A DNA stretch of 64,000 bases from Devosia beringensis. GTDB taxonomy: Bacteria > Pseudomonadota > Alphaproteobacteria > Rhizobiales > Devosiaceae. The stretch is taken from assembly GCF_014926585.1 (NCBI RefSeq), contig NZ_CP045422.1, positions 2,634,001 through 2,698,000 on the forward strand, read 5' to 3'. Positions 1 through 64,000 of the stretch are shown one piece after another. A program made the translations under genes and the position numbers. The first letter of the stretch is position 1. The number at the start of each line of letters is the position of its first letter. The notes below the pieces were generated by a model. The model was not told where the DNA came from and did no database searches. It saw only the letters and a program-made list of their open reading frames with translations.

Positions 1-2
1 GC

Positions 3-1307
3 CTGGGCGACATGACCGGCACCGACACCAATATATCGTTCTGTGCGCACACGATTGCGCTGCCCGACATGGACGATCTGGTGGTTCCGGATGCGCAGCA
101 GGATGACCGATTCCGCGACAATCCGCTGGTGACGTCCTGGCCGTTCATCCGCTTTTATGTTGGCGCGCCCATTGTCGTGGCCGGCCAGAAGATCGGTTCG
201 CTCTGTGTGCTGAGTGCTACGCCGCGCGACGGTGTGGAGCCGGCCATGCTGGGGCAATTGAACGATCTGGCGGGCGTGGCCTCGTCGCTGTTTGCCCTCA
301 AGGAAGAAGCCCGGGTACGCGCCCGGACGGCAGCGGCCCTGTTGCGCGAGGAATGGCGGCATGCGCTGACCCTCGAGGCCGGCAAGGTGGGGAGCTGGGT
401 GTGGGACATCCGTAGCGGCGAGATTGCCTGCAACGAAATGTTCCGCCGCATGTATGACCTGCCCGAGACCGGCCCCATCCAGGTCGCGCAGGTGCTCGAC
501 GCCACTCATCCCGGCGACCGGGAAAGGGTGCAGGCAGGCATTGATGCGAGCCTGAATGATGGGGTGGATTACGAGGCTGAGGCCAGAGTGGCCCGCACGG
601 GGCGCTGGCTCACCATGCGTGGTCGCGTCTATCAGCGCGATACCGAAGGCAAGCCGCTGATCATGATGGGTGCCAGCACCGACATTACCGAGAGCAAGCA
701 ATCGGCCGACCAGACCCGGCTCCTGCTGCGCGAGCTCAACCATCGGGTCAAGAATACGCTGGCAATGATCCAGTCGGTGGCGCGGCAGACGGTGCGGCAG
801 AACCCGGATCCGCATGACTTTATCGAGGCATTTTCCGGCCGGTTGCGCACGATCTCGGCAGCCCATGTGCTGCTGGCCGACCGCGATTGGGCCGGGGTGC
901 AGCTGGATGAAGTCATTGCTGCCCAGTTGGGAGAGAATTTCCGCAATGATCGCCAGCGGGCTGAGGTAACCGGTGACGACGTGATGCTGCCTGCCGATCA
1001 CGCGCTGGGTCTGGGATTGATCCTGCACGAGCTGACGACCAATGCGCAGCGTTACGGCGCTTGGTCGAGTACGGGCGGGGTGGTGAGCCTCACCTGGACG
1101 CTCAAGAACGAACCGGCCCGCGGCCTGTCGCTGAAGTGGCGCGAGCGCGGCGGTCCGCTTGTGGCGAGCGAGCAAGAGCACGGCCTGGGGGCCAGGCTGA
1201 TCGAACGCAGCCTGAGCAAGGTGCTCGATAGCGAAGTCAAACTTGAATTCAGGCCGGAAGGCGTTGCCGCCGATGTCTGGTTGCCATTGCCTACTGAGTC
1301 CGCCTGA
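3..1307 (+). CDS. HWE-family sensor histidine kinase (GAF-PAS-HWE), 5' truncated by window edge
   Basis: The reading frame is open to the left edge, and the first residues already lie inside a GAF domain (SFCAHTI, VPDAQQDDRFRDNPLV), so the true start is upstream; the ATG at 12 is internal. Counting from that ATG: GAF remainder about 1-95, PAS about 115-225, then a phosphoacceptor region with His244 in LRELNHRVKNTL. The ATPase domain has an HELTTNA N-box (Asn344), a WRERGGP motif and a GLGARLI G-box. The HRxKN box together with the WxE-GGP motif is diagnostic of HWE kinases, which are common in alphaproteobacteria and often sense light or general stress. No response regulator is visible in the window. 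There is no membrane segment in the part seen, so it is probably cytoplasmic. The GAF ligand is unknown. Confidence 0.93.
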   Translation: MGDMTGTDTNISFCAHTIALPDMDDLVVPDAQQDDRFRDNPLVTSWPFIRFYVGAPIVVAGQKIGSLCVLSATPRDGVEPAMLGQLNDLAGVASSLFALKEEARVRARTAAALLREEWRHALTLEAGKVGSWVWDIRSGEIACNEMFRRMYDLPETGPIQVAQVLDATHPGDRERVQAGIDASLNDGVDYEAEARVARTGRWLTMRGRVYQRDTEGKPLIMMGASTDITESKQSADQTRLLLRELNHRVKNTLAMIQSVARQTVRQNPDPHDFIEAFSGRLRTISAAHVLLADRDWAGVQLDEVIAAQLGENFRNDRQRAEVTGDDVMLPADHALGLGLILHELTTNAQRYGAWSSTGGVVSLTWTLKNEPARGLSLKWRERGGPLVASEQEHGLGARLIERSLSKVLDSEVKLEFRPEGVAADVWLPLPTESA

Positions 1308-1321
1308 AGCGGCGGACTCAG
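1294..1321. terminator. Hairpin between convergent genes
   Basis: A perfect 11-base inverted repeat (CTGAGTCCGCC, loop TGAAGC) overlaps the kinase stop codon and lies between two convergent genes. There is no long T-run, so it is a probable bidirectional terminator or 3'-end stabiliser. Confidence 0.6.
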
Positions 1322-1327
1322 TCCAGT

Positions 1328-1768
1328 TCAGTCTTCCTCGCCGTCATCACCGCTATTGCTGACCAGCAGATAGGCGGCAATGGCCGCGGCGGGCAGGCCC
1401 AAAGTCCGCAGCAGGGGCGAGCGCAACAGCACCGGCAGGGCGGCCAGGGTGGCGGTGGTCAGGAACGCTCCGGCCTCGCTTGAACGGCGCTTCTGCGCGA
1501 GTTCGCGCTTGCGCCGGCCTTCGCCAAGCTTGGCGCCAAGATAGACCGCCAATGCCAGCAACAGAAAGGCGCCGCCAAAGATGAGGGCGGCGTAGAGCGC
1601 GCCCAGTTGCTGGGCGAGCGCGATATACCCAGCGGCAACGAGAAAGCCGGCGCCCAGCAGGCCAAACAGGGCCATGACGGCGTTGACGATCACCGTCCGC
1701 TTGAGGCGATCGGCAAGGTGGTCAACCTCCAGGCCAAGGAGGTTTGCCAGCGGCGAGAGAAAGTTCAT
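1328..1768 (-). CDS. Phage-holin-superfamily-3-like membrane protein
   Basis: A 146-residue protein with two closely spaced hydrophobic segments (about residues 28-55 and 60-80), a basic stretch KLGEGRRKRELAQKRR, a third weaker hydrophobic region (about 105-137) and an acidic tail SGDDGEED. This matches the small membrane proteins annotated as putative holin/Phage_holin_3_6, which are usually chromosomal and found beside DUF883 or YqjD-type genes, as here. The upstream DUF883 stop is 5 bases before this ATG, so the two are probably co-transcribed. The holin label is a domain name; there is no sign of a phage. The role is probably in the stress envelope, but the function is unproven. Confidence 0.75.
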   Translation of the reverse strand: MNFLSPLANLLGLEVDHLADRLKRTVIVNAVMALFGLLGAGFLVAAGYIALAQQLGALYAALIFGGAFLLLALAVYLGAKLGEGRRKRELAQKRRSSEAGAFLTTATLAALPVLLRSPLLRTLGLPAAAIAAYLLVSNSGDDGEED

Positions 1769-1773
1769 GGCGC

Positions 1774-2142
1774 TCAGTGCCGCGACAGCAGGGCCAGAAC
1801 GTAGCCGATGCCGATGGCGGTAGCCACGGCGGTCAGGGGCTTTTCGCGGATGGTATCCTTGAGCTGCTTTTCCATGACGCTGGCCTGATCCTGCACGTCG
1901 TCGATGACATGCTGGCCCTGACGCTGAATATGGCGCAGTTCACTCTTGGCCGTATCGGTGGCTTCCGAGACCTTTTCGCTGCTCAGCTTGGACAGTGTTG
2001 CGGCAATGGCCTTGAGGTCGGCCTGGAGCTGGGAAACCTGCTCTTCGAGCTTTTCCTCGCGCGGGGTCGTGTCGACACGGGCAGCACGGTTGCGGGGAGC
2101 GGGTTTGGTGCGATTGGGTGCAAGGTCAGGGGTGGTGGCCAT
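1774..2142 (-). CDS. DUF883 (ElaB/YqjD-like) membrane-anchored protein
   Basis: About 122 residues. The start is the ATG at 2142, which has an AGGAG six bases upstream; a longer frame would read through that ribosome site. The N-terminus is basic and Pro-rich. A long amphipathic coiled coil (about 30-95: EEKLEEQVSQLQADLKAI and onward) precedes a short C-terminal membrane segment (about 104-120) ending LLSRH. This is the layout of DUF883 proteins. E. coli YqjD and ElaB, of the same family, are stationary-phase inner-membrane proteins that associate with ribosomes. It is the first gene of a likely two-gene unit with the holin-like gene. The function here is inferred from family only. Confidence 0.8.
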   Translation of the reverse strand: MATTPDLAPNRTKPAPRNRAARVDTTPREEKLEEQVSQLQADLKAIAATLSKLSSEKVSEATDTAKSELRHIQRQGQHVIDDVQDQASVMEKQLKDTIREKPLTAVATAIGIGYVLALLSRH

Positions 2143-2214
2143 AAGAAGCTCCTGTTTCAATAAGTCAGTAACGCTGCAAGAACGTAAGCAGTTCCGCGCG
2201 CCGGCAACAGCGCT

Positions 2215-2256
2215 AAAAAATGCACCCCGTGGTCACGCGGAGGCGTGCCGGGGTGC
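2215..2256 (-). terminator. Rho-independent terminator after DUF3309 gene
   Basis: On the minus strand a GC-rich stem (GCACCCC paired with GGGGTGC, inner arms ACGC/GCGT) is followed by six T residues. It sits about 95 bases downstream of the DUF3309 stop. A second GC hairpin (CCCGGCC/GGCCGGG) lies between them at about 2303-2321. Confidence 0.8.
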
Positions 2257-2349
2257 AATAGCGGGCGACAGGGGGGACGACCTCGCCCGTCGAGCGCAAC
2301 AAACCCGGCCATCCGGCCGGGAATGCGCTCGGTTTAGCGTGCTGACGGG

Positions 2350-2508
2350 CTAGATGCTGCCCATCAAGGCAAGAATGATCACGACCACCAGAACGGCACC
2401 GAGGATGCCGGACGGGAAATAGCCGTAGCTGCGGGAGTAACCCCAGGTCGGCAGGGCGCCAATCAGCGCCAGAATGAGGATAATGATGAGAATGGTACCC
2501 AAGCCCAT
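2350..2508 (-). CDS. DUF3309 small hydrophobic protein
   Basis: A 52-residue protein beginning MGLGTILIIILILALIG, with the conserved core ALPTWGYSRSYGYFPSG and a second hydrophobic helix ending LALMGSI. The two helices around a W-G-Y-S-R-S-x-G-Y turn are the DUF3309 signature, a very small inner-membrane family common in alpha- and betaproteobacteria with no assigned function. A GGAG lies 7 bases before the ATG. It is probably a single transcription unit ending at the terminator near 2215-2256, and resembles genes often induced in stationary phase (family-level inference). Confidence 0.85.
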   Translation of the reverse strand: MGLGTILIIILILALIGALPTWGYSRSYGYFPSGILGAVLVVVIILALMGSI

Positions 2509-2549
2509 GGTCGTTCTCCGTTATGCAATGGTGGTGATGAAAATGGCGT

Positions 2550-2714
2550 TCAGAGGATGGCCAGCATCAAGCCGACGACTGCCGCCAGAATGAGAAATGC
2601 CGGCGCCAATGCCTTGAACACGTCGCCATAATGGGTCTGACCATCATAGCCTTCCGTCCACACCATGCCGGTGCGGCTTGCCTGCTCAAGGGCCTTGAAA
2701 TCGATATTGGTCAT
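2550..2714 (-). CDS. Small single-span membrane protein
   Basis: A 54-residue protein, MTNIDFKALEQASRTGMV and onward, with a hydrophilic N-terminal half and one C-terminal membrane helix (about 35-53, ALAPAFLILAAVVGLMLAIL). The start is set by a GGAGG six bases before the ATG at 2714; a longer frame begins in non-coding-looking sequence. I do not recognise the family. Together with DUF883, the holin-like protein and DUF3309 it makes a local group of four short membrane proteins. Confidence 0.65.
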   Translation of the reverse strand: MTNIDFKALEQASRTGMVWTEGYDGQTHYGDVFKALAPAFLILAAVVGLMLAIL

Positions 2715-2839
2715 CACTGCCTCCGCCCTGTGCGGAGACGAAAACAAATGTTCTCGGCCGCCGCGCTGCGCCTTTTGCGCCTGGCCAAGAAACGAGAATG
2801 CATCGCTTTTGGTTCCGCCTGTCCGGCAAAAGCAGATGG

Positions 2840-3724
2840 CTACTGAATACGCAGCACGTCCACCGACTGCTTGGCCTCGTGCGAGCCGTGCGTCTTGAGC
2901 ACGCCGACAATGGGGGAGACATCGGCATAGTCGCGGCCGTGGCCGATGGCTATGTGGTCCGGCCCGGTCAGAATAGCATTGGTGGGATCAAATTCGACCC
3001 AGCCCATGTCCTGGCCGCACCAGGCCCGCACCCAGGCGTGCATGGCGTCGGCGCCTTCGAGGCGCGGCTTGCCCTCCGGCGGATTAGTGCGCAGGAAACC
3101 CGAGACATAGCCGGACGGGATGCCAAGGCCGCGCAGGCCGGCGATCATGATATGGGCGAAGTCCTGGCAGACCCCGCGACGCAGGGCAAAAGCCTCGGCC
3201 GGGGCGGTGCTGACCTTGGTGGCCTTGGTGTCATAGGTGAAATCGCGGTGGACAGCCAGGCAGAGCGTGGTGACCGCGGCGAGCACGGACGGCGCGGCCC
3301 CGATGGCGGCCCGGGCATAGGCGGTGATGGCCGGATCGAGCGCCACGCGCGGGGACGCCGCAAGGAAGTGATGCGGGCTGCCGGCGGCGACGCTCCACAG
3401 ACCACTGATCTCGCGATGCAGGCCCGCAATGGTGGGGGACAGGTCGATGGGCGGCGCCAGTTCCTCGACATGGACGCGGGCGCTCAGCCGGATCAGCAGG
3501 CTGTCATGGGGTTCGACATAGGCGATTTCGGTCGCCAGATTGCCGAAGAAGTCATTGAAGGTGCTGATGCGCTCGGGACGCGGGACAAACGACAGGCTGG
3601 AGGCGACGATGCGCTGTACGCCCGGAATGGTGATGGGGGCAACGCGCACCAGATGCCGACCGCCATGCACCGGGGCGTCATAATCGTAGCTCATCTCGAG
3701 ACGCACATCATACAACATGGCCAT
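2840..3724 (-). CDS. Transglutaminase-like cysteine peptidase-fold protein
   Basis: A 294-residue protein with the 'bacterial transglutaminase-like N-terminal' beta domain (about 1-85) and a transglutaminase core. The catalytic triad is visible: Cys186 in RRGVCQDFAH, His229 in DAMHAWVRAW and Asp246 in WVEFDPTN. There is no signal peptide, so it is cytoplasmic. The ATG overlaps the stop of the upstream ATP-grasp gene by one base (TAATG), indicating translational coupling. Proteins of this group occur in a conserved cluster with alpha-E and circularly permuted ATP-grasp domains and have been predicted to cut or transfer peptide or isopeptide bonds. The substrate is unknown. Confidence 0.9.
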   Translation of the reverse strand: MAMLYDVRLEMSYDYDAPVHGGRHLVRVAPITIPGVQRIVASSLSFVPRPERISTFNDFFGNLATEIAYVEPHDSLLIRLSARVHVEELAPPIDLSPTIAGLHREISGLWSVAAGSPHHFLAASPRVALDPAITAYARAAIGAAPSVLAAVTTLCLAVHRDFTYDTKATKVSTAPAEAFALRRGVCQDFAHIMIAGLRGLGIPSGYVSGFLRTNPPEGKPRLEGADAMHAWVRAWCGQDMGWVEFDPTNAILTGPDHIAIGHGRDYADVSPIVGVLKTHGSHEAKQSVDVLRIQ

Positions 3725-6132
3725 TACACCAGATAGGCCGCGGCGATGAGGCCGGAGAGGGTGACGATATCGCTGGCCAGACTGTCAAGCCGGGCCGGCA
3801 CCATGTCGATGGCATCGGCGGTGCGCAGGCCGGTTTCGATCTCGAGCGCGGCCTTGGCGGCGGGCGAGAGTTGCCCGTCAACGACGCCGCCGGGCAGCAT
3901 CTCGATCTGGGCGCGCAGTTCGGACAGCTGGAAAATGGCCGAGCGCGGATTGAGCGGGTCCAAGATTAGCATGTCGATCACGCTCTGGGCCCCGGCACTG
4001 ACCGAATAGCGGCGGCGATGGCTCATGACGCTGTCGCCGATTTCGAGCAGCATTTCGACCGAGCCGTTCGGTGCGCCCTCGCTGGTCAGCCAGGCGGTGA
4101 TGCGGGCAATCTGGATGGCGCGTTCGAGCCGGCGACCGAGTTCGAGGAAGCGCCAGCCGGCGAAGCGATACATATTCTCATGTACCAGGCCGGAAAAGCC
4201 GGCCAGCTTGCGCAGCAGCACCGTCATGGCGTGTGAAGAGTCATCGCCGGAGCTGACGCGCCGGGCGAAACGCTGGGCGGTCTTCTGCAGATCATTGAGC
4301 GCCAGCCAGCCATCGGGCGAAAAGCGGTCGCGGATCTGGCCGGCGCTGCGCACGGCGCTATTGATCGATGACAACAGGCCCTGCGGCATCGCTTCGCTGG
4401 CGTCGACGTCGACTGTATCGAGGAAATCGGCGCAGTGGGTCAGGATGGGCAGGTCGGCATTGGAGAGTTCGCCGAGGCGGGCGTGATAGGCGCGCAGGAT
4501 GCGCAAGGTCGCCTCGCAGCGTTCGGCGTAGCGACCGAGCCAGATCAGATTGTCGGCGGCGCGGCTGGGCAGGTCGCCCACGGTGCTGCGGACGAGGGTC
4601 TTGCCGCTATTGGGCAGCAGCGACACAGGCTCAACCGGTTGCGAGGACAGCACCCAGACGTCGGCCGCCTGGCCACCGCGCTGCATGGCGATGGCGCTGG
4701 TGTCGAGAGTGGAGCCGACGCGGGCGAAGCCCCCGGGCATGATCGACCAGCCGTCACGGGTACGGGCCGCGTAGACGCGCAGCGTGATCGGCCGCGGCTG
4801 CAGCTTGCCGTCGACATAGACGGGCGCGGTGGAGAGCTGGACCTTTTCCTGGCCGACAAAATTGGCGCCATTGCTGGCAATGGCCGCGATCATGGCGGCC
4901 TTTTCGGCGGGCGAAAAGGTCGAGCCCAGCCGCGTGCCATCCAGATCGTCAAAGGGCAGGGTGGTGGCAAAGGCCGGGCCGATCATCAGCTCGTCGAAAT
5001 TATCGATGACGTGCTGCTGCTCAGCGGGCTGGCCGCACCACCAAGTGGCAATTTCGGGCAGCAAGAGGGGGGCGCCCAGCAGCTTGCGCGCGAGCCGGGG
5101 CATGAAGGCGGCCAACGCCCTGGTTTCGAGCAGGCCGGTACCAAGGGCGTTGATCATGGAGATCGAGCCATGGCGCAGCGCCTCGACCATGCCGGGTGTG
5201 CCGATGCGGCTGTCATAGCGCAGTTCGAGGGGATCGACGAAGGCGGCGTCCATGCGCCGCCAGAGGGCGCTGACCGGCATCAGGCCGGCCACGGTGCGCA
5301 CCATGACCTTGCCGTCCTGCACGAGCAGGTCCTCGCCCTCGAGCAGCATCAGGCCGAGATAGCGGGCGATATAGGCGTGTTCGAAATAGGTTTCGTTGAG
5401 CTGCCCGGGGGTGAGAATGCCAACCCAGCCGCCATCGCGCTTGGCGTCGGCGAAGAGCATGTCGCGGAAATCGCGGAAGAAGCCGGCCAGACGATGCACG
5501 TTCATCTCGGCATAGATGTCGCTGAGGGCGTGGGTGGTGGCGACCCGGTTTTCCAGGGCAAAGCCAGCGCCCGAGGGCGCCTGGGTGCGATCGCCCAGCA
5601 CCCACCAGGCCCCATCGGGGCCGCGGCCGAGCTCGAAGGCGCAGAAGTGCAGATAATGGCCGCTGGTTGGCTTGATCCCGACCAAGGGGCGCAGGAATTC
5701 GTCGTTGCGGGCGATCAGTTCGGGCGGCAGCAGTCCCTGCTGGACGAGCGTGTTGTCGCCATAGACGTCGGCGACCACGGTTTCGAGCAGTTCGACGCGC
5801 TCGATGAGGCCGGTGCTGATGCGGGCCCAGTCGGCCTCGTCGACCAGCAGCGGCACATGGGCAAGCGGCCAGGCGCGCTCATGGCTCTCGGTGCCCTCAT
5901 AGGTGCGGTAGAACACCCCGGCGTCGCGCAGATACTGGTCGGCGCGCTCGAAGCGCGCGCCGAGTTCCCCCGGCCCAAGCTTGTCAAAGGCGGCCATCAG
6001 CGCCGACCAGCCGGGCCGGATCTGGCCGTCGGCATCGATCATCTCGTCGGGGATGCCGGGATGCAGCTGATAGTCGGCAATGATGCTGGGTATGGCCAGC
6101 TCCCCGTCGTGATCTTGGTCGTGCGTGTTCAT
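3724..6132 (-). CDS. Circularly permuted ATP-grasp / alpha-E fusion protein
   Basis: About 802 residues from the ATG at 6132, four bases after the upstream stop; a longer frame from a TTG at 6168 would overlap the upstream gene. The N-terminal ~460 residues match circularly permuted ATP-grasp type 2 (for example the stretch around PLVGIKPTSGHYL, DRTQAPSGAGFALENR and INALGTGLLETRAL). The C-terminal ~310 residues (from about RAADNLIWLGRYAERCEATLR) are an all-helical alpha-E domain. In many genomes these two halves are separate adjacent genes; here they are fused. ATP-grasp enzymes form amide bonds through acyl-phosphates, so a peptide ligase activity paired with the flanking transglutaminase-fold proteins is the standard prediction, not yet demonstrated as far as I know. 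Confidence 0.9.
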   Translation of the reverse strand: MNTHDQDHDGELAIPSIIADYQLHPGIPDEMIDADGQIRPGWSALMAAFDKLGPGELGARFERADQYLRDAGVFYRTYEGTESHERAWPLAHVPLLVDEADWARISTGLIERVELLETVVADVYGDNTLVQQGLLPPELIARNDEFLRPLVGIKPTSGHYLHFCAFELGRGPDGAWWVLGDRTQAPSGAGFALENRVATTHALSDIYAEMNVHRLAGFFRDFRDMLFADAKRDGGWVGILTPGQLNETYFEHAYIARYLGLMLLEGEDLLVQDGKVMVRTVAGLMPVSALWRRMDAAFVDPLELRYDSRIGTPGMVEALRHGSISMINALGTGLLETRALAAFMPRLARKLLGAPLLLPEIATWWCGQPAEQQHVIDNFDELMIGPAFATTLPFDDLDGTRLGSTFSPAEKAAMIAAIASNGANFVGQEKVQLSTAPVYVDGKLQPRPITLRVYAARTRDGWSIMPGGFARVGSTLDTSAIAMQRGGQAADVWVLSSQPVEPVSLLPNSGKTLVRSTVGDLPSRAADNLIWLGRYAERCEATLRILRAYHARLGELSNADLPILTHCADFLDTVDVDASEAMPQGLLSSINSAVRSAGQIRDRFSPDGWLALNDLQKTAQRFARRVSSGDDSSHAMTVLLRKLAGFSGLVHENMYRFAGWRFLELGRRLERAIQIARITAWLTSEGAPNGSVEMLLEIGDSVMSHRRRYSVSAGAQSVIDMLILDPLNPRSAIFQLSELRAQIEMLPGGVVDGQLSPAAKAALEIETGLRTADAIDMVPARLDSLASDIVTLSGLIAAAYLV

Positions 6133-6136
6133 GGGG

Positions 6137-9100
6137 CTACCAGAAGCGCGGCGGCCGGCGCAGGTCAAGCGTCAACGGGAATTCGTCCGCAGGCTTTTCG
6201 AGGCGCAGCTCGAAACCGCCGGCGGTGTAGTTGTGCGGGATGAAGCGGGCGAGGCGGCGTGCCTCGGCCTCGTTGCCATTGACGGGGAAAGTGTCGTAGC
6301 TGCGGCCGCCGGGATGGGCGACGTGATAGACGCAGCCGCCGACGGGGCGCTGGGTCCAGCGATCATAGATGTCGAACACCAGCGGCGTGTTCACCGGCAA
6401 AGCTGGATGCATGCCAGAGGCGGGCTGCCAGGCCTTGTAGCGAACGCCGGCGACGGCGGTGCCGGCCTGATCGGTAGTGCGCAGGGGCACGGGACGCTGG
6501 TTGCAGGTGACGGCGTAGCGCTCGGGATTGATGCCACTCAGCTTGACCTGCAGGCGCTCGACCGAGCTGTCGACGAAGCGGACGGTGCCGCCGATGGCGC
6601 CCTGTTCGCCCATGACGTGCCAGGGTTCGAGGGCCTGGCGCAGTTCGAGGCGGACGCCGTCATATTCGACCTCGCCGCAGAAGGGGAAGCGGAATTCGAG
6701 CTGGGCGGTGAACCAGGCCGGGTCGATGCTGAAGCCATGCCGCTCGAGATCGGCGACCACGTCGAGGAAGTCCGTCCAGACATAGTGTGGCAGCATAAAC
6801 CGGTCATGCAGGGTCGTGCCCCAGCGGGTGAAATTGCCCTCGAGCGGATTGGTCCAGTAGCGGGCGATCAGGGCCCGCACCAGCACCTGCTGGGCCAGCG
6901 CCATCCGCGCATTGGGCGGCATTTCAAAGCCGCGGAACTCGACGAGGCCCAAACGACCGGTGGGGCCATCGGGCGAATAGAGCTTGTCGATACAGATTTC
7001 GGAGCGATGCGTATTGCCGGTGACGTCGACCAGCAGGTTGCGGAACAGGCGATCGACCAGCCAGGGCAGGGGTGCCGGCTGCCCCGATTGCGGATGCGGC
7101 ACCTGAGCCATGGCGATTTCGAGTTCATAGAGGCTGTCGTGGCGGGCCTCGTCGAAGCGCGGCGCCTGGCTGGTCGGGCCGATGAACAGGCCCGAAAACA
7201 GGTAGCTCATGGCCGGGTGGCGCTGCCAGTGCAGCACAAACGACTTGAGCAGATCGGGCCGGCGCAGGAAGGGGCTGTCATCGGGGGTGGCGCCGCCGAC
7301 CACGACGTGGTTGCCGCCACCGGTGCCGGTGTGGCGGCCGTCGATCATGAACTTGTCGGCGCCGAGGCGCGACTGGCGGGCCGCGTCATAGATGGCAGTG
7401 GTCGTGGCGACGCAATCGTCCCAGTTCGACGCCGGATGGATATTGACCTCGATGACGCCCGGATCGGGGGCCACGCGGATGACGTTGAGGCGCGGATCGT
7501 GCGGCGGGGCATAGCCTTCCACGTGAACCGGCTGGCCGACATCGCGGGCGGCGGCCTCAACGGCGGCGATCAGTTCGAGATAGTCCTCGAGGGTTTCGAC
7601 CGGCGGCAGGAAAACACAGAGGCGGTGGTCGCGGATTTCGGCGGTGACGGCTGTGCGCACCTCGCCCTCGATCTCGCTGATCTCCTGCTCGGTGCGATCC
7701 TGCTGCTCGGTCGCGGCGGTGAAGCCGGCGGCAGTCTGGGCGCGCGGATCAGCCTCGAGGCCAGTCTGGCGGCGGGCGAGGATTTCCACTGGATCGGGCA
7801 GAACGCCGCGCGGGGCCCCGGGGTCTTGAGCCACCACATGGGGATAGTCGGTGGGCTTAATGTGCTTGAGCGAGCTCAGCGGCAGGCGATAGCCGGCCGG
7901 GCTGTCGCCGGGGGCCAGAAACAGCTTGCCGCGGCGGGTTTTCCACACCTCGGTCAGCCAGGGGCTGGAGGCGGCAGCGTTCCAGCGCTGCACGGGCAGG
8001 ACAAAGCCGGTGGGGTTGGTGAGGCCGCGCTCGAATACCTTGGCGATGCGCGAGCGCGCCTCGGGGTCGGCCAGCTCGGAATTGGCGGGGTCGACATTGG
8101 CGGGCAGGTTGGCTTCCTTGAGCAGCCATTCGCCGGGATCCTCATAGGCCTCGGCAATGGTCTCGCCGGTGAGGCCCAGATTGCGGGCAAAGCTGTCGAG
8201 GAACTTACGGGCGTCGGCGTGGGTAGCGCTGGTCTTGACGCCTTCGCGGGCGATCAGCTTCTCGTCGGACCAGATCGGCTTGCCGTCGAGGCGCCAATAG
8301 AGCGAGAAGGTCCAGCGCGGCAGGGTCTCGCCGGGATACCACTTGCCCTGGCCGTAATGCAGCATGCCATTGGGGGCAAAGCGGGTGCGCAGGCGGCGGA
8401 TAAGATCGTCGGCCAGAGTGCGCTTGGTGGGGCCGACGGCGCCGGTATTCCATTCGTCGGCTTCGAAGTCGTCGATGGACACAAAGGTCGGCTCGCCGCC
8501 CATGGTCAGGCGGACGTCATTGTCGGCCAGGACAGCATCGACCTGATGGCCCAGGGCATCGAGTTGATCCCAGGCGGCGTCCGAGAAAGGCTTGGTGATG
8601 CGCGGATGTTCGGCGACGCGGTCGACACGCATGGCGAAGTCGAACTCGACCTCGGCATAGGAGGCGGTGCCCGAAATCGGCGCGGCATTGCGATAATGCG
8701 GGGTGGCCGCCAGCGGCACGTGGCTTTCGCCGGTCAGCAGGCCTGAAGTGGGATCAAGGCCGACCCAGCCGGCGCCGGGGAGGTAGACCTCGCACCAGGC
8801 ATGCAGGTCGGTAAAATCATGGTCGGTGCCAGCGGGGCCGTCCAGCGAGACCAAATCGGGCTTGAGCTGGATCAGGTAGCCCGAGACAAAGCGGGCGGCA
8901 AAGCCGAGGTGGCGCAGGGTCTGCACCAGCAGCCAGCTGGAATCGCGGCAGCTGCCCTTGGCATTGCCGAGCGTTTCCTCGGGCGTCCAGACACCGGTCT
9001 CCATGCGCACGACATAGGCCAGCTTCTGCTGGATCATGGCATTGATGGCGGTAACGAAGGTGACGGTATTCTGCGGCGATGTATTGAGACTGTCGAGGAA

Positions 9101-9487
9101 CTGCTGCAGCAGCGGGCCGGCCGGCTCGGGCTGGCGATAGATGGACAGGTCGGGGCGCAGATCCTCGGGATAGTCGAAGGGGAAGGTTTCGGCACTTTCC
9201 TCGACGAAGAAATCGAAGGGGTTGTAGACCGTCATGTCGGCGACCAGGTCGACTTCGATCTTGAGCTCGGTGACGGGCTCGGGGAAGACGATGCGGGTCA
9301 GGAAATTGCCATAGGGGTCCTGCTGCACATTGACGAAATGCAGGCTGGGCGAGACGCGGAGCGAATAGCTCAGAACCTTGGTCTTGGAATGGGGCGCCGG
9401 CTGCAGGCGGATGATCTGGGGCTGCAAATAGACCGGGCGGTCATATTTGTAATGCGTCAGGTGATAGACGGCAGCTTTGATCGACAT
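6137..9487 (-). CDS. Large transglutaminase/DUF2126 protein
   Basis: A 1116-residue protein and first gene of the operon. Residues 1-100 are the transglutaminase N-terminal beta domain. The core carries Cys180 ([11 protein letters not shown]), His229 ([12 protein letters not shown]) and Asp245 (GLDPTSGL). The remaining ~800 residues are DUF2126, with motifs such as [38 protein letters not shown] and [14 protein letters not shown]. The last of these regions resembles glutamine-synthetase/amidoligase-like active-site loops (inference). No signal peptide is present. Only four bases separate it from the ATP-grasp/alpha-E gene. The three genes are the usual conserved cluster of unknown product. 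Confidence 0.9.
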
Positions 9488-9571
9488 ATATCAGCGTCGC
9501 TCTGTTCGGACCACGTAAGTGGGGCCAGCCTAGCGAGTGTGACGGCGTACCGCCAGCGTGGATGTTGCAGG

Positions 9572-11158
9572 TCAGACCATCGTGTCGATGACCTGCCGCT
9601 GGCGCAGCATCTCGAGAAAGATGCGGTAATCCTTGTCGAATTGCGGGCGGGCAGCCGCATCGGGCGCACGCGCATGGCCGCCCTGCTGCATGGCGGTACA
9701 GGCTGCGTCGAGGCTCGGGTAAAGTCCGGCCGCCGTGGCGGCGACCATGGCCATGCCCAGCAGGGTCGCGTCCTTGGCGGCGGATTCCACCACGGTGCAG
9801 CCGGTGGCATCGGCATAGAGCGCCATCAGCACGGCGTTTTTGGTGTGGCCGCCGGTGACATGGAGCGTATCGATGGCATAGCCGCGCGTGTTGAGGGTTT
9901 CGAGGATATGGCGGACGCCCAGGGCGATGGCGACGCAGGTGCGCCAGTAGAGCCGGCAGAGCGAGTCAAAATCGCTGTCGAGTGTCAGGCCGGAAATCAC
10001 CCCCAAGGCGAAGGGGTCGCCCAAGGGCGAGCGGTTGCCGTGGAAATCGGGCAGGACGTGCAGCCGGTCGGCCAGAGCCAGACCCTCGACCTGGCGCAGT
10101 TGCAGGATGCGGGCGGCGATGGCGGCGTGCATGGGCGCGTCGGGTTCGCCACCGGCGCCGTGCCAGCGGATGATGTGATCGAGCAGGGCGCCGGTGGCGG
10201 ACTGGCCGCCCTCGTTGAGCCAGACGCCCGGCAGGACGGCGCCGAAATAGGGACCCCATACGCCAGTGGTGGGGCGGTCTTCGGCCGAGAGGGCCATGAC
10301 GCAGCTCGAGGTACCGGCGATGAGGGCCAGGTGGCGATCGATGGTATCGACGTCGCCGGCAAAGGCGCCTAGCACGCCGAGCGCGCCGGCATGGGCGTCG
10401 ATCAGGCCGGCGCCGACCTGGCAGGCGGTGGTGAGACCCAGTGCGGCGGCAGCCGCGGCGGTGAGCCCGCCCAGATTGGCGCCGACGGGGCTGGCTTGCT
10501 CCGGCAGCGCGGCTTTGTCGAGCAGGTCCTCCAGCCCGACAAGGGCAAGAAAATCGGCCTGCCAGCTCGGGCTCTTATGCGCCAGATAGGTCCATTTGCA
10601 GGTCAGCGTCGACTGGCTGCGGGCCAGCGAGCCGGTGGCTTTCCAGGACAAAAAGTCAGCCAGGTCGAACATCATGCCGGCGCGGGCCCAGCTCTCGGGC
10701 AGGCGGCGCTTGAGCCACATCAGCTTGGGCGCTTCCATTTCCGGGGACATGACGCCGCCGGCATAGCTGAGGACCTCATGGCCGGTGCGGGTACACTCGT
10801 CGGCTTCCGCAAGTGCCCGATGATCAAGCCAGACAATTGTGTCCCAGCGGTCCTCACCCGTGGTCGAGACGGTCAAGGGCTGGCCCCGGGTGTCGCGGAC
10901 GACGAGCGAGCAGGTGGCATCAAAACCGAGGCCAACCACTTGTTCCGGCAGTGCTTTCGCCAAAGCCATTGCCTCGCGGACCGCGGCGCAGACAGCACGC
11001 CAGATCTGTTCGCTGTCGTGCTCGGCGTGGTTGGCATCGGGGCGATGCATGGCGATGGGCTGCTCGGCGCGCCCCAGCAGGAGACCCTGGGTCGTCAGCA
11101 CGCCGGCCCGGGCACTGCCGGTGCCCACATCCACTGCCACCAGGAGGCTTTGCGTCAA
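9572..11158 (-). CDS. FGGY-family pentulose kinase, D-ribulokinase-like
   Basis: A 528-residue kinase starting at a TTG (the first codons encode MTQSLLVAVDVGTGSARAGV). Motifs typical of the human FGGY/yeast Ydr109c group of D-ribulokinases are clear: GLGFDATCSLVV, WLDHRA, YAGGVMSPEMEAPKL, AGTSSCVMALS, GQSATGALLDHI and DFHGNRSPLGDP. The reaction would be phosphorylation of a ketopentose (D-ribulose most likely) to the 5-phosphate in the cytoplasm. It is the last gene of the smo-type operon, after the polyol dehydrogenase, so it would phosphorylate the ketose that enzyme makes. The presence of this kinase suggests ribitol or arabitol may be substrates as well as hexitols. Xylulokinase is a less likely alternative. 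Confidence 0.87.
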   Translation of the reverse strand: MTQSLLVAVDVGTGSARAGVLTTQGLLLGRAEQPIAMHRPDANHAEHDSEQIWRAVCAAVREAMALAKALPEQVVGLGFDATCSLVVRDTRGQPLTVSTTGEDRWDTIVWLDHRALAEADECTRTGHEVLSYAGGVMSPEMEAPKLMWLKRRLPESWARAGMMFDLADFLSWKATGSLARSQSTLTCKWTYLAHKSPSWQADFLALVGLEDLLDKAALPEQASPVGANLGGLTAAAAAALGLTTACQVGAGLIDAHAGALGVLGAFAGDVDTIDRHLALIAGTSSCVMALSAEDRPTTGVWGPYFGAVLPGVWLNEGGQSATGALLDHIIRWHGAGGEPDAPMHAAIAARILQLRQVEGLALADRLHVLPDFHGNRSPLGDPFALGVISGLTLDSDFDSLCRLYWRTCVAIALGVRHILETLNTRGYAIDTLHVTGGHTKNAVLMALYADATGCTVVESAAKDATLLGMAMVAATAAGLYPSLDAACTAMQQGGHARAPDAAARPQFDKDYRIFLEMLRQRQVIDTMV

Positions 11159-11216
11159 AGCTCGGGCGCCTTCTTCTCGGTTCGGGCGCGACGTTAGCCG
11201 AAGGTTTGAACCTGGG

Positions 11217-12692
11217 CTAGAGCTTGTCGGCCAGATAGCGCTCGAGGGTTGCCCTGGTGCCGATTTTCCAGAGCGTATTCAGGGCGTTGGAGAAGGCGGT
11301 GATGAAGGCCGGGTTTTTGGCGAGGTCGCCATAGATGTCGGCCATGGCCAGCCAGGCGGCGGGATCGGCCTTGGCCAGCTTGGCCTGGGCGGTGAGGCGA
11401 GCCCAGCTGGGATCGTTGGGCTCGATGACGGCGCCGGAGTCCGTGGTGCCATAGCAATAGCGGCACCAAAGGGCACTCACGAGTGCCAATCCGTTAACAG
11501 ACTGTTGACGTTGAACCCGGTCAAAGGCCGACGGAATGATAAATTTGGGCTGCCGATTGGACCCGTCTAGGGCCAGCCGCCTTATGGTATCGCCGATTTT
11601 GGGATTGGCGAAACGGCGCTGGCAGAGCGCGTAATAGTCGCCAAGGTCAGTATCGGGCACGGGCGGGACGACGGGGATAATTTCTTCCTGCTCGACCTTG
11701 GTCAGGAAAGCGGCGACGAGCGAATGCTCCATCGCCTCGTGCACGAAGTGAATGTCGAGCAAGCCGGCGGGATAGGCGATGGTGGCGTGGCCGCCATTGA
11801 GGATACGGATTTTCATGTGTTCGTAGGGTGCCACATCATCAACGAACTGCACGCCGACCTTTTCCAGCGCGGGCCGGCCAGCCGGGAAATTGTCCTCGAG
11901 CACCCATTGCCGGAACTTCTCGCAGAAGACCGGCCAGTTATCCGCGATGCCGAAATTGTCGGCAAGCAGGGTCTTTTCACGGTCGGAGGTGGCCGGTGTG
12001 ATGCGGTCAACCATGCCGTTGGGAAAGGCGACATTGGCCTCAACCCAGGCGGCCAGAGCGGGATCGACCAGATTAGCGAGCCCGATCACCGCATTCTGGG
12101 TGACGTGGCCATTGCCCGGAATGTTGTCGCAGCTCATCACCGTGAAGGGGATCGTGCCGGCGGCGCGGCGGGCCAGGAGCCCGGCCAGGATCAGGCCGAA
12201 GGCGGTGCTCGGGGCAGCCATATTGGCGGCGTCATAGGCGATATCGGGATGGGCCGGATCGAACTGCTGGCTGGCCGGGTCGATATAGTAGCCGCCCTCG
12301 GTAATGGTCAGCGAGACGATGCGGGTGGCCGGATCGGCGAGGCGGGCGATGACCGCAGCGCTGTCGCCGGGGCGGAGATAGTCGATCATGGCGCCAGTGA
12401 TGCGGGCGCTGCTGGCATCGGCTTCCTGCTCGACCACGGTGGTCAGCCAGTCCTGGGCCAGCAGCTGCTGGCGCATGGCTTCATCGGCATCGCGCACGCC
12501 AGCGCCGATGATGGCCCAGTCATGATCGGCGCCAATGGCGAAGAGATCATCGAGATAGACGGCCTGGTGGGCGCGGTGAAAATTGCCGACGCCGAAATGG
12601 ACGATGCCCGGCGTCAAGGCGGCGCGGTCATAGGCCGGCACGGCGGCAGTGGTGATGGAAGCAAGCGCGGCAGCGGAGAGTTTTGTCGTCAT
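11217..12692 (-). CDS. mtlK: Mannitol-dehydrogenase-family polyol dehydrogenase
   Basis: A 491-residue protein from the ATG at 12692 (an AAGGA precedes it by about nine bases); the upstream in-frame extension is Arg/Pro-rich and not coding-like. The N-terminal NAD-binding region contains GIVHFGVGNFHRAHQAVYLDDL, a family signature. The C-terminal domain has KIRILNGGHATIAYPAGL with the catalytic Lys in the KxxxxNGxH motif. It oxidises mannitol, sorbitol or arabitol to the ketose with NAD in the cytoplasm. It lies between smoK and the FGGY kinase, as in smo/mtl clusters of Rhodobacter and rhizobia. Exact polyol preference cannot be read from sequence, so the symbol is by context. Confidence 0.88.
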   Translation of the reverse strand: MTTKLSAAALASITTAAVPAYDRAALTPGIVHFGVGNFHRAHQAVYLDDLFAIGADHDWAIIGAGVRDADEAMRQQLLAQDWLTTVVEQEADASSARITGAMIDYLRPGDSAAVIARLADPATRIVSLTITEGGYYIDPASQQFDPAHPDIAYDAANMAAPSTAFGLILAGLLARRAAGTIPFTVMSCDNIPGNGHVTQNAVIGLANLVDPALAAWVEANVAFPNGMVDRITPATSDREKTLLADNFGIADNWPVFCEKFRQWVLEDNFPAGRPALEKVGVQFVDDVAPYEHMKIRILNGGHATIAYPAGLLDIHFVHEAMEHSLVAAFLTKVEQEEIIPVVPPVPDTDLGDYYALCQRRFANPKIGDTIRRLALDGSNRQPKFIIPSAFDRVQRQQSVNGLALVSALWCRYCYGTTDSGAVIEPNDPSWARLTAQAKLAKADPAAWLAMADIYGDLAKNPAFITAFSNALNTLWKIGTRATLERYLADKL

Positions 12693-12751
12693 AAGCTTTA
12701 GTCCTTCACTCGCCCCGATGAGGGTTCGCTGCGGCTGAAATACCGGTTGCG

Positions 12752-13756
12752 TCAGATCGCCAGACCGGCGGCGTCGAAGCGATAGATGCGGGTCGGGTCG
12801 GGCGTCAGATAGACGTCGTCGCCGTGGCGGAAGGTCTGGTCGCCATCGGTGCGGATGGTCATCAGGCCGAGACCATCGACATGGACATGGAGGAACGTGT
12901 CGGAACCGAGCTGCTCGGCGACGCCGACCTTGCCCTTCCAAGTGTCGGGGGTGGGCTGGGTGGCGAGCTTGAAATGCTCGGGGCGCACGCCGATGGAATG
13001 GGCATTGTACTTGGCGGCTTCGGGACCATCGACGAAGTTCATGCGGGGGGAACCGATAAAGCCGGCGACGAAGCGGTTGGCGGGCTTCTTGTAGAGATCG
13101 AGCGGGGAGCCGAACTGTTCGACGCGGCCGGCATTGAGCACGACGATGCGGTCGGCCATGGTCATGGCTTCGACCTGGTCATGGGTGACGTAGATCATCG
13201 TGGTCTTGAGCTGCTGGTGCAGTTCGGTAATCTCGAGGCGCATGTTGACGCGCAAAGCGGCATCCAGATTGGACAGCGGCTCGTCGAACAGGAAGGCCTT
13301 GGGCTCGCGGACGATGGCGCGGCCAATGGCGACGCGCTGGCGCTGCCCGCCGGACAGGGCGCGCGGACGGCGATCGAGATAGGAGGAGAGGTTGAGGGTG
13401 CGGGCGGCGTATTCGACCTTCTGGTCGATGACGTCCTTTGGCACCTTGGCCATCTTGAGCGGGAAGGCGATATTGTCGCGCACGCTCATATGCGGATAGA
13501 GCGCGTAGCTCTGGAACACCATGGCGAGGCCCCGTCGCGCCGGCGGCGCCTTGGTCATGTCGACGCCATCGAGCAGGATGGTGCCGCTGGTCGTGTCCTC
13601 AAGGCCGGCGATCAGGCGGAGCAGGGTGGACTTGCCGCAGCCGGAGGGACCGACAAAGACGACGAACTCGCCCTCTTCGATATCGAGCGTGATGTCCGGA
13701 ATGATCTGGACTTCGCCGAAGGACTTCTTGACGTGTTGCAGGGAAATCGAGCCCAT
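12752..13756 (-). CDS. smoK: Polyol ABC transporter ATP-binding protein (SmoK/UgpC type)
   Basis: A 334-residue ABC ATPase. Walker [10 protein letters not shown] (about 37-45), Q-loop [12 protein letters not shown], signature [14 protein letters not shown], Walker [13 protein letters not shown] and switch VTHDQ are all intact. The C-terminal ~100 residues form the TOBE/MalK-type regulatory domain (SIGVRPEHF). An AAGGA precedes the ATG. It energises the transporter encoded by the two permease genes and the binding protein immediately upstream. In the MalK/UgpC class one ATPase homodimer serves both permeases. The polyol substrate is inferred from the adjoining dehydrogenase. Confidence 0.92.
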
Positions 13757-13767
13757 TTTTCTAGTCC

Positions 13768-14598
13768 TTACTTTACAGCGCCGAAGGTGAGACCGCGGAC
13801 GAGTTGTTTCTGGCTGAACCAGCCCATGAGCAGGATCGGCGCGATGGCCAGCAGCGAGGCCGCCGAAAGCTTGGCGAGGAAGAGGCCCTGCGGCGAGGAG
13901 AACGAGGAGATGAAGGCGGTCAGCGTGCCGGCGCGGCCCGAGGTCAGGGTGATGGTCCAGAAGGCTTCGTTCCAGGCCAGGATGACGTTGAGCAGCAGGG
14001 TCGAGGCAATGCCCGGCACGGCCATGGGGACGAGGACATGGACGATCTCGTTCCAGAGTTCAGCGCCGTCCATGCGGGCGGCCTCGAGGATGTCGACCGG
14101 GATTTCCTTGAAGTAGGTGTAGAGCATCCAGATAATGATCGGCAGGTTGATCAGCGTCATGATGATGGTCAGGCCATGCAGCGTGTCGAGCAGCCGCAGG
14201 TCGCGGAACAGCAGGTAGATCGGGATCAGCACGCCGACCGCGGGCATCATCTTGGTGGACAGCATCCACATCAGCACGTCCTTGGTGCGCTTGGTGGGCG
14301 CAAAGGCCATGGCCCAGGCGGCGGGAACGCCGATGACGAGGCCGAGCAGGGTGGAGCCGACCGAGACCACAATGGAATTGAAGGCGTGCTTGAAATAGTC
14401 CGAGCGATCCTGCACGGCAGCGAAATTTTCCAGGGTGAAATTCTGCGGCAGGAAGGTGGGGGACGAGGCGATGGCCTCGGCCTCGGTCTTGAAGGCGGTG
14501 AGGATGGTCCACAGGATCGGCGCGAACAGCAGCAGGGCGATGGCCCAGGCGAGCGCGGTGAAGCCGATGCGGGTTGGGATGGATGCGGTGCGTGCCAT
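13768..14598 (-). CDS. smoG: Polyol ABC transporter permease (SmoG type)
   Basis: A 276-residue MalG-family permease with six predicted membrane helices; the first is about residues 12-32 ([21 protein letters not shown]). The EAA loop [20 protein letters not shown] contacts the ATPase. A GTAGGG precedes the ATG, and eleven bases separate its stop from smoK. It forms the inner-membrane channel together with SmoF. The assignment to polyols rests on operon context. Confidence 0.9.
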
Positions 14599-14609
14599 GA
14601 TCGGTTTCC

Positions 14610-15482
14610 CTACGCGTCGAGGTTCTTGCCGACCGCGCGCATCAGGAAGATGGCAACGATGTTGGCGATGATGACGGCGACCACGCCACCGGCAGAGCCG
14701 GCGCCGATGTCATTGGAGAGGATGCCGGTGCGGAACACCAGGAAGGCGATATTGGTCGAGGCATAACCCGGGCCGCCGCCGGTGGTGACGCGGATTTCAG
14801 CGAAGATGCCGAGCAGGAATATGGTCTGGATCAGGATCACGATGGTGATCGAGCGGGCCATGTGCGGCATGATGATGAAGTAGAAGCGGTTGATGGCATT
14901 GGCGCCATCCATCTCGGCGGCCTCGCGCTGCTCCTCGGAAAGTGATTGCAGGGCGGTCAGCAGGATCAGCGTGGCAAAGGGCAGCCACTGCCAGGCGACG
15001 ATGACGATGACCGAGAACAGCGGATACTGGTTGAACCAGTCGACCGGCTGCAGGCCGAAGAATTCCCACAGATGGGCCAGCATGCCGTAGCCGGGATGCA
15101 TGAAGCCGTTCTTCCAGATCAGTGCCGCCACCGGCGGCATGACGAAGAAGGGCGAGATGACGATGATGCGCAGGATCCCCTGGCCCCAGATCGGCTGATC
15201 GAGCAGCAGGGCCAGAAAGGTGCCGCCGATGACGGTGATCAGCAGCACGCCGACCACCAGGATCAGGGTATTGATCAGGGACTGGGTGAAGCTGGGATCA
15301 CCGATGACATAGACGTAGTTGGCCCAGCCGGCGAACCCGGTCATCATCGGATTGATCAGGCTGTAGTTCTGGAAGGAGAACCAGATGGTCATGACCAGCG
15401 GCACGATCATCCAGAGCAGCAGCAGCAGGACGGCCGGGGCCATCATGATGCGCGACAGGGTCTTGGTTTGTGCGGTGGCCAT
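14610..15482 (-). CDS. smoF: Polyol ABC transporter permease (SmoF type)
   Basis: A 290-residue MalF-family permease: one N-terminal helix (about 13-33), then a periplasmic loop and five more helices. The EAA motif is EAAEMDGANAINRFYFIIMP. A strong GAGGA sits before the ATG. Eleven bases separate it from smoG. It is preceded by a 217-base gap after the binding-protein gene that carries a strong hairpin and a second inverted repeat, so permease expression is probably lower than that of the binding protein. Confidence 0.9.
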   Translation of the reverse strand: MATAQTKTLSRIMMAPAVLLLLLWMIVPLVMTIWFSFQNYSLINPMMTGFAGWANYVYVIGDPSFTQSLINTLILVVGVLLITVIGGTFLALLLDQPIWGQGILRIIVISPFFVMPPVAALIWKNGFMHPGYGMLAHLWEFFGLQPVDWFNQYPLFSVIVIVAWQWLPFATLILLTALQSLSEEQREAAEMDGANAINRFYFIIMPHMARSITIVILIQTIFLLGIFAEIRVTTGGGPGYASTNIAFLVFRTGILSNDIGAGSAGGVVAVIIANIVAIFLMRAVGKNLDA

Positions 15483-15528
15483 GTTTTCCTCGCCAAAACC
15501 CGGAAGCGCCGGGTGGTCTATCAGCAGG

Positions 15529-15617
15529 CCTCATCCTGAACGTGTCGAGGGCCAAGGCCGGGACACGGTCGGCGTGCCCGCCTGATGGTTAGTGCCTTGG
15601 ACAAGCTCAGCATGACG
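15529..15617. repeat. Imperfect inverted repeat in smoE-smoF spacer
   Basis: An arm at 15529-15550 (CCTCATCCTGAACGTGTCGAGG) mirrors, with a few mismatches, the arm at 15595-15617 when read on the other strand. The pattern resembles the common proteobacterial intergenic palindromes with a TCATNCTGA...TTGTCGA core. It probably folds in the smo mRNA. Whether further copies exist outside the window cannot be seen. Confidence 0.6.
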
Positions 15618-15641
15618 TCTCAAAACGCATGCGTGACTGGT

Positions 15642-15681
15642 GTGCCGCCCGGTCGTAGAGTGACCATCGACCGGGCGGCAC
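15642..15681 (-). terminator. Strong hairpin after polyol-binding protein gene
   Basis: A perfect 14-base stem (GTGCCGCCCGGTCG) with a 12-base loop lies 19 bases after the binding-protein stop. It has no T-run, so it is better seen as an mRNA 3'-end stabiliser or partial attenuator than as a full terminator. Confidence 0.7.
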
Positions 15682-15699
15682 GTCTCCGGGAGGAGAGGC

Positions 15700-17007
15700 C
15701 TACTTGATGTAGCCGGCGCGGGTCATGTCGCGGGTGGCGGCGTCCTGAGCCTGAGCCAGGGCGTCGTCGGCAGACATCTGACCGGCAAGGGCAGCCGAGA
15801 AGAGCTGGCCCACATTGGTGGCAATGCCGGCGAATTCAGGAATAGCCACGAACTGCACGCCGACATAGGGGACCGGCTTGACGGTCGGCTGGGTCGGATC
15901 GGCCGAGTTGATGGAGTCCAGCGTCATCTTGGCGAAGGGCGCTGCTGCCTGGTACTCGGCATTTTCGTAGAGCGAGGTGCGGGTGCCGGGCGGGACGTTG
16001 GCCCAGCCTTCGCTGGCGGCGACGGTAGCGAGATAGTCCTTGTTGGTTGCCCAATTGATGAACTGCTCGGCCGCTTCGGCATTCTGGCTGCTGGTCGGGA
16101 TGGCCAGCGACCATGCCCAGAGCCAGTTGCCGCGCTTGCCCAGGCCATTGTCTGGCGCCAAGGCGAAACCGACATGCTCGGCAACGGTGGAGTCAGCGCC
16201 GGTCACGAAGGATGCGGCGACGGTGGCATCGATCCACATGCCGCACTTGCCCTGCTGGAACAGGGTCAGGTTTTCATTGAAGCCGTTGGACGAGGCGCCC
16301 GAAGGACCAGCGTCGGCCATCAGCGACAGATAGGTGTCGAGCGTCGCCTTCCATTCGGGCTGATCGAACTGGGGGGTCCAGGTTTCGTCAAACCAGCGGG
16401 CGCCGAAGGAGTTGGACATGGCGGTCAGGAAGGCCATGTTCTCGCCCCAGCCGGCCTTGCCGCGCAGGCAGATGCCGTTGATGTCGGCGTCGCGGTCGGT
16501 CATGGCGCGGGCAGCTTCGCCGATGAATTCCCAGGTGGGGGCGTCAGGCATGGTCAGCCCGGCCTTTTCCATCAGGTCCTTGCGGTACATGACCATGGAG
16601 CTTTCGCCGTAGAAGGGCGCTGCATAGAGCTTGCCATCGACCGAGAGGCCGCCACGGATGGCGGGCAGCAGGTCGTCAACGTCATATTCGGCATCGGCGG
16701 AAAGGCCATCGAGCGGCACCAGCCAGCCCTGCTTGGCCCAGATCGGGGCTTCGTAGGTGCCGATGGTCATCACGTCATACTGGCCACCATTGGTGGCGAT
16801 GTCGGTGGTGACGTTCTGGCGGAGAGTATTTTCCTCGAGCACGACCCAGTTGAGTTCGATGCCGGTTTCTTCGGTGAAGGCGCTCGACAGAGCCTGCATG
16901 CGGATCATGTCGCCATTGTTGACGGTGGCGATGGTCAGCGTCTGCGCCGAGGCGGATGTGATCAGCGCAAGGCTGACCGCGCCCACGAGAATGGGTGTCA
17001 ATTTCAT
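15700..17007 (-). CDS. smoE: Polyol ABC transporter periplasmic binding protein (SmoE type)
   Basis: 435 residues from the ATG at 17007, which has a GGGAGG ribosome site; an upstream in-frame extension lacks one. A Sec signal peptide (MKLTPILVGAVSLALITSASA, cut before QTLT) is clear. The mature part is a family-1 extracellular solute-binding protein (QTLTIATVNNGDMIRMQAL, YDVMTIGTYEAPIWAKQGWL). It captures a sugar alcohol in the periplasm and delivers it to SmoFG. It is the first gene of the smo operon, downstream of a plausible sigma-70 promoter at 17056-17084. Mannitol, sorbitol or a pentitol are the likely ligands by context. Confidence 0.9.
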   Translation of the reverse strand: MKLTPILVGAVSLALITSASAQTLTIATVNNGDMIRMQALSSAFTEETGIELNWVVLEENTLRQNVTTDIATNGGQYDVMTIGTYEAPIWAKQGWLVPLDGLSADAEYDVDDLLPAIRGGLSVDGKLYAAPFYGESSMVMYRKDLMEKAGLTMPDAPTWEFIGEAARAMTDRDADINGICLRGKAGWGENMAFLTAMSNSFGARWFDETWTPQFDQPEWKATLDTYLSLMADAGPSGASSNGFNENLTLFQQGKCGMWIDATVAASFVTGADSTVAEHVGFALAPDNGLGKRGNWLWAWSLAIPTSSQNAEAAEQFINWATNKDYLATVAASEGWANVPPGTRTSLYENAEYQAAAPFAKMTLDSINSADPTQPTVKPVPYVGVQFVAIPEFAGIATNVGQLFSAALAGQMSADDALAQAQDAATRDMTRAGYIK

Positions 17008-17055
17008 TGGTTTTCCTCCCAGTGACGAGCCGGGCAATTGTCCCGACTGTGGGCA

Positions 17056-17084
17056 AATACTCGCACATCATGCGGCAGAGTCAA
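17056..17084 (-). promoter_or_regulatory. Probable sigma-70-type promoter of the smo operon
   Basis: On the minus strand TTGACT (17084-17079) is separated by 17 bases from AGTATT (17061-17056). The predicted start is about 40 bases before smoE. The -10 is weak. Two GCAAAT-containing segments in the same gap (near 17053 and 17095) could be regulator half-sites. Confidence 0.4.
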
Positions 17085-17164
17085 GTGTGCCATGCGCAAA
17101 TCGCTGGGCAGGCTGTGGGCTAGGGAGGGCCGAAACCGGGATTTAATGCTGTTTTTTCAAGCGG

Positions 17165-18124
17165 CTACGGGAGCTTGAGCAGGCCTTCAGCGGTGCGCTC
17201 GTCCGTTATCAATCCGTTAACCAGACGGCGCAGCAGGGTTGCCCGTATGCCGGGCAATTTGCGCGCGCCCATGGCAATTGCCACGACAAGGGCGTTTTCG
17301 CGCGAGGGAATGGGGGCTGAGGCCACCCGCTCATTGGTGAGGCCCTCGATAAGCTTGCCCTCGGCATCAAAGCTCCAGCCGCAGATCTCGCCGACGGCGC
17401 CAGCTTTCTGCAGTTCCTTGAGTTCGGCATCGGTGATGAAACCATCAACATAGAGCGGGGCATCCGGTCCGATATCGCCGACGCCGACAAAGGTCACGTC
17501 AGCCTGTGCGGCCAAAGCCAGGGTTTCGCGAATCATGGGCTGGCCATGCAGCAGCTGCCGTTCGCGCGCCGAAGAGGCGATGACCGGCAGGGGCATGGGG
17601 AAGCTGCGCGCCTTTACGGTATCAGCCATGTTGAAGATGACGTTGTAATAGGCGGCCGAGCCGTCGGGCGCGATATTGCCCGTCAGCGAGACCACCTTGT
17701 GATGCGGGCAGGCCATGGGGGTAAGCTGTTCGACGGCGGCCTTGAGCGTGCGGCCGGTGCCGATGGCCATGACGATGGGGTCGGGGCGCTTGAGCCAGCG
17801 CTCGATCTCGGTGGCGGTCGCCTCGGCGACGCCGATGGTTGTGGAATCGCTGCTCGGGTCGGAAGGGACGATCTCCACCAGATCGAGGGCGAAGCGGGAT
17901 TTGAGGCGGCTGGCCAGGTCCATGCAGCGGCCGATCGGGTGATCGAGCCGGACCTTGATCAGGCCCTCGCTGACCGACATCGAGACCAGGCGCTGCGCCG
18001 ATTGGCGGGAAATGCCGAGCTTGGCGGCGATCTCTTCCTGGGTATTGCCAGCGACATAATAGAGCCAGCCGGCCCGCGCGGCGTCGTCCAATCGGTTGCT
18101 GGAACTGTCCATTCGCTGCGCCAT
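17165..18124 (-). CDS. SorC-family sugar-responsive transcriptional regulator
   Basis: A 319-residue protein. The N-terminal helix-turn-helix (about 17-60: AGWLYYVAGNTQEEIAAKLGISRQSAQRLV) and the C-terminal sugar-phosphate-binding domain (AIGTGRTLKAAV, GVGDIGPDAPLYVDG, GEICGWSFDAEGK) define the SorC/DeoR-type regulators of sorbitol and polyol operons. The start ATG has an AGGA six to seven bases upstream. It lies directly upstream of, and in the same direction as, the smo operon, and is probably its regulator. SorC proteins usually respond to a phosphorylated sugar, which could be the FGGY kinase product (inference). Confidence 0.88.
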   Translation of the reverse strand: MAQRMDSSSNRLDDAARAGWLYYVAGNTQEEIAAKLGISRQSAQRLVSMSVSEGLIKVRLDHPIGRCMDLASRLKSRFALDLVEIVPSDPSSDSTTIGVAEATATEIERWLKRPDPIVMAIGTGRTLKAAVEQLTPMACPHHKVVSLTGNIAPDGSAAYYNVIFNMADTVKARSFPMPLPVIASSARERQLLHGQPMIRETLALAAQADVTFVGVGDIGPDAPLYVDGFITDAELKELQKAGAVGEICGWSFDAEGKLIEGLTNERVASAPIPSRENALVVAIAMGARKLPGIRATLLRRLVNGLITDERTAEGLLKLP

Positions 18125-18185
18125 CAGGGATCCTGCATCGTTGCGCCGGGATTATTCGGGCATGCAGGCGACTGCTGCAAGGCGT

Positions 18186-18959
18186 TTATGAAGATGCGCC
18201 CGGCCGCAAGGCGAGCTGGCTGAGTGCAACGCGGATATCGCGCTCGGTGTCCTTGATGTGCAATCGCATGGCGTCGGCAGCGGCGCGGCTATTGCCGGCC
18301 TTGATGCAATCGAGGATGCGCTGATGGGCTTCGATGGTTTCGTGCAGGGTGTGGCCGCGCTTTTCGTGGCCGCGGCGGCTGATGAAGAAACCTTCGCGCA
18401 GGGGCTGGGCCATGGCCTCGAAGAGAAAGCCCAGGATGCGGTTGCCGCTGGCCAGGGCGACGGCCTCGTGGAAGCCGACGTCATGTGTGTGAAAGCCCAG
18501 TTCCTGATCATGCGACATGGCCTGGCCCTTTGTGCCGACCGTGTCGCGCATGCCCTGCAGCTCGCTTTCGATGGCGGCAATGCCGGCGCGCGAGGCGCGC
18601 TTGGCGGCCAGGGTGGCCGACTGCACCTCGAGCGAGAGCCGGATTTCGACCAGGTCGAACAGGCCCTTGGGATCGTAGTGGATGATGGATGTAAGAAAGT
18701 CGGCAAAGGCGGCGCCGTCGGGTTCGCGCACAACGGCCTTGCGGCCGCGGGCAATCTCGAGCAGGCCGCGGCCTTCGAGCAGCTTTACGGCCTCGCGGAT
18801 GGTGAGCCGGCTGACGGCGTAGCGCGTGGCCAGCGCCGCCTCGCTGGGGAGGCTGGTGCCGGGGGCAAGTTCGCCCAGAATCAGCTGCGCCAGATGATCG
18901 GCGACGGTGCCCGCGGCGGTGGACTGGTCCGGGCGTGTTTCGCCGTCAGTTGTGCTCAC
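18186..18959 (-). CDS. FCD-domain GntR-family regulator
   Basis: A 257-residue protein starting at a GTG that follows a strong GGAGGGG. The winged helix (about 15-80) includes LPSEAALATRYAVSRLTIREAVKLLEGRGLL. The C-terminal helical FCD domain carries likely metal-binding residues (HTHDVGFHEAV, HETIEAHQRIL, RLHIKDTE). FCD regulators generally bind sugar acids or organic acids. It is divergent from chvE across 447 bases, so control of the chvE-gguAB operon, of itself, or both is plausible. In Agrobacterium chvE is controlled by the LysR protein GbpR; none is seen here. Confidence 0.88.
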   Translation of the reverse strand: MSTTDGETRPDQSTAAGTVADHLAQLILGELAPGTSLPSEAALATRYAVSRLTIREAVKLLEGRGLLEIARGRKAVVREPDGAAFADFLTSIIHYDPKGLFDLVEIRLSLEVQSATLAAKRASRAGIAAIESELQGMRDTVGTKGQAMSHDQELGFHTHDVGFHEAVALASGNRILGFLFEAMAQPLREGFFISRRGHEKRGHTLHETIEAHQRILDCIKAGNSRAAADAMRLHIKDTERDIRVALSQLALRPGASS

Positions 18960-19406
18960 ATCCCCTCCAACTTATCTGATACCTTTGCTTCCGGCCGGGT
19001 CGCTTGAGCGATCTTTGTGGCCGGATTCCTCCTCAGGTGCCGGCACGATAGCGTCAGTTCCGGCGGACCGCAATCGCCGTAGAACATACGTTATCGTTAA
19101 TATTTGATGGTCGAAAAAAATGCGCAAACACGGCAAAGCTGCTTTACAACGCTTGTCTGATTATCCTAGGTTCTGCGGCGTGGGCTGGGGAGGGCCCTGA
19201 CGGCACGTGCCGTCGCGCAGGAGGACTCCATGCAGATCCAGCAGGCCGGCCACCCAAGGGTGGTTGCGCGGCCATTTTCAATGACTGTATCGGGTTCGGG
19301 CTCACCGGGCATTGCTGTCCATAGCGGACACCGCCATGAGCCAAAGTTCTTTCCCCTGACGACCATCCAAAGCTTCTGAACTCGGAATACACAAGGGAGT
19401 CGAGAC
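18960..19406. other. 447-base divergent regulatory gap, GntR / chvE
   Basis: No gene is seen. Notable signals are a perfect 16-base palindrome GACGGCACGTGCCGTC at 19199-19214 in the presumed chvE leader, a TATCTGATA palindrome near 18972 close to the GntR start, and an inverted ACGATAGCG...CGTTATCGT pair around 19045-19105. No confident -10/-35 pair was found. Confidence 0.6.
19199..19214. promoter_or_regulatory. 16-base perfect palindrome upstream of chvE
   Basis: GACGGCACGTGCCGTC is fully self-complementary and sits about 190 bases upstream of the chvE start. It could be an operator for the divergent GntR protein or a leader hairpin. There is no further evidence. Confidence 0.4.
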
Positions 19407-20480
19407 GTGAAGATTTTCAAGACGCTTGCCACCGTACTGGCAGTCGGCGCCATGGCGCTGACCGCATCTACCGCGGCTTTTGCCCAGGACAAGGGCGCGA
19501 TCGGCATTGCCATGCCAACGCAGTCCTCGCTGCGCTGGATCTCGGACGGCAATGAGCTCAAGGCAGCACTCGAAGCCAAGGGCTATTCGGTCGACCTGCA
19601 GTTCGCAGAAGACGACATCCCGAACCAGCTGGCTCAGGTCGAAAACATGATCACCAAGGGCGTCAAGGCCCTGGTCATCGCTTCGATCGACGGCACCACG
19701 CTGAGCGCTGTGCTGCAGCAGGCTGCTGATGCCGGCATCAAGGTTGTCGCCTATGACCGCCTGATCCGCGACACCGCCAATGTTGACCTCTACACCACGT
19801 TCGACAACTTCCAGGTTGGCGTGCTGCAGGCCAATTCGATCCTCAAGGGTCTGGGCTATCCAGAGAACAAGGGGCCGTTCAACATCGAGCTGTTCGGCGG
19901 TTCGCCAGACGACAACAACGCCTTCTTCTTCTATGATGGCGCCATGAGCGTGTTCCAGCCGCTGATCGATGACGGCACCCTTGTGGTGAAGTCCGGCCAG
20001 ATGGGCATGGACACCGTTGGTACCCTGCGTTGGGACGGTGCCGTTGCACAGGCCCGCATGGACAACATCCTGTCGGCCAACTACTCGGACGGCAGCCGCG
20101 TTGACGCTGTTCTGGCCCCCTATGACGGCCTGAGCCGCGGCATCATCTCGTCGCTGCGCGGCGTTGGTTATGGTTCTGCCGACCTGGCATGGCCCATCAT
20201 CTCCGGCCAGGATGCCGAAGCACCGTCCGTCAAGGCGATCATCGCCGGCGAGCAGTATTCGACCATCTACAAGGACACCCGCGAACTGGCCAAGACCACT
20301 GCCGACCTCGTCGATACGCTGGTTTCGGGCGGCACGCCAGAAGGCCTCGACACCACCACCTATGACAATGGCGTCAAGGTTGTGTCGTCGATCCTGCTGA
20401 CCCCGTACGAAGTCGATGCATCCAACTACCAGGCTCTGGTCGTTGACTCCGGCTACCTGAAGGCCGAAGACCTGATGTAA
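19407..20480 (+). CDS. chvE: ChvE-like multiple-sugar periplasmic binding protein
   Basis: 357 residues from a GTG with a GGGAG eight bases upstream. A signal peptide ends at about residue 26 (TASTAAFA, then [15 protein letters not shown]). The fold is periplasmic-binding-protein type I (LacI-like); [16 protein letters not shown] and [15 protein letters not shown] are close to ChvE of Agrobacterium. ChvE binds aldoses such as glucose, galactose and arabinose, delivers them to the GguAB importer, and in Agrobacterium also signals to VirA and chemoreceptors. Here it is followed by a hairpin and then by the ATPase and permease genes. Confidence 0.92.
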
Positions 20481-20498
20481 TCGATACCACGACAGTCT

Positions 20499-20522
20499 GG
20501 GCCCCGCGGCAACGCGGGGCCC
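20499..20522 (+). terminator. Hairpin between chvE and gguA
   Basis: A perfect 10-base stem GGGCCCCGCG with a GCAA tetraloop, then TTTCCC, lies 19 bases after the chvE stop. It is a likely partial terminator or stabiliser giving more binding protein than permease. Confidence 0.75.
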
Positions 20523-20583
20523 TTTCCCGTATCGGAAATCGGCGCTATGCAGCGACGCTCCGGTGCATTGAAGAAAGCAGCCA

Positions 20584-22116
20584 ATGACCAAGACCATTCT
20601 GGAGATGCGCGGCATCACCAAGACGTTTCCCGGCGTCAAGGCACTGTCGGACGTCAATCTGGACGTGCGCGAGGCCGAAATCCACGCCATTGTCGGCGAG
20701 AACGGGGCGGGGAAATCCACCCTGATGAAGGTGCTCAGCGGCGTCTATCCAGACGGCAGCTATGACGGCCAGATCATTTACAAGGGCGAAGAACAGCACT
20801 TCAAGACCATTGCCGACAGCGAGGCCAAGGGCATCGTCATCATCCATCAGGAGCTGGCGCTGGTGCCGCTGCTGTCGATTGCCGAGAACATCTTCCTGGG
20901 CAATGAGCAGGCCCATGGCGGCGTGATCGACTGGGACGAGACGCGCGACGGCGCGCGCAAGCTGCTGGGCATGGTCGGTCTTTCTGAAGACCCCGATACG
21001 CTGGTGACCAATATCGGCCTGGGTAAGCAGCAGCTGGTGGAAATCGCCAAGGCGTTGTCCAAGGAGGTCAAGCTGCTTATCCTGGACGAGCCCACGGCCA
21101 GCCTGTCGGAAAAGGACAGCGCCGCGCTGCTCGACCTGCTGATGGAATTCCGCAGCCAGGGCATTACCTCGATCCTGATCAGCCACAAGCTCAACGAAAT
21201 TTCCAAGGTCGCCGACCGGATCACCGTGATCCGCGACGGGCGCACCATCGAGACCATGAACAAGGACCAGATCAGCGAAGACCGCATCATCACCTCGATG
21301 GTCGGGCGTTCGCTGGAGGATCGCTATCCGGCCCGCGTGCCGCAGATCGGCGAGACGGTGTTCGAGGTCCGCAACTGGAACGTGTTTCATCCCCAGCACC
21401 GCGACCGCCAGATCATCCGCAATATCGACCTCAATGTCCGCAAGGGTGAAGTGGTGGGCATTGCCGGGCTGATGGGCTCGGGACGCACCGAATTTGCCAT
21501 GAGCGTGTTTGGCAAGTCCTATGGGCAGAAGATCAGCGGCGAGGTGTTCCTGCACGGCAACAAGGTCGACGTATCGACCGTGGAGCGGGCCGTTGCCCGG
21601 GGCATTGCCTATGCCACCGAAGACCGCAAGAGCTATGGCCTCAACCTGATCGACCACATCAAGCACAATACCACGATTGCCAATCTCAAGGGCATTTCGC
21701 GGTTCGGGGTGATCGATGACATGGCCGAGATGGACGTGGCCAACGAATACCGCAAGAAGACCAATATCCGCTCGTCGAGCGTCTACCAGATCACCGGCAA
21801 TCTGAGCGGCGGCAATCAGCAGAAGGTGGTGCTCAGCAAGTGGCTGTTCGCCAATCCGGACGTGCTGATCCTGGACGAGCCGACGCGCGGCATCGATGTC
21901 GGCGCGAAATATGAAATCTACACCATCATCAATGCGCTGGCGGCGCAGGGCAAGGCCGTGCTGGTGATCTCCTCGGAGATGCCCGAACTGCTTGGCATCA
22001 CCGACCGGCTTTATGTAATGAACGAGGGCCAGATCGTGGGTGAAATGCCGACGGCCGACGCCAGCCAGGAAAAAATTATGCGTGCGATTGTTCGTGCGGA
22101 AGGGAAGGCATCATGA
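20584..22116 (+). CDS. gguA: Sugar ABC transporter ATP-binding protein (GguA/MmsA type)
   Basis: A 510-residue protein with two tandem ABC domains. The first has Walker [10 protein letters not shown] and Walker [12 protein letters not shown]. The second has a degenerate Walker A ([10 protein letters not shown]), signature [14 protein letters not shown] and Walker [13 protein letters not shown]. This duplicated form is typical of the RbsA/MglA/XylG carbohydrate-uptake class-2 ATPases. The start follows a weak ribosome site. Its stop overlaps the gguB start by four bases (ATGA). Confidence 0.93.
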
Positions 22117-23432
22117 CCACCGAAACGGCGCCAGCGGGCGTCACTCCGACCACCGAGCAGGCGACCAATCAGCAGCTGACCGTGTGGGGGGCGCTCAAGT
22201 CCAACATGCGCGATTATGGTCTGCTCGCCGCGCTGATCCTGATCATGCTGTTCTTCCAGTATTTCACCAATGGCGTGCTGTTCAAGCCGGTTAACCTGAC
22301 CAATATCATCCTGCAAAACAGCTATATCATCGTGATGGCGCTGGGCATGCTGCTGGTCATCGTGGCCGGCCATATCGACCTGTCGGTGGGTTCGGTATCC
22401 GGCTTTATCGGCGCGCTGGCGGCCATGCTCATGGTGGGCTGGCGCTTTCCGCCTGAGCTGGCCTTCCTGGCCAATCCCTTCGTGGCCGGCGCCATCTGCA
22501 TCGTGATCGGCGCGGCCATCGGGGCGGCGCAGGGCTATCTGATCGCCTATTACCAGATCCCGGCCTTTATCGTGACGCTGGCCGGCATGCTGATCTTCAA
22601 GGGCCTGTCGCTGGCGATCCTGGCTGGCAAGTCGGTGGGCCCGTTCCCCGCCGAGTTCCAGCTGCTCTCGGCCGGCTTTATCCCCGACCTGATCGGGCAA
22701 ACCGTGCTGGTGCCGGCGATTGTTGCCGTTCCCGCCAGTGACGGCGTGGCGGCGATCGCTGCGGTGCCAGCCCTGACGCTGCATACCACCAGCATGGTGG
22801 TGGGCGTGGCTGCCGTCGTGGTGATGATCGTGATGGCTATCCTGGGTCGGCGTCGCCGCCAGGCCCGTGGCTATGAGAGCGAGCCCTATGCCCTGTTCGT
22901 CGCCAAGAACCTGGTGATTGCCGCGCTGGTGCTGTTCTTCACCTATATGCTGGCCTCCTATCGCGGCCTGCCCAATGTGCTGGTGGTGATGGCCGTGCTG
23001 ATCGCGGTGTTCGTGTTCGTCACCAAGCGGATGACCTTTGGCCGCCGGATCTATGCGCTGGGCGGCAATCTCAAGGCGGCGTCGCTGTCGGGCATCAAGA
23101 CCGAACGGATGACGTTCTATGTGTTTGCCATCATGGGTGCGCTGGCGGCTCTCGCTGGCATGATCTATGCGGCTCGCCTCAATTCGGCGACGCCGAAAGC
23201 AGGTCAGGGCCTCGAGCTCGACGTGATCGCGGCCGTGTTCATCGGCGGTGCCTCGGCACTGGGCGGCGTTGGTGCCGTGGCCGGCGCGGTGATCGGCGCC
23301 TTCATCATGGGCGTGATGAACAACGGCATGTCGATCATGGGCGTCAATATCGACTGGCAGCAGATGATCAAGGGCGTGGTGCTGCTGGCGGCCGTGTTCT
23401 TCGATCTCTACAACAAGAAGCGCGCCGGCTGA
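22113..23432 (+). CDS. gguB: Sugar ABC transporter permease (GguB/MmsB type)
   Basis: A 439-residue polytopic membrane protein of the RbsC/XylH/MmsB family, with about ten to twelve helices. [27 protein letters not shown] and [28 protein letters not shown] are family hallmarks. It is longer than RbsC because of an extra region around residues 200-260 (includes [17 protein letters not shown]), as in XylH-type permeases. It pairs with GguA to import sugars delivered by ChvE. Confidence 0.92.
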
Positions 23433-23457
23433 TCTGCCGCTGCAGCGTCGTCAAAGC

Positions 23458-23488
23458 AAAGGCCGCCGGACTATCCGGCGGCCTTTTT
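23458..23488. terminator. Bidirectional rho-independent terminator
   Basis: A stem AAAGGCCGCCGG with loop ACTA is flanked by a T-run on the plus strand and the complementary A-run. It lies between convergent gguB and the NmrA-like gene. Confidence 0.88.
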
Positions 23489-23562
23489 GTTTGTTGCCTA
23501 ATGTCGACCGGGGCATGGACCCGTCGCCTTGGGATGGCTGCGCGCCGATAGATGGCAGCGCC

Positions 23563-24396
23563 CTAGGGCGTCCATACCGGCGCGTTGCAGGACACGAAGT
23601 CAGCAAAGGAAGCGGGGCGGCGACCGGTCATGCTGAGCACACTGTCGGTGATGCGGTCTTCGACTCCGCCAGCGATGGCGGTGTCCATGGCGGCCAGCGA
23701 TGGCGCGAAGGCTGCGGGAACGCCATAGGAGACAAAGCGATCGGACAGCTTTGCCTCGGTCAGACGATGGTGCCGGACAGGCCTGCCGGTCTGCTTGCCC
23801 AGAAGGCGGGCGACCTCGTCATAAGAGAGCGTCTCCGGCCCGGTCAGGACCAGATCGCCGCTGGCGAGGTCGGTAGCGGTAAGACCGGCCACGGCCACTG
23901 CCGCGATATCCTCGGCGTCGATGAAGCCGATGCGGCCGTCCCGGGTGGCCGAATAGATGGCATTGTCGGACAGGATGGTGGGCAGGTGCTGCTGTTCGGA
24001 AAAGTTCTGCATGAACCAGCTGGGACGCAGTACCAGCCAGGACGGCGCGTGCTGGCGCAGCCAGGCATGGACCTGGCCCATCAGCGGTCCGCCTTCCTCG
24101 AGCGATGAGGCGCTGAGCAAGACGAAGCGGGTCACGCCGCGTTCAAGCGCCAGTTCCAGAAAGGGTCGCATGATGGCAAGGGGATCGACCACCCCGGGCG
24201 GGGCCACCAGATAGACCGCGCCGATGCCATCGAGGGCTGTCGCATGGGTCCGCGGGTCGGTCCAGTCGAAGGCTACGCTGTGCGGGCTTGTGGCGGAACG
24301 CATGGCCAGGCGCGGCTGGAGCGCGCGGGCCTGCAACTGTTCGACGAGGCGCCGACCCGTCTTGCCGGTGGCGCCGGTCACCAGAATGGTGCTCAT
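23563..24396 (-). CDS. NmrA-like NAD(P)-binding protein
   Basis: A 277-residue atypical short-chain dehydrogenase. The N-terminal Rossmann motif ILVTGATGKTGRRLVEQL is intact, followed by AVYLVAPPGVVDP and RFVLLSASSLEEGG. The canonical YxxxK of SDRs is replaced as in NmrA/HSCARG-type proteins (LRPSWFMQNFSE). It is probably an NAD(P)H-sensing or quinone-reductase-like protein. Its ATG overlaps the stop of the SnoaL-like gene (ATGA), so the two are co-translated under the divergent TetR regulator. Confidence 0.82.
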   Translation of the reverse strand: MSTILVTGATGKTGRRLVEQLQARALQPRLAMRSATSPHSVAFDWTDPRTHATALDGIGAVYLVAPPGVVDPLAIMRPFLELALERGVTRFVLLSASSLEEGGPLMGQVHAWLRQHAPSWLVLRPSWFMQNFSEQQHLPTILSDNAIYSATRDGRIGFIDAEDIAAVAVAGLTATDLASGDLVLTGPETLSYDEVARLLGKQTGRPVRHHRLTEAKLSDRFVSYGVPAAFAPSLAAMDTAIAGGVEDRITDSVLSMTGRRPASFADFVSCNAPVWTP

Positions 24397-24854
24397 GAGG
24401 ACCGTCCCGGCAAGGCCGCAATGGGATCGCTGGCGCCCAGGGCGGCCATCACCACGAGCGGGTTCCAGTAGTCGAGATAGGTGGCGATGCGACCCTGCTC
24501 GAGCGTGATCACCGAGATATAGCGCTGCCGATAGGGCAGGCCGGTGGCCGCGCCCCGGCCGGTGCAGGCAAATTGCAGGATGAAGGTGCCGGGGGTCTGG
24601 CTGGCATGGACGACAAGATCGCTAAAGCTGTCGATCTCCAGCAGGCCCGACAGGCTTGCCAGATGCTGTCGCACAGCCGCGCGGCCAACGAGCCGCAGGG
24701 GTTGATCGGCCGTGGCAAAGGGGAATTCCATCACGCCATCTTCGGCCATCATGTCGACGAAGCCGGTGGCGCCTGGGTCGAGATGGTCGCCCAAGGCGGT
24801 GCGCAGAAGCGCGGCAAAGCCGGGGATGGTGTCTGGACTTGTCGGGTTTTTCAT
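24393..24854 (-). CDS. SnoaL/NTF2-like protein
   Basis: About 153 residues from the ATG at 24854; a GTG nine bases upstream is an alternative. It has a cone-shaped alpha+beta fold pattern typical of the SnoaL-like/NTF2 superfamily: an N-terminal helix with FAALLRTALGDHLDPGATGFVDMMAEDGVMEFPFA, then strands with RQRYISVITLEQGRIATYLDYWNPLV. Such proteins may be isomerases, hydratases or simple ligand binders, so no reaction can be assigned. First gene of a two-gene unit with the NmrA-like protein, separated by 58 bases from the divergent TetR gene with an operator between. Confidence 0.75.
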   Translation of the reverse strand: MKNPTSPDTIPGFAALLRTALGDHLDPGATGFVDMMAEDGVMEFPFATADQPLRLVGRAAVRQHLASLSGLLEIDSFSDLVVHASQTPGTFILQFACTGRGAATGLPYRQRYISVITLEQGRIATYLDYWNPLVVMAALGASDPIAALPGRSS

Positions 24855-24872
24855 CGGATACACTCATTTTGG

Positions 24873-24892
24873 ACGGAACGGTAGTGTTCCGT
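24873..24892. promoter_or_regulatory. Probable TetR operator
   Basis: ACGGAAC and GTTCCGT, seven-base inverted arms six bases apart, are centred in the 58-base gap between the divergent TetR and SnoaL-like genes. A further GTTCCGT half-site occurs just inside the TetR coding start at about 24926. Confidence 0.7.
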
Positions 24893-24912
24893 TGATATGT
24901 AGGTCGGTGTGG

Positions 24913-25560
24913 ATGATACGCAAGCGTTCCGTCGAAAATAGTGATGCCAAGCCGCGCCGGGTCGCCACGGGGGCCGCCATCATGCAGCCTGCCGTCACCG
25001 ATGCGCTGACACGGGCGCTGTTCGAGGACTGGGCCGAGCATGGGTATGTCGGCATCAGCCTCGAGCGGGTGGCCCAGCGTGCCGGGGTGGGCAAGGCGGC
25101 GCTCTATCGGCGCTGGCCGTCCAAGCTGGCCATGGTCAGCGAACGGCTCAACCATGTCGGCATCGACCTGGCGTCGCTGGAGGACACGGGCACGCTGGAA
25201 GGCGATACCAGGGCCATGCTGCTGCAGTTGCGGCGGGTGCTGCGCCACCGCCTGGTGCGGCGTATCCTGCCGGACCTGCATGCCGAAATGCAGCGCAATC
25301 CGGCCCTGGCCGCCGATGTGCGCGGCCGGGTGCAGGTGGAGCGCCGTGGCCGCGCCGCCAGCGTGGTGCAGCGGGCCATCGAGCGCGGTGAGCTGAAGGC
25401 CACGACCGACGTGGCTCTCTTTAACGATGCCGCGGGGGGGATGCTCTACTGGCGCGTCATCATCACGCGCGAAACGGCCGATCGCGCCTATATTGAGGGG
25501 CTGGTGCAGTTCATTCTGGGCGGGCTTTCGCCCGAGCAAACAGGAAGGCCGCCGGGATGA
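24913..25560 (+). CDS. TetR/AcrR-family regulator
   Basis: 215 residues from the ATG at 24913; the frame is open upstream but that part lies opposite the divergent gene. The helix-turn-helix (about 37-66) reads GISLERVAQRAGVGKAALYRRWPSKLAMV, a standard TetR DNA-binding motif. The C-terminal ligand domain ends SPEQTGRPPG. It is divergent from the SnoaL/NmrA pair with a palindrome between, so it is probably their repressor and an autorepressor. The inducer is unknown. Confidence 0.87.
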   Translation: MIRKRSVENSDAKPRRVATGAAIMQPAVTDALTRALFEDWAEHGYVGISLERVAQRAGVGKAALYRRWPSKLAMVSERLNHVGIDLASLEDTGTLEGDTRAMLLQLRRVLRHRLVRRILPDLHAEMQRNPALAADVRGRVQVERRGRAASVVQRAIERGELKATTDVALFNDAAGGMLYWRVIITRETADRAYIEGLVQFILGGLSPEQTGRPPG

Positions 25561-25572
25561 ACCGGCGGCCTT
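25545..25572. terminator. Terminator hairpin, TetR / Old Yellow Enzyme
   Basis: AAGGCCGCCGG and CCGGCGGCCTT flank a six-base loop, and the structure overlaps the TetR stop codon between convergent genes. Confidence 0.75.
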
Positions 25573-25651
25573 CTGGGTTTTAGTCGATGCAGTCTCGTTC
25601 ACCCGGCGGATGGCTTGACCATAATGCCGGGGAAGGGCGCCGCCGGTGCGA

Positions 25652-26731
25652 TCAGGCTGCGGTGGGGTAGTCGGTATAGCCCTCGGCGCCGCCGCCATAA
25701 AGCGTGGCCGGGTTCAGCTCGGCCAGGGGGGCGCCGGACTGCAGGCGCGCCACCAGATCGGGATTGGCGATGAAAGGGCGACCGAAGGCGAAGAGGTCGG
25801 CCTTGCCCGCAGCCAGACGCTCGTTGGCCAGCGCCAGATCATAGTTGTTATTGGCGATATAGGTGCGGCTGAAGGCCTGGCGCAGCGCGTCAAAGTCGAA
25901 GGGGGCCACATCGCGCGGGCCGCCGGTGGCGCCCTCGATGACGTGGATATAGGCGAGGCCCAGCTTTTCCAGTTCGGCCACGATATAGTTGAACTGGGTC
26001 TGCGGATCGCTGCAGGTGATGCCATTGGCCGGGGTGGTTGGCGACAGGCGGATGCCGGTGCGGCCGGCGCCGACTTCGGCGATGACGGCGGCAGTGACTT
26101 CGAGCATCAGGCGGGCGCGGTTCTCAACAGAGCCACCATAGGCGTCGGTGCGGATATTGGCGCCGTCCTTGGCGAACTGGTCGAGCAGATAACCATTGGC
26201 GCCGTGCACTTCGACGCCGTCGAACCCGGCTGCGATGGCATTGGCTGCCGCCTTGCGGAAGTCGGCGACAATGCCGGGCAGCTCATCGAGCGCCAAGGCG
26301 CGGGGCGTGGACGTGTCAAAGAAGCCGCCATTGACGAAGGTCTTGGCTTCGGCGCGGATTGCCGATGGGGCGACGGGCGCGCCGCCCTCAGGCTGCAGGT
26401 CGACATGGGAGACACGGCCCACATGCCAGAGCTGGAGCACGATCTTGCCGCCGGCCTGATGCACGGCATCGGTGACGGTGCGCCAGCCGGCGACCTGCTC
26501 GGGGGTATAGATGCCGGGGGTGTCCTGGTAACCCTGGCCCTGCTGGGAAATCTGGGTGGCCTCGGCGATCACCAGGCCGGCGGAGGCGCGCTGGGCATAA
26601 TATTGGGCGGCGAAGGGGCCGGGAACAAAGCCGGCAGCTGCCCGGTTTCGGGTCAGCGGCGCCATGACGATACGGTTGGCCAGGCTGATGTCGCCCACGG
26701 TATAGGGGGTGAACAGGGTCGTGTTGGACAT
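25652..26731 (-). CDS. Old Yellow Enzyme family alkene reductase
   Basis: A 359-residue FMN protein of the NemA/XenA-like OYE class. TIM-barrel start FTPYTVGDISLANRIVMAPLTR; active-site HGANGYLLDQF (His-x-x-Asn for substrate binding); NIRTDAYGGSVENRARLMLEV; FMN phosphate region FAFGRPFIANPDL. It reduces activated C=C bonds of enals, maleimides or nitro compounds using NAD(P)H in the cytoplasm. It stands alone between two near-identical terminator hairpins. A possible -35/-10 pair and a hairpin lie about 175 bases upstream. Confidence 0.92.
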   Translation of the reverse strand: MSNTTLFTPYTVGDISLANRIVMAPLTRNRAAAGFVPGPFAAQYYAQRASAGLVIAEATQISQQGQGYQDTPGIYTPEQVAGWRTVTDAVHQAGGKIVLQLWHVGRVSHVDLQPEGGAPVAPSAIRAEAKTFVNGGFFDTSTPRALALDELPGIVADFRKAAANAIAAGFDGVEVHGANGYLLDQFAKDGANIRTDAYGGSVENRARLMLEVTAAVIAEVGAGRTGIRLSPTTPANGITCSDPQTQFNYIVAELEKLGLAYIHVIEGATGGPRDVAPFDFDALRQAFSRTYIANNNYDLALANERLAAGKADLFAFGRPFIANPDLVARLQSGAPLAELNPATLYGGGAEGYTDYPTAA

Positions 26732-27039
26732 GGTGGTCTTTCAAAAAGGTCAGGATCAGGCACGTGAACGGCGAGCAGGCGCGCGGGGAGCGCGCCCTTG
26801 TGGCGTCGGCATGGCCGAAGCCGTGGCTTGCGCCATGGACGGGAACAAAGTGTAGCGATTGTTGTGATGACGGACAGCGCACCGGCAAGCGCCGGTTCGC
26901 TGATGCATATATGATGCTGCCAAATCAAACATCAAGGACACGGCCGGAGTGTGCCGGCCTTGTCCGCGCGAAAAGCCAAGGCCGCCGGAGTGAACCGACG
27001 GCCTTTTTCTTTGCGTATTGCTGCGCAGGCGCAGGTCGG
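26732..27039. other. 308-base gap, OYE promoter region and cheW 3' region
   Basis: No gene is seen. It holds a terminator hairpin at 26978-27008, a palindrome ACCGGCAAGCGCCGGT at 26881-26896, and on the minus strand a weak TTGATG...TATATG pair (26935-26906) that could drive the OYE gene. Confidence 0.5.
26978..27008. terminator. Terminator hairpin after cheW
   Basis: AAGGCCGCCGG and CCGACGGCCTT arms with loop AGTGAA. It is almost the same sequence as the hairpin at 25545-25572. Five T residues follow on the plus strand. Confidence 0.7.
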
Positions 27040-27531
27040 CTAGTTGCCCGGATAAGAGGGGAACATGGCGGCCAGGTTGAGGATGGCGATGAGGCGGTCC
27101 TCGTTCTTGAACATGCCTGACACCATGGCATTGGCGCGATCGCCGCCCGAAAGCGGCACGGGCCGGAGGTCCTCGGGCTGGGCAAAGATGATGTCGGAAA
27201 CGGTATCGACCAGAAGGCCCACATCCTGGTTTTGCAGCGACACCACCAGCACGACCTGGCCGGTATTAATCTCGCTGCCATAGCCGCCGAGCATCACGGC
27301 CAGATCATAGACTTGGACGACCGAGCCGCGGATATCGAGCACGCCCTTGGCGCCATGCGGCTGGTCCGGCAGTGCGGTGGTTGGCGACCAGGAGCGGATC
27401 TCGCGCACGGACATGATGTCGATGCCGAAGGCCCGGTCGCTGCAGGTGAAGGTGACAAACTGATCGAGCGTGCGGACCTCTACGGGGACCTCTGCCGTCA
27501 TCCGGCCGTCGTGGAAGGAGACAGAAGCCAT
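27040..27531 (-). CDS. cheW: Chemotaxis coupling protein CheW
   Basis: 163 residues from the ATG at 27531, which overlaps the receptor stop codon by one base (TGATG) and follows a GGAG. The CheW double beta-barrel pattern is clear: FVTFTCSDRAFGIDIMSVREI, GVLDIRGSVVQVYDLAVMLG, VVLVVSLQNQDVGLLVDTVSDI. It links chemoreceptors to CheA. Translational coupling to the adjacent receptor suggests a dedicated pair; no cheA, cheY, cheR or cheB is in the window, so it must feed a chemotaxis system encoded elsewhere. Confidence 0.93.
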   Translation of the reverse strand: MASVSFHDGRMTAEVPVEVRTLDQFVTFTCSDRAFGIDIMSVREIRSWSPTTALPDQPHGAKGVLDIRGSVVQVYDLAVMLGGYGSEINTGQVVLVVSLQNQDVGLLVDTVSDIIFAQPEDLRPVPLSGGDRANAMVSGMFKNEDRLIAILNLAAMFPSYPGN

Positions 27532-29615
27532 CAGAACTCGCTCCATTCCTGCTTGATGGCGGCATTGCCATTGCTGAGATAGGACTTGGCGGCACTGGTG
27601 ACGCGAGCCTGCAGGGCGCGAACACCGCCCTGCTTCTGGGGCTGGGGAGCCGCTTCGCGGCGTGCCGGGGCGCGGGCGGCGCCATCGAGCACGAAGATCT
27701 CGACAATGCGATCAAGGTCGTTGGCCTGGCCTTCGGTCTGCTCGATGGCCGCATTGGTCTGTTCCACCAGAGCGGCATTGTGCTGAGTCATCTCATCCAT
27801 CTGGCGGATGGCGGTGGTGACTTCGGCGATCGAGCTGGACTGTTCCTGGCTGGCCGAGGAGATGGCCTCGATCAGGGTGGCGCTTTCGCGGACGCCGTCG
27901 AGCATGGAGGTGAGCTTGTTGGTGGCTTCAGCGACCAGCTTGGAGCCGCCGGTGACTTCACTGGCCGACTGCTCGATCAGGACCTTGACCTCGGCAGAGG
28001 CGCTGGCAGCGGACTGGGCGAGGCGACGGACTTCGACGGCCACCACGGCAAAGCCCTTGCCGGCATCGCCAGCACGGGCAGCTTCGACCGAGGCGTTCAG
28101 CGCCAGCAGATTGGTCTGGAAGGCAATGTCGTCGATCAGGCCGATAATATTGGAAATCTTGGCCGAGGAGGACGAGATGCGTTCCATGGCCTGGTTGGAC
28201 TGGCGCATGACTTCGCCGGTTTCTTCCGCCGTCTGAGATACCGACTTTGCCCTGGAGCTCGCTGAGCCGGCGCGCTTGGCATTGTCCGTCACGGTGACAG
28301 CCAGTTGTTCCATGGCGGCCGAGGTCTCTTCGATCGCGGCAGCCTGCTTGGTGGTGCGTTCGGCCAGATCATTGGTGCCGGCGAGGATTTCGCCAGTAGC
28401 CGACTTGAGGGCGCCCGAGGTGCTGCGCAGCTGGCCGACAATGTCAGCGAGCTTGTCGCCAACGGCATTCATGTCATCACGCAGTTCGGCAAAGGCGCCC
28501 TGATAGGTGCCTTCCATGCGCTTGGTCAGATCGGCCTGGGCCAGAGCGGCGAGCACCTTGCCGGCCTCGGCCAGGCCGGTATTGACGGTCTCGACCATGC
28601 CGTTGAAGTTGGCCGAGATGCGGTCGATGTCCTTGTCGTCGAAATGGGCGTCGATACGCTTGGAGAAGTCGCCCTGGGCGGTGGCGGCGATGACCGCATC
28701 AAAGGACGTCTGGAAGTTGCCCATCATCTGGGCACGGTCTGCATTGATCTTGGCGCGGGCGGCGTCTTCAAGGCTCATTTCGGCGACCTTGATGCCGTTT
28801 TCGCGGAACACCTGGACAGCGGCGGCCATGGCGCCGAGCTCGTCGCCGCGGCTCATATAGGGAATGGTGGACTGCAGATCACCCGTGGCCAGGGTAGACA
28901 TGCGGTCGGTGATCACGCGGATGGGCTTGGCGATCGCCTTGCTGCCGAAAATGGCCGAGCCGATCAGGGTGGCAATGACAAGGGCGCCCATGATCAGACC
29001 GATAAGCTGACCCTGAGCCATCTGCGCATGAGATGCGGCAGCGGCGGCGACTCTCGCTTCTTGGGTTGCTGCTGTGAGTTCAGCGATGGTATCGCCGATA
29101 CCCTGAGAGTTGGGCTTCTGGTCTACCAAGAGCTTGGCGAGTTGCGCTGCTAGCGCGGCACCGTTGGCGCTGGGCTGGGTCGCAAGAGCGAGCTGCCCCT
29201 TGATTACCTCTGCGATCTGAACGGTCAAATCCAGATAATTCTGAGCGAATTGCTCAGCCGTGGCGATCCGGTCCAGGTTGGCCTGCAGTAGCATGTTGCC
29301 GGCGGACGAGGTAAAGGAGGAAACCATGACGTCATGCTTTGCCAGCAAGTCCTCAACTGCCAGGTCAACCGCTTCGGCTGTCGCGGCCAGACGGATGTCG
29401 CGCGAGGCGTTGCGCATGCCGGCATAGGCGATGATGGCCTGATCGAGATCCTGGCCGACCGAGATCTGCCGAGATTCCTTGTCGGCATAGGACAGGGTCG
29501 CGGCGTTGCTGTAGAGCGTCACGCCAAGCATGATGGCCACCAGGGCGATGCCCAGGCTGGCGACAAGGGTGAGCTTCAATCCGATGGTCAGTTTGGACTT
29601 TGCGGGGTTGGACAC
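27531..29615 (-). CDS. Methyl-accepting chemotaxis protein
   Basis: About 694 residues from a GTG at 29615 (a TTG at 29669 is an alternative; neither has a good ribosome site). Helix 1 is about 13-33 ([24 protein letters not shown]), then a four-helix-bundle-type periplasmic domain to about 200, then helix 2 ([21 protein letters not shown]). Two HAMP-like regions follow ([19 protein letters not shown] and a second around [13 protein letters not shown]). The signalling hairpin is [33 protein letters not shown]. The C-terminus EWSEF fits the xWxxF tether recognised by CheR/CheB. Ligand unknown. Confidence 0.92.
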
Positions 29616-29985
29616 GGTGGGATCATTTTCTATTGTTGGAAGCGGCCAATGGCAGCGGAATTGCCACAAAGGGTGCGCAGGCGCAGGGTGGCGGACACGA
29701 GCGGAGAAATTCGCTCATCGCAATGTCTGGAATTTGTGCCAAAAGGTCATGCAGCAACAAAAGCAGCCCTGAGGGGCAGTCAAAGGCGAGCCAGATTTAA
29801 TGCTGGAGGCGCATTTAAGATCTTTGCCAGCAAGACACTAACAAGGTCGTAATTATTCCACGCACCGTGCCGGCGCGGGCTGGAATGGCCAATCGTCAGT
29901 TGTTTCGTACGTTTTCGTACAGTCGATGGGTGCCGAGCGGGGGCAGCGGCACGCGCCAGCGTCGCTGCCGGGCGTCAGGCCGGGG
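29616..29985. other. 370-base gap upstream of the receptor gene
   Basis: No gene or clear terminator is seen. It must hold the receptor promoter on the minus strand. A short direct repeat (TTTCGTACG, TTTCGTACA) at about 29904-29921 is the only visible pattern and has no assigned role. Confidence 0.5.
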
Positions 29986-31602
29986 TCAGTTATTGGCGAC
30001 GAGCTGGGGTCGCATGGGGGTCGGCACGGACTGGTCGGCGAGGAACTGGACGAAGCGGGTGATGTCGATCGGGCGCGAGATCAGGTAGCCCTGGATGAAA
30101 TCGACCTGCCCGGTGGCCCGCAGCATGAGCATGCGTTCGGGGGTTTCGACACCTTCGACGGTGATGCGATGGCCGGCGGCGTGGATCATGTCGATGGCGT
30201 TGAGCATCATGCGCGCCATCAGGCTGCCATCGGCCGACATGGCGAAGGAGCGGTCGAGCTTGACACCATCGACGGGCAGCCGCGCCAGGTTCTCGATATT
30301 GGAGTAGCCGGTGCCGAAATCGTCGAGATGGGTCTTTATGCCAAAGCGGCGCAGGGCGTCGATCTCGCGCTGGGCATGTTCGGTCTGCAACTGTTCGGTT
30401 TCGACAATCTCGATCACGGCGTCAAAGCGCTGGTTGAGGGCCTCAAAGATCAGCAGCGTGTCGCGCAGCCAGACGGCGTCGAGATCGCGCGGGAAGATGT
30501 TGAAGTTGACCTGCAGGCGATAGGCGGACGGAATCTGGGCCGACAGTTCTTCGCAAGCCTTGGCGACGACATATTCGGTCAGCTGGCGGCCGAGGCCGAG
30601 CTTTTCGACGACCGGCAGGAACTGGTCGGGATAGACAGTAGCGCCATCGACGTCACGCCAGCGCACGAGCACCTCGCAGCCACTGATCTTGCCGGTGGCC
30701 AGCGAGAGGATCGGCTGGTAGGTGCATAGAATGCTCTGCGGCGTGAAATGGCGATGAAACCGCGCCTCAAAGCTCCAGAAGCGCCGCAGCAGAGCGTGGA
30801 TCTGGCCACTGATGCCCAAAGCCAGAAACCCGCCGAGCAGGATGGCGAGCGCGACACCGCGCAGGTTGGCTGTGACGACGTCGACCAGGGACGCCGTGGT
30901 TGCCATGCAGATGGTGCCATCCGGCAGGCAGGTCATGTCCGCATAAGCGCCGTCGTGCAGCGGAAAATAGCGCGCGAACGGCCCGTCAGTGGTGCGTACC
31001 GAGGCAAATATCCCTGACTGGCCAGCGCGGGGCCAGTATTGCCCACTGGCAGCGACGTCCACCATCTGAAACCGCATCCAATCGGAAGACTGTGCGACTT
31101 CATCGACTGGCGGGGTAACAATGCCGATCCCGTCGTCTACAAGAATGGTGCCTGTCAGGCCGGATCGTCCGATAAAATCGAGGGGTCTGTCGTACCAGAT
31201 CAACAGCCCGTCCCGATCCGATACCACGTCCGGTGCCCCCAAGTCGTAAGGCTGGATATCTGCGGTCACCGTGCACTGCACGACGCCATCGGGTGCATAG
31301 AGGAATTCATTGAGACCGTCCGGCAGGAAGGCAACCTGTCGCAACTGGTCATGAAAGACGGGCGAACAGGGGGCGGCGGTTACGATGTCCGTGATTGCAG
31401 CAAATGTCGCGGCAACGTTCTCGCGTAGGCGCAAGTGCGGTTCCAGCATGTGCTGGGCCTCGGTGACCATCTTCTGGTGGACGAACTGGCCGCCAAGTAT
31501 TGCTCCGGCCAATACCACAACCGCGAAGGTCGCCAGCCAGAGGCCCAGGCCAAGATAGCGTTGATGGGCACGGTCAATCAGTAGCGAAACGAACCTGGGC
31601 AT
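29986..31602 (-). CDS. CSS-motif EAL c-di-GMP phosphodiesterase
   Basis: A 538-residue protein. Membrane helix 1 is about 18-40; a periplasmic domain follows with a CSS-like PCSPVF and a second Cys (VVQCTV), which in the PdeC family are redox-controlled; helix 2 is about 250-270. The EAL domain (about 285-525) retains catalytic residues: CEVLVRW (Glu in the EVL variant of EAL), VNFNIF, EIVETE, LDDFGTGYSN, VKLDRSF, EGVETPE and QGYLIS. It should hydrolyse c-di-GMP to pGpG at the inner membrane, tuning motility versus biofilm. Beside chemotaxis genes but in a separate transcription unit. Confidence 0.9.
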   Translation of the reverse strand: MPRFVSLLIDRAHQRYLGLGLWLATFAVVVLAGAILGGQFVHQKMVTEAQHMLEPHLRLRENVAATFAAITDIVTAAPCSPVFHDQLRQVAFLPDGLNEFLYAPDGVVQCTVTADIQPYDLGAPDVVSDRDGLLIWYDRPLDFIGRSGLTGTILVDDGIGIVTPPVDEVAQSSDWMRFQMVDVAASGQYWPRAGQSGIFASVRTTDGPFARYFPLHDGAYADMTCLPDGTICMATTASLVDVVTANLRGVALAILLGGFLALGISGQIHALLRRFWSFEARFHRHFTPQSILCTYQPILSLATGKISGCEVLVRWRDVDGATVYPDQFLPVVEKLGLGRQLTEYVVAKACEELSAQIPSAYRLQVNFNIFPRDLDAVWLRDTLLIFEALNQRFDAVIEIVETEQLQTEHAQREIDALRRFGIKTHLDDFGTGYSNIENLARLPVDGVKLDRSFAMSADGSLMARMMLNAIDMIHAAGHRITVEGVETPERMLMLRATGQVDFIQGYLISRPIDITRFVQFLADQSVPTPMRPQLVANN

Positions 31603-31744
31603 CGGAAATCTCGGCTAGGATAATAGCTCCTAACGGCATTTGTGCAGGTTAAGTTCTAAAGGAAGATTTAAACAGCTCGGTCGAATACTTGGACGTGCGG
31701 GGCGACAGCGACGATTGACCGCTGTCGGACGGCCGGACCAGACC

Positions 31745-32578
31745 TCAGGTCTCGATTTCGGCATCGGTGCGGCTGCCCCATTCGGTCCAGGAGCCGTCAT
31801 AGACTGCTACCGACGGAGCGCCGGCCAGCTCGGCGGCGAGGGCCAAAGTGGCCGCGGTGATGCCGGAGCCGCAGGTGGTGATCAGCGGCTTGCTTAGATC
31901 GATGCCGCGCTCGGCAAACAGGGTGGCCAGTTGTTCAGGCGATTTCATCTGACCGGCTTCGGTCAGCATGCTCACGGGCAGGTTGGTGGAGCCGGGAATA
32001 TGGCCGGCGCGCAGGCCTTTGCGGGGCTCTGGCACTTCGGCATGAAAGCGCTGGGCCGGGCGTGCATCGGCGATCTGGACCGCGCCATCCTGGCTGCGGG
32101 CGCGGACGGTATCGAAATCGACGACGCGGGCGGCGTCGAAACGGGCCTGAAAGGTCTGGCGCGGGCGGGCGACCAGACCCACTTCGGTGGGGCGGCGCTC
32201 GGCGCGCCATTTGGGGCCGCCGCCGGCAAGGATGCGCACATCGCGCGCGCCCATGGCCAGAAAGGTCCACCAGACGCGGGGGGCGGAGAACAGGCCGATC
32301 TCGTCATAGATGACGATGGTCATGGTATCGGCAATGCCCAGGGCGCCCACCATACGGGCAAAGGCGGCCGGCGCGGGCAGCATGTGGGGCAGGGGGCTGT
32401 CGGTGTCGGCAACGCCGTCGATGTCGAAGAAGACGGCGCCTGGAATGTGGCCGGCCAGATAGTCGGCCTGGGCGTTGCGCGCGGCATTGGGCATATGCCA
32501 GCTGCCGTCCAGCACCACCAGGTCGGGGTCGCTCAGATGGGCAGCCAGCCAGTCGGTGGTTACGAACGGGTCATTCAC
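31745..32578 (-). CDS. sseA: 3-mercaptopyruvate sulfurtransferase (tandem rhodanese)
   Basis: 277 residues from a GTG at 32578 preceded by AGAGG (another GTG 21 bases upstream is less likely). It has two rhodanese domains: an inactive N-terminal one (ADYLAGHIPGAVFFDIDGVAD) and a catalytic C-terminal one with Cys236 in TTCGSGITA, the CGSGVT-type loop that marks 3-mercaptopyruvate sulfurtransferases rather than thiosulfate enzymes. It transfers sulfur from 3-mercaptopyruvate to thiols or cyanide. It lies downstream of, and in the same direction as, an ABC importer, 57 bases from it, so co-transcription is possible. Confidence 0.9.
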   Translation of the reverse strand: MNDPFVTTDWLAAHLSDPDLVVLDGSWHMPNAARNAQADYLAGHIPGAVFFDIDGVADTDSPLPHMLPAPAAFARMVGALGIADTMTIVIYDEIGLFSAPRVWWTFLAMGARDVRILAGGGPKWRAERRPTEVGLVARPRQTFQARFDAARVVDFDTVRARSQDGAVQIADARPAQRFHAEVPEPRKGLRAGHIPGSTNLPVSMLTEAGQMKSPEQLATLFAERGIDLSKPLITTCGSGITAATLALAAELAGAPSVAVYDGSWTEWGSRTDAEIET

Positions 32579-32635
32579 GGCGATACCTCTGATTGCCACA
32601 AGAGGATGGCCCTGTGGCGTGTAGAGGTCAAATGC

Positions 32636-33700
32636 CTAGTTGGCGAGGACCAAAAGGTCCTTGCTGGCCAGGCTGATGGTGATGGGCTCGCCGCGCTGGG
32701 GCGGTGCGGAGCGCTGATCGTTGAAGGTATCAAGACTGAGCGTGTTGCCCCCCAGCTTGACGCGCAGGCGGATCACCGAGCCGAGGAATGTGACGTCGGC
32801 TATGGTGCCGCTCAAAGTAATGTCATTGCCCTCGCGCGGCCCGACGCAGGCGACTTCGGGGCGCAGCGTCAGCGTGGTGGGGGCATTGGCGGTCGCACCG
32901 GCGGGAAGATGGGGAACCGTCACCGTCTGGCCATCGATCGAAACGGTCTGGGCGGCCGGGTCGAGCACGGTCGCGTCGATATTGTTGAGCTGGCCGACAA
33001 AGGTGGCGACGAAGCGGGTGGCGGGCTGGTTATAGATCTCGTGCGGGGCGCCGAGCTGCTCGATATTGCCGGCATGCATGACCACGATGCGGTCGGAGAT
33101 CGACAGAGCCTCTTCCTGATCATGGGTGACAAAGACGGTGGTAATGCCCAGATCGAGCTGGATGGCGCGGATTTCCTCGCGCAGCGAGACGCGGATCTTG
33201 GCGTCGAGCGCCGAGAGCGGCTCATCGAGCAGCAGCATGCGCGGGCGCGGGGCGATGGCGCGGGCCAGGGCGACGCGCTGCTGCTGACCGCCGCTCATCT
33301 CATAGGGGTAGCGCTTCTCGTAGCCGGGCAGGCCGATGAGCTTGAGCATTTCCTCGACCCGGGCGCGCCGCTCCTCGGCCGGCATGCCGGCGATCTTGAG
33401 GCCAAAGCCGATATTGTCGCCCACATTGAGATTGGGAAACAGGGCATAGGCCTGGAAGACCATGCCGAGCTGGCGCTGGTTGGGCTTGAGCGTGGTGATG
33501 TCGTGGCCATCGACGCGGATGGAGCCGGCCGTGGGCGACTCGAAGCCGGCGATCATGCGCAGGATGGTGGTCTTGCCGCAGCCGGAGGGGCCGAGCAGGG
33601 AGATGAACTCGCCCTTGTCGAAGGCGAAGCTGACATCCTTGACCACCGTGGTGGTGCCGAACGTCTTGGTGAGGTTCTGGACTTCGAGGAAGGCGGCCAT
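32636..33700 (-). CDS. ABC transporter ATP-binding protein (PotA/FbpC type)
   Basis: A 354-residue ATPase. Walker A GPSGCGKTT, Q-loop MVFQAYALFPNL, signature MSGGQQQRVALARA, Walker B MLLLDEPLSALDA and VTHDQEEA are all intact, with a C-terminal TOBE domain (LTLRPEVACVG). It belongs to the group serving polyamine, ferric-iron, thiamine or phosphonate importers. Two bases separate it from the upstream permease. The substrate is not readable from this subunit. Confidence 0.9.
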   Translation of the reverse strand: MAAFLEVQNLTKTFGTTTVVKDVSFAFDKGEFISLLGPSGCGKTTILRMIAGFESPTAGSIRVDGHDITTLKPNQRQLGMVFQAYALFPNLNVGDNIGFGLKIAGMPAEERRARVEEMLKLIGLPGYEKRYPYEMSGGQQQRVALARAIAPRPRMLLLDEPLSALDAKIRVSLREEIRAIQLDLGITTVFVTHDQEEALSISDRIVVMHAGNIEQLGAPHEIYNQPATRFVATFVGQLNNIDATVLDPAAQTVSIDGQTVTVPHLPAGATANAPTTLTLRPEVACVGPREGNDITLSGTIADVTFLGSVIRLRVKLGGNTLSLDTFNDQRSAPPQRGEPITISLASKDLLVLAN

Positions 33701-33702
33701 GG

Positions 33703-34494
33703 TCAGTCGGTCCTGGCGGAAGTGCGGGGAGCGAAGCGGCCGAGCACGTTGATCATGGCCATGGCGCCCCAGGTGATGATGAAGGAGATAACGGCCAGAG
33801 CCGCCGGCTCATAGGCGCGGTTGGCGCCGATATTCTGCAGATAGGGCCCGAAGGCAGGGCGGTTGAGCAGGCTGGCAATGGTGAATTCGCCGATGACGAT
33901 GGCGAAGGTCAGAAAGGCGCCGGACAGCACCGCCACCAGGATATTGGGCAGGATGATGCGGGAAATGATCTGGAAGGTGTTGGCGCCGGCGATCTGGGCC
34001 GCCTCGGTCAGCGTCTGCACGTCGATGGTGCGCATGCCGGTATCGACCGCGCGATAGGTATAGGGCATGGCCAGGGTAACGTAGCCGCAGATGAGCAGGA
34101 TATCGGTGCCCAGGGCGCTGCCGGTAAAGGGAATGAGCGAGCTCGAATTGTAGAGCCGGATATAGCCATAGACCAGTACGATGGCCGGAATGATCAGCGG
34201 CAGCAGCGTCACGAATTCCATGAAGGGGCGCAGCCAGGGCAGGCGCAGGCGCACGAAATAGACGGCCGGCACGATGACCAGAATGCCCACGACGATGGCA
34301 AAGATGCCGATGACGACCGAATAGCCGAAGGTGGCCTGGAAGCGCGGGTCGGAGAACACCGACAGATAGGAATCGAAGCTGTAATAGCCGCGCCGCATCT
34401 TGAGCGAGAACTCGACGGTGGCGATCAGCGGGATGATGAAATAGGCGGCGCCGGTGAGGAAGACTACCCAGGGCCAGAAGCGGGATTTTTTCAT
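33703..34494 (-). CDS. ABC transporter permease (PotC/FbpB-like)
   Basis: 263 residues from the ATG at 34494, which overlaps the stop of the preceding permease by four bases (ATGA). Six helices, beginning FWPWVVFLTGAAYFIIPLIATVEF. EAA loop EAAQIAGANTFQIISRIILPNI. It forms the second half of the membrane channel with the 34491-35375 permease. Confidence 0.9.
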   Translation of the reverse strand: MKKSRFWPWVVFLTGAAYFIIPLIATVEFSLKMRRGYYSFDSYLSVFSDPRFQATFGYSVVIGIFAIVVGILVIVPAVYFVRLRLPWLRPFMEFVTLLPLIIPAIVLVYGYIRLYNSSSLIPFTGSALGTDILLICGYVTLAMPYTYRAVDTGMRTIDVQTLTEAAQIAGANTFQIISRIILPNILVAVLSGAFLTFAIVIGEFTIASLLNRPAFGPYLQNIGANRAYEPAALAVISFIITWGAMAMINVLGRFAPRTSARTD

Positions 34495-35375
34495 TTCATC
34501 CACCTTTCGGCCCGGGCGGCAATGAACAGGTAGATGATATTGGCCGTGGCGGTGATGACGATCATGCCCAAAGCCAGCGCGGCGCCGAGACCCGGATTCT
34601 GCAGCGCGTCGCCGCGGATCTGGGCATAGAGCAGCACGGGCACGATGTTGAGCGAGGAGCCGGTCAGCGCATAGGCGGTGGCGATGGCGCCAAAGGCATT
34701 GGCGAAGAGCAGGGACAGGGTGCCCAGAAAGCTGGGCCACAGAATGGGCAGGCCGACATAGCGCCAGAACTGCCAGGGCGATGCGCCCAGAATGGCGGCA
34801 GCCTCGCTCCATTCCTTCTTGAGGCCATCAATGGCCGGCGCGATGATCAGGATCATCAGCGGAATCTGGAAATAGAGATAGGTGATCGTCAGACCCCAAA
34901 AGCTCAGCAGGTTGAAGCCGGAGCGGTAGAGATCGACCCCGATCAGCTTGAGGATGATGGTGACCAGGCCCAGCCGGCCCAGGGTCGAGATGAAGGCAAA
35001 GGCCAGCGGCACGCCGGCAAAGTTGGAGGCGACGCCGGAAAAGGTCATCACCGCCGAGCGCAGTCCCTCGGGCAGCTTGCCGCGAATGATGGCCAGGGTC
35101 ATGGCCAGGCCGATCAGCGCGCCCAGAATGGCCGATGCCGCCGAGATGCGGATCGAGATGGAATAGGCCGCCATGATTTGCGGCGTGAAGAGGGCGTAGA
35201 TATTGTCGAGGGTGAACTGTCCCTGCGGGCTGACGAAGGCGGCGCCGAGCAGGTAGACGGTAGGCAGGACGAGGAACATCACCACGAAGATGACGAAGGG
35301 GGCGACGCCCAGCCATTCAAAGGACAGGCGGCGGCGGGGTTTCGGTACCGGTGCCGGTGCGGGAAGGTCGGTCAT
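34491..35375 (-). CDS. ABC transporter permease (PotB-like)
   Basis: 294 residues from the ATG at 35375; a TTG one codon upstream is an alternative. Six helices, the first about 22-45 (LGVAPFVIFVVMFLVLPTVYLLGAAF). EAA loop EAAAILGASPWQFWRYVGLPI. Overlaps the following permease gene by four bases. Together with 33703-34494 it should form the inner-membrane channel for the binding protein at 35490-36599. Confidence 0.9.
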   Translation of the reverse strand: MTDLPAPAPVPKPRRRLSFEWLGVAPFVIFVVMFLVLPTVYLLGAAFVSPQGQFTLDNIYALFTPQIMAAYSISIRISAASAILGALIGLAMTLAIIRGKLPEGLRSAVMTFSGVASNFAGVPLAFAFISTLGRLGLVTIILKLIGVDLYRSGFNLLSFWGLTITYLYFQIPLMILIIAPAIDGLKKEWSEAAAILGASPWQFWRYVGLPILWPSFLGTLSLLFANAFGAIATAYALTGSSLNIVPVLLYAQIRGDALQNPGLGAALALGMIVITATANIIYLFIAARAERWMK

Positions 35376-35444
35376 CAAGCTGCCCCAGTAGACCTCATGG
35401 TGCGCCCGTCGAGCCCCGAAAAGCCGGTGCGACAGGCCTGGATC

Positions 35445-35470
35445 CAGCCACGACCCGAGGGTCGTGGCTG
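35445..35470 (-). terminator. Hairpin between binding-protein and permease genes
   Basis: A perfect 11-base stem CAGCCACGACC with loop CGAG lies about 20 bases after the binding-protein stop, with no T-run. Likely 3'-end stabiliser or attenuator. Confidence 0.7.
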
Positions 35471-35489
35471 GCGTCGTGACGGAACAGGC

Positions 35490-36599
35490 TTACTCGGCGA
35501 CGTTGGCGCCGACGACGGCGTCCCACTGGCCGGTGATCAGCGCCTTGGCTTCGTTCTGCTGCTCGATCGAGGGGAAGATCGCCTTGGCATAGGCGTCAGC
35601 CGGCGGCAGGGCATCGAGCAGATCCTGCGGGATCAAGCCGGCTTCGGACATGGCGTTGAAGCGGATCGGGTGGCAATAGCCCTTGAGCCAGCCGAGCTGA
35701 CCTTCGTCCGAATAGAGATATTCCATCCAGAGCTTGGCAGCGTTGGGGTGCGGCGCATGGGCCGAGATGGCCTGGACATAAACGCCGGCGACGACACCGG
35801 TGGCCGGCACGACGATCTCGGCGGCCGGATTGCCTTCGAAGCTGTCGCGGAAGGCGAGCAGGTTGTAGTCCCAAGCGATCAGCACGGGCGTGGTGCCCTG
35901 GGCAACCGAAGCGGCCTTGCCGATGACGGGAACGAAATTGCCGGCGGCATTGAGTTCGGCGAAGAAATCGAGGCCAGCCTGGGCGGCGCCCTCGTGGCTG
36001 CCGGTCTTGCCGACACCAGCGGCGTAAACGCCCTGGATGGCCTGGTTGGAAGCGCGTGGGTCGCCGGCCAGGGCGACAGAATTGGCATATTCCGGCTTGG
36101 TCAGATCGGCCCAGTCGGCGGGCACGGCGGACACCAGATCGGTGTTCACCAGCATGCCCATCACGCCATAGTAGTCGCCATACCAGAAGCCTTCTTCATC
36201 CTTGGCATCGGCCGGGATGTCGTCCCAGGTGGAGACCTTATAGGCCTGGATCAGGCCTTCTTCCTTGGCCTGGGGACCAAAGGACAGACCAACGTCTATC
36301 ACGTCGGGCGCCTGCGGGCCGGTATTGCCGATATTGGCGCGGATGGCCTCGAGCTCGTCGGCCGAGCCGGCGTCAGGGTTGAGTTCGTTGACGGTGATGT
36401 CGGGGTACTTGGCCTTGAAGCCGGCGATCACGTCGCCATAACCACACCAGCTGTGCGGCAGGGCGATGGTGGTGAGCTGGCCTTCGGCCTTGGCGGCTGC
36501 GTAGAGCGCGTCGAGGTCGGCCTGGGCGAAAGCGGGCGCAGAAACGGCGAGCACGGCAAGCATCGACGCGGATGCGCCGAGGGACGTCTTGATGGACAT
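35490..36599 (-). CDS. ABC transporter periplasmic binding protein, substrate unknown
   Basis: 369 residues from the ATG at 36599 (GGGAG eight bases upstream). Signal peptide of about 26 residues (MSIKTSLGASASMLAVLAVSA, PAFA, then QADLDALYAAAKAEGQL). The mature protein has the AAAKAEGxL start seen in type-II binding proteins of the ferric-iron, 2-aminoethylphosphonate and polyamine classes. WCGYGDVIAGFKAKYP and PQAPDVIDVGLSFGPQAKEEGL may help place it by homology. Two cysteines (about 49 and 315) are present. First gene of a four-gene importer operon. Confidence 0.87.
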   Translation of the reverse strand: MSIKTSLGASASMLAVLAVSAPAFAQADLDALYAAAKAEGQLTTIALPHSWCGYGDVIAGFKAKYPDITVNELNPDAGSADELEAIRANIGNTGPQAPDVIDVGLSFGPQAKEEGLIQAYKVSTWDDIPADAKDEEGFWYGDYYGVMGMLVNTDLVSAVPADWADLTKPEYANSVALAGDPRASNQAIQGVYAAGVGKTGSHEGAAQAGLDFFAELNAAGNFVPVIGKAASVAQGTTPVLIAWDYNLLAFRDSFEGNPAAEIVVPATGVVAGVYVQAISAHAPHPNAAKLWMEYLYSDEGQLGWLKGYCHPIRFNAMSEAGLIPQDLLDALPPADAYAKAIFPSIEQQNEAKALITGQWDAVVGANVAE

Positions 36600-37031
36600 G
36601 TTCAGTCTCCCTGAAAAGTCGTTCGTCAACGCCCGTTGGCGAGCGTCGCGGCGAACTGCGGAGGGAGTAGAGAGCGGGTATGACAGTGCGATGACGGAAG
36701 GGGCGCTGGCGACCATAGACTGTTGAGCGGGCTCGCCAGAGCGCATTCAGTCTTGCTTGTCCTGCCCCCCGATCGTGCCCCACGTCCGTCAGTCGCAATT
36801 GTGACAGTGGCCTATTGTGACAGTTTCGTCCAGATGGTCAAAAAATCATCGCTGGCGGGGGCGGATGGACCGGTTCCGATGCAAGTGGCGGGCCGGGTTG
36901 GGGAATTTCCCCGCAGGCCGGATTGGCCCGGTTGTTATAGTTTAGAATGCTTCCAAGTTATTGAAGTACCAATTGATTATCCAAGGTGACATTGATAGTC
37001 CGGTTTACAGAAATCCTTTGGAGGATCAGTG
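36600..37031. other. 432-base divergent regulatory gap
   Basis: No gene is seen. It separates the minus-strand ABC operon from the plus-strand iron operon. The right half is AT-richer and carries the ICE-like box at 36941-36957. The left half holds only the ribosome site of the binding-protein gene. Confidence 0.6.
36941..36957 (+). promoter_or_regulatory. Irr-type iron control element (ICE-like)
   Basis: TTTAGAATGCTTCCAAG matches the rhizobial ICE palindrome TTTAGAA-N3-TTCTAAA at 12 of 14 arm positions. It lies 75-90 bases upstream of the first imelysin gene, in an AT-rich stretch suited to a promoter. Irr is the haem-regulated iron regulator of Hyphomicrobiales. Confidence 0.6.
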
Positions 37032-38297
<1,266 letters not shown>

Positions 38298-38304
38298 AAG
38301 GGCC

Positions 38305-38455
38305 AGCCTCCAAGGAGGCTGCCCCCTCCCGACCGCCCCTGCGACAGGGAGCAGATGCTCCACTCCAGGCATATGATAGCGGAGACGCCGCTGCCGGGTT
38401 TACCCGGCAGAATCCTCCCCCTATTCCGGGGGAGGCCGGAGAGGGTAACCTCTCC
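38305..38455 (+). repeat. Four stacked hairpins between imelysin and DHOR genes
   Basis: Perfect stems occur at 38305-38320 (AGCCTCC, loop AA), 38391-38410 (CTGCCGGGT, loop TT), 38414-38435 (CCTCCCCC, loop TATTCC) and 38438-38455 (GGAGAGG, loop GTAA). All are inside the 175-base gap. They may be intergenic palindromes that stabilise or attenuate the operon mRNA. Confidence 0.75.
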
Positions 38456-38472
38456 ATAACCGGACAGACGCC

Positions 38473-39984
38473 ATGAAAACCCGCCTCACCCTTGCCCTTG
38501 TTGCGCTGCTGGCCGGCGGGATTGTCTTTGCCCGGGATGGCGTCGTGCGAAGCGATCTGAAGCCGGAGGATCTGGTGCGGGTGCAGCAGGTGACGGCGCC
38601 GACAACGGACTTCAGCAAGGCCGAGAATTTCGAGGGCAAGCCGGCGGGCAAGGGCACGACGAGTTTTGCGCCCAATGCCGACTCCTTCAGCCACTTCCTC
38701 GACAATCTGAGCTTTGAACAGGAAGAGCAGTTCAAGCTGGGCAATGCGCTGTTCCGCAAGATCTGGGTGAGTTCGCCCAGTTCGACCCAAGCGTCGGACG
38801 GGCTGGGGCCGCTGTTCAATGCGCGTGGCTGCCAGAGCTGCCACATCAAGGACGGGCGCGGCCATCCGCCCTTCGAGGGGCAGGGTGAGAATGTGTCGAT
38901 GTTCCTGCGCCTGTCGGTGCCGCCGGGGGCGGATGATCCGCGGCCGCGCATTGACGGGGTGACGGACGAAGAGGTGGGTGACCCCATCTATGGCGGCCAG
39001 CTGCAGGACTTTGCCGTGCCCGGCCTTGCGGCCGAGGGGCGGATGGTGATCGACTACAGCGACCTGCCGGTGACGCTGGGCGACGGTACGGTGGTGACGC
39101 TGCGGTCACCAGCCTATTCGGTTGCCGATCTCAATTACGGGCCGCTGGCGGATGACATCATGCTGTCGCCGCGGCTGGCCAATCCGATGAGCGGGCTGGG
39201 GCTGGTCGAGGCCATTCCGGCCGAAGACATCCTGGCCCATGCCGATCCTGAGGACAGCAATGGCGACGGCATTTCCGGGCGTGCCAACTGGACGATCGAA
39301 CCGGTCAGCCAGTCGGTGATGCTCGGCCGCTTCGGCTGGAAGGCCGGCAAGGCCAGCGTGCGCAGCCAGTCGGCCGCTGCCTTTGCCGGCGATATCGGCA
39401 TTGCCACGCCGCTCGTGGATGCGCCGCATGGCGACTGCACCACCAAACAGGCCGAATGCCTGGCCATGCCGACCGGCGTGCAGACGCGTCTGGGACCTTC
39501 CGAGGCGCCCGACCCAGTGCTCGACCTGGTGACCTTCTATGCGCAGACCCTAGGCGTGCCGGAGCGCCGCGATGTCGATGCGCCAGAAGTATTGCGCGGC
39601 AAGCAGGCGTTTTACGAGGCCGGTTGCGCCAGCTGCCACGTGCCCAAATTCGTCACCAGCCGGGACGCGGAGAATCCGGCCCACCGGTTCCAGCTGATCT
39701 GGCCCTATGGCGATTTCCTGCTGCATGACATGGGCGAGGGCCTGGCCGATCACCGGCCGGAGGGGCAGGCAGACGGCTATGAGTGGCGCACGGCGCCGCT
39801 CTGGGGGATCGGGCTGACAGAAACCGTTTCGGGGCACACATTTTTCCTGCATGATGGCCGCGCGCGCAATCTGACCGAAGCCATATTGTGGCATGGCGGA
39901 GAAGCCCAGGCGGCGCGCGACGACTTTGCCGGGATGTCGAAAGCCACCCGCGATGACCTGCTGAGCTTTCTGGGATCCCTTTGA
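38473..39984 (+). CDS. Di-heme oxidoreductase-like (DHOR) c-type cytochrome
   Basis: A 503-residue secreted protein with a short signal peptide (MKTRLTLALVALLAGGIVFA). Two c-type haem sites: CQSCH at 120-124 and CASCH at 385-389. A Ca-site-like loop DPEDSNGDGISGRAN lies between, and the C-terminus has HDGRARNLTEAILWHGGEA, as in the bacterial 'thiol oxidoreductase'/DHOR family related to MauG and di-haem peroxidases. Probably a periplasmic electron-transfer or oxidation partner of the neighbouring imelysins. It overlaps the second imelysin start by one base (TGATG). Confidence 0.9.
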   Translation: MKTRLTLALVALLAGGIVFARDGVVRSDLKPEDLVRVQQVTAPTTDFSKAENFEGKPAGKGTTSFAPNADSFSHFLDNLSFEQEEQFKLGNALFRKIWVSSPSSTQASDGLGPLFNARGCQSCHIKDGRGHPPFEGQGENVSMFLRLSVPPGADDPRPRIDGVTDEEVGDPIYGGQLQDFAVPGLAAEGRMVIDYSDLPVTLGDGTVVTLRSPAYSVADLNYGPLADDIMLSPRLANPMSGLGLVEAIPAEDILAHADPEDSNGDGISGRANWTIEPVSQSVMLGRFGWKAGKASVRSQSAAAFAGDIGIATPLVDAPHGDCTTKQAECLAMPTGVQTRLGPSEAPDPVLDLVTFYAQTLGVPERRDVDAPEVLRGKQAFYEAGCASCHVPKFVTSRDAENPAHRFQLIWPYGDFLLHDMGEGLADHRPEGQADGYEWRTAPLWGIGLTETVSGHTFFLHDGRARNLTEAILWHGGEAQAARDDFAGMSKATRDDLLSFLGSL

Positions 39985-41054
39985 TGCGCTTGATGATAAT
40001 TGCCGCGCTGATGCTCGCCTTTGCCGGGGCCGCATCGGCGCAGGAGACGACGCCCGGAGAAGTGCTGCACGCCGCCGTTGTCGATGTGATCCGCCCCAAT
40101 ATGCTGCGGCTTGACGCGGGCGCGCGCGGGCTCGACAGCGCCATGACCGCGCTCTGTGCCGTGCCGTCGCAGGATGGCGTGGCGATCGCAGCCCAGCAGT
40201 TCAAGCAGGTTGTAGGCGCCTATGGCAGGATCGACTTCCTGCGCATCGGGCCGCTGATGGAAGACAACCGGGCCGACCGTCTGCTGTTCTGGCCGGACCG
40301 GCGCGGTATCGGGCTCAAGCAGGTACAGGCGATCCTGGCCGAGGAAGATGCGACCGCGACCGACCTGGCCGGCCTGAGGGCCAAGAGTGTGGCCGTACAG
40401 GGACTGGGGGCGCTCGAATTCGTGCTGTTCGGCACCGGGGCAGAGAGCCTGACCGATGCGACAGGCGCGTTCCGCTGCGCCTATGGACAGGCGATTGCCG
40501 GCAATATTGCCGGCATGGCCAAGGAAATGGTGGCGGGGTGGTATGTGCCGGGTGGCATTGCCGACCATTTGCAGAGCCCGCAGCCGGACTATGCCGACTA
40601 TCGCTCGGAAACCGAAGCCATGGAGGCGCTGGTGGGGCTGGTGTCGCACGGCTTGGAAGGGTTGCGCGACAAGCATCTGCTGCCGTTCATGGCCAGCGAT
40701 GGCGGCCCCGCCAAGCCCAAGCTGGCAGCGTTCTGGCGCGCCGGCATGACAATGGCATTCGTGCGCGCCAATGTGGACGGCATGGCCGAGCTGGTCGCCC
40801 GTTCCGGGATGGCGCGGGCGGTGGGCGAGGCCAATCGGGGCCTCGACAACTCCATCCAGTTTGAATTCCGCAATGCGGTGCGGGCGCTCGACCTGGTGAC
40901 GCTGCCGGTCGAGGCGGCGGTGGCCGACGACAAACAGGCGGCGGCGCTCAGTTATCTGGTGCTGGTGACCGGTTCGTTGCAGGCGATGGTCGGCGAGCAA
41001 TTGCCAACGGCGCTCGGCCTCAGCGTCGGATTTTCCTCGCTGGACGGAGATTAG
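39984..41054 (+). CDS. Second imelysin-family protein
   Basis: 356 residues from the ATG at 39984, coupled to the DHOR stop (TGATG). A signal peptide MRLMIIAALMLAFAGAASA is followed by QETTPGEVLH. Shorter and divergent from the first imelysin (ARGLDSAMTALC, FKQVVGAYGRIDFLRIGPL, VQGLGALEFVLFG, SYLVLVTGSLQAMVGEQLP); the first copy's GxHxxE site is replaced by GLGALEF, so metal binding may be lost or altered. Probably periplasmic. It is one base from the DUF1513 gene, so all three downstream genes form a tight unit. Confidence 0.85.
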   Translation: MRLMIIAALMLAFAGAASAQETTPGEVLHAAVVDVIRPNMLRLDAGARGLDSAMTALCAVPSQDGVAIAAQQFKQVVGAYGRIDFLRIGPLMEDNRADRLLFWPDRRGIGLKQVQAILAEEDATATDLAGLRAKSVAVQGLGALEFVLFGTGAESLTDATGAFRCAYGQAIAGNIAGMAKEMVAGWYVPGGIADHLQSPQPDYADYRSETEAMEALVGLVSHGLEGLRDKHLLPFMASDGGPAKPKLAAFWRAGMTMAFVRANVDGMAELVARSGMARAVGEANRGLDNSIQFEFRNAVRALDLVTLPVEAAVADDKQAAALSYLVLVTGSLQAMVGEQLPTALGLSVGFSSLDGD

Positions 41055-41055
41055 C

Positions 41056-42147
41056 ATGTGGCAGCGCCGGGCGTTTCTGAAGGCGGCGGGGGCGGGCTTT
41101 GCCGCGAGCCTGCTGCCGCGTCAGGCGCTAGCGCTGGAGCAGACCGAACTGGTGTTTGCCAGCGCGGTGCAGACCGCCAGCGGGAACTATGGCGCCGTGC
41201 TGCTGGGCGAGGCGGGCGAGCTGATCGCCAGCATTGACCTGCCCGATCGCGGTCATGACATCACGCTGAGCCGCGAGGCCGGGCGCGGCGTGGTGTTCGC
41301 CCGCCAGCCGGGGACCTTTGCCGTGGTCTTCGACCCCAGCGGCAGGGAAGCGCCGGTGACGCTGACCAGCGTGGCGGGGCGGCACTTTTTCGGCCATGGC
41401 GTGTTCTCTCCGGACGGCAAGCTGCTCTACGCCACCGAGAGCGATTTTGAAGCCGCGCAGGGCGTGGTGGGGATATATGACGCCGGTGACGGCTATCGCC
41501 GGATCGGCGAATTTCCCACTTATGGCACCGGTCCGCATGAAATGTTGCTGATGCCCGATGGGGTCACGCTGGTGGTGGCCAATGGCGGGATCGAGACGCA
41601 TCCCGATTATGGCCGGACCGAATTGAATCTCGAGACCATGGACCCTTCGGTGGTGTTCATCGACCGCCGCGACGGTGGCCTCGTGGGGCAGTTGCGGCTC
41701 GATTCCGGGCTGCACCAGCTATCGATCCGCCACATGGCGACTGATGGATGTGGCCGGGTCTGGTTCGGCTGCCAATATCGCGGCGCGCCCAGCGAGAGCC
41801 CGCAACTGGTGGGCTATGCCAGCATGGATGGCGACATCAGGCTGATCGAGTTGCCGCCCGGCACGCTGGCCGACCTGCGCAATTATGTCGGTTCGGTTGC
41901 CGCCTCGGCCGACGGGGCGACCATCGCGGTGTCCTCGCCTGAGGGCGACCTGCTGGTGGCGATCGACGTCGAGGGACGCCGACCGGTGCTGGCGCAGACG
42001 CTGCGCAATGGCTGTGGCCTGGCGCCGGACGGCACGGGATTTGTTGCCAGCAGCGGGCTGGGCGAACTGATCGGCATGGCCGGCGCGGCGCGGGAAACCA
42101 AGCGCTTCGACTTCCAGTTCGATAACCACCTGCTGCGGGTGGGGTAG
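41056..42147 (+). CDS. DUF1513 Tat-exported beta-propeller-like protein
   Basis: 363 residues, starting with a twin-arginine signal (MWQRRAFLKAAGAGFAASLL) cut near ALA-LEQ. The mature part is a beta-propeller-like repeat protein (HFFGHGVFSPDGKLLYATESD, GPHEMLLMPDGVTLVVANGGIETHPDYGR). DUF1513 proteins are consistently the last gene of imelysin/DHOR operons. Tat export suggests folding with a cofactor or partner in the cytoplasm. Biochemical function not established to my knowledge. Confidence 0.88.
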   Translation: MWQRRAFLKAAGAGFAASLLPRQALALEQTELVFASAVQTASGNYGAVLLGEAGELIASIDLPDRGHDITLSREAGRGVVFARQPGTFAVVFDPSGREAPVTLTSVAGRHFFGHGVFSPDGKLLYATESDFEAAQGVVGIYDAGDGYRRIGEFPTYGTGPHEMLLMPDGVTLVVANGGIETHPDYGRTELNLETMDPSVVFIDRRDGGLVGQLRLDSGLHQLSIRHMATDGCGRVWFGCQYRGAPSESPQLVGYASMDGDIRLIELPPGTLADLRNYVGSVAASADGATIAVSSPEGDLLVAIDVEGRRPVLAQTLRNGCGLAPDGTGFVASSGLGELIGMAGAARETKRFDFQFDNHLLRVG

Positions 42148-42148
42148 C

Positions 42149-43057
42149 TTATCCTGCAACCCTGAGCTCGCGCCTGTCGGCATCAAGCGTCGTGGGTCGT
42201 CCCATCAGGATGCTTCTGGCGCCGGGGCCGTGACCGAGCGGGAGACCGCCCAGCAGCGGAATGCCGAGCGGCTGCAGATGCTCCCGCAACAGGTCGGTTA
42301 TGGTCAGCGTGCCGCTCGGCTTGAAGTCGGTGAACTGCCCTATGGCAATGGCGGCGACACCATCAAGATGACCACCCTTGCGCAGCATGGTCAGTTGCCG
42401 GTCGACCTGCCCGATGAACATATTAACCGCTTCGAGCAGCAGGATGCAGCCATCCAGCGGGGGCAGGGCCCAGCCTGCCGCGGTGGCGATCATGTCAAGA
42501 TTGCCGCCTAACAGAGCACCCTGGGCGGTGCCGCCTGTGGTGAGGCTGGCGGTTGGCTCTTCCGGCTGGGGCGTCAAGACAGTGGCCGGACTGCCCATCA
42601 GGATCGCCTTGAGCGGCGCAATATCGGCCTGCCTCTCCCAGTCCCGCTCATCGCCCTGAAACGCACCATGCACGGCCCCGCCAACGCCGTGCTTCCAGAG
42701 CGCCAGTTGCAGGATGGTGATGTCACTGAAGCCCACCACGAATTTGGGGTCGTTGCGGGCGGCGGCAAAATCGAGCGCGTCGGCAATGCGGTAGGATCCC
42801 TTGCCGCCGCGCGTGGCGAATATCGCCCTTACCTGCGGATCACGCAGTGCCGCGTTGACATCGTAAAGGCGCTGTTCGTCAGTGCCGGCCAGATAGTTCA
42901 ACCGCTCAAAGGCATGTTCGCCAAAATCGACCTCCAGCCCCCAGTGCCGGAGAGCCTCGGCGGTTTCTTCGATATCTGACCGCTGACAGGGACTGGCTGG
43001 AGAGACGAAGCGGATCTTGTCGCCGGGCTGCAGCGGTCGCGGGAAAACAGCATTCAT
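42149..43057 (-). CDS. LD-carboxypeptidase (peptidase S66, LdcA/MccF family)
   Basis: A 302-residue cytoplasmic enzyme with no signal peptide. The S66 triad is visible: Ser in VGFSDITILQL, Glu in CILLLEAVNMF and His in GLPLGHGPGARS; the oxyanion region is ATRGGKGSYRI. It would cleave the L-Lys/Dap-D-Ala bond of muropeptide tetrapeptides in murein recycling, or, like MccF, inactivate microcin-type peptides. The gene is convergent with the iron operon (one base between stop codons), so no shared function is implied. Confidence 0.9.
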   Translation of the reverse strand: MNAVFPRPLQPGDKIRFVSPASPCQRSDIEETAEALRHWGLEVDFGEHAFERLNYLAGTDEQRLYDVNAALRDPQVRAIFATRGGKGSYRIADALDFAAARNDPKFVVGFSDITILQLALWKHGVGGAVHGAFQGDERDWERQADIAPLKAILMGSPATVLTPQPEEPTASLTTGGTAQGALLGGNLDMIATAAGWALPPLDGCILLLEAVNMFIGQVDRQLTMLRKGGHLDGVAAIAIGQFTDFKPSGTLTITDLLREHLQPLGIPLLGGLPLGHGPGARSILMGRPTTLDADRRELRVAG

Positions 43058-43200
43058 GAAATGGCCTCGCAGGACTCAAGGATAGAAGGCCAGGAAAACC
43101 TGACTATGTCGACGCCAGCGAAACACTGATTTGTGCACGGTTTTGCCAGCGTGGCCCGCCCTGCAAGCAGCACAGATGGCATGTTTGATCGCGGAGGCGC

Positions 43201-44217
43201 TCAGCTTGGCGCCGGGCCGGTGCTTTCGCGCAGAACCAGTTCGACTGGCCAGACCTCGTGGATGTCGGCCACGGGCTTGCCGGCCTGGATCTGCAGGATC
43301 AACTCGGCAATGCGAATGCCGGCCAGGCTGATCGAGGAGCGGGTGGTCGACATGGAGGGGTACATGTTGTCGGCGTTGAGATAGGGGAAGACGTCGTCAT
43401 GGGCGATCATGGACACGTCCTGGCCCAAGGTCAGCCCGGCCTGGCGAATGGCCCGGAAGACGCCGAGCGCGGTCATCATCGAGCCGGCGAGGAAGGCCGT
43501 CGGCGGGGTGTCCAGCTCGAGCATGTCATGGGCGGTGCGGAAGGCGATTTCGTCGCTGAAGGCGGCATTGCTCAGCAGTGCCGGATCGCAGGGCACGCCG
43601 CGGGCCGCGAGCGCCTTGCGGTAGCCGCTCTCGCGGTGCACGGCAAAGGTGCGATCCTTGAAGCCGTTGAACAAAGCGATGCGGCGATGGCCGAGATCGA
43701 GCAGGTGGCTGGTGGCGCGCTCGATGGCGCCGGCATTGTCGATATCGAGCCAGGCATGGGGCGCGCCGATTTCGGTGCGGCCATGCAGAACGAATGGAAT
43801 ATTAAGCTCCATCAGCAGTTTGGCTCGCTCGTCATGCAGGGTGGGCGAATGCAGGATGATGGCATCGACCTTCTGGCTGGCGGCCAGACGGCGATAGGCG
43901 GCGACTTCTTCGTGATAGGTCTGGACCGTGGTGACGATGATGTCGATTTCCTCTTCGGCCAGGCGCCCGCCGACGCCGCTGAGGAACTCGCTGGTATGGG
44001 GGCCGAATTCGGAGGAGCCGCGCAGCACCATGCCGATGGCGCCGGCGCGGCCGGTGGCCAGGCGCAGCGCATTGGCATTGGGGCGATAGCCGAGCCGTGT
44101 CGCGGTCTCGGCGACGCGCAGCCGCGTGGCCTCGTTGACCTCTGGATAGCCATTGAGGGCGCGGCTGACGGTGGTCTGCGACAGGCCGAGATGCTCGGCC
44201 AGATCCTTTAGTCTCAT
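43201..44217 (-). CDS. LacI-family regulator of the disaccharide operons (AglR/ThuR-like)
   Basis: 338 residues from the ATG at 44217; an Arg/Pro-rich in-frame extension upstream is not coding-like. The N-terminal LacI helix-turn-helix is MRLKDLAEHLGLSQTTVSRALNGYPEV, with hinge YRPNANALRLATGR. The C-terminal effector domain is a periplasmic-binding-protein type I fold (VDAIILHSPTLHD, FVLHGRTEIGAPHAWLDIDN). Divergent from the agl-type operon. Two CAAAGCG-containing sites lie upstream of aglE, one also close to this gene's start, so autoregulation is likely. No second LacI gene accompanies the thu operon. Confidence 0.9.
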   Translation of the reverse strand: MRLKDLAEHLGLSQTTVSRALNGYPEVNEATRLRVAETATRLGYRPNANALRLATGRAGAIGMVLRGSSEFGPHTSEFLSGVGGRLAEEEIDIIVTTVQTYHEEVAAYRRLAASQKVDAIILHSPTLHDERAKLLMELNIPFVLHGRTEIGAPHAWLDIDNAGAIERATSHLLDLGHRRIALFNGFKDRTFAVHRESGYRKALAARGVPCDPALLSNAAFSDEIAFRTAHDMLELDTPPTAFLAGSMMTALGVFRAIRQAGLTLGQDVSMIAHDDVFPYLNADNMYPSMSTTRSSISLAGIRIAELILQIQAGKPVADIHEVWPVELVLRESTGPAPS

Positions 44218-44342
44218 AAGCGTGCGTGGCCCCTTCCGCGTCCGCTGGCAGGCCGGTGCCTTGGCTGGCACCTGGTCCGTTCGGCCGGCATGGGGGCAGC
44301 GGGTCGGCATCGAGCCGGTCCGCATCTTCCTCCATGCGCATT

Positions 44343-44354
44343 CAAAGCGATTTC
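44343..44354 (+). promoter_or_regulatory. Upstream LacI-type operator A (agl)
   Basis: CAAAGCGATTTC, matching the main operator at 10 of 12 positions and followed by AAATT. The same 17-base block, with one difference, is found at 49604 before the thu operon. Confidence 0.55.
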
Positions 44355-44558
44355 AAATTGCGACGCAAGGCCCGGTTTTCATGGGGTGGTTTTGCCGTGA
44401 TCGCAGCGGGCTGGCGGTCACTCCTGGGTGAGCCAGTTTGTCTCAGGCAGCCGTAACCTGCTGTGCGGTTAAGGTTATATCGATTGAAGCCCCTGATATC
44501 CCGTGATGGCGATAGAGCCGTGCTTGACAGGCCATGGCCACTCTGGTTGGTTTCGGCC

Positions 44559-44570
44559 CAAAGCGCTTTG
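44559..44570 (+). promoter_or_regulatory. Main LacI-type operator B (agl)
   Basis: The perfect palindrome CAAAGCGCTTTG, 35 bases after the start of a TTGACA, thus near the expected transcription start. It fits the LacI/CcpA-type consensus with a central CG. Confidence 0.75.
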
Positions 44571-44690
44571 ACCTGATGCCGGAGACGGCAGTGCAGCTGG
44601 CGCTTGGCGGGAGGACAGGCCCTTCATGCCGGCGCAAGCGCAGGCAGAATGGCGTGATCTCTCTTTTTCGGCTTACCGGGAGGATATCTT

Positions 44691-46055
44691 ATGAAGCTCA
44701 CCATGATGACAACGGCAATGCTGCTGGGCATTTCGTTGACGGCGACCAATGTGCAGGCGCAGGAACTGATGTTCCCCAAGGGCGAAGGCGCCTTCAGCTG
44801 GGCAGCGCTCGAAGAATTTGCCGCCGCCCATAGCGATCTGGCGGGCCAGACCCTGACCATTTGGGGTCCATGGCGCGAAGGCGGCGACCAGGAAATGTTT
44901 GAAAGCGTGCTGGCCTATTTCGAGGATGCCACCGGCGCAACGGTGAACTACGCCTCCTCGGAAAACTACGAGCAGCAGGCACAGATCGATGCTGCCGCCG
45001 GCTCGTCGGCCAATATCACCATCCTGCCGCAGCCAGGCCTGCTGGCCGACATGGCCTCCAAGGGCTATCTCGTGCCGCTGTCGGACGAGGTCAAGGCGGC
45101 CGTTGAATCCGGCAATGCTGCCGGTTCGTCCTTCGTCTCGCTGGGCACCTATGCCAATGCGAGCGGCGAAGAGGCCTTCTATGCCGTGCCCTACAAGTCG
45201 GACCTGAAGTCGCTGGTGTGGTACTCGCCGGACAATTTCGCCGATGCCGGCTATGAAGTGCCGCAGAGCTATGAAGAGCTCAAGACGCTCACCGAGACCA
45301 TGGTTGCCGATGGCGTGACGCCATGGTGCATCGGCCTGGGTTCGGGCGGCGCGACCGGCTGGCCGGCGACCGACTGGATCGAAGACATCATGCTGCGCAT
45401 CAATACGCCGGAAGATTATGATGCCTGGGTCAGCAATGAACTCAAGTTCAACGATCCAAAGGTCGTGGCTGCGCTCGAGGAATTCGGCTGGTTCGCCAAG
45501 GATGATGCCAAGGTTGCCGGTGGCGTCGCTGCCGTGGGCACCACGGACTTCCGCGAAAGCCCGCTCGGTCTCTTTGCCGTGCCGCCAGCCTGCTACATGC
45601 ACCACCAGGCCTCGTTCATTCCGTCCTTCTTCCCTGAAGGCACCGAACTGGGCACCGATGCGGACTTCTTCTACTTCCCCGCTTCGACCGAACGCGATCT
45701 GGGCCAGCCCGTGCTCGGCGCCGGTACTCTTGCCGTAGTCACCAAGGATTCCCCTGCTGCCCAGGCCTTCATCGACTTCCTGATGAACCCGATCTCCAAC
45801 GAGATCTGGATGGCTCAGTCCGGCTTCCTGTCGACGCTGCTGGCTGCCAATGTCGAGACCTATGCCAATGACACCCTCAAGGGTGAAGGCCAGATCCTGC
45901 TCGACGCGACCACGTTCCGCTTCGACGGGTCCGATCTGATGCCAGGCGCCATCGGCGCCGGCAGCTTCTGGACCGGCATGGTGGACTTTGTCGGCGGCAA
46001 GTCTGCACAGCAGGTTGGCGACGAAATCCAGGCAAGCTGGGACGCCATCAACTAA
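44691..46055 (+). CDS. aglE: Alpha-glucoside ABC transporter binding protein (AglE type)
   Basis: 454 residues; GGGAGGA ribosome site. Signal peptide of about 23 residues (ISLTATNVQA, then QELMFPKGEGAFSWAALEEF). The mature sequence LAGQTLTIWGPWREGGDQEMFESVLAYFEDATG and ITILPQPGLLADMASKGYL resemble AglE of Sinorhizobium, which binds sucrose, trehalose and maltose. First gene of a four-gene importer operon (binding protein, two permeases, ATPase). The alpha-glucosidase gene aglA, found between aglG and aglK in Sinorhizobium, is absent here. Confidence 0.9.
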   Translation: MKLTMMTTAMLLGISLTATNVQAQELMFPKGEGAFSWAALEEFAAAHSDLAGQTLTIWGPWREGGDQEMFESVLAYFEDATGATVNYASSENYEQQAQIDAAAGSSANITILPQPGLLADMASKGYLVPLSDEVKAAVESGNAAGSSFVSLGTYANASGEEAFYAVPYKSDLKSLVWYSPDNFADAGYEVPQSYEELKTLTETMVADGVTPWCIGLGSGGATGWPATDWIEDIMLRINTPEDYDAWVSNELKFNDPKVVAALEEFGWFAKDDAKVAGGVAAVGTTDFRESPLGLFAVPPACYMHHQASFIPSFFPEGTELGTDADFFYFPASTERDLGQPVLGAGTLAVVTKDSPAAQAFIDFLMNPISNEIWMAQSGFLSTLLAANVETYANDTLKGEGQILLDATTFRFDGSDLMPGAIGAGSFWTGMVDFVGGKSAQQVGDEIQASWDAIN

Positions 46056-46080
46056 GACGGCTATAAGAAGAATCATCGAG

Positions 46081-46098
46081 ACCGGCGCACGCGCCGGT
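46081..46098 (+). terminator. Hairpin after aglE
   Basis: ACCGGCGC and GCGCCGGT form a perfect eight-base stem with a two-base spacer, 26 bases after the aglE stop, followed by TTCG. A likely stabiliser or partial terminator. Confidence 0.65.
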
Positions 46099-46140
46099 TT
46101 CGTCCTATAAAAAGACGTCTGGATACGGGAGGAGCGGCAA

Positions 46141-47160
46141 TTGGGCGATATTGTGCAGCAATTGTTTGGCGCCGTCATCGCCATTGCCGTGGCGCTCGCC
46201 GCCTGTGTTGCCTATTTCTGGGGCAGCAACTGGCTGCTCGACCGCTTCCTCAATTCCGACAATGTGACGGGGGAAGCCGTTACCCGGCGTGACAGTCTGC
46301 GCGACCGGATCCGCCCGTGGCTGTTCCTGTTGCCGGCGCTGCTGTTCCTGTCGGTCTACCTGATCTATCCCGTGTTCGAGACGCTGCGCCTCAGCCTGCT
46401 CGACAAGTCCGGCCGCAATTTCGTGGGCTTTGCCAATTACGCCTGGGCGCTGTCGGACAGCAATTTCCAGCGCTCGATCCTCAACAACATCATGTGGCTG
46501 ATCGTGGTGCCGTCGCTGGCGACCGCCTTCGGACTGGTGATCGCCGTTTTGGCGGACCGGCTGTGGTGGGGCAATATCGCCAAGTCGCTGGTGTTCATGC
46601 CGATGGCGATCTCGTTTGTCGGCGCCTCGGTGATCTGGCGCTTCGTCTATGACTATCGCGGCGAGGGTGACGTGCAGATCGGCCTGCTCAACGCCATCGT
46701 CACCGGCTTCGGCCTGCCGCCGCAGGCCTGGATCACCATTCCGTTCTGGAATTCGCTGTTCCTGATGATCATCCTGGTCTGGATCCAGACCGGCTTTGCC
46801 ATGGTGATCCTGTCGGCGGCGCTGCGCGGCATTCCCGAGGAAACGCTCGAGGCCGCCCGCATCGACGGCGCCAGCGATATCCGCATCTTCTTCGACATCA
46901 TGATCCCGCAGATCATGGGGACGATCGTGGTGGTATGGACCACCATCACCATCGTGGTGCTCAAGGTGTTCGACATCATCTTTGCCATGACCAATGGGCA
47001 ATGGGACACCGAAGTGCTGGCCAATTTCATGTTCAAGTGGATGTTCGTCAACTTCGACTATGGCCGCGGCTCGGCCATTGCCGTGGTGATCATGCTGGCC
47101 GTGCTGCCGATCATGATCTGGAATATCCGTCGCGCCAATGCAGAGCAGGGGACACGCTAA
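46141..47160 (+). CDS. aglF: Alpha-glucoside ABC transporter permease (AglF type)
   Basis: 339 residues from a TTG start with a strong GGGAGGAGC upstream. An N-terminal helix (IVQQLFGAVIAIAVALAACVAYFW) precedes the usual six MalF-type helices; this extra leader helix is also seen in rhizobial AglF. EAA loop LEAARIDGASDIRIFFDIMIP. Its stop overlaps the next start by one base (TAATG). Confidence 0.9.
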   Translation: MGDIVQQLFGAVIAIAVALAACVAYFWGSNWLLDRFLNSDNVTGEAVTRRDSLRDRIRPWLFLLPALLFLSVYLIYPVFETLRLSLLDKSGRNFVGFANYAWALSDSNFQRSILNNIMWLIVVPSLATAFGLVIAVLADRLWWGNIAKSLVFMPMAISFVGASVIWRFVYDYRGEGDVQIGLLNAIVTGFGLPPQAWITIPFWNSLFLMIILVWIQTGFAMVILSAALRGIPEETLEAARIDGASDIRIFFDIMIPQIMGTIVVVWTTITIVVLKVFDIIFAMTNGQWDTEVLANFMFKWMFVNFDYGRGSAIAVVIMLAVLPIMIWNIRRANAEQGTR

Positions 47161-48365
47161 TGACCGCTGTCACCGAAACATCCGAGGCCGTTGTCGCCGC
47201 GCCGACCGTGCGCCGCAAGAACTGGTTCCAGCGCGTGCGGCCGGGACGGGTCGTGACCCATCTGGTGCTGCTGGCGCTGGTGGCGCTGTGGACGCTGCCG
47301 ACCGTGGGCCTGCTGGTCTCCTCGCTGCGCGACAAGGACCAGCTGGCGGTGTCGGGCTGGTGGACGGCGCTGAGCACGTCGGAATCGCTGGGCGTGACGC
47401 GCATCGGCACCGCCGCCGACCAGGCAGCCGAAGACGGTCGCTATGTCATCCGCGGCAATGTGTTCGGCAGCGATACCAACAAGCAATTGGGTGGCTTCGG
47501 GCTGAGCAATCGGGAGCCGGCGGCAGAGCCACCCGGCGGCAGCCTGCCCATGTCGGAAGGCGGCGCGATCAGCGTGGCTGAAGACGGCAATTTTGAATGG
47601 GTCTCCGATACCGAGTTCACCCATACGCGCGGCCCGCGCGTTTTCTACCAGGCCCGTATTGCGCCGCGCTTCACGCTCGACAATTACTGGGAAGTGCTGA
47701 CATCCAACGGGGTGGCGCGCAGCTTCATCAACTCGTTCACGGTGACCATTCCGGCCACCATCATCCCGATCCTGATCGCCGCCTTTGCCGCCTATGCGCT
47801 GGCGTGGATGCGGTTTCCGTTCCGCGGCCTCATCGTCGCGCTGGTGGTGGGCCTGCTGGTCGTGCCGCTGCAGATGTCGCTGATCCCGCTGCTGACGCTC
47901 TATAACCAGATCGCGCAGCTCATGGGCGCCTCGGATGGCAAGACCTATCTGGGCATATGGCTGGCCCATACCGCCTTCGGCCTGCCGCTGGCCATTTATC
48001 TCTTGCGCAATTACATGGTGGGCCTGCCCAAGGAGATCATGGAATCGGCGCGCATCGACGGCGCCAGCCACTTCAAGATCTTTACCGGCATGGTGCTGCC
48101 GCTGAGCTTTCCGGCGCTGGCCTCGTTCTCGATCTTCCAGTTCCTGTGGGTGTGGAATGACCTGCTGGTGGCCATGGTGTTCCTGGGCGCGCAGCAGGAT
48201 CGCCTGGTGCTGACCGGCAAGCTGGTAAGCCTGCTCGGTTCGCGCGGCAATAACTGGGAAATCCTCACGGCCGGGGCATTCATCACCATCGTGGTGCCGC
48301 TGATCGTGTTCTTTGCGCTGCAGCGCTATTTCGTCCGCGGGTTGCTGGCGGGTTCAGTCAAGTAA
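47160..48365 (+). CDS. aglG: Alpha-glucoside ABC transporter permease (AglG type)
   Basis: 401 residues from the ATG at 47160. Longer than a normal MalG-type permease (about 280) because an approximately 100-residue periplasmic insertion follows the first helix (residues about 60-165, including RYVIRGNVFGSDTNKQLGG and TRGPRVFYQARIAPRFTLDN). AglG proteins are known for this extension. EAA loop MESARIDGASHFKIFTGMVLP. The insertion may contact the binding protein. Confidence 0.9.
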   Translation: MTAVTETSEAVVAAPTVRRKNWFQRVRPGRVVTHLVLLALVALWTLPTVGLLVSSLRDKDQLAVSGWWTALSTSESLGVTRIGTAADQAAEDGRYVIRGNVFGSDTNKQLGGFGLSNREPAAEPPGGSLPMSEGGAISVAEDGNFEWVSDTEFTHTRGPRVFYQARIAPRFTLDNYWEVLTSNGVARSFINSFTVTIPATIIPILIAAFAAYALAWMRFPFRGLIVALVVGLLVVPLQMSLIPLLTLYNQIAQLMGASDGKTYLGIWLAHTAFGLPLAIYLLRNYMVGLPKEIMESARIDGASHFKIFTGMVLPLSFPALASFSIFQFLWVWNDLLVAMVFLGAQQDRLVLTGKLVSLLGSRGNNWEILTAGAFITIVVPLIVFFALQRYFVRGLLAGSVK

Positions 48366-48425
48366 GTCGGGCACTCGGCCTGCAGCCGTCCCCGGACGGT
48401 TCATGAGAAGAAAGAAGAGCGGATC

Positions 48426-49430
48426 GTGACAAACCTCAAGCTCACCGACCTCAGCAAGCGTTATGGCCAGGTTGAAGTGCTCAAGCACATCAATCTCGAC
48501 ATCCATTCGGGCGAGTTCATGGTGTTTGTCGGCCCGTCGGGCTGCGGCAAGTCCACCCTGCTGCGCTGCATTGCCGGGCTTGAGGAAATCACCGGCGGCA
48601 CGCTCGAGATCGAGGGCGAGGTGGTCAATGATCGTGCCCCGTCCAAGCGTGGCATTGCCATGGTGTTCCAGAGCTATGCGCTCTATCCGCATATGAGCGT
48701 GTTCGACAACATGGCTTATGCGCTCAAGATCGCCAATGCGCCCAAGGAAGAGATCGAGACCAAGGTCGCTGCAGCCGCAGAGCAGCTGCAGCTGACGCCC
48801 TATCTCAAGCGCCTGCCGGGGCAGCTGTCGGGTGGGCAGCGCCAGCGCGTGGCGATCGGCCGGGCCATTGTGCGCGACCCCAAGGTGTTCCTGTTCGACG
48901 AGCCGCTCAGCAATCTGGACGCGGCGCTGCGCGTGGCCACGCGCATCCAGATCGCCAAGCTGCACGAGACCATGACCAAGACCACCATGATCTATGTGAC
49001 GCATGACCAAGTCGAGGCGATGACGCTGGCCGACCGGATCTGCGTGCTGCGCGACGGCCAGATCCAGCAGGTCGGCACGCCGATGGAGCTCTACGAGACG
49101 CCCCAATCGCTGTTTGTGGCGAGCTTTATCGGCTCGCCCAAGATGAACCTGATCGAGGGTGAACTGGCCAAGCCGTTCAATGCCCATACGGTGGGGATTC
49201 GCAGCGAGCACATGACCGTATCTCCCGATGCCGGCACCTGGAGCGGCACGGTGATCCATACGGAAAACCTGGGCTCGGACAGCTATGTCTATATCGACAT
49301 GGGCCAGGAGGACCCGGTTGTGGTGCGCGTCGATGGCTCGACCAAGTATCGCAGCGGCGACAATATCCACTTCTCGCCGATCGACGACAAGATCCATCGC
49401 TTCGACGCTGCCGGCCTGCCTGTCGGCTGA
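48426..49430 (+). CDS. aglK: Alpha-glucoside ABC transporter ATP-binding protein (AglK type)
   Basis: 334 residues from a GTG. Walker [24 protein letters not shown], signature [31 protein letters not shown] and a C-terminal TOBE domain (HTVGIRSEHMTV). Very similar to the ThuK ATPase at 53137-54144, including the same intra-gene blocks ([20 protein letters not shown]), which points to duplication of an ATPase gene. Sixty bases after aglG, with a small palindrome CCGTCC/GGACGG in the gap. Confidence 0.92.
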   Translation: MTNLKLTDLSKRYGQVEVLKHINLDIHSGEFMVFVGPSGCGKSTLLRCIAGLEEITGGTLEIEGEVVNDRAPSKRGIAMVFQSYALYPHMSVFDNMAYALKIANAPKEEIETKVAAAAEQLQLTPYLKRLPGQLSGGQRQRVAIGRAIVRDPKVFLFDEPLSNLDAALRVATRIQIAKLHETMTKTTMIYVTHDQVEAMTLADRICVLRDGQIQQVGTPMELYETPQSLFVASFIGSPKMNLIEGELAKPFNAHTVGIRSEHMTVSPDAGTWSGTVIHTENLGSDSYVYIDMGQEDPVVVRVDGSTKYRSGDNIHFSPIDDKIHRFDAAGLPVG

Positions 49431-49603
49431 TCTGCGGGCCAGGTCACAGGCCGACCTGGCTGCCCCAACAAACCTGCTCCGCACCGGCCAGGCTATGCCT
49501 GTTGGCGGCTGGCAATTTTTGGTTGCCTACTTGGCTGGTTGTCGACAGCCGCCTCTGGATGTCATCCCGCCACGTCGCGTTAACCGACGCGCGGTCAGTC
49601 TTC

Positions 49604-49615
49604 CAAAGCGGTTTC
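49604..49615 (+). promoter_or_regulatory. Upstream LacI-type operator A' (thu)
   Basis: CAAAGCGGTTTC, followed by AAATT, is the counterpart of the agl site at 44343. It lies 215 bases from the main thu operator. Confidence 0.55.
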
Positions 49616-49818
49616 AAATTTCAGCAAAATAGTTAACACCGAACCGTCTGGCTTGAGGTGCGTACATCAGAATGCCTGTGCCGGGATGTAGCGCGAAATT
49701 CACATTGTCATTCTATCCTGCTGATCCAGAAGGATAAAATCTGACCGCGTTGCGACGTCAGGCGAGTTACCCACAACGCGCGCTTGACAGAGATTTGGCG
49801 CTCTGCTTTCTTTTTAAC

Positions 49819-49830
49819 CAAAGCGCTTTG
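49819..49830 (+). promoter_or_regulatory. Main LacI-type operator B' (thu)
   Basis: The same perfect palindrome CAAAGCGCTTTG as before aglE, and also 35 bases after the start of a TTGACA. Confidence 0.75.
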
Positions 49831-49949
49831 AAAAGACGGCAGGATTGCCGCGACACAGGGCTTTTGAGGGAGGGGATCGAGTATGTCGGCACAGCTGTGT
49901 CGGGCTGCCCATGCCTTTCCGAAGGATGTTTCATTCGGGAGGAAATCTA

Positions 49950-51218
49950 ATGAAAATGCACACAATGCTCGTTGGTCTGCTGACGAGCGTGACCCTGGTG
50001 ATGGGGTCGGCCCAGGCCGCGGAGCTCTCAATTGTCTCGGGTGATACCGGCAATGGCCTGGCCTTCCTGCGCAGCCAGCTCGACAAGTTTGAGGCCGATA
50101 CGGGCAATACCGTCACCATCGTGCCGATGCCTTCCTCGACGAGCGATCAGTTCGGCCAGTATCGGCTGTGGCTGGCGGCCGGCAATGCCGATATCGACGT
50201 GTACCAGACCGACGTGATCTGGGCGCCGCAGCTGGCCGATCAGTTCCTCGATCTGACCGATGCGGCCAAGGATGTTGTGGGCGAGCACTTCCCCTCGATC
50301 ATCGAGTCGCAGACCGTGGACGGCAAGCTTGTCGCCCTGCCGGCCTTCACCGACGCACCGGCGCTGTTCTACCGCACTGACCTGCTGGAAAAGCACAACA
50401 AGCCCGTCCCCACCACCTGGGACGAGATGGCCGCGACCGCGCAGGAAATTATGGATGCCGAGCGCGCCGAGGGCCAGGCCGACATGTATGGCTTCGTGTT
50501 CCAGGGCAATGCCTATGAAGGCCTTACCTGCGACGCGCTGGAATGGGTGATGTCCAATGGCGGCGGCCAGATCGTCGAAGCCGATGGCACTATCTCTATC
50601 AACAACGAGAAGGCCGCTGCCGCCATCGATCGCGCCGCCGGCTGGATCGGCACCATCTCGCCCGATGGCAACCTGGCCTATCAGGAAGAAGAAAGCCGCG
50701 GCGTTTGGCAGCTGGGCAATGCGGTGTTCATGCGCAACTGGCCCTATGCCTATGCGCTGGGCAATGGCGATGACTCGGCGGTGAAGGGCAAGTTCGACGT
50801 GGCCCCGCTCCCGGCCGGTGATGGCGAAGGCGCCCGTTCGGCGGCGACGCTGGGCGGCTGGAACGTGGCTGTGTCCAAGTACTCGCCCGATCCGGAAGAG
50901 GCCATCAAGCTGGCGCTCTACCTGTCCTCGACCGAGGTACAGAAGGAACGCGCCATCAACCAGTCCAACCTGCCAACCATCGAGTCGCTCTATGACGACG
51001 CAGACGTGCTGGCCGCCTCACCCTTCATGGCCAACTGGAAAGAGATTTTCCAGAATGCCGTGCCACGGCCATCGGCCCCCACCAAGGTCAAGTACAACGA
51101 GGTCTCCTCGCTGTTCTGGAGCGCCGTGCACAACACGCTGTCGGGCAATGGCTCGGCCGCCGAGAACCTCGAAGTTCTTGAAGCCGATCTGACCGAGCTC
51201 AAGGGCGACGCCTGGTAA
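49950..51218 (+). CDS. thuE: Trehalose/disaccharide ABC transporter binding protein (ThuE type)
   Basis: 422 residues from the ATG at 49950, with a GGGAGG ribosome site. Signal peptide of about 23 residues (LTSVTLVMGSAQA, then AELSIVSGDTGNGLAFLRSQ). The mature protein matches family-1 sugar binders of the ThuE group (RLWLAAGNADIDVYQTDVIWAPQLADQFLDL). In Sinorhizobium and Agrobacterium ThuEFGK import trehalose, maltitol and sucrose isomers. It leads a thuE-F-G-K-A-B order identical to that of rhizobia. Confidence 0.9.
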   Translation: MKMHTMLVGLLTSVTLVMGSAQAAELSIVSGDTGNGLAFLRSQLDKFEADTGNTVTIVPMPSSTSDQFGQYRLWLAAGNADIDVYQTDVIWAPQLADQFLDLTDAAKDVVGEHFPSIIESQTVDGKLVALPAFTDAPALFYRTDLLEKHNKPVPTTWDEMAATAQEIMDAERAEGQADMYGFVFQGNAYEGLTCDALEWVMSNGGGQIVEADGTISINNEKAAAAIDRAAGWIGTISPDGNLAYQEEESRGVWQLGNAVFMRNWPYAYALGNGDDSAVKGKFDVAPLPAGDGEGARSAATLGGWNVAVSKYSPDPEEAIKLALYLSSTEVQKERAINQSNLPTIESLYDDADVLAASPFMANWKEIFQNAVPRPSAPTKVKYNEVSSLFWSAVHNTLSGNGSAAENLEVLEADLTELKGDAW

Positions 51219-51244
51219 GTCCTCCCAGGACACCACGGGGTGGA

Positions 51245-51262
51245 CGGCCGGTGACCCGGCCG
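51245..51262 (+). terminator. Hairpin after thuE
   Basis: CGGCCGG and CCGGCCG with loop TGAC, 26 bases after the thuE stop; a likely attenuator or stabiliser. Confidence 0.6.
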
Positions 51263-51299
51263 CCCGCCCCGACCCATATAGTGCGCAGGGAGAGGCAGA

Positions 51300-52279
51300 A
51301 TGGCGAGTGATATAGCGGTGTCCGCCCGCCCCATCGTGGTGGTCAAGGGACGAACGGAACTGAGCCAGCAAAGGCTGGCGGCGGCACGATGGTTCCTGCT
51401 GCCCATGCTGGCGGCGCTGTGCGTGGTGGCCGGCTGGCCATTGCTGCGCTCGATCTGGTTTTCCTTCACCGATGCCTCGCTGACGGACCTCTATGGGGCC
51501 GAATTCATCGGCGTAGGCAATTATATACGCTGGACCACGCTGGAAAGCGGCAGGACAGTCTATCGCGGCCTGCTGGTCGACCCGGCTTGGTGGAATGCGG
51601 TGTGGAACACGCTGCGCTTTGCCTTCTGGTCGGTGAGTTTCGAGGCAGTGTTCGGCATGATCGTGGCTCTGGTGCTCAATGCCGAATTCCGCGGTCGTGG
51701 CTTTGTCCGTGCCGCCATCCTCATTCCCTGGGCGATCCCGACGATCGTTTCGGCCAAGATGTGGGCCTGGATGCTCAATGACCAATTCGGCATTCTCAAC
51801 GATCTGGGCCTGCGCCTGGGCCTGCTCAGCCAGAAGGTGGCCTGGACGGCCACGGCCGAGACGGCCATGCAGGCCGTGCTGGTGGTCGATATCTGGAAGA
51901 CCACGCCGTTCATGGCGCTGCTGATCCTGGCCGGGCTGCAGATGATCCCCAAGGACATTTACGAGGCGGCCGAACTGGACGGCGTGCATCCGGCCAAGCA
52001 GTTCTTCGCCATCACCCTGCCGCTGGTGCGGCCGGCCCTGATGGTGGCGATCATCTTCCGGCTGCTCGACGCGCTGCGCATTTTCGACCTGATCTATGTG
52101 CTGACGCCCAATAGCGCGGCGACCAAGACGATGAGCGTGCTGGCGCGGGAGAACCTGTTCGACTTCGACAAGTTTGCCTATGGCTCGGCGCAATCGACGC
52201 TGCTGTTCCTGATCATCGCGGTGCTGACCGTGCTCTATATCTGGCTGGGCAAAGTCCGGTTTGACGGGGGAGACCGCTG

Positions 52280-52280
<1 letters not shown>
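51300..52280 (+). CDS. thuF: Disaccharide ABC transporter permease (ThuF type)
   Basis: 326 residues with a GGGAGAGG ribosome site. Six helices, the first about 32-50 (FLLPMLAALCVVAGWPLLRS). EAA loop YEAAELDGVHPAKQFFAITLP. Couples to thuG by TGATG overlap. Together they form the inner-membrane channel. Confidence 0.9.
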
Positions 52281-53125
<845 letters not shown>

Positions 53126-53136
53126 GGAGCTAAACA

Positions 53137-54144
53137 ATGGCAAGCATCGAGCTGCGTAACATCCGCAAGGCCTTTGGCGTGGTCGAGGTGATCAAGGGGG
53201 TCGACCTGACGGTCCGCAAGGGCGAGTTCATGGTCTTTGTCGGTCCGTCGGGTTGCGGCAAATCCACCCTGCTGCGGCTGATCTCGGGGCTGGAGGACAT
53301 TACCTCGGGCGAGATGCTGTTCGACGGCAAGGTGGTCAATGCGCTGGCGCCGTCCAAACGCGGCATCGCCATGGTGTTCCAGAGCTATGCGCTCTATCCG
53401 CACATGACGGTGTTCGACAACATGGCCTTCGGGCTGACGCTGGAAAAGGGCCATGGCAAGGAGGAGATCCGCCAGCGCGTCGAGAAGGCGGCAGAAATGC
53501 TGCAGATCACGCCCTATCTCGACCGGCTGCCCAAGCAGCTTTCGGGTGGGCAGCGGCAGCGCGTGGCGATCGGGCGGGCGATCACGCGCGACCCCAAGGT
53601 GTTCCTGTTCGATGAGCCGCTGAGCAATCTGGATGCTGCGCTGCGGGTGGCGACGCGGATCGAGATCGCCAAGCTGCATGAGAGCATGGACAATGTGACC
53701 ATGATCTATGTGACGCATGACCAGGTCGAGGCGATGACGCTGGCGGACCGGATCTGCGTGCTGCGGGATGGGCTGATCGAGCAGGTCGGCACGCCCATGG
53801 AGCTTTATGAACAACCCAATTCGGTGTTCGTGGCCGGCTTTATCGGCTCGCCCAAGATGAATTTCATCGCCGGCGAGAAGGCCGCGGCCTTCGACGCCCA
53901 TACGGTGGGCATTCGCGGCGAGCACCTGACCATCGTGCCCGACAATGGCACCTGGAGCGGCACGGTGATCCACAAGGAAAACCTGGGCGCCGACAGCTAC
54001 GTGTACCTCGAAATGGGCACCGAGGAGCCAGTGGTGGTGCGTCTCGATGGGGCCAATGACTACCGGAGCGGGGACGTGGTGCAGATCACGCCGATGGCCG
54101 ACCGGGTCCACAGGTTCAATGCGGCAGGCAAACCGATCGCCTGA
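53137..54144 (+). CDS. thuK: Disaccharide ABC transporter ATP-binding protein (ThuK type)
   Basis: A 335-residue MalK-class ATPase. Walker [10 protein letters not shown], signature [14 protein letters not shown], Walker [13 protein letters not shown] and a TOBE domain ending [18 protein letters not shown] ribosome site. Close relative of AglK at 48426-49430. Confidence 0.92.
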
Positions 54145-54312
54145 CACGAAAAAACTGTCAGCATCGTCCAACTTTGGCCATCTGGACCCTAGACTGCGTC
54201 ATATTGGACAGCGCCAATGGCGTGGCGTGCATCGGGCTGGAAGCCGGCTTTGCAACGTGCCAATTTACTGCCGTGCTGCACCTCCCTGCGGCACATCCAA
54301 CAGGAGAATTTC

Positions 54313-55095
54313 ATGCCGATCCGTACCCTGGTCTGGGGCGAGAACGTTCACGAGCAGAAGAACAAAATCGTCGCCGACAACTATCCCGAGGGGATGCACA
54401 ACCAGATTGCCAAGCTGCTGGCCAGCGACAGCAATATCGTGACCAGGACCACCACGCTGCAGGAGCCCGAGCATGGCTGCACCGTCGAGGCGCTGGCCGA
54501 GACCGACGTGCTGGTCTGGTGGGGCCACGCGGCCCATGGCCAGGTCGAGGACGAGATCGTCGAGCGCATTGCCAAGCGGGTATGGGAGGGCATGGGCCTG
54601 ATCGTGCTGCATTCGGGCCATTTCTCCAAGATTTTCAAGCGCCTGATGGGCTCGCCCTGTGCGCTGCACTGGCGCGAGGCCGGCGAGCGCGAGCGGCTTT
54701 GGGTCACGAGCCCGGGCCATCCGATCGCCAAGGGGCTGCCGGCCTATTTCGAGCTCGAAATGGAAGAGATGTATGGCGAGCCCTTCAGCGTGCCAGAGCC
54801 GCTCGAGACCGTGTTTGTCAGCTGGTTCCAAGGCGGGGAAGTGTTCCGCAGCGGCCTGACCTACCGGCGCGGCGCCGGCAATGTGTTCTACTTCCGGCCG
54901 GGGCATGAAACCTATCCGACCTATCACGACGACACGGTCGGGCTGGTGCTGCGCAATGCGGTGAACTGGGCCTATAATGCCAACCAGCATCCCGAACTGC
55001 TCGAGGCACCCAATACGCCGGTAGAAGAGTCGATCGAACCGCTGGTCGAGCGCGGCCCCAAGCTGCATCACGGCCGCGAAGAAGGCTTCAAGTAG
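54313..55095 (+). CDS. thuA: ThuA trehalose-utilisation protein
   Basis: 260 residues from the ATG at 54313 (AGGAG seven bases upstream); a longer in-frame extension has no ribosome site. ThuA family (class-I glutamine-amidotransferase-like fold): [64 protein letters not shown] and [14 protein letters not shown]. In rhizobia ThuA works with ThuB to form and process 3-keto derivatives of trehalose and related disaccharides. A 168-base gap separates it from thuK, and a long hairpin repeat follows its stop. Confidence 0.92.
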
Positions 55096-55106
55096 GATGA
55101 GCCGGT

Positions 55107-55222
55107 CTCCAGGTGAGGCTGGCCTGCAAATGGTGGTCTTTTGCGCTTCCGGTGCTCACGTACCTCAGTACGCTCCGCTCCGGCTCTCAAAGACCATCAT
55201 TTTCGCCTCAGCCTGATCTGGA
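55107..55222 (+). repeat. Long structured hairpin repeat, copy 1
   Basis: A repeat of about 110 bases begins 12 bases after the thuA stop. Core TGCGCTTCCGGTGCTCACGT leads into CGTAC, loop CTCA, GTACG. Outer arms GGTGGTCTTT and AAAGACCATC pair. Copy 2 at 61587-61703 has the same core and different but still paired arms. Confidence 0.8.
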
Positions 55223-55324
55223 CCCCGACATATCCTTGGTGCCCCCATAACAAACCAATCTGCTGCCAAACCGGCTTGTCAGGCAATGAACGGATCACCG
55301 CGGTGATCGAGAAGGATTAAGAGA

Positions 55325-56371
55325 ATGCGGCTGCTCATTCTGGGTACCGGGGGCATGGCCAATACCCATGCCAAGCATTTTGCGGCCATCGAGGGGGTGA
55401 CCCTGGTGGGCGGGGTGGATGTCGATCCGGCGCGGGTCGAGGCGTTTAACCAGATCCACGGCATCGAGCGGGGCTTCGGCTCGCTGGATGCGGCGCTGGC
55501 CTGGGGCGAGTTCGACGCTGTGGCCAATGTCACGCCAGACTCGATCCATCACCCCACGACCATGGCGGCGCTGCGGGCCGGCAAGCACGTGTTCTGCGAA
55601 AAGCCGCTGGCGACCGACCACGCCAAGGCCATGGAAATGACCGAGCTGGCCGAGCAGATGGGCCTGATCAACATGGTCAATCTGACCTATCGCAATGTCA
55701 GCCAGCTGCAGAAGGCGCGCGAAATCGTGCAGTCGGGCGCGGTGGGCACGGTCAAGCATTTCGAGGCCAGCTATCTGCAAAGCTGGCTGGTATCGAAGGC
55801 CTGGGGCGACTGGCGCACCGAGAGCCAGTGGCTTTGGCGGCTGAGCAAGAAGCACGGCTCAAACGGCGTGCTGGGCGATATCGGTGTGCATATCCTGGAC
55901 TTTGCCGCCTTCGGTGCGGGCAGCGATTTCTCCAAGGTCTTCTGCCGGCTCGAAACCTTTGCCAAGGCGGAAAACAACAGAATCGGCGAATATGACCTCG
56001 ACGCGAATGACAGCTTTGCCATGACGGCGCAGCTGGAAAACGGCGCGCTGGGCGTGATCCATGCCACGCGCTGGGCAACCGGGCATTTCAACGAGTTGCG
56101 CCTGCGAATCTATGGCGAGCTGGGCTCTGTGGAGGTGCAGCACCGGCATGACTGGAGCAAGCTGTTCACCTGCCTGGGCGACGATGCGGAAACCGGCACC
56201 TGGACGGAAGTGGATGTCGAGCCGGTGCCGACCAACTACATGCGTTTCTTCGAGGCGGTGCAGAGCGGCCAGAACCTCGAACCCAGCTTCCGCCACGCCA
56301 CCAATATCCAGCGGGTGCTTGATCTGGCTACGGTCACCGATCGCGACCGGCACGAACTGTCGGTGCGCTAG
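55325..56371 (+). CDS. thuB: ThuB Gfo/Idh/MocA-family oxidoreductase
   Basis: A 348-residue NAD(P) oxidoreductase. The N-terminal Rossmann fold has MRLLILGTGGMANTHAKHF, and the family EKP motif is in HVFCEKPLATDHAKAM. The C-terminal domain contains GGxxxD-like GVLGDIGVHILDFAAFG. AAGGA ribosome site. In rhizobia ThuB oxidises the C3 hydroxyl of trehalose, maltitol or sucrose isomers. A 229-base gap with the long hairpin repeat separates it from thuA, so it may be expressed differently from the transport genes. Confidence 0.92.
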   Translation: MRLLILGTGGMANTHAKHFAAIEGVTLVGGVDVDPARVEAFNQIHGIERGFGSLDAALAWGEFDAVANVTPDSIHHPTTMAALRAGKHVFCEKPLATDHAKAMEMTELAEQMGLINMVNLTYRNVSQLQKAREIVQSGAVGTVKHFEASYLQSWLVSKAWGDWRTESQWLWRLSKKHGSNGVLGDIGVHILDFAAFGAGSDFSKVFCRLETFAKAENNRIGEYDLDANDSFAMTAQLENGALGVIHATRWATGHFNELRLRIYGELGSVEVQHRHDWSKLFTCLGDDAETGTWTEVDVEPVPTNYMRFFEAVQSGQNLEPSFRHATNIQRVLDLATVTDRDRHELSVR

Positions 56372-56553
56372 GCGCTTTGTGCGACAGCCGGACTGGCCAC
56401 GGGCCGGGCCGGCTGACCGGCTGCCGCCCGTAGGCCACATGCGTTGTCCGGTTTGCCGGCACGGCGCAGTGGACCAGCCTCCCGCCCATGGGCGGGCAGG
56501 CTGTGGGCCGCCATCAGGGCTGATAGCGTGGTAGCCAGGATGATCTTGTCCAT
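56368..56553 (-). CDS. Small secreted or membrane protein, hypothetical
   Basis: A 61-residue frame with a strong GAAAGGAGC ribosome site seven bases before the ATG. MDKIILATTLSALMAAHSLPAHG looks like a signal peptide; the rest is Ala/Pro/Arg-rich (GREAGPLRRAGKPDNACG, AAAGQPARPVASPAVAQSA). It overlaps the thuB stop codon by four bases in convergent orientation. No recognised family. Ribosome site and signal-like start are the main evidence. Confidence 0.5.
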   Translation of the reverse strand: MDKIILATTLSALMAAHSLPAHGREAGPLRRAGKPDNACGLRAAAGQPARPVASPAVAQSA

Positions 56554-56717
56554 GAATTGCTCCTTTCGTCACCCCTGAAGACGGTCGGGTAACGACCCTA
56601 ACCCGCTGTGGTTGCAGGGTGAGTGATCACATTTGGTTGGGATGACGCGGTCCGCGGTGCAACTGAATGGCGGGCTCGTGAATTGTCCCGGGTATATTTC
56701 ACAGGAGCGTCATCGCC

Positions 56718-56969
56718 ATGAGTATCATCTGGGCCATCATCATCGGTTTCTTCGCGGGCTTGATCGCCAAGTGGATCACGCCGGGCGACAACAAGCCTAG
56801 CGGCTTCATTCTGACCACGGTGCTGGGCATTATCGGCTCGGTTCTGGCCACGTGGCTGGGCCAGCAGATCTTTGGCGGTGCGCAGAGCGATGGTATCGGC
56901 TTCATCAGCGGCATCATTGGTGCCGTCATCATCCTGCTGATCTGGAACCAGGTCGCCCGCCGCCGCTAA
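56718..56969 (+). CDS. GlsB/YeaQ/YmgE-family stress membrane protein
   Basis: An 83-residue protein with three hydrophobic helices: MSIIWAIIIGFFAGLIAKWI, SGFILTTVLGIIGSVLATWLG and GIGFISGIIGAVIILLIWNQ. The GxFxxTxxLGxxGxxxG pattern is the transglycosylase-associated (GlsB/YeaQ) signature. AGGAG ribosome site. Such proteins are common in alphaproteobacterial general-stress regulons; function otherwise unclear. Stand-alone gene ending in a good terminator. Confidence 0.9.
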   Translation: MSIIWAIIIGFFAGLIAKWITPGDNKPSGFILTTVLGIIGSVLATWLGQQIFGGAQSDGIGFISGIIGAVIILLIWNQVARRR

Positions 56970-56989
56970 GTCTGGATTATCGAACGAGC

Positions 56990-57017
56990 AAATGGGTGCC
57001 TTGCGGCACCCATTTTT
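56990..57017. terminator. Strong bidirectional terminator
   Basis: AAATGGGTGCC and GGCACCCATTT arms with loop TTGC, then TT, serve the GlsB-like gene; the complementary A-run would terminate the convergent SDR gene. Confidence 0.9.
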
Positions 57018-57036
57018 GTTTGCTCGGCTATCAATT

Positions 57037-57813
57037 TCAGACGTAGCGTGGCGCGGGCTGGCCGTTCTGCGTGCCGGCGAAGAGCTTGGCGCGGGCCGCG
57101 TCGTAGCTGGCCCAGAGGTCTTCGTCGTGCACGGAGGGCAGGGTGACCTGCTCGCCGCGATCCATGCCGGCGAGACCGGCATCGACCAGTTGCTCGGCCG
57201 TCATGAAGACTGACGCATCGAAATTGTCGATCGATATGCCGGCTGTCTCATAGAAGTCTGTCACGGTGCCGGCCGGCAGAACGGCCTGCACCAAGACGCC
57301 ATTTTCCGCCGCTTCTTCGGCCAAGCCGCGGCTGAAGGTAAGCACGAAGGCTTTGGTGGCGCTGTATAGGGCGCTCATCGGTGATGGGAAGAAACCCATG
57401 ACCGAGCCGATATTGACCACCGTGCCGGACTTGCGGGCGCGCATGCCGGGCAGGACGGCGCGGGTGAGGCGCATCAGCGTGGTGACGTTGAGGGTCAAGG
57501 TGGCGGCGGCATCGGCGTCGGACATGTTGGCGGTGGTGGCGAAGGGGCCCATGCCGGCATTGTTGACCAGCAGCGCAATGGCCTCGTCGCGGAGCACCTG
57601 CTCGATGCTGGCAATGCCTGCCTCGGCGGTCAGATCGGCGGCAAGGCTACGCACGGCAATGCCATCGCTCTGCTCAAGTTCTGCGGCAAGGGCGGAGAGC
57701 TTTTCGGCGCGACGGGCGACGAGGATGAGATTGTAGCCGCGAGCGGCGAGACGCCGGGCATAGACGGCGCCGATGCCGGATGAGGCGCCGGTGATGAGGG
57801 CAGTTTTGGACAT
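57037..57813 (-). CDS. Short-chain dehydrogenase/reductase (DltE-like)
   Basis: A 258-residue classical SDR. Cofactor motif TGASSGIGAVYARRLAARG; NNAGMG; catalytic Tyr-x-x-x-Lys in SALYSATKAFVLTF; catalytic Ser in NIGSVMG. Arg-rich residue patch after strand 2 (LVARRAEK) suggests NADP. Divergent from the MarR gene with an operator palindrome over its own ribosome site. The substrate is unknown; the regulator suggests a response to a phenolic or reactive compound. Confidence 0.9.
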   Translation of the reverse strand: MSKTALITGASSGIGAVYARRLAARGYNLILVARRAEKLSALAAELEQSDGIAVRSLAADLTAEAGIASIEQVLRDEAIALLVNNAGMGPFATTANMSDADAAATLTLNVTTLMRLTRAVLPGMRARKSGTVVNIGSVMGFFPSPMSALYSATKAFVLTFSRGLAEEAAENGVLVQAVLPAGTVTDFYETAGISIDNFDASVFMTAEQLVDAGLAGMDRGEQVTLPSVHDEDLWASYDAARAKLFAGTQNGQPAPRYV

Positions 57814-57826
57814 GGCTTCGCTCCTT

Positions 57827-57844
57827 TAGTTGAGTGCTCAACTA
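57827..57844. promoter_or_regulatory. Probable MarR operator
   Basis: TAGTTGAG, TG, CTCAACTA is an 18-base perfect palindrome placed just before the SDR start. A second CTCAACTA half-site at 57882-57889 overlaps the presumed -10 of the MarR gene. Confidence 0.75.
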
Positions 57845-57864
57845 TCTGGCGTTTGGCCGTGCCC

Positions 57865-57893
57865 TTGTCAATGGTGATGTACTCAACTATTTT
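57865..57893 (+). promoter_or_regulatory. Probable marR-type gene promoter
   Basis: TTGTCA (57865-57870) and TATTTT (57888-57893) are spaced 17 bases, and the transcription start would be close to 57900. The CTCAACTA half-site covers the -10, which fits autorepression. Confidence 0.5.
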
Positions 57894-57911
57894 TTGGACA
57901 GGAGATCAAGC

Positions 57912-58421
57912 ATGGCCAAGCAAGTGCCGCCCGATGTCGACAGCGTTGAGCCTTTCAACCTGATGAACTGCACGCATACGGCAATGCGCCAGGCCTCGCG
58001 GCAGCTGACGCAGGTCTACGATGATGCCATAGCGCCGGCCGGGCTGACCTCGTCGCAGGCCATGCTGGTCAGCCGCCTCGATGAGATGGGCGGAGCGCCC
58101 GGCGGCACCGGCCCGTCGCTGCAGGCTTTGGCCAAGCGCCTGTCGATCCAGATTTCGGCGCTGACCCATGCCTTGCGCCCGCTGGTGCGCGATGGCGTGC
58201 TCGAACTGCATGCCGACCCCAAGGATGGCCGGATCAAGCGGGCCGTGCTCACCGAGCAGGGCATGAAGCAGACGCGGCAGATGTATGCACTCTGGCAGGC
58301 GGTAAACCTGCGCATGGATGAGGTGCTGGGGGCCAATGCGGGAGCTGAACTGCGGGCGTTGGCGACGAAGGTGGCATCGCCGGCGTTCCTTGCGGCCATG
58401 GGGGCATCGGCAAGGGACTAG
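57912..58421 (+). CDS. MarR-family regulator
   Basis: 169 residues from the ATG at 57912 (AGGAG eight bases upstream); the longer in-frame extension crosses the operator region. Winged helix-turn-helix: TSSQAMLVSRLDEMGG, LQALAKRLSIQISALTHALRPLVRDGVLELHADPKDGRIKRAVLT, the last part being the typical D-x-R wing. Controls itself and the divergent SDR gene through the TAGTTGAG/CTCAACTA palindrome (inference). Confidence 0.9.
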   Translation: MAKQVPPDVDSVEPFNLMNCTHTAMRQASRQLTQVYDDAIAPAGLTSSQAMLVSRLDEMGGAPGGTGPSLQALAKRLSIQISALTHALRPLVRDGVLELHADPKDGRIKRAVLTEQGMKQTRQMYALWQAVNLRMDEVLGANAGAELRALATKVASPAFLAAMGASARD

Positions 58422-58459
58422 TGGCGCCGCTCAGCAGTCCGGTCCCGTTCGGCATGAAA

Positions 58460-58490
58460 AAGGGCGCCCCCGGGGGGCGCCCTTGGTTTT
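58460..58490. terminator. Terminator between marR-type gene and 5'-nucleotidase gene
   Basis: AAGGGCGCCCCC and GGGGGGCGCCCTT form a strong stem, with GGTTTT on one side and TTTTTC (complement) on the other. It lies between convergent genes. Confidence 0.85.
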
Positions 58491-58505
58491 GGTGGTTCCG
58501 CGAGC

Positions 58506-60113
58506 CTATTTGATCTCGGTGATGCGGCCATCGGTATAGGGCGTGTATTCGCCGCCCAGCTTGGCGATGTATTCGGCAACGACCTGCTCAAGCGGCGGGC
58601 CAAAATCGTAGGGGTTGGCACCTTCGGCAAAGGTGCCGAAGCCGTCGCCACCGCCGCGGACATAGTTGTTGGTGACCACGGTATAGGTGGCAGCCTCGTC
58701 GATCGGCACCCAGGCGTCGCCTTCGCCCTTGACCATTACATCGCTGACACGGCTGCCGGCGGGTTCGGCCAGGTTGAAGCTGTATTTCAGGCCGGCGACC
58801 TGGGCAAAGCGGCCAGCGCCGTTCTCGACATCGCTGACGCCGTTTTCGAGCGCTTCAATGACATCGGCGCCGCTGACCTGGACGGTGGCCAAGGTATTGG
58901 AGAAGGGCAGGACGGTCAGCACGTCGCCGACGGTGATTTCACCGGCGTCGATCGAGGAGCGGATGCCGCCGCCATTCTGGAAGGCGATGGTGGCGCCCTG
59001 GTCGGCGACGCGGTCGAGAATGGCATCGGCGAGCAGATTGCCCATCGAGCACTCCATGGCGCGGCAGACTTCGCGCGAGCCTTCCAGCAGGGCTGTGGTG
59101 GAGCCGATGACTTCGCTGGTCATTTCCTCGATGGGGCCGGCCAGGGCAGCCAGCTGGCCCTTGAAGTCCTCGTTGGCGGAGACCGACGCATCGATCAGGA
59201 AGGGTTCGCCCTCGGCTTTGGTGACGACGCCATTGTCATCCCAGGTGATGGCGATGTCGCCGAGATATTTGCCATACTGGTTGGCCTGTACCACCGGTAC
59301 TTCGACGCCGTCAGGATTGGTCACCATGGTTGGGTAGGGGCCGGCAGCGCCTTCTGCGGTGTTGGACAGCAGAGTGTGACTGTGGCCGCCGACGATGACG
59401 TCGACCAGCGGCAGGGCTGCCGCAACATCCATGTCGACGGTGTAGCCTATATGGCTGAGCAGGATGATCTTGTTGACGCCGGCGGCATCAAGCGCCTCGG
59501 AGGCGCCGCGGACATACTGGATGACGTCGGTGAATTCGACATTGGGGCCGGGCGCGGCGATCTCGGGCGTGTCCTCGGTGGTGGCGCCGATGATGCCGAT
59601 CTTTTCGCCGCCCACTTCGATGACGAAGGAGCCCTTGATCTTGCCGCGCAGGTTCTCATCGCGGGTGACGTCGAAATTGCCGCCGATGATGGGGAATTCG
59701 GCGGCATCGATGAACTTCATGAACTCTTCTGGGCCGTCGTCGAATTCGTGGTTGCCGGTGGCGACCACGTCAAAACCCATCTGGTTGAAGAAGTCGGAGA
59801 CCACCTTGGACTTGTAGGTGGTGTAGTAGAGCGAGCCCTGGAAATTGTCGCCGGCCGAGAGCAGCAGCGAGTTGCCACCATCATATTTGGCGCGGGTCTC
59901 GTCGATGATGGTCTTTAGGCGGGCAATGCCGCCGAAGCATTCGCCGGCCGCGTCGGTTTCGGCGTCACAGTTGGAATCGGTGCCGGTAATGGGGTCGAAG
60001 CGGGAATGGAAATCGTTGATATGGAGGATGTTCAACGTGAATTCCGCATAGGCCACGCTGGAGAATCCAGCGCAGAGGGTGAGCGCCGTGGCGCCGAGAA
60101 GAAGTTTTTTCAT
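58506..60113 (-). CDS. Bifunctional UDP-sugar hydrolase/5'-nucleotidase family protein
   Basis: 535 residues from the ATG at 60113 (AAGGA ribosome site). Signal peptide MKKLLLGATALTLCAGFSSVAYA. Calcineurin-like metallophosphatase domain: LHINDFHSRFD, GDNFQGS, GNHEFDDG, LLSHIGYTVD and GGHSHTLL give the dimetal site. The C-terminal 5'-nucleotidase domain has QNGGGIRSSIDAGEIT and the substrate-binding YTVVTNNYVRGGGDGFGTF. It dephosphorylates nucleotides or nucleotide sugars in the periplasm to scavenge phosphate or nucleosides. Confidence 0.93.
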   Translation of the reverse strand: MKKLLLGATALTLCAGFSSVAYAEFTLNILHINDFHSRFDPITGTDSNCDAETDAAGECFGGIARLKTIIDETRAKYDGGNSLLLSAGDNFQGSLYYTTYKSKVVSDFFNQMGFDVVATGNHEFDDGPEEFMKFIDAAEFPIIGGNFDVTRDENLRGKIKGSFVIEVGGEKIGIIGATTEDTPEIAAPGPNVEFTDVIQYVRGASEALDAAGVNKIILLSHIGYTVDMDVAAALPLVDVIVGGHSHTLLSNTAEGAAGPYPTMVTNPDGVEVPVVQANQYGKYLGDIAITWDDNGVVTKAEGEPFLIDASVSANEDFKGQLAALAGPIEEMTSEVIGSTTALLEGSREVCRAMECSMGNLLADAILDRVADQGATIAFQNGGGIRSSIDAGEITVGDVLTVLPFSNTLATVQVSGADVIEALENGVSDVENGAGRFAQVAGLKYSFNLAEPAGSRVSDVMVKGEGDAWVPIDEAATYTVVTNNYVRGGGDGFGTFAEGANPYDFGPPLEQVVAEYIAKLGGEYTPYTDGRITEIK

Positions 60114-60399
60114 CCCTGTTTTCCTTGGTTTGCTTGACGTCCGATGCCGCAATGGCCCGTCCCCGGGGTGCCGCGTTTGGCGGCATGAGGAGAGTCCGCC
60201 ACGTCCTGGACACAGTTAAGCAGCCTTTTACGACAGTGAAAAGTGGACCTTCTGGTCAAACTGCCGAGCAGGCATGCAGCGGCATGGCTTCAACAAGCGT
60301 CAACCATGGTTCAAGAGAGTGTGCCGGCGTAACGCTTGGGAAAGCGGGATGCTGCAGGTTGGCTTGCACGAATGACACCATAGAGGATCGGTCCGTTCC

Positions 60400-60861
60400 A
60401 TGAGCGCAGCCCTGCATAGCCTGATGTTCGAGGCGCCCCGTCCCACGCGGGAGCGCGCGCCCGGCGCGGGCGTGCTGCCCTTTATCGGCGTGGGTGCGGG
60501 CGGCGCGGCGGCCTTTGTCGTGCTGTCGAGCCTGCTGGTCTGGCTGCACACCGGCTATGCCGACTGGGTGGTCAATACCGCCAGCTATGCGGTGCTGATC
60601 CTGCCGGTTTATCTGCTGCATCACCGGTTTTCCTTTGCCTCGGCGGCGGACCATGGCCAGGCGCTGCCGCGCTATCTGGCGGTGCAGGGCATGGCGCTGC
60701 TGCTGGCGGCGGGCTTTTCCTATGGCGTGCACGAGATCGTGGCATTGCCCACGGTCCTGGCGTCGATTGCCGTGGTCGTGCTGACGGCCAGCGTCAATTA
60801 CGCGGTGCTGCGTTTCTGGGCGTTTGCGCACCGGCCGGCGGTGGCGACACTGGCGATGTAG
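60400..60861 (+). CDS. GtrA-family membrane protein
   Basis: 153 residues with four predicted helices (from about 27-47: VLPFIGVGAGGAAAFVVLSSLLVW; then VVNTASYAVLILPVYLLHHRFSF). The S/N-Y-x-x-x-R-F-W-x-F end (SVNYAVLRFWAFAH) is typical of GtrA. GtrA proteins are proposed to translocate lipid-linked sugars such as undecaprenyl-glucose. No glycosyltransferase partner is adjacent. Weak ribosome site; preceded by a 286-base gap upstream of which the 5'-nucleotidase is divergent. Confidence 0.8.
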   Translation: MSAALHSLMFEAPRPTRERAPGAGVLPFIGVGAGGAAAFVVLSSLLVWLHTGYADWVVNTASYAVLILPVYLLHHRFSFASAADHGQALPRYLAVQGMALLLAAGFSYGVHEIVALPTVLASIAVVVLTASVNYAVLRFWAFAHRPAVATLAM

Positions 60862-60927
60862 GCTTGGGGTTTCAATGCCCGGTCAGTCAGGTATTCTCTG
60901 CGTCGTCTGATTTGCGGAGTGTGCGGT

Positions 60928-61575
60928 ATGAAGAGTGCTTTGATCGTTTACGGTGGCTGGTCGGGCCATGACCCCGAGGAATGTGCGGCCATCTATCGCC
61001 GCTGGCTGCATGAGGATGGTTACTCGGTGCGCATGGCGACGGAGACCAGCGCCTTTGCCGACCCCTCCATCCATGATCTGAGCCTGATCATCCCGATCTT
61101 CACGATGAGCAAGATCGAAAAGGCCGAGGTCGAGAACCTCACCAAGGCCGTCGCCAGCGGTGTTGGCCTGGCTGGCCATCATGGCGGCATGAGCGACGCG
61201 TTTCGCGACGCCGTAGACTATCAGTTCATGGTCGGTGGGCAGTGGGTGGCTCATCCGGGCAATATCATCGATTACACGGTGGACGTTGCCGATGCGGCGG
61301 ACCCGGTGATGGAGGGGATCAAGTCGTTCCCCTATACATCCGAGCAATATTACATGCATGTCGACCCTTCCAACCATGTCCTGGCAACGACCACCTTTAC
61401 CGGTGAACACGCGCCCTGGATCGACGGCGTGGTGATGCCGGTGGTGTGGAAGCGGCTGCATGGCAAGGGACGCGTGTTCCACTCGACCCTGGGTCACCAG
61501 GCCAAGGAGTTCGAGCATGCCGACATGGCCACGATCATGCGCCGCGGCATGAACTGGGCAGCGCGGGAAGAGTAG
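60928..61575 (+). CDS. ThuA-like domain protein
   Basis: 215 residues from the ATG at 60928 (GGAG nine bases upstream; a GTG three codons earlier is the alternative). MKSALIVYGGWSGHDPEECAAIYRRWL, GVGLAGHHGGMSDAFRDAVDYQFMVGGQWVAHPG, YYMHVDPSNHVLAT and PVVWKRLHGKGRVFHSTLGHQ place it in the ThuA-like (PF06283) superfamily, distinct from the thuA subgroup at 54313. Probably a carbohydrate-linked enzyme; it could act on the same keto-sugar pathway. Followed, like thuA, by the long hairpin repeat. Confidence 0.88.
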   Translation: MKSALIVYGGWSGHDPEECAAIYRRWLHEDGYSVRMATETSAFADPSIHDLSLIIPIFTMSKIEKAEVENLTKAVASGVGLAGHHGGMSDAFRDAVDYQFMVGGQWVAHPGNIIDYTVDVADAADPVMEGIKSFPYTSEQYYMHVDPSNHVLATTTFTGEHAPWIDGVVMPVVWKRLHGKGRVFHSTLGHQAKEFEHADMATIMRRGMNWAAREE

Positions 61576-61586
61576 ACGCACCATTC

Positions 61587-61703
61587 TCCACGCCATGCCG
61601 ACCTGCAAACGCCTGTCTTCTGCGCTTCCGGTACTCACGTACTTTAGTACGCTCCGTTCGGGTTCTCGAAGACAGGCATTTTCGTCTCGGCCTGACGAGG
61701 AGC
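61587..61703 (+). repeat. Long structured hairpin repeat, copy 2
   Basis: About 12-20 bases after the ThuA-like stop. Same core as copy 1: TGCGCTTCCGGTACTCACGT, then loop TTTA and GTACGCTCCG. Outer arms GCCTGTCTTC and GAAGACAGGC still pair although their sequence differs from copy 1. Confidence 0.8.
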
Positions 61704-61740
61704 TTGGCACGCCTACGCCCAAGCCTGAGCGGCGAAAAAT

Positions 61741-62379
61741 CTACCAGCGCAGCAGGAGCCGGCCGAGCAGGGCCCCGAGGCCGGCCACGATGGCAATGCC
61801 CAGCGTGTAGAATAGCGCCACAAACATCATGCCGTGTTCGCCGCAGGCGAAGGAATAGATCCAGGCGCCCGTGCCGCCGGCAAAAAGGCCCGCAGCAAGG
61901 CCGGCCAGCGTCGGATTGGCCGGGGCGAGGCGGCGCATTGCCAGCAGCAGCGCAAGCAGCACCGGCAGCGCCAGAACCACGATGCGCCAGGGGCAAACCA
62001 GCGACGTGCCGCCGATGACCAGGGGCATCATCTCGTCGGGCGCGGCATTGGCCAGCTGGAGCACGGCGCCGACCAGCAGCAGCGCCAGCAGGACAGGAGC
62101 GGCCAGCCATGGCCAGCGAATGCTGCCGTCAGGACGCGCCAGCGCCAGCGTCGCCACCCCACCCAGCATGGCCAGCGCCAGAGTGTAGCCAAACTTGGTC
62201 CAGAACATCATGGTGCCTGGCGCGGTGGCCATGTCTGCCCGCGTGCCCAGCCACATCAGCATGGCGATGGCAGCGACGACCGCGCTGACCAGCACGGCGC
62301 CCATGATCAGGCGCGGCAGGGCATCGGGCCGCACGGGCTTGAGGTCGGTGGCGAGACGGGCGATCAGATCGTCGGTCAT
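61741..62379 (-). CDS. nrsF: NrsF-like anti-sigma factor (DUF1109)
   Basis: A 212-residue protein with six predicted helices, beginning LPRLIMGAVLVSAVVAAIAMLMWLG. NrsF/DUF1109 proteins are inner-membrane anti-sigma factors of SigF in alphaproteobacteria. Two conserved cysteines (Cys129 in SLVCPWR and Cys181 in SFACGEHG), known in Caulobacter NrsF to be needed for sensing, are present. Its ATG overlaps the sigF stop by four bases. It should hold SigF inactive until oxidants or heavy metals (chromate, cadmium) act on it. Confidence 0.9.
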   Translation of the reverse strand: MTDDLIARLATDLKPVRPDALPRLIMGAVLVSAVVAAIAMLMWLGTRADMATAPGTMMFWTKFGYTLALAMLGGVATLALARPDGSIRWPWLAAPVLLALLLVGAVLQLANAAPDEMMPLVIGGTSLVCPWRIVVLALPVLLALLLAMRRLAPANPTLAGLAAGLFAGGTGAWIYSFACGEHGMMFVALFYTLGIAIVAGLGALLGRLLLRW

Positions 62380-62927
62380 TTGTTGCCTCCCGAAAAGCGG
62401 GCGGTCAGTGCCTTGAGGCCGCGATGAATGGAGACCTTGGCTGCCGTCTCGGTCATGCCATGGGCCGCAGCGGCCTCGGCAACGGTGGCGCCGTCAAGGC
62501 GGGTGCGGCGAATGAGATCGCTGGTGCGGGGCGGCACGCTCTCGAGCACCACGCCAAGATCGCGACGCGCGGCGGCGTCGGCATGGTCATCATGGGCAAA
62601 GATTGGCGCGTCATCCTGGAGCGGCACTGTCAGCCGGATCGACTGGCGGCGCACGTGGTCGACAAATTTGTGGTGCGCCACGGCATGCAGCCAGGCGGTA
62701 AAGGGTCGTGAGCGGTCATAGGTCATGCGACGGGTATGGATGGCGAGCAGAGTTTCTTGCACCAGATCCTCCGCGTGGGTGGCAAAGGCGGGGGTCAGCC
62801 GCCGGGCGAAATAGGGGCGCAGATGTCGACCAAGTTCGGCGAGCAAAGTCCGATAGGCTGCCGCGTCGCCATCAAGCGACGCCAGCATCAGGCCGCGCAG
62901 TCGCGTCTCGGTCGGGTCAGTCTGCAT
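62376..62927 (-). CDS. sigF: ECF sigma factor SigF
   Basis: A 183-residue ECF sigma factor. Region 2: EDLVQETLLAIHTRRMTYDRSRPFTAWLHAVAHHKFVDHVRR. Region 4: DLIRRTRLDGATVAEAAAAHGMTETAAKVSIHRGLKAL. Overlaps nrsF by ATGA. The promoter at 62938-62964 has TGTAACC, 16 bases, CGAA, the consensus of the Caulobacter SigF regulon, so it should be autoregulated. The predicted start falls only a few bases before the ATG, so the mRNA could be almost leaderless. Confidence 0.92.
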   Translation of the reverse strand: MQTDPTETRLRGLMLASLDGDAAAYRTLLAELGRHLRPYFARRLTPAFATHAEDLVQETLLAIHTRRMTYDRSRPFTAWLHAVAHHKFVDHVRRQSIRLTVPLQDDAPIFAHDDHADAAARRDLGVVLESVPPRTSDLIRRTRLDGATVAEAAAAHGMTETAAKVSIHRGLKALTARFSGGNK

Positions 62928-62937
62928 TGTCCACTCA

Positions 62938-62964
62938 TTCGCTCCCTGCCTGACAATGGTTACA
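62938..62964 (-). promoter_or_regulatory. SigF-type promoter of sigF-nrsF
   Basis: TGTAACC (62964-62958), 16 bases, CGAA (62941-62938). An exact match to the Caulobacter SigF consensus as I recall it. About 10 bases lie between CGAA and the sigF ATG. Confidence 0.75.
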
Positions 62965-63016
62965 TGGCCGCGCGGGAATTGGGAACGACCTCTTCGCGTT
63001 CACGAGCGCGTGATGC

Positions 63017-63043
63017 GGTAACGCTATTCCCCGGGCTGGCGAA
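63017..63043 (+). promoter_or_regulatory. SigF-type promoter of the MAxDAM-repeat gene
   Basis: GGTAACG (63017-63023), 16 bases, CGAA (63040-63043). The box differs from TGTAACC at the flanks but keeps GTAAC and the same 16-base spacer. It is divergent from the sigF promoter. Confidence 0.65.
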
Positions 63044-63094
63044 TGGCAGGGCATCACCGCGCCAATGGGCGTGGCACCACCCTGGAGACAGATC

Positions 63095-63412
63095 ATGACG
63101 CTTGCGCTTCGTCCTCTTTCACTCGCTGCCCTGGCGGCGGCCACCTTCACTCTCGCCCTTGCCTCATCCGGCTTTGCCCAGGATGCCATGGCCACCGACG
63201 CCATGGCGCCCGATGCCATGCATGCCGATGCGATGGCCCCGATGAGCGATGACGATCTCAAGCTGTGCCTGGAGCAGGCCGGCATGATCACCTTTGCCCA
63301 TGTCATGGAGGCAGCCGCGGCAGCCTGTCACGACATGCACAATGGCATGATGGGCGACGCCATGGGCGGCGATGCGATGGCAACCGATGCGATGGCGCCT
63401 GCCAAGCCATAA
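63095..63412 (+). CDS. Secreted MAxDAM-repeat protein, SigF regulon member
   Basis: 105 residues from the ATG at 63095 (GGAG). Signal peptide of about 30 residues (AAATFTLALASSGFA, then QDAMATDAMAPDAMHADAM). The repeats are five-residue (M-x-x-D-A) units at about 31-47 and again at about 85-100; between them a Cys pair (DDLKLCLEQAGMI, AAAACHDMHNGMMG) may bind metal or be redox active. It resembles the pentapeptide MXKDX-repeat family that occurs beside SigF-type sigma factors, here with Ala rather than Lys. Periplasmic, Met-rich, possibly a metal or oxidant buffer (inference). Confidence 0.75.
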   Translation: MTLALRPLSLAALAAATFTLALASSGFAQDAMATDAMAPDAMHADAMAPMSDDDLKLCLEQAGMITFAHVMEAAAAACHDMHNGMMGDAMGGDAMATDAMAPAKP

Positions 63413-63497
63413 CGATTCCGTGTTAAACGTCATTTGTTCCGCCCGCAGCCGTTACTGCTGGGGCGGAGCAAATGGTCCATGAGCGACTGGGGGAAAG

Positions 63498-64000
63498 ATG
63501 AGCGATTCAACAGCAGTGCCGGCCGGCAAGGGGCCGCTGATCTATCGCCAGTCGATCTTTACGCGGGTAACGCACTGGATCTGGGCGATCTGCCTGTTCT
63601 TCCTGCTGCTCACGGGCCTGCAGATATTCAACGCGCATCCCGCGCTCTATATCGGCCAGCAATCCGGCTTTGAGTTCGACAATGCCGTCCTCGAGATCGG
63701 GGCGTTCAACACGCCGGCAGGACCGGTCGGTCGCACCACCATTTTCGGGCAAACCTTCGAGACCACCGGGGTGTTGGGGGTCAGCGGCTCGGCCGAGCGG
63801 CCAAGTTTTGTCGCCTTTCCGGCGGCTGTCACCATTCCCTCGTTTCGGGACCTGGGTACCGGAAGGGTGATCCACTTCTTCTTTGCCTGGCTGTTTGTCG
63901 GCACCATGTTCGTCTGGTTTCTGGCCAGCTTCATCAATGGGCATATCCGGCGCGACATCCTGGTACGGCCAGCCGACCTGGCGGGCGTGCCGCGCGACGT
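63498..64000 (+). CDS. Cytochrome b/b6-domain membrane protein, 3' truncated by window edge
   Basis: The frame starts at an ATG with a GGGGGAAAG ribosome site and is open to the last base (167 residues seen). MSDSTAVPAGKGPLIYRQSIFTRVTHWIWAICLFFLLLTGLQIFNAHP and later RVIHFFFAWLFVGTMFVWFLASFIN. The first His (THW) and the later one (RVIHFFF) are likely haem-b ligands; this is the layout of cytochrome b561/Ni,Fe-hydrogenase or thiosulfate-reductase-type b subunits. A molybdopterin oxidoreductase partner may follow outside the window. It lies 85 bases after the MAxDAM gene in the same direction and may be in the SigF transcript. Confidence 0.82.
   Translation, partial: MSDSTAVPAGKGPLIYRQSIFTRVTHWIWAICLFFLLLTGLQIFNAHPALYIGQQSGFEFDNAVLEIGAFNTPAGPVGRTTIFGQTFETTGVLGVSGSAERPSFVAFPAAVTIPSFRDLGTGRVIHFFFAWLFVGTMFVWFLASFINGHIRRDILVRPADLAGVPRD

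Follow-up and report, generated by a model that had tools for sequence, protein, structure and literature searches.

Why should two neighbouring importer operons, agl and thu, carry the same pair of spaced operators in Devosia beringensis, when a gene for only one apparent cognate LacI-family regulator lies beside them? Within the window, i.e. the whole stretch of 64,000 nucleotides that was analysed, the elements before the two operons are as follows.

44343..44354, no strand: operator A of agl, CAAAGCGATTTC, by sequence match; the same 12 letters stand in 63/65 other Devosia thuR-thuE regions
44524..44529, + strand: -35 hexamer TTGACA of agl, by sequence match
44559..44570, no strand: operator B of agl, CAAAGCGCTTTG, by sequence match and genome count
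49604..49615, no strand: operator A of thu, CAAAGCGGTTTC, kept in genomes G000, G024 and G070 despite the lost thuR promoter there
49784..49789, + strand: -35 hexamer TTGACA of thu, by sequence match
49819..49830, no strand: operator B of thu, CAAAGCGCTTTG, by sequence match and genome count

The original prediction had named these six strings, and all were found at these coordinates. The two-operator architecture that it proposed for both operons is borne out, with an exact B and a weaker A upstream; the distances are 216 bp (agl) and 215 bp (thu) from A to B and 35 bp from TTGACA to B in both cases, each A site continues into AAATT, and the DNA between the sites, described as non-matching, is at the random level of identity. 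The strict palindrome CAAAGCGCTTTG occurs at two places in the genome of 4,048,765 bases, one before each importer operon, where about 0.15 would be expected. The relaxed pattern CAAAGCGNTTTS occurs without mismatches at four places in the window, while with up to two mismatches there are 35 window matches against 27.6 expected, i.e. no enrichment over chance, and the signal thus resides in the exact sites. Genome-wide, the relaxed pattern is found at seven places; a wider ThuR regulon was considered and rejected because the three additional exact matches all fall in long ORFs. The core AAAnCGnTTT is present at all four sites, the outer letters being closer to the AglR motif than to natcnAAAnCGnTTTngatt. 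Two operators for one repressor are found before each operon as judged by their letters. TTGAC also lies 35 bp before B in 67/68 Devosia thu regions.

The regulator gene and the two operons are arranged as follows.

43201..44217, - strand: LacI-family regulator, ThuR by descent and by position in relatives (Pfam domains, tree, orthologs opposite thuE)
44691..46055, + strand: aglE, solute-binding protein (SBP_bac_1; orthologs in sister genera; named by analogy)
46141..47160, + strand: aglF permease (family match; relatives)
47160..48365, + strand: aglG permease (family match; relatives)
48426..49430, + strand: aglK ATPase (family match; relatives); aglA is absent between aglG and aglK
49950..51218, + strand: thuE, solute-binding protein (SBP_bac_1; orthologs)
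51300..52280, + strand: thuF permease (family match; relatives)
52280..53125, + strand: thuG permease (gene order conserved in relatives)
53137..54144, + strand: thuK ATPase (family match; relatives)
54313..55095, + strand: thuA (Pfam ThuA, PF06283)
55325..56371, + strand: thuB, GFO_IDH_MocA oxidoreductase (Pfam)

The 338-residue product of 43201-44217 has LacI and Peripla_BP Pfam domains (PF00356, PF00532, PF13377) and is nested in the ThuR clade, inside AglR, in a FastTree tree of 144 rows with SH-like support only, on which the ThuR and AglR labels were judged from gene neighbourhood. Orthologs lie opposite thuEFGKAB in 34/35 congeners and in further relatives, and in the window aglEFGK intervenes; with sites A and B, the regulator stands opposite thuE in 65 other Devosia regions. 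By descent and gene position, the regulator is ThuR and agl the extra member, which corrects the original prediction. The agl operon itself departs from the canonical arrangement (aglEFG with aglA and its own AglR): the 60-base aglG-aglK gap is too small for either gene, and in the sister-genus loci L106 and L112 this gap holds both a GH13 gene and a LacI gene. We considered that agl had imported its own operators; this idea is unsupported, because where agl stands apart from ThuR in sister genera its promoter bears CAAAACGTTTTG instead (16/17 loci).

The conservation of spacing in relatives, which the original prediction had offered as a check, was found in Devosia, with an A-B distance of 214-218 bp in 66/68 regions. 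Across Devosiaceae, Phyllobacterium, Rhizobium and Ensifer, the distances cluster at about 175, 185, 197, 205, 216, 226 and 237 bp. A period scan of 25 clade values gave a best period of 10.4 bp with R 0.68, equalled by 0/2000 random sets (controls 0.15 and 0.36), and the operator distance is phased to the helix with this repeat in Devosiaceae, Rhizobiaceae and Phyllobacteriaceae. In 29 tree-independent pairs, the A-B distances differ by at most 2 bp in 23, by 3-10 bp in none and by 11, 11, 11, 23, 25 and 38 bp in six, while in the same pairs the thuR-A distance differs by at least 3 bp in 14 and the B-ATG distance in 13. The missing class of A-B differences of 3-9 bp gives a Fisher value of 0.0045 against the pooled controls and of 0.051 against thuR-A alone. 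The exceptions to the phase are G125 (178 bp), G128 (231 bp) and a group at 196-198 bp. Taken from related bacteria, these spacings suggest that the length of the putative loop is kept to whole helix turns.

These figures are defined by the following choices. In total, 113 natural control regions were measurable. The period-scan set drops L223 and L228 (conspecific with G125 and G121), L248 (thuA next) and the single-site loci L224, L242, L251 and L253; the pair comparison drops G000, G024, G070, G058, G154 and pairs nearer than 0.04. The 25 period-scan clades, 11 shift events and 11 held-out clusters were grouped by eye on the gene tree or by family code, and because several Rhizobium and Ensifer neighbours are not independent, p values from these grouped sets are optimistic. 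The events are few and come from a single gene tree that has open branches.

A candidate for a bend within the loop is an IHF-like site.

44454..44466, + strand: degraded IHF-like site of agl, TAACCTGCTGTGC, 6/9 consensus letters
49714..49726, + strand: IHF-like site of thu, TATCCTGCTGATC, 7/9 consensus letters

This site lies 105 bp before B, which in Devosia is the midpoint of the loop, and at least 7/9 letters are present in 82/90 regions, a count that drops G058, G058b, G045, G154, A-B distances of at most 170 bp and B sites with more than one mismatch. It is found at the same position in 19/29 Rhizobiaceae/Phyllobacteriaceae regions. The genome contains ihfA and ihfB; the IHF site in the loop is recognised by consensus only and is weak in the agl copy of the window. 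For LacI loops of about 300 bp, PMC2682762 reports, in the part relevant here, that out-of-phase loops form nearly as well as in-phase loops; strict phasing would thus need the rigid bend made by IHF. In new families, for which the prediction was fixed in advance, two operators were found in 29/31 loci (the duplicate L337 of L252 being dropped), the Devosia phase (within 2 bp) in 9/29, and IHF at B-105 was almost absent; the phases of families f15, f40 and f23 differ from that of Devosia. As a consequence, the expectation of a Devosia phase and of IHF at B-105 throughout the whole order failed in part. In f15, an IHF-like site at B-109 is present in 9/14 regions against a background of 2.2%, which was noticed only after the prediction test.

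In side searches, the leader after B had no excess folding energy (mean z -0.46, 90 regions), and the sole Rfam match in 43000-56500, IRES_Bip with 16 of 40 bits and far under the gathering score, was taken as chance. Leader stems of at least 5 bp are commoner than in shuffles (28/90 regions against 6.3%).

Two further elements bear on how the A-B distance is to be read.

44340..44369, - strand: putative thuR promoter, overlapping operator A of agl (conserved GCAAG position; inferred role)
49654..49669, no strand: P element TGAGGTGCGTACATCA, a palindrome and putative protein site (conserved matches)

The putative thuR promoter has a -35 CTTGC on the minus strand (GCAAG 44365-44369) and a -10 TTGAAT (44340-44345), with GCAAG at A+22 in 61/65 other Devosia regions. 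Exact matches to TGAGGTNCGTACNTCA occur in 52/61 Devosia genomes, while the reversed control has 0 in all 61. A search through the other targets of P for its binding protein yielded no name. In G000, G024 and G070, thuR and thuE are separated by the aglEFGK operon and two copies of the control region are found, which occur together in this one clade only. The spacing is 216 bp on the agl side and 215 bp on the thu side in all three; the agl-side copies keep GCAAG (3/3) and have lost P (3/3), while the thu-side copies have lost GCAAG (3/3).

Based on these data, we suggest a model, which we consider probable, in which ThuR represses both importers by joining A to B, at each operon, through a loop bent by IHF. 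In this model, ThuR would occupy all four sites and keep both operons silent without its presumed sugar. The strong site B would lie about at the transcription start, ThuR would connect it to the weaker A some 216 bp upstream, and IHF would bend the loop near its middle. Because the agl-side A lies inside the putative thuR promoter, the agl loop would in addition control the regulator gene. The source of the design would be the old thuR-thuE control region of the order. Its presence in two copies here would result from the arrival of an aglEFGK importer that lacked both a regulator and an alpha-glucosidase of its own and that took up a position between these two genes, behind the second copy. 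The looping that had originally been raised as a possibility is in this way indirectly supported by the paired sites, the phased spacing and the IHF-like site. What counts against the bridging of two dimers is that the C-terminal helix through which E. coli LacI forms tetramers is without counterpart in the Devosia regulator (the alignment stops at LacI 329-333 of 360).

The same arrangement could in principle reflect two ordinary repressed promoters with no loop, in which B blocks transcription, A autoregulates thuR, and the distances reflect the geometry of the promoter and the need of an activator at P for an IHF bend to reach the thuE promoter. That A overlaps the putative thuR promoter fits this account, as does a P-B distance of 165-167 bp in 81/90 regions; the A-P distance takes values about 11 apart (39, 50, 61, 72 bp), a pattern also compatible with an activator upstream of thuR, and the constraint on A-B could be due in part to those on A-P and P-B. 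However, the thu-side A is in place in 3/3 genomes although the thuR -35 is lost there in 3/3, the three agl-side copies without P retain an A-B distance of 216 bp, and other families of the order likewise have two spaced operators. We therefore regard the account without a loop as unlikely.

Considerably less probable is that a different LacI-type protein, e.g. a PckR-like one, recognises either operon or both. The regulator has 20 genomic matches at E<=0.001, itself counted, P implies at least one further protein acting at thu, and the Sinorhizobium PckR motif TNNAANCGNTT, as given in a section of PMC8877191, overlaps with and also fits the operators. By contrast, the regulator is the single ortholog at E<=1e-80, with no second one in the genome at this cut-off and the nearest other paralog 33% identical, and the occurrence of the strict palindrome at only two places is unlike that of a broad regulator. 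Moreover, no A/B pair stands before thuE in the three Devosia genomes that have this gene and are without an ortholog at this cut-off (G085, G096, G017); a decayed B-like site is left in G085 (10/12) and G096 (9/12), and the G017 genome is 62% complete. No sites were found upstream of the second thuE copies in G010 and G015. Thus, the claim that one regulator serves both importers is supported indirectly, by the single ortholog, the common operators and the loss of A/B without it.

Recent duplication alone, with a second copy too young to diverge and a spacing inherited without selection, is barely credible: both regions share A, B, the -35 and a CTCTG-GTT-like block, and paired copies are confined to one clade, but the interiors, compared between copies and among the three species, are at random-level identity (0.52-0.61 against 0.56) with spacing and sites unchanged. 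The common design of the agl and thu control regions does look like the result of duplication. The independent maintenance of spacing that had been proposed is supported indirectly, in that the spacing was kept in each copy while the interiors diverged to the random level; the two regions themselves look like copies of one ancestral thuR-thuE region and not like independent inventions. In other words, an existing switch would have gained a second importer through a copy of the switch and not through a change in the regulator. Under the looping model, the A-IHF-B arrangement may further represent a portable regulatory socket of Hyphomicrobiales, an idea on which we are evenly divided: it would serve thu in most of the species examined, agl in others (G126, G108; also G050, G196, G333, G355) and both in the clade of the window, where the duplicates split their duties, with the thuR promoter on the agl side and P on the thu side.

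In Rhizobiales, AglR and ThuR are described as autoregulated LacI-family proteins encoded opposite agl or thu, with ThuR nested in a paraphyletic AglR and with the motifs AAAnCGnTTT (ThuR) and tcAAAGCGCTTTga (AglR) (Ravcheev et al. 2014, PMC4052901). In the relevant sections of that work, each regulator serves its own gene and one operon, whereas here one ThuR would serve agl and thu, and the Devosia ThuR retains the AglR-type motif, unlike the ThuR motif given there; the same sections name intersite peaks at 13, 22 and 32 bp and do not mention long-range phased pairs or IHF. In Ensifer aridi, deletion of thuR raises thuE and thuR, and the thuR-thuE region likewise has two predicted sites; the portion of that account dealing with them is, unlike our reading, without looping, helical phase and IHF (PMC8877191). 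A search covering part of the literature found no account of the loop considered here, of thu or agl in Devosia, or of the E. coli ula loop.

The design is similar to that of the E. coli lac loop, in which a strong operator at the start and an auxiliary operator repress by looping, although an IHF site is not known to be needed there. Two operators with a DNA-bending protein in the loop are found in the E. coli gal repressosome (GalR with HU) and in the ula divergon, where divergent genes are controlled by UlaR together with IHF, but UlaR belongs to the DeoR family, and the gal loop is shorter and uses HU. Whole-turn spacing changes among relatives are not known for either. Looping has been worked out in a few E. 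coli operons through base insertions at the bench, and such insertion experiments are its proof in lac and ara. Here, natural spacings serve as a measure of phase constraint, indicate IHF as the bend and make a non-model repressor testable. If the socket idea is true, the history of the spacing records the helical repeat, and evolution would itself have run the insertion experiment that was done at the bench for lac and ara.

Ahead of each of the two importer operons of the window lies a pair of predicted ThuR operators, a weaker upstream site (A) and a stronger downstream site (B), and the strings and distances first described for them are all present in the window sequence. Across the 4.05 Mb genome, the strict palindrome CAAAGCGCTTTG is found twice (~0.15 expected), once ahead of each importer operon, and the remaining three exact genome matches to the relaxed form CAAAGCGNTTTS all lie within long open reading frames. 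The two-operator observation is correct and not due to chance. The second importer is followed by the ThuA and ThuB genes. The other features referred to are:

43201-44217, minus strand, thuR, regulator gene
44571-44610, leader after B, agl side
49654-49669, palindromic element P, thu side; also found in L263-L265, L275, L276, L283, L284, L286, L287, L300 and L302, loci fetched from relatives
49831-49870, leader after B, thu side

The closest named relatives are Devosia species, and a search of 60 related genomes finds the regulator in 35 of 36 congeners at 74-88% identity. The gene opposite the regulator is thuE, not aglE, in 34 of these 35 regions, the exception being G024; in a family-wide search, a close aglE within the genus is confined to G000, G024 and G070. 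In a LacI tree of 144 rows, these three genomes form a clade (support 99) nested in the Devosia ThuR clade. Because of this tree position and the thuE opposite the regulator in congeners, we assign the window regulator to ThuR by descent. At E<=1e-80, an ortholog of the regulator is missing from three Devosia genomes with thuE (G085, G096 and G017, the last only 62% complete), and the A/B pair is absent in all three; G085 has a B-like site at the usual place (10/12 letters) and G096 a B-like site with 9/12 letters. In these three cases, this looks like operator decay following loss of the regulator.

The likely ancestral arrangement was read from the thuR-thuE intervals of 65 further Devosia regions, with some counts over 68 regions. 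A is exactly CAAAGCGATTTC in 63 of the 65, while B is CAAAGCGCTTTG in 49 and differs by one letter in 16. P, near TGAGGTGCGTACATCA, is present in all 65, mostly 50 bp past A; an IHF-like site (tAANNNNaTTGaa), i.e. a predicted bend site, lies 105 bp upstream of B, and TTGAC 35 bp upstream of B in 67/68. The A-B spacing is 214-218 bp in 66/68 regions and 205 and 206 bp in the remaining two. A putative thuR promoter also has A as its spacer, with GCAAG at A+22 in 61/65, which suggests that ThuR may regulate its own gene through A.

In G000, G024 and G070, where aglEFGK lies between thuR and thuE, A and B are found in both thuR-aglE and aglK-thuE, spaced 216 bp on the agl side and 215 bp on the thu side in all three. 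The agl-side copies, which adjoin thuR, have kept the thuR -35 element and are without P; the thu-side copies have kept P and lost the thuR -35 element, yet A is kept in 3/3. Interior identity among the copies is 0.52-0.61 vs 0.56 for shuffled letters, so that what is conserved between copies is the sites and their distance.

The agl genes of the window were compared with two sister-genus loci, L106 and L112, and are without the regulator gene and GH13 alpha-glucosidase found there between aglG and aglK. Where agl is not beside ThuR in other genera of the family, CAAAACGTTTTG lies ahead of aglE in 16 of 17 loci (L113 has none) and CAAAGCGCTTTG in 0 of 17. In L106 (7689-8798) and L112 (8813-9922), with CAAAACGTTTTG in the agl promoter, the agl operon contains a LacI-type gene on the opposite strand, ahead of the GH13 gene; this gene is probably a dedicated AglR there. 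A ThuR ortholog adjoins aglE in G126 and G108 (A-B 217 and 216 bp). In G126, of a sister genus (L104, 2563-11855), it is accompanied by aglEFGK, thuA and thuB; no thuE was found in this genome, the agl importer replacing thuEFGK. Separately, in L173 (G116) and L174 (G113), ThuR orthologs lie opposite thuA-thuB with the thuEFGK importer absent between them. In the family f15, the gene beside the same regulator is aglE in G050, G196 and G333, and all remaining fetched loci have thuE there; importers have thus been exchanged under the ThuR switch more than once. Within Devosia, agl may be either a gain of the window's clade or a loss from the other species; support for this clade as sister to the remaining Devosia is only 45.

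Two AAAnCGnTTT sites lie opposite thuE in 29/33 named Rhizobiaceae/Phyllobacteriaceae loci, with A-B spacings of 173-176, 183-186, 196-198 and 218-219 bp. Among 29 tree-independent pairs, A-B differs by at most 2 bp in 23, by 3-10 bp in none and by 11, 11, 11, 23, 25 and 38 bp in the others, while the control distances in the same pairs differ by at least 3 bp in 14 (thuR-A) and 13 (B-ATG). When periods of 6-20 bp are scanned across 25 clade values, the best fit is at 10.4 bp (R 0.68, reached by 0/2000 uniform sets; controls 0.15 for thuR-A and 0.36 for B-ATG). For the missing 3-9 class, the Fisher p value is 0.0045 vs pooled controls and 0.051 vs thuR-A alone. Of 11 spacing shifts read off the tree, 8 deviate from a whole number of turns by no more than 1.1 bp (p 0.0003). 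Because some clade values are not independent, these p values, that of the period scan included, are optimistic. Clear misses of the phase are G125 (178 bp) and G128 (231 bp), and the 196-198 group is off by 1.5 bp. Among loci L229-L261, most ThuR regions of Rhizobium, Ensifer and Sinorhizobium carry AAAnCGnTTT variants, e.g. AAACCGTTTT and AAATCGTTTT, while AAAGCGCTTT is retained in Devosia and Phyllobacterium; thus, the motif has changed within the ThuR clade.

IHF sites were scored against the 9-letter IHF consensus. The score is at least 7 at B-105 (within 2 bp) in 82/90 regions (mean 7.8; the median over all remaining offsets is 5.2), and a score of 7 is reached there in 19/29 Rhizobiaceae/Phyllobacteriaceae loci vs 5.7% elsewhere. 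In Devosia, the site is ~3 bp or less from the A-B midpoint; Rhizobium and Ensifer likewise have a B arm of ~105 bp, with a shorter A arm, and in three Phyllobacterium loci the best site is at B-116, one turn further. The sites of the window are among the weaker ones (agl 6/9, thu 7/9). Both IHF subunit genes are in the genome, above curated cut-offs.

We fixed beforehand the prediction that new families would share the Devosia phase and an IHF site at B-105, and then fetched 31 new loci. Two operators are present in 29 of them. The Devosia phase (within 2 bp) was not confirmed, being found in 9/29 loci or 7/11 clusters (p 0.08 to 0.22), and an IHF site at B-105 is nearly absent from these loci. 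A-B is mostly 220-224 bp in f15, 157-158 bp in f40 and 158-160 bp in f23; in 9/14 f15 loci, an IHF-like site recognised post hoc lies at B-109, ~2 bp off the midpoint. These results argue that the predicted arrangement of two operators around a roughly central bend is more widespread than the specific phase.

The P motif TGAGGTNCGTACNTCA is exact in 52/61 Devosia genomes (reversed control, 0 in 61/61). It recurs next to thuR-thuE, a sugar-oxidoreductase/TIM-barrel-like gene pair, a pyridoxamine-oxidase-like gene, and the beginning of a xylulokinase-like gene that follows a LacI-type gene, these names being assigned by eye. This genus-wide motif with a few further targets in sugar genes suggests a second regulator at thu. 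In the leaders after B, in the window and in relatives, a short stem-loop with varying letters is centred at ~B+24 to B+32. Stems of at least 5 bp are found in 28/90 regions (21 distinct sequences) vs 6.3% in shuffles; leader folding energy alone shows nothing unusual.

The best reading of the sequence evidence is that one regulator acts by looping on both the agl and thu operons. This much of the original prediction stands, with the regulator being ThuR and not AglR and with the shared architecture arising by duplication and not by independent invention. In this model, ThuR bound to A and B, pulled together across an IHF bend, would repress initiation at B, and sugar would release ThuR. Because the 338-residue regulator lacks the LacI tetramer helix, bridging may depend on pairing of dimers or on a different surface. 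The comparative evidence obtained here for helical phasing, in a single group of families, is unusual. In Ensifer aridi, according to PMC8877191, thuE and thuR are upregulated on deletion of thuR, with trehalose as the presumed effector. Ravcheev et al. (PMC4052901) describe ThuR and AglR as local regulators with related motifs and one operon each, whereas in the window a single regulator is proposed for two operons.
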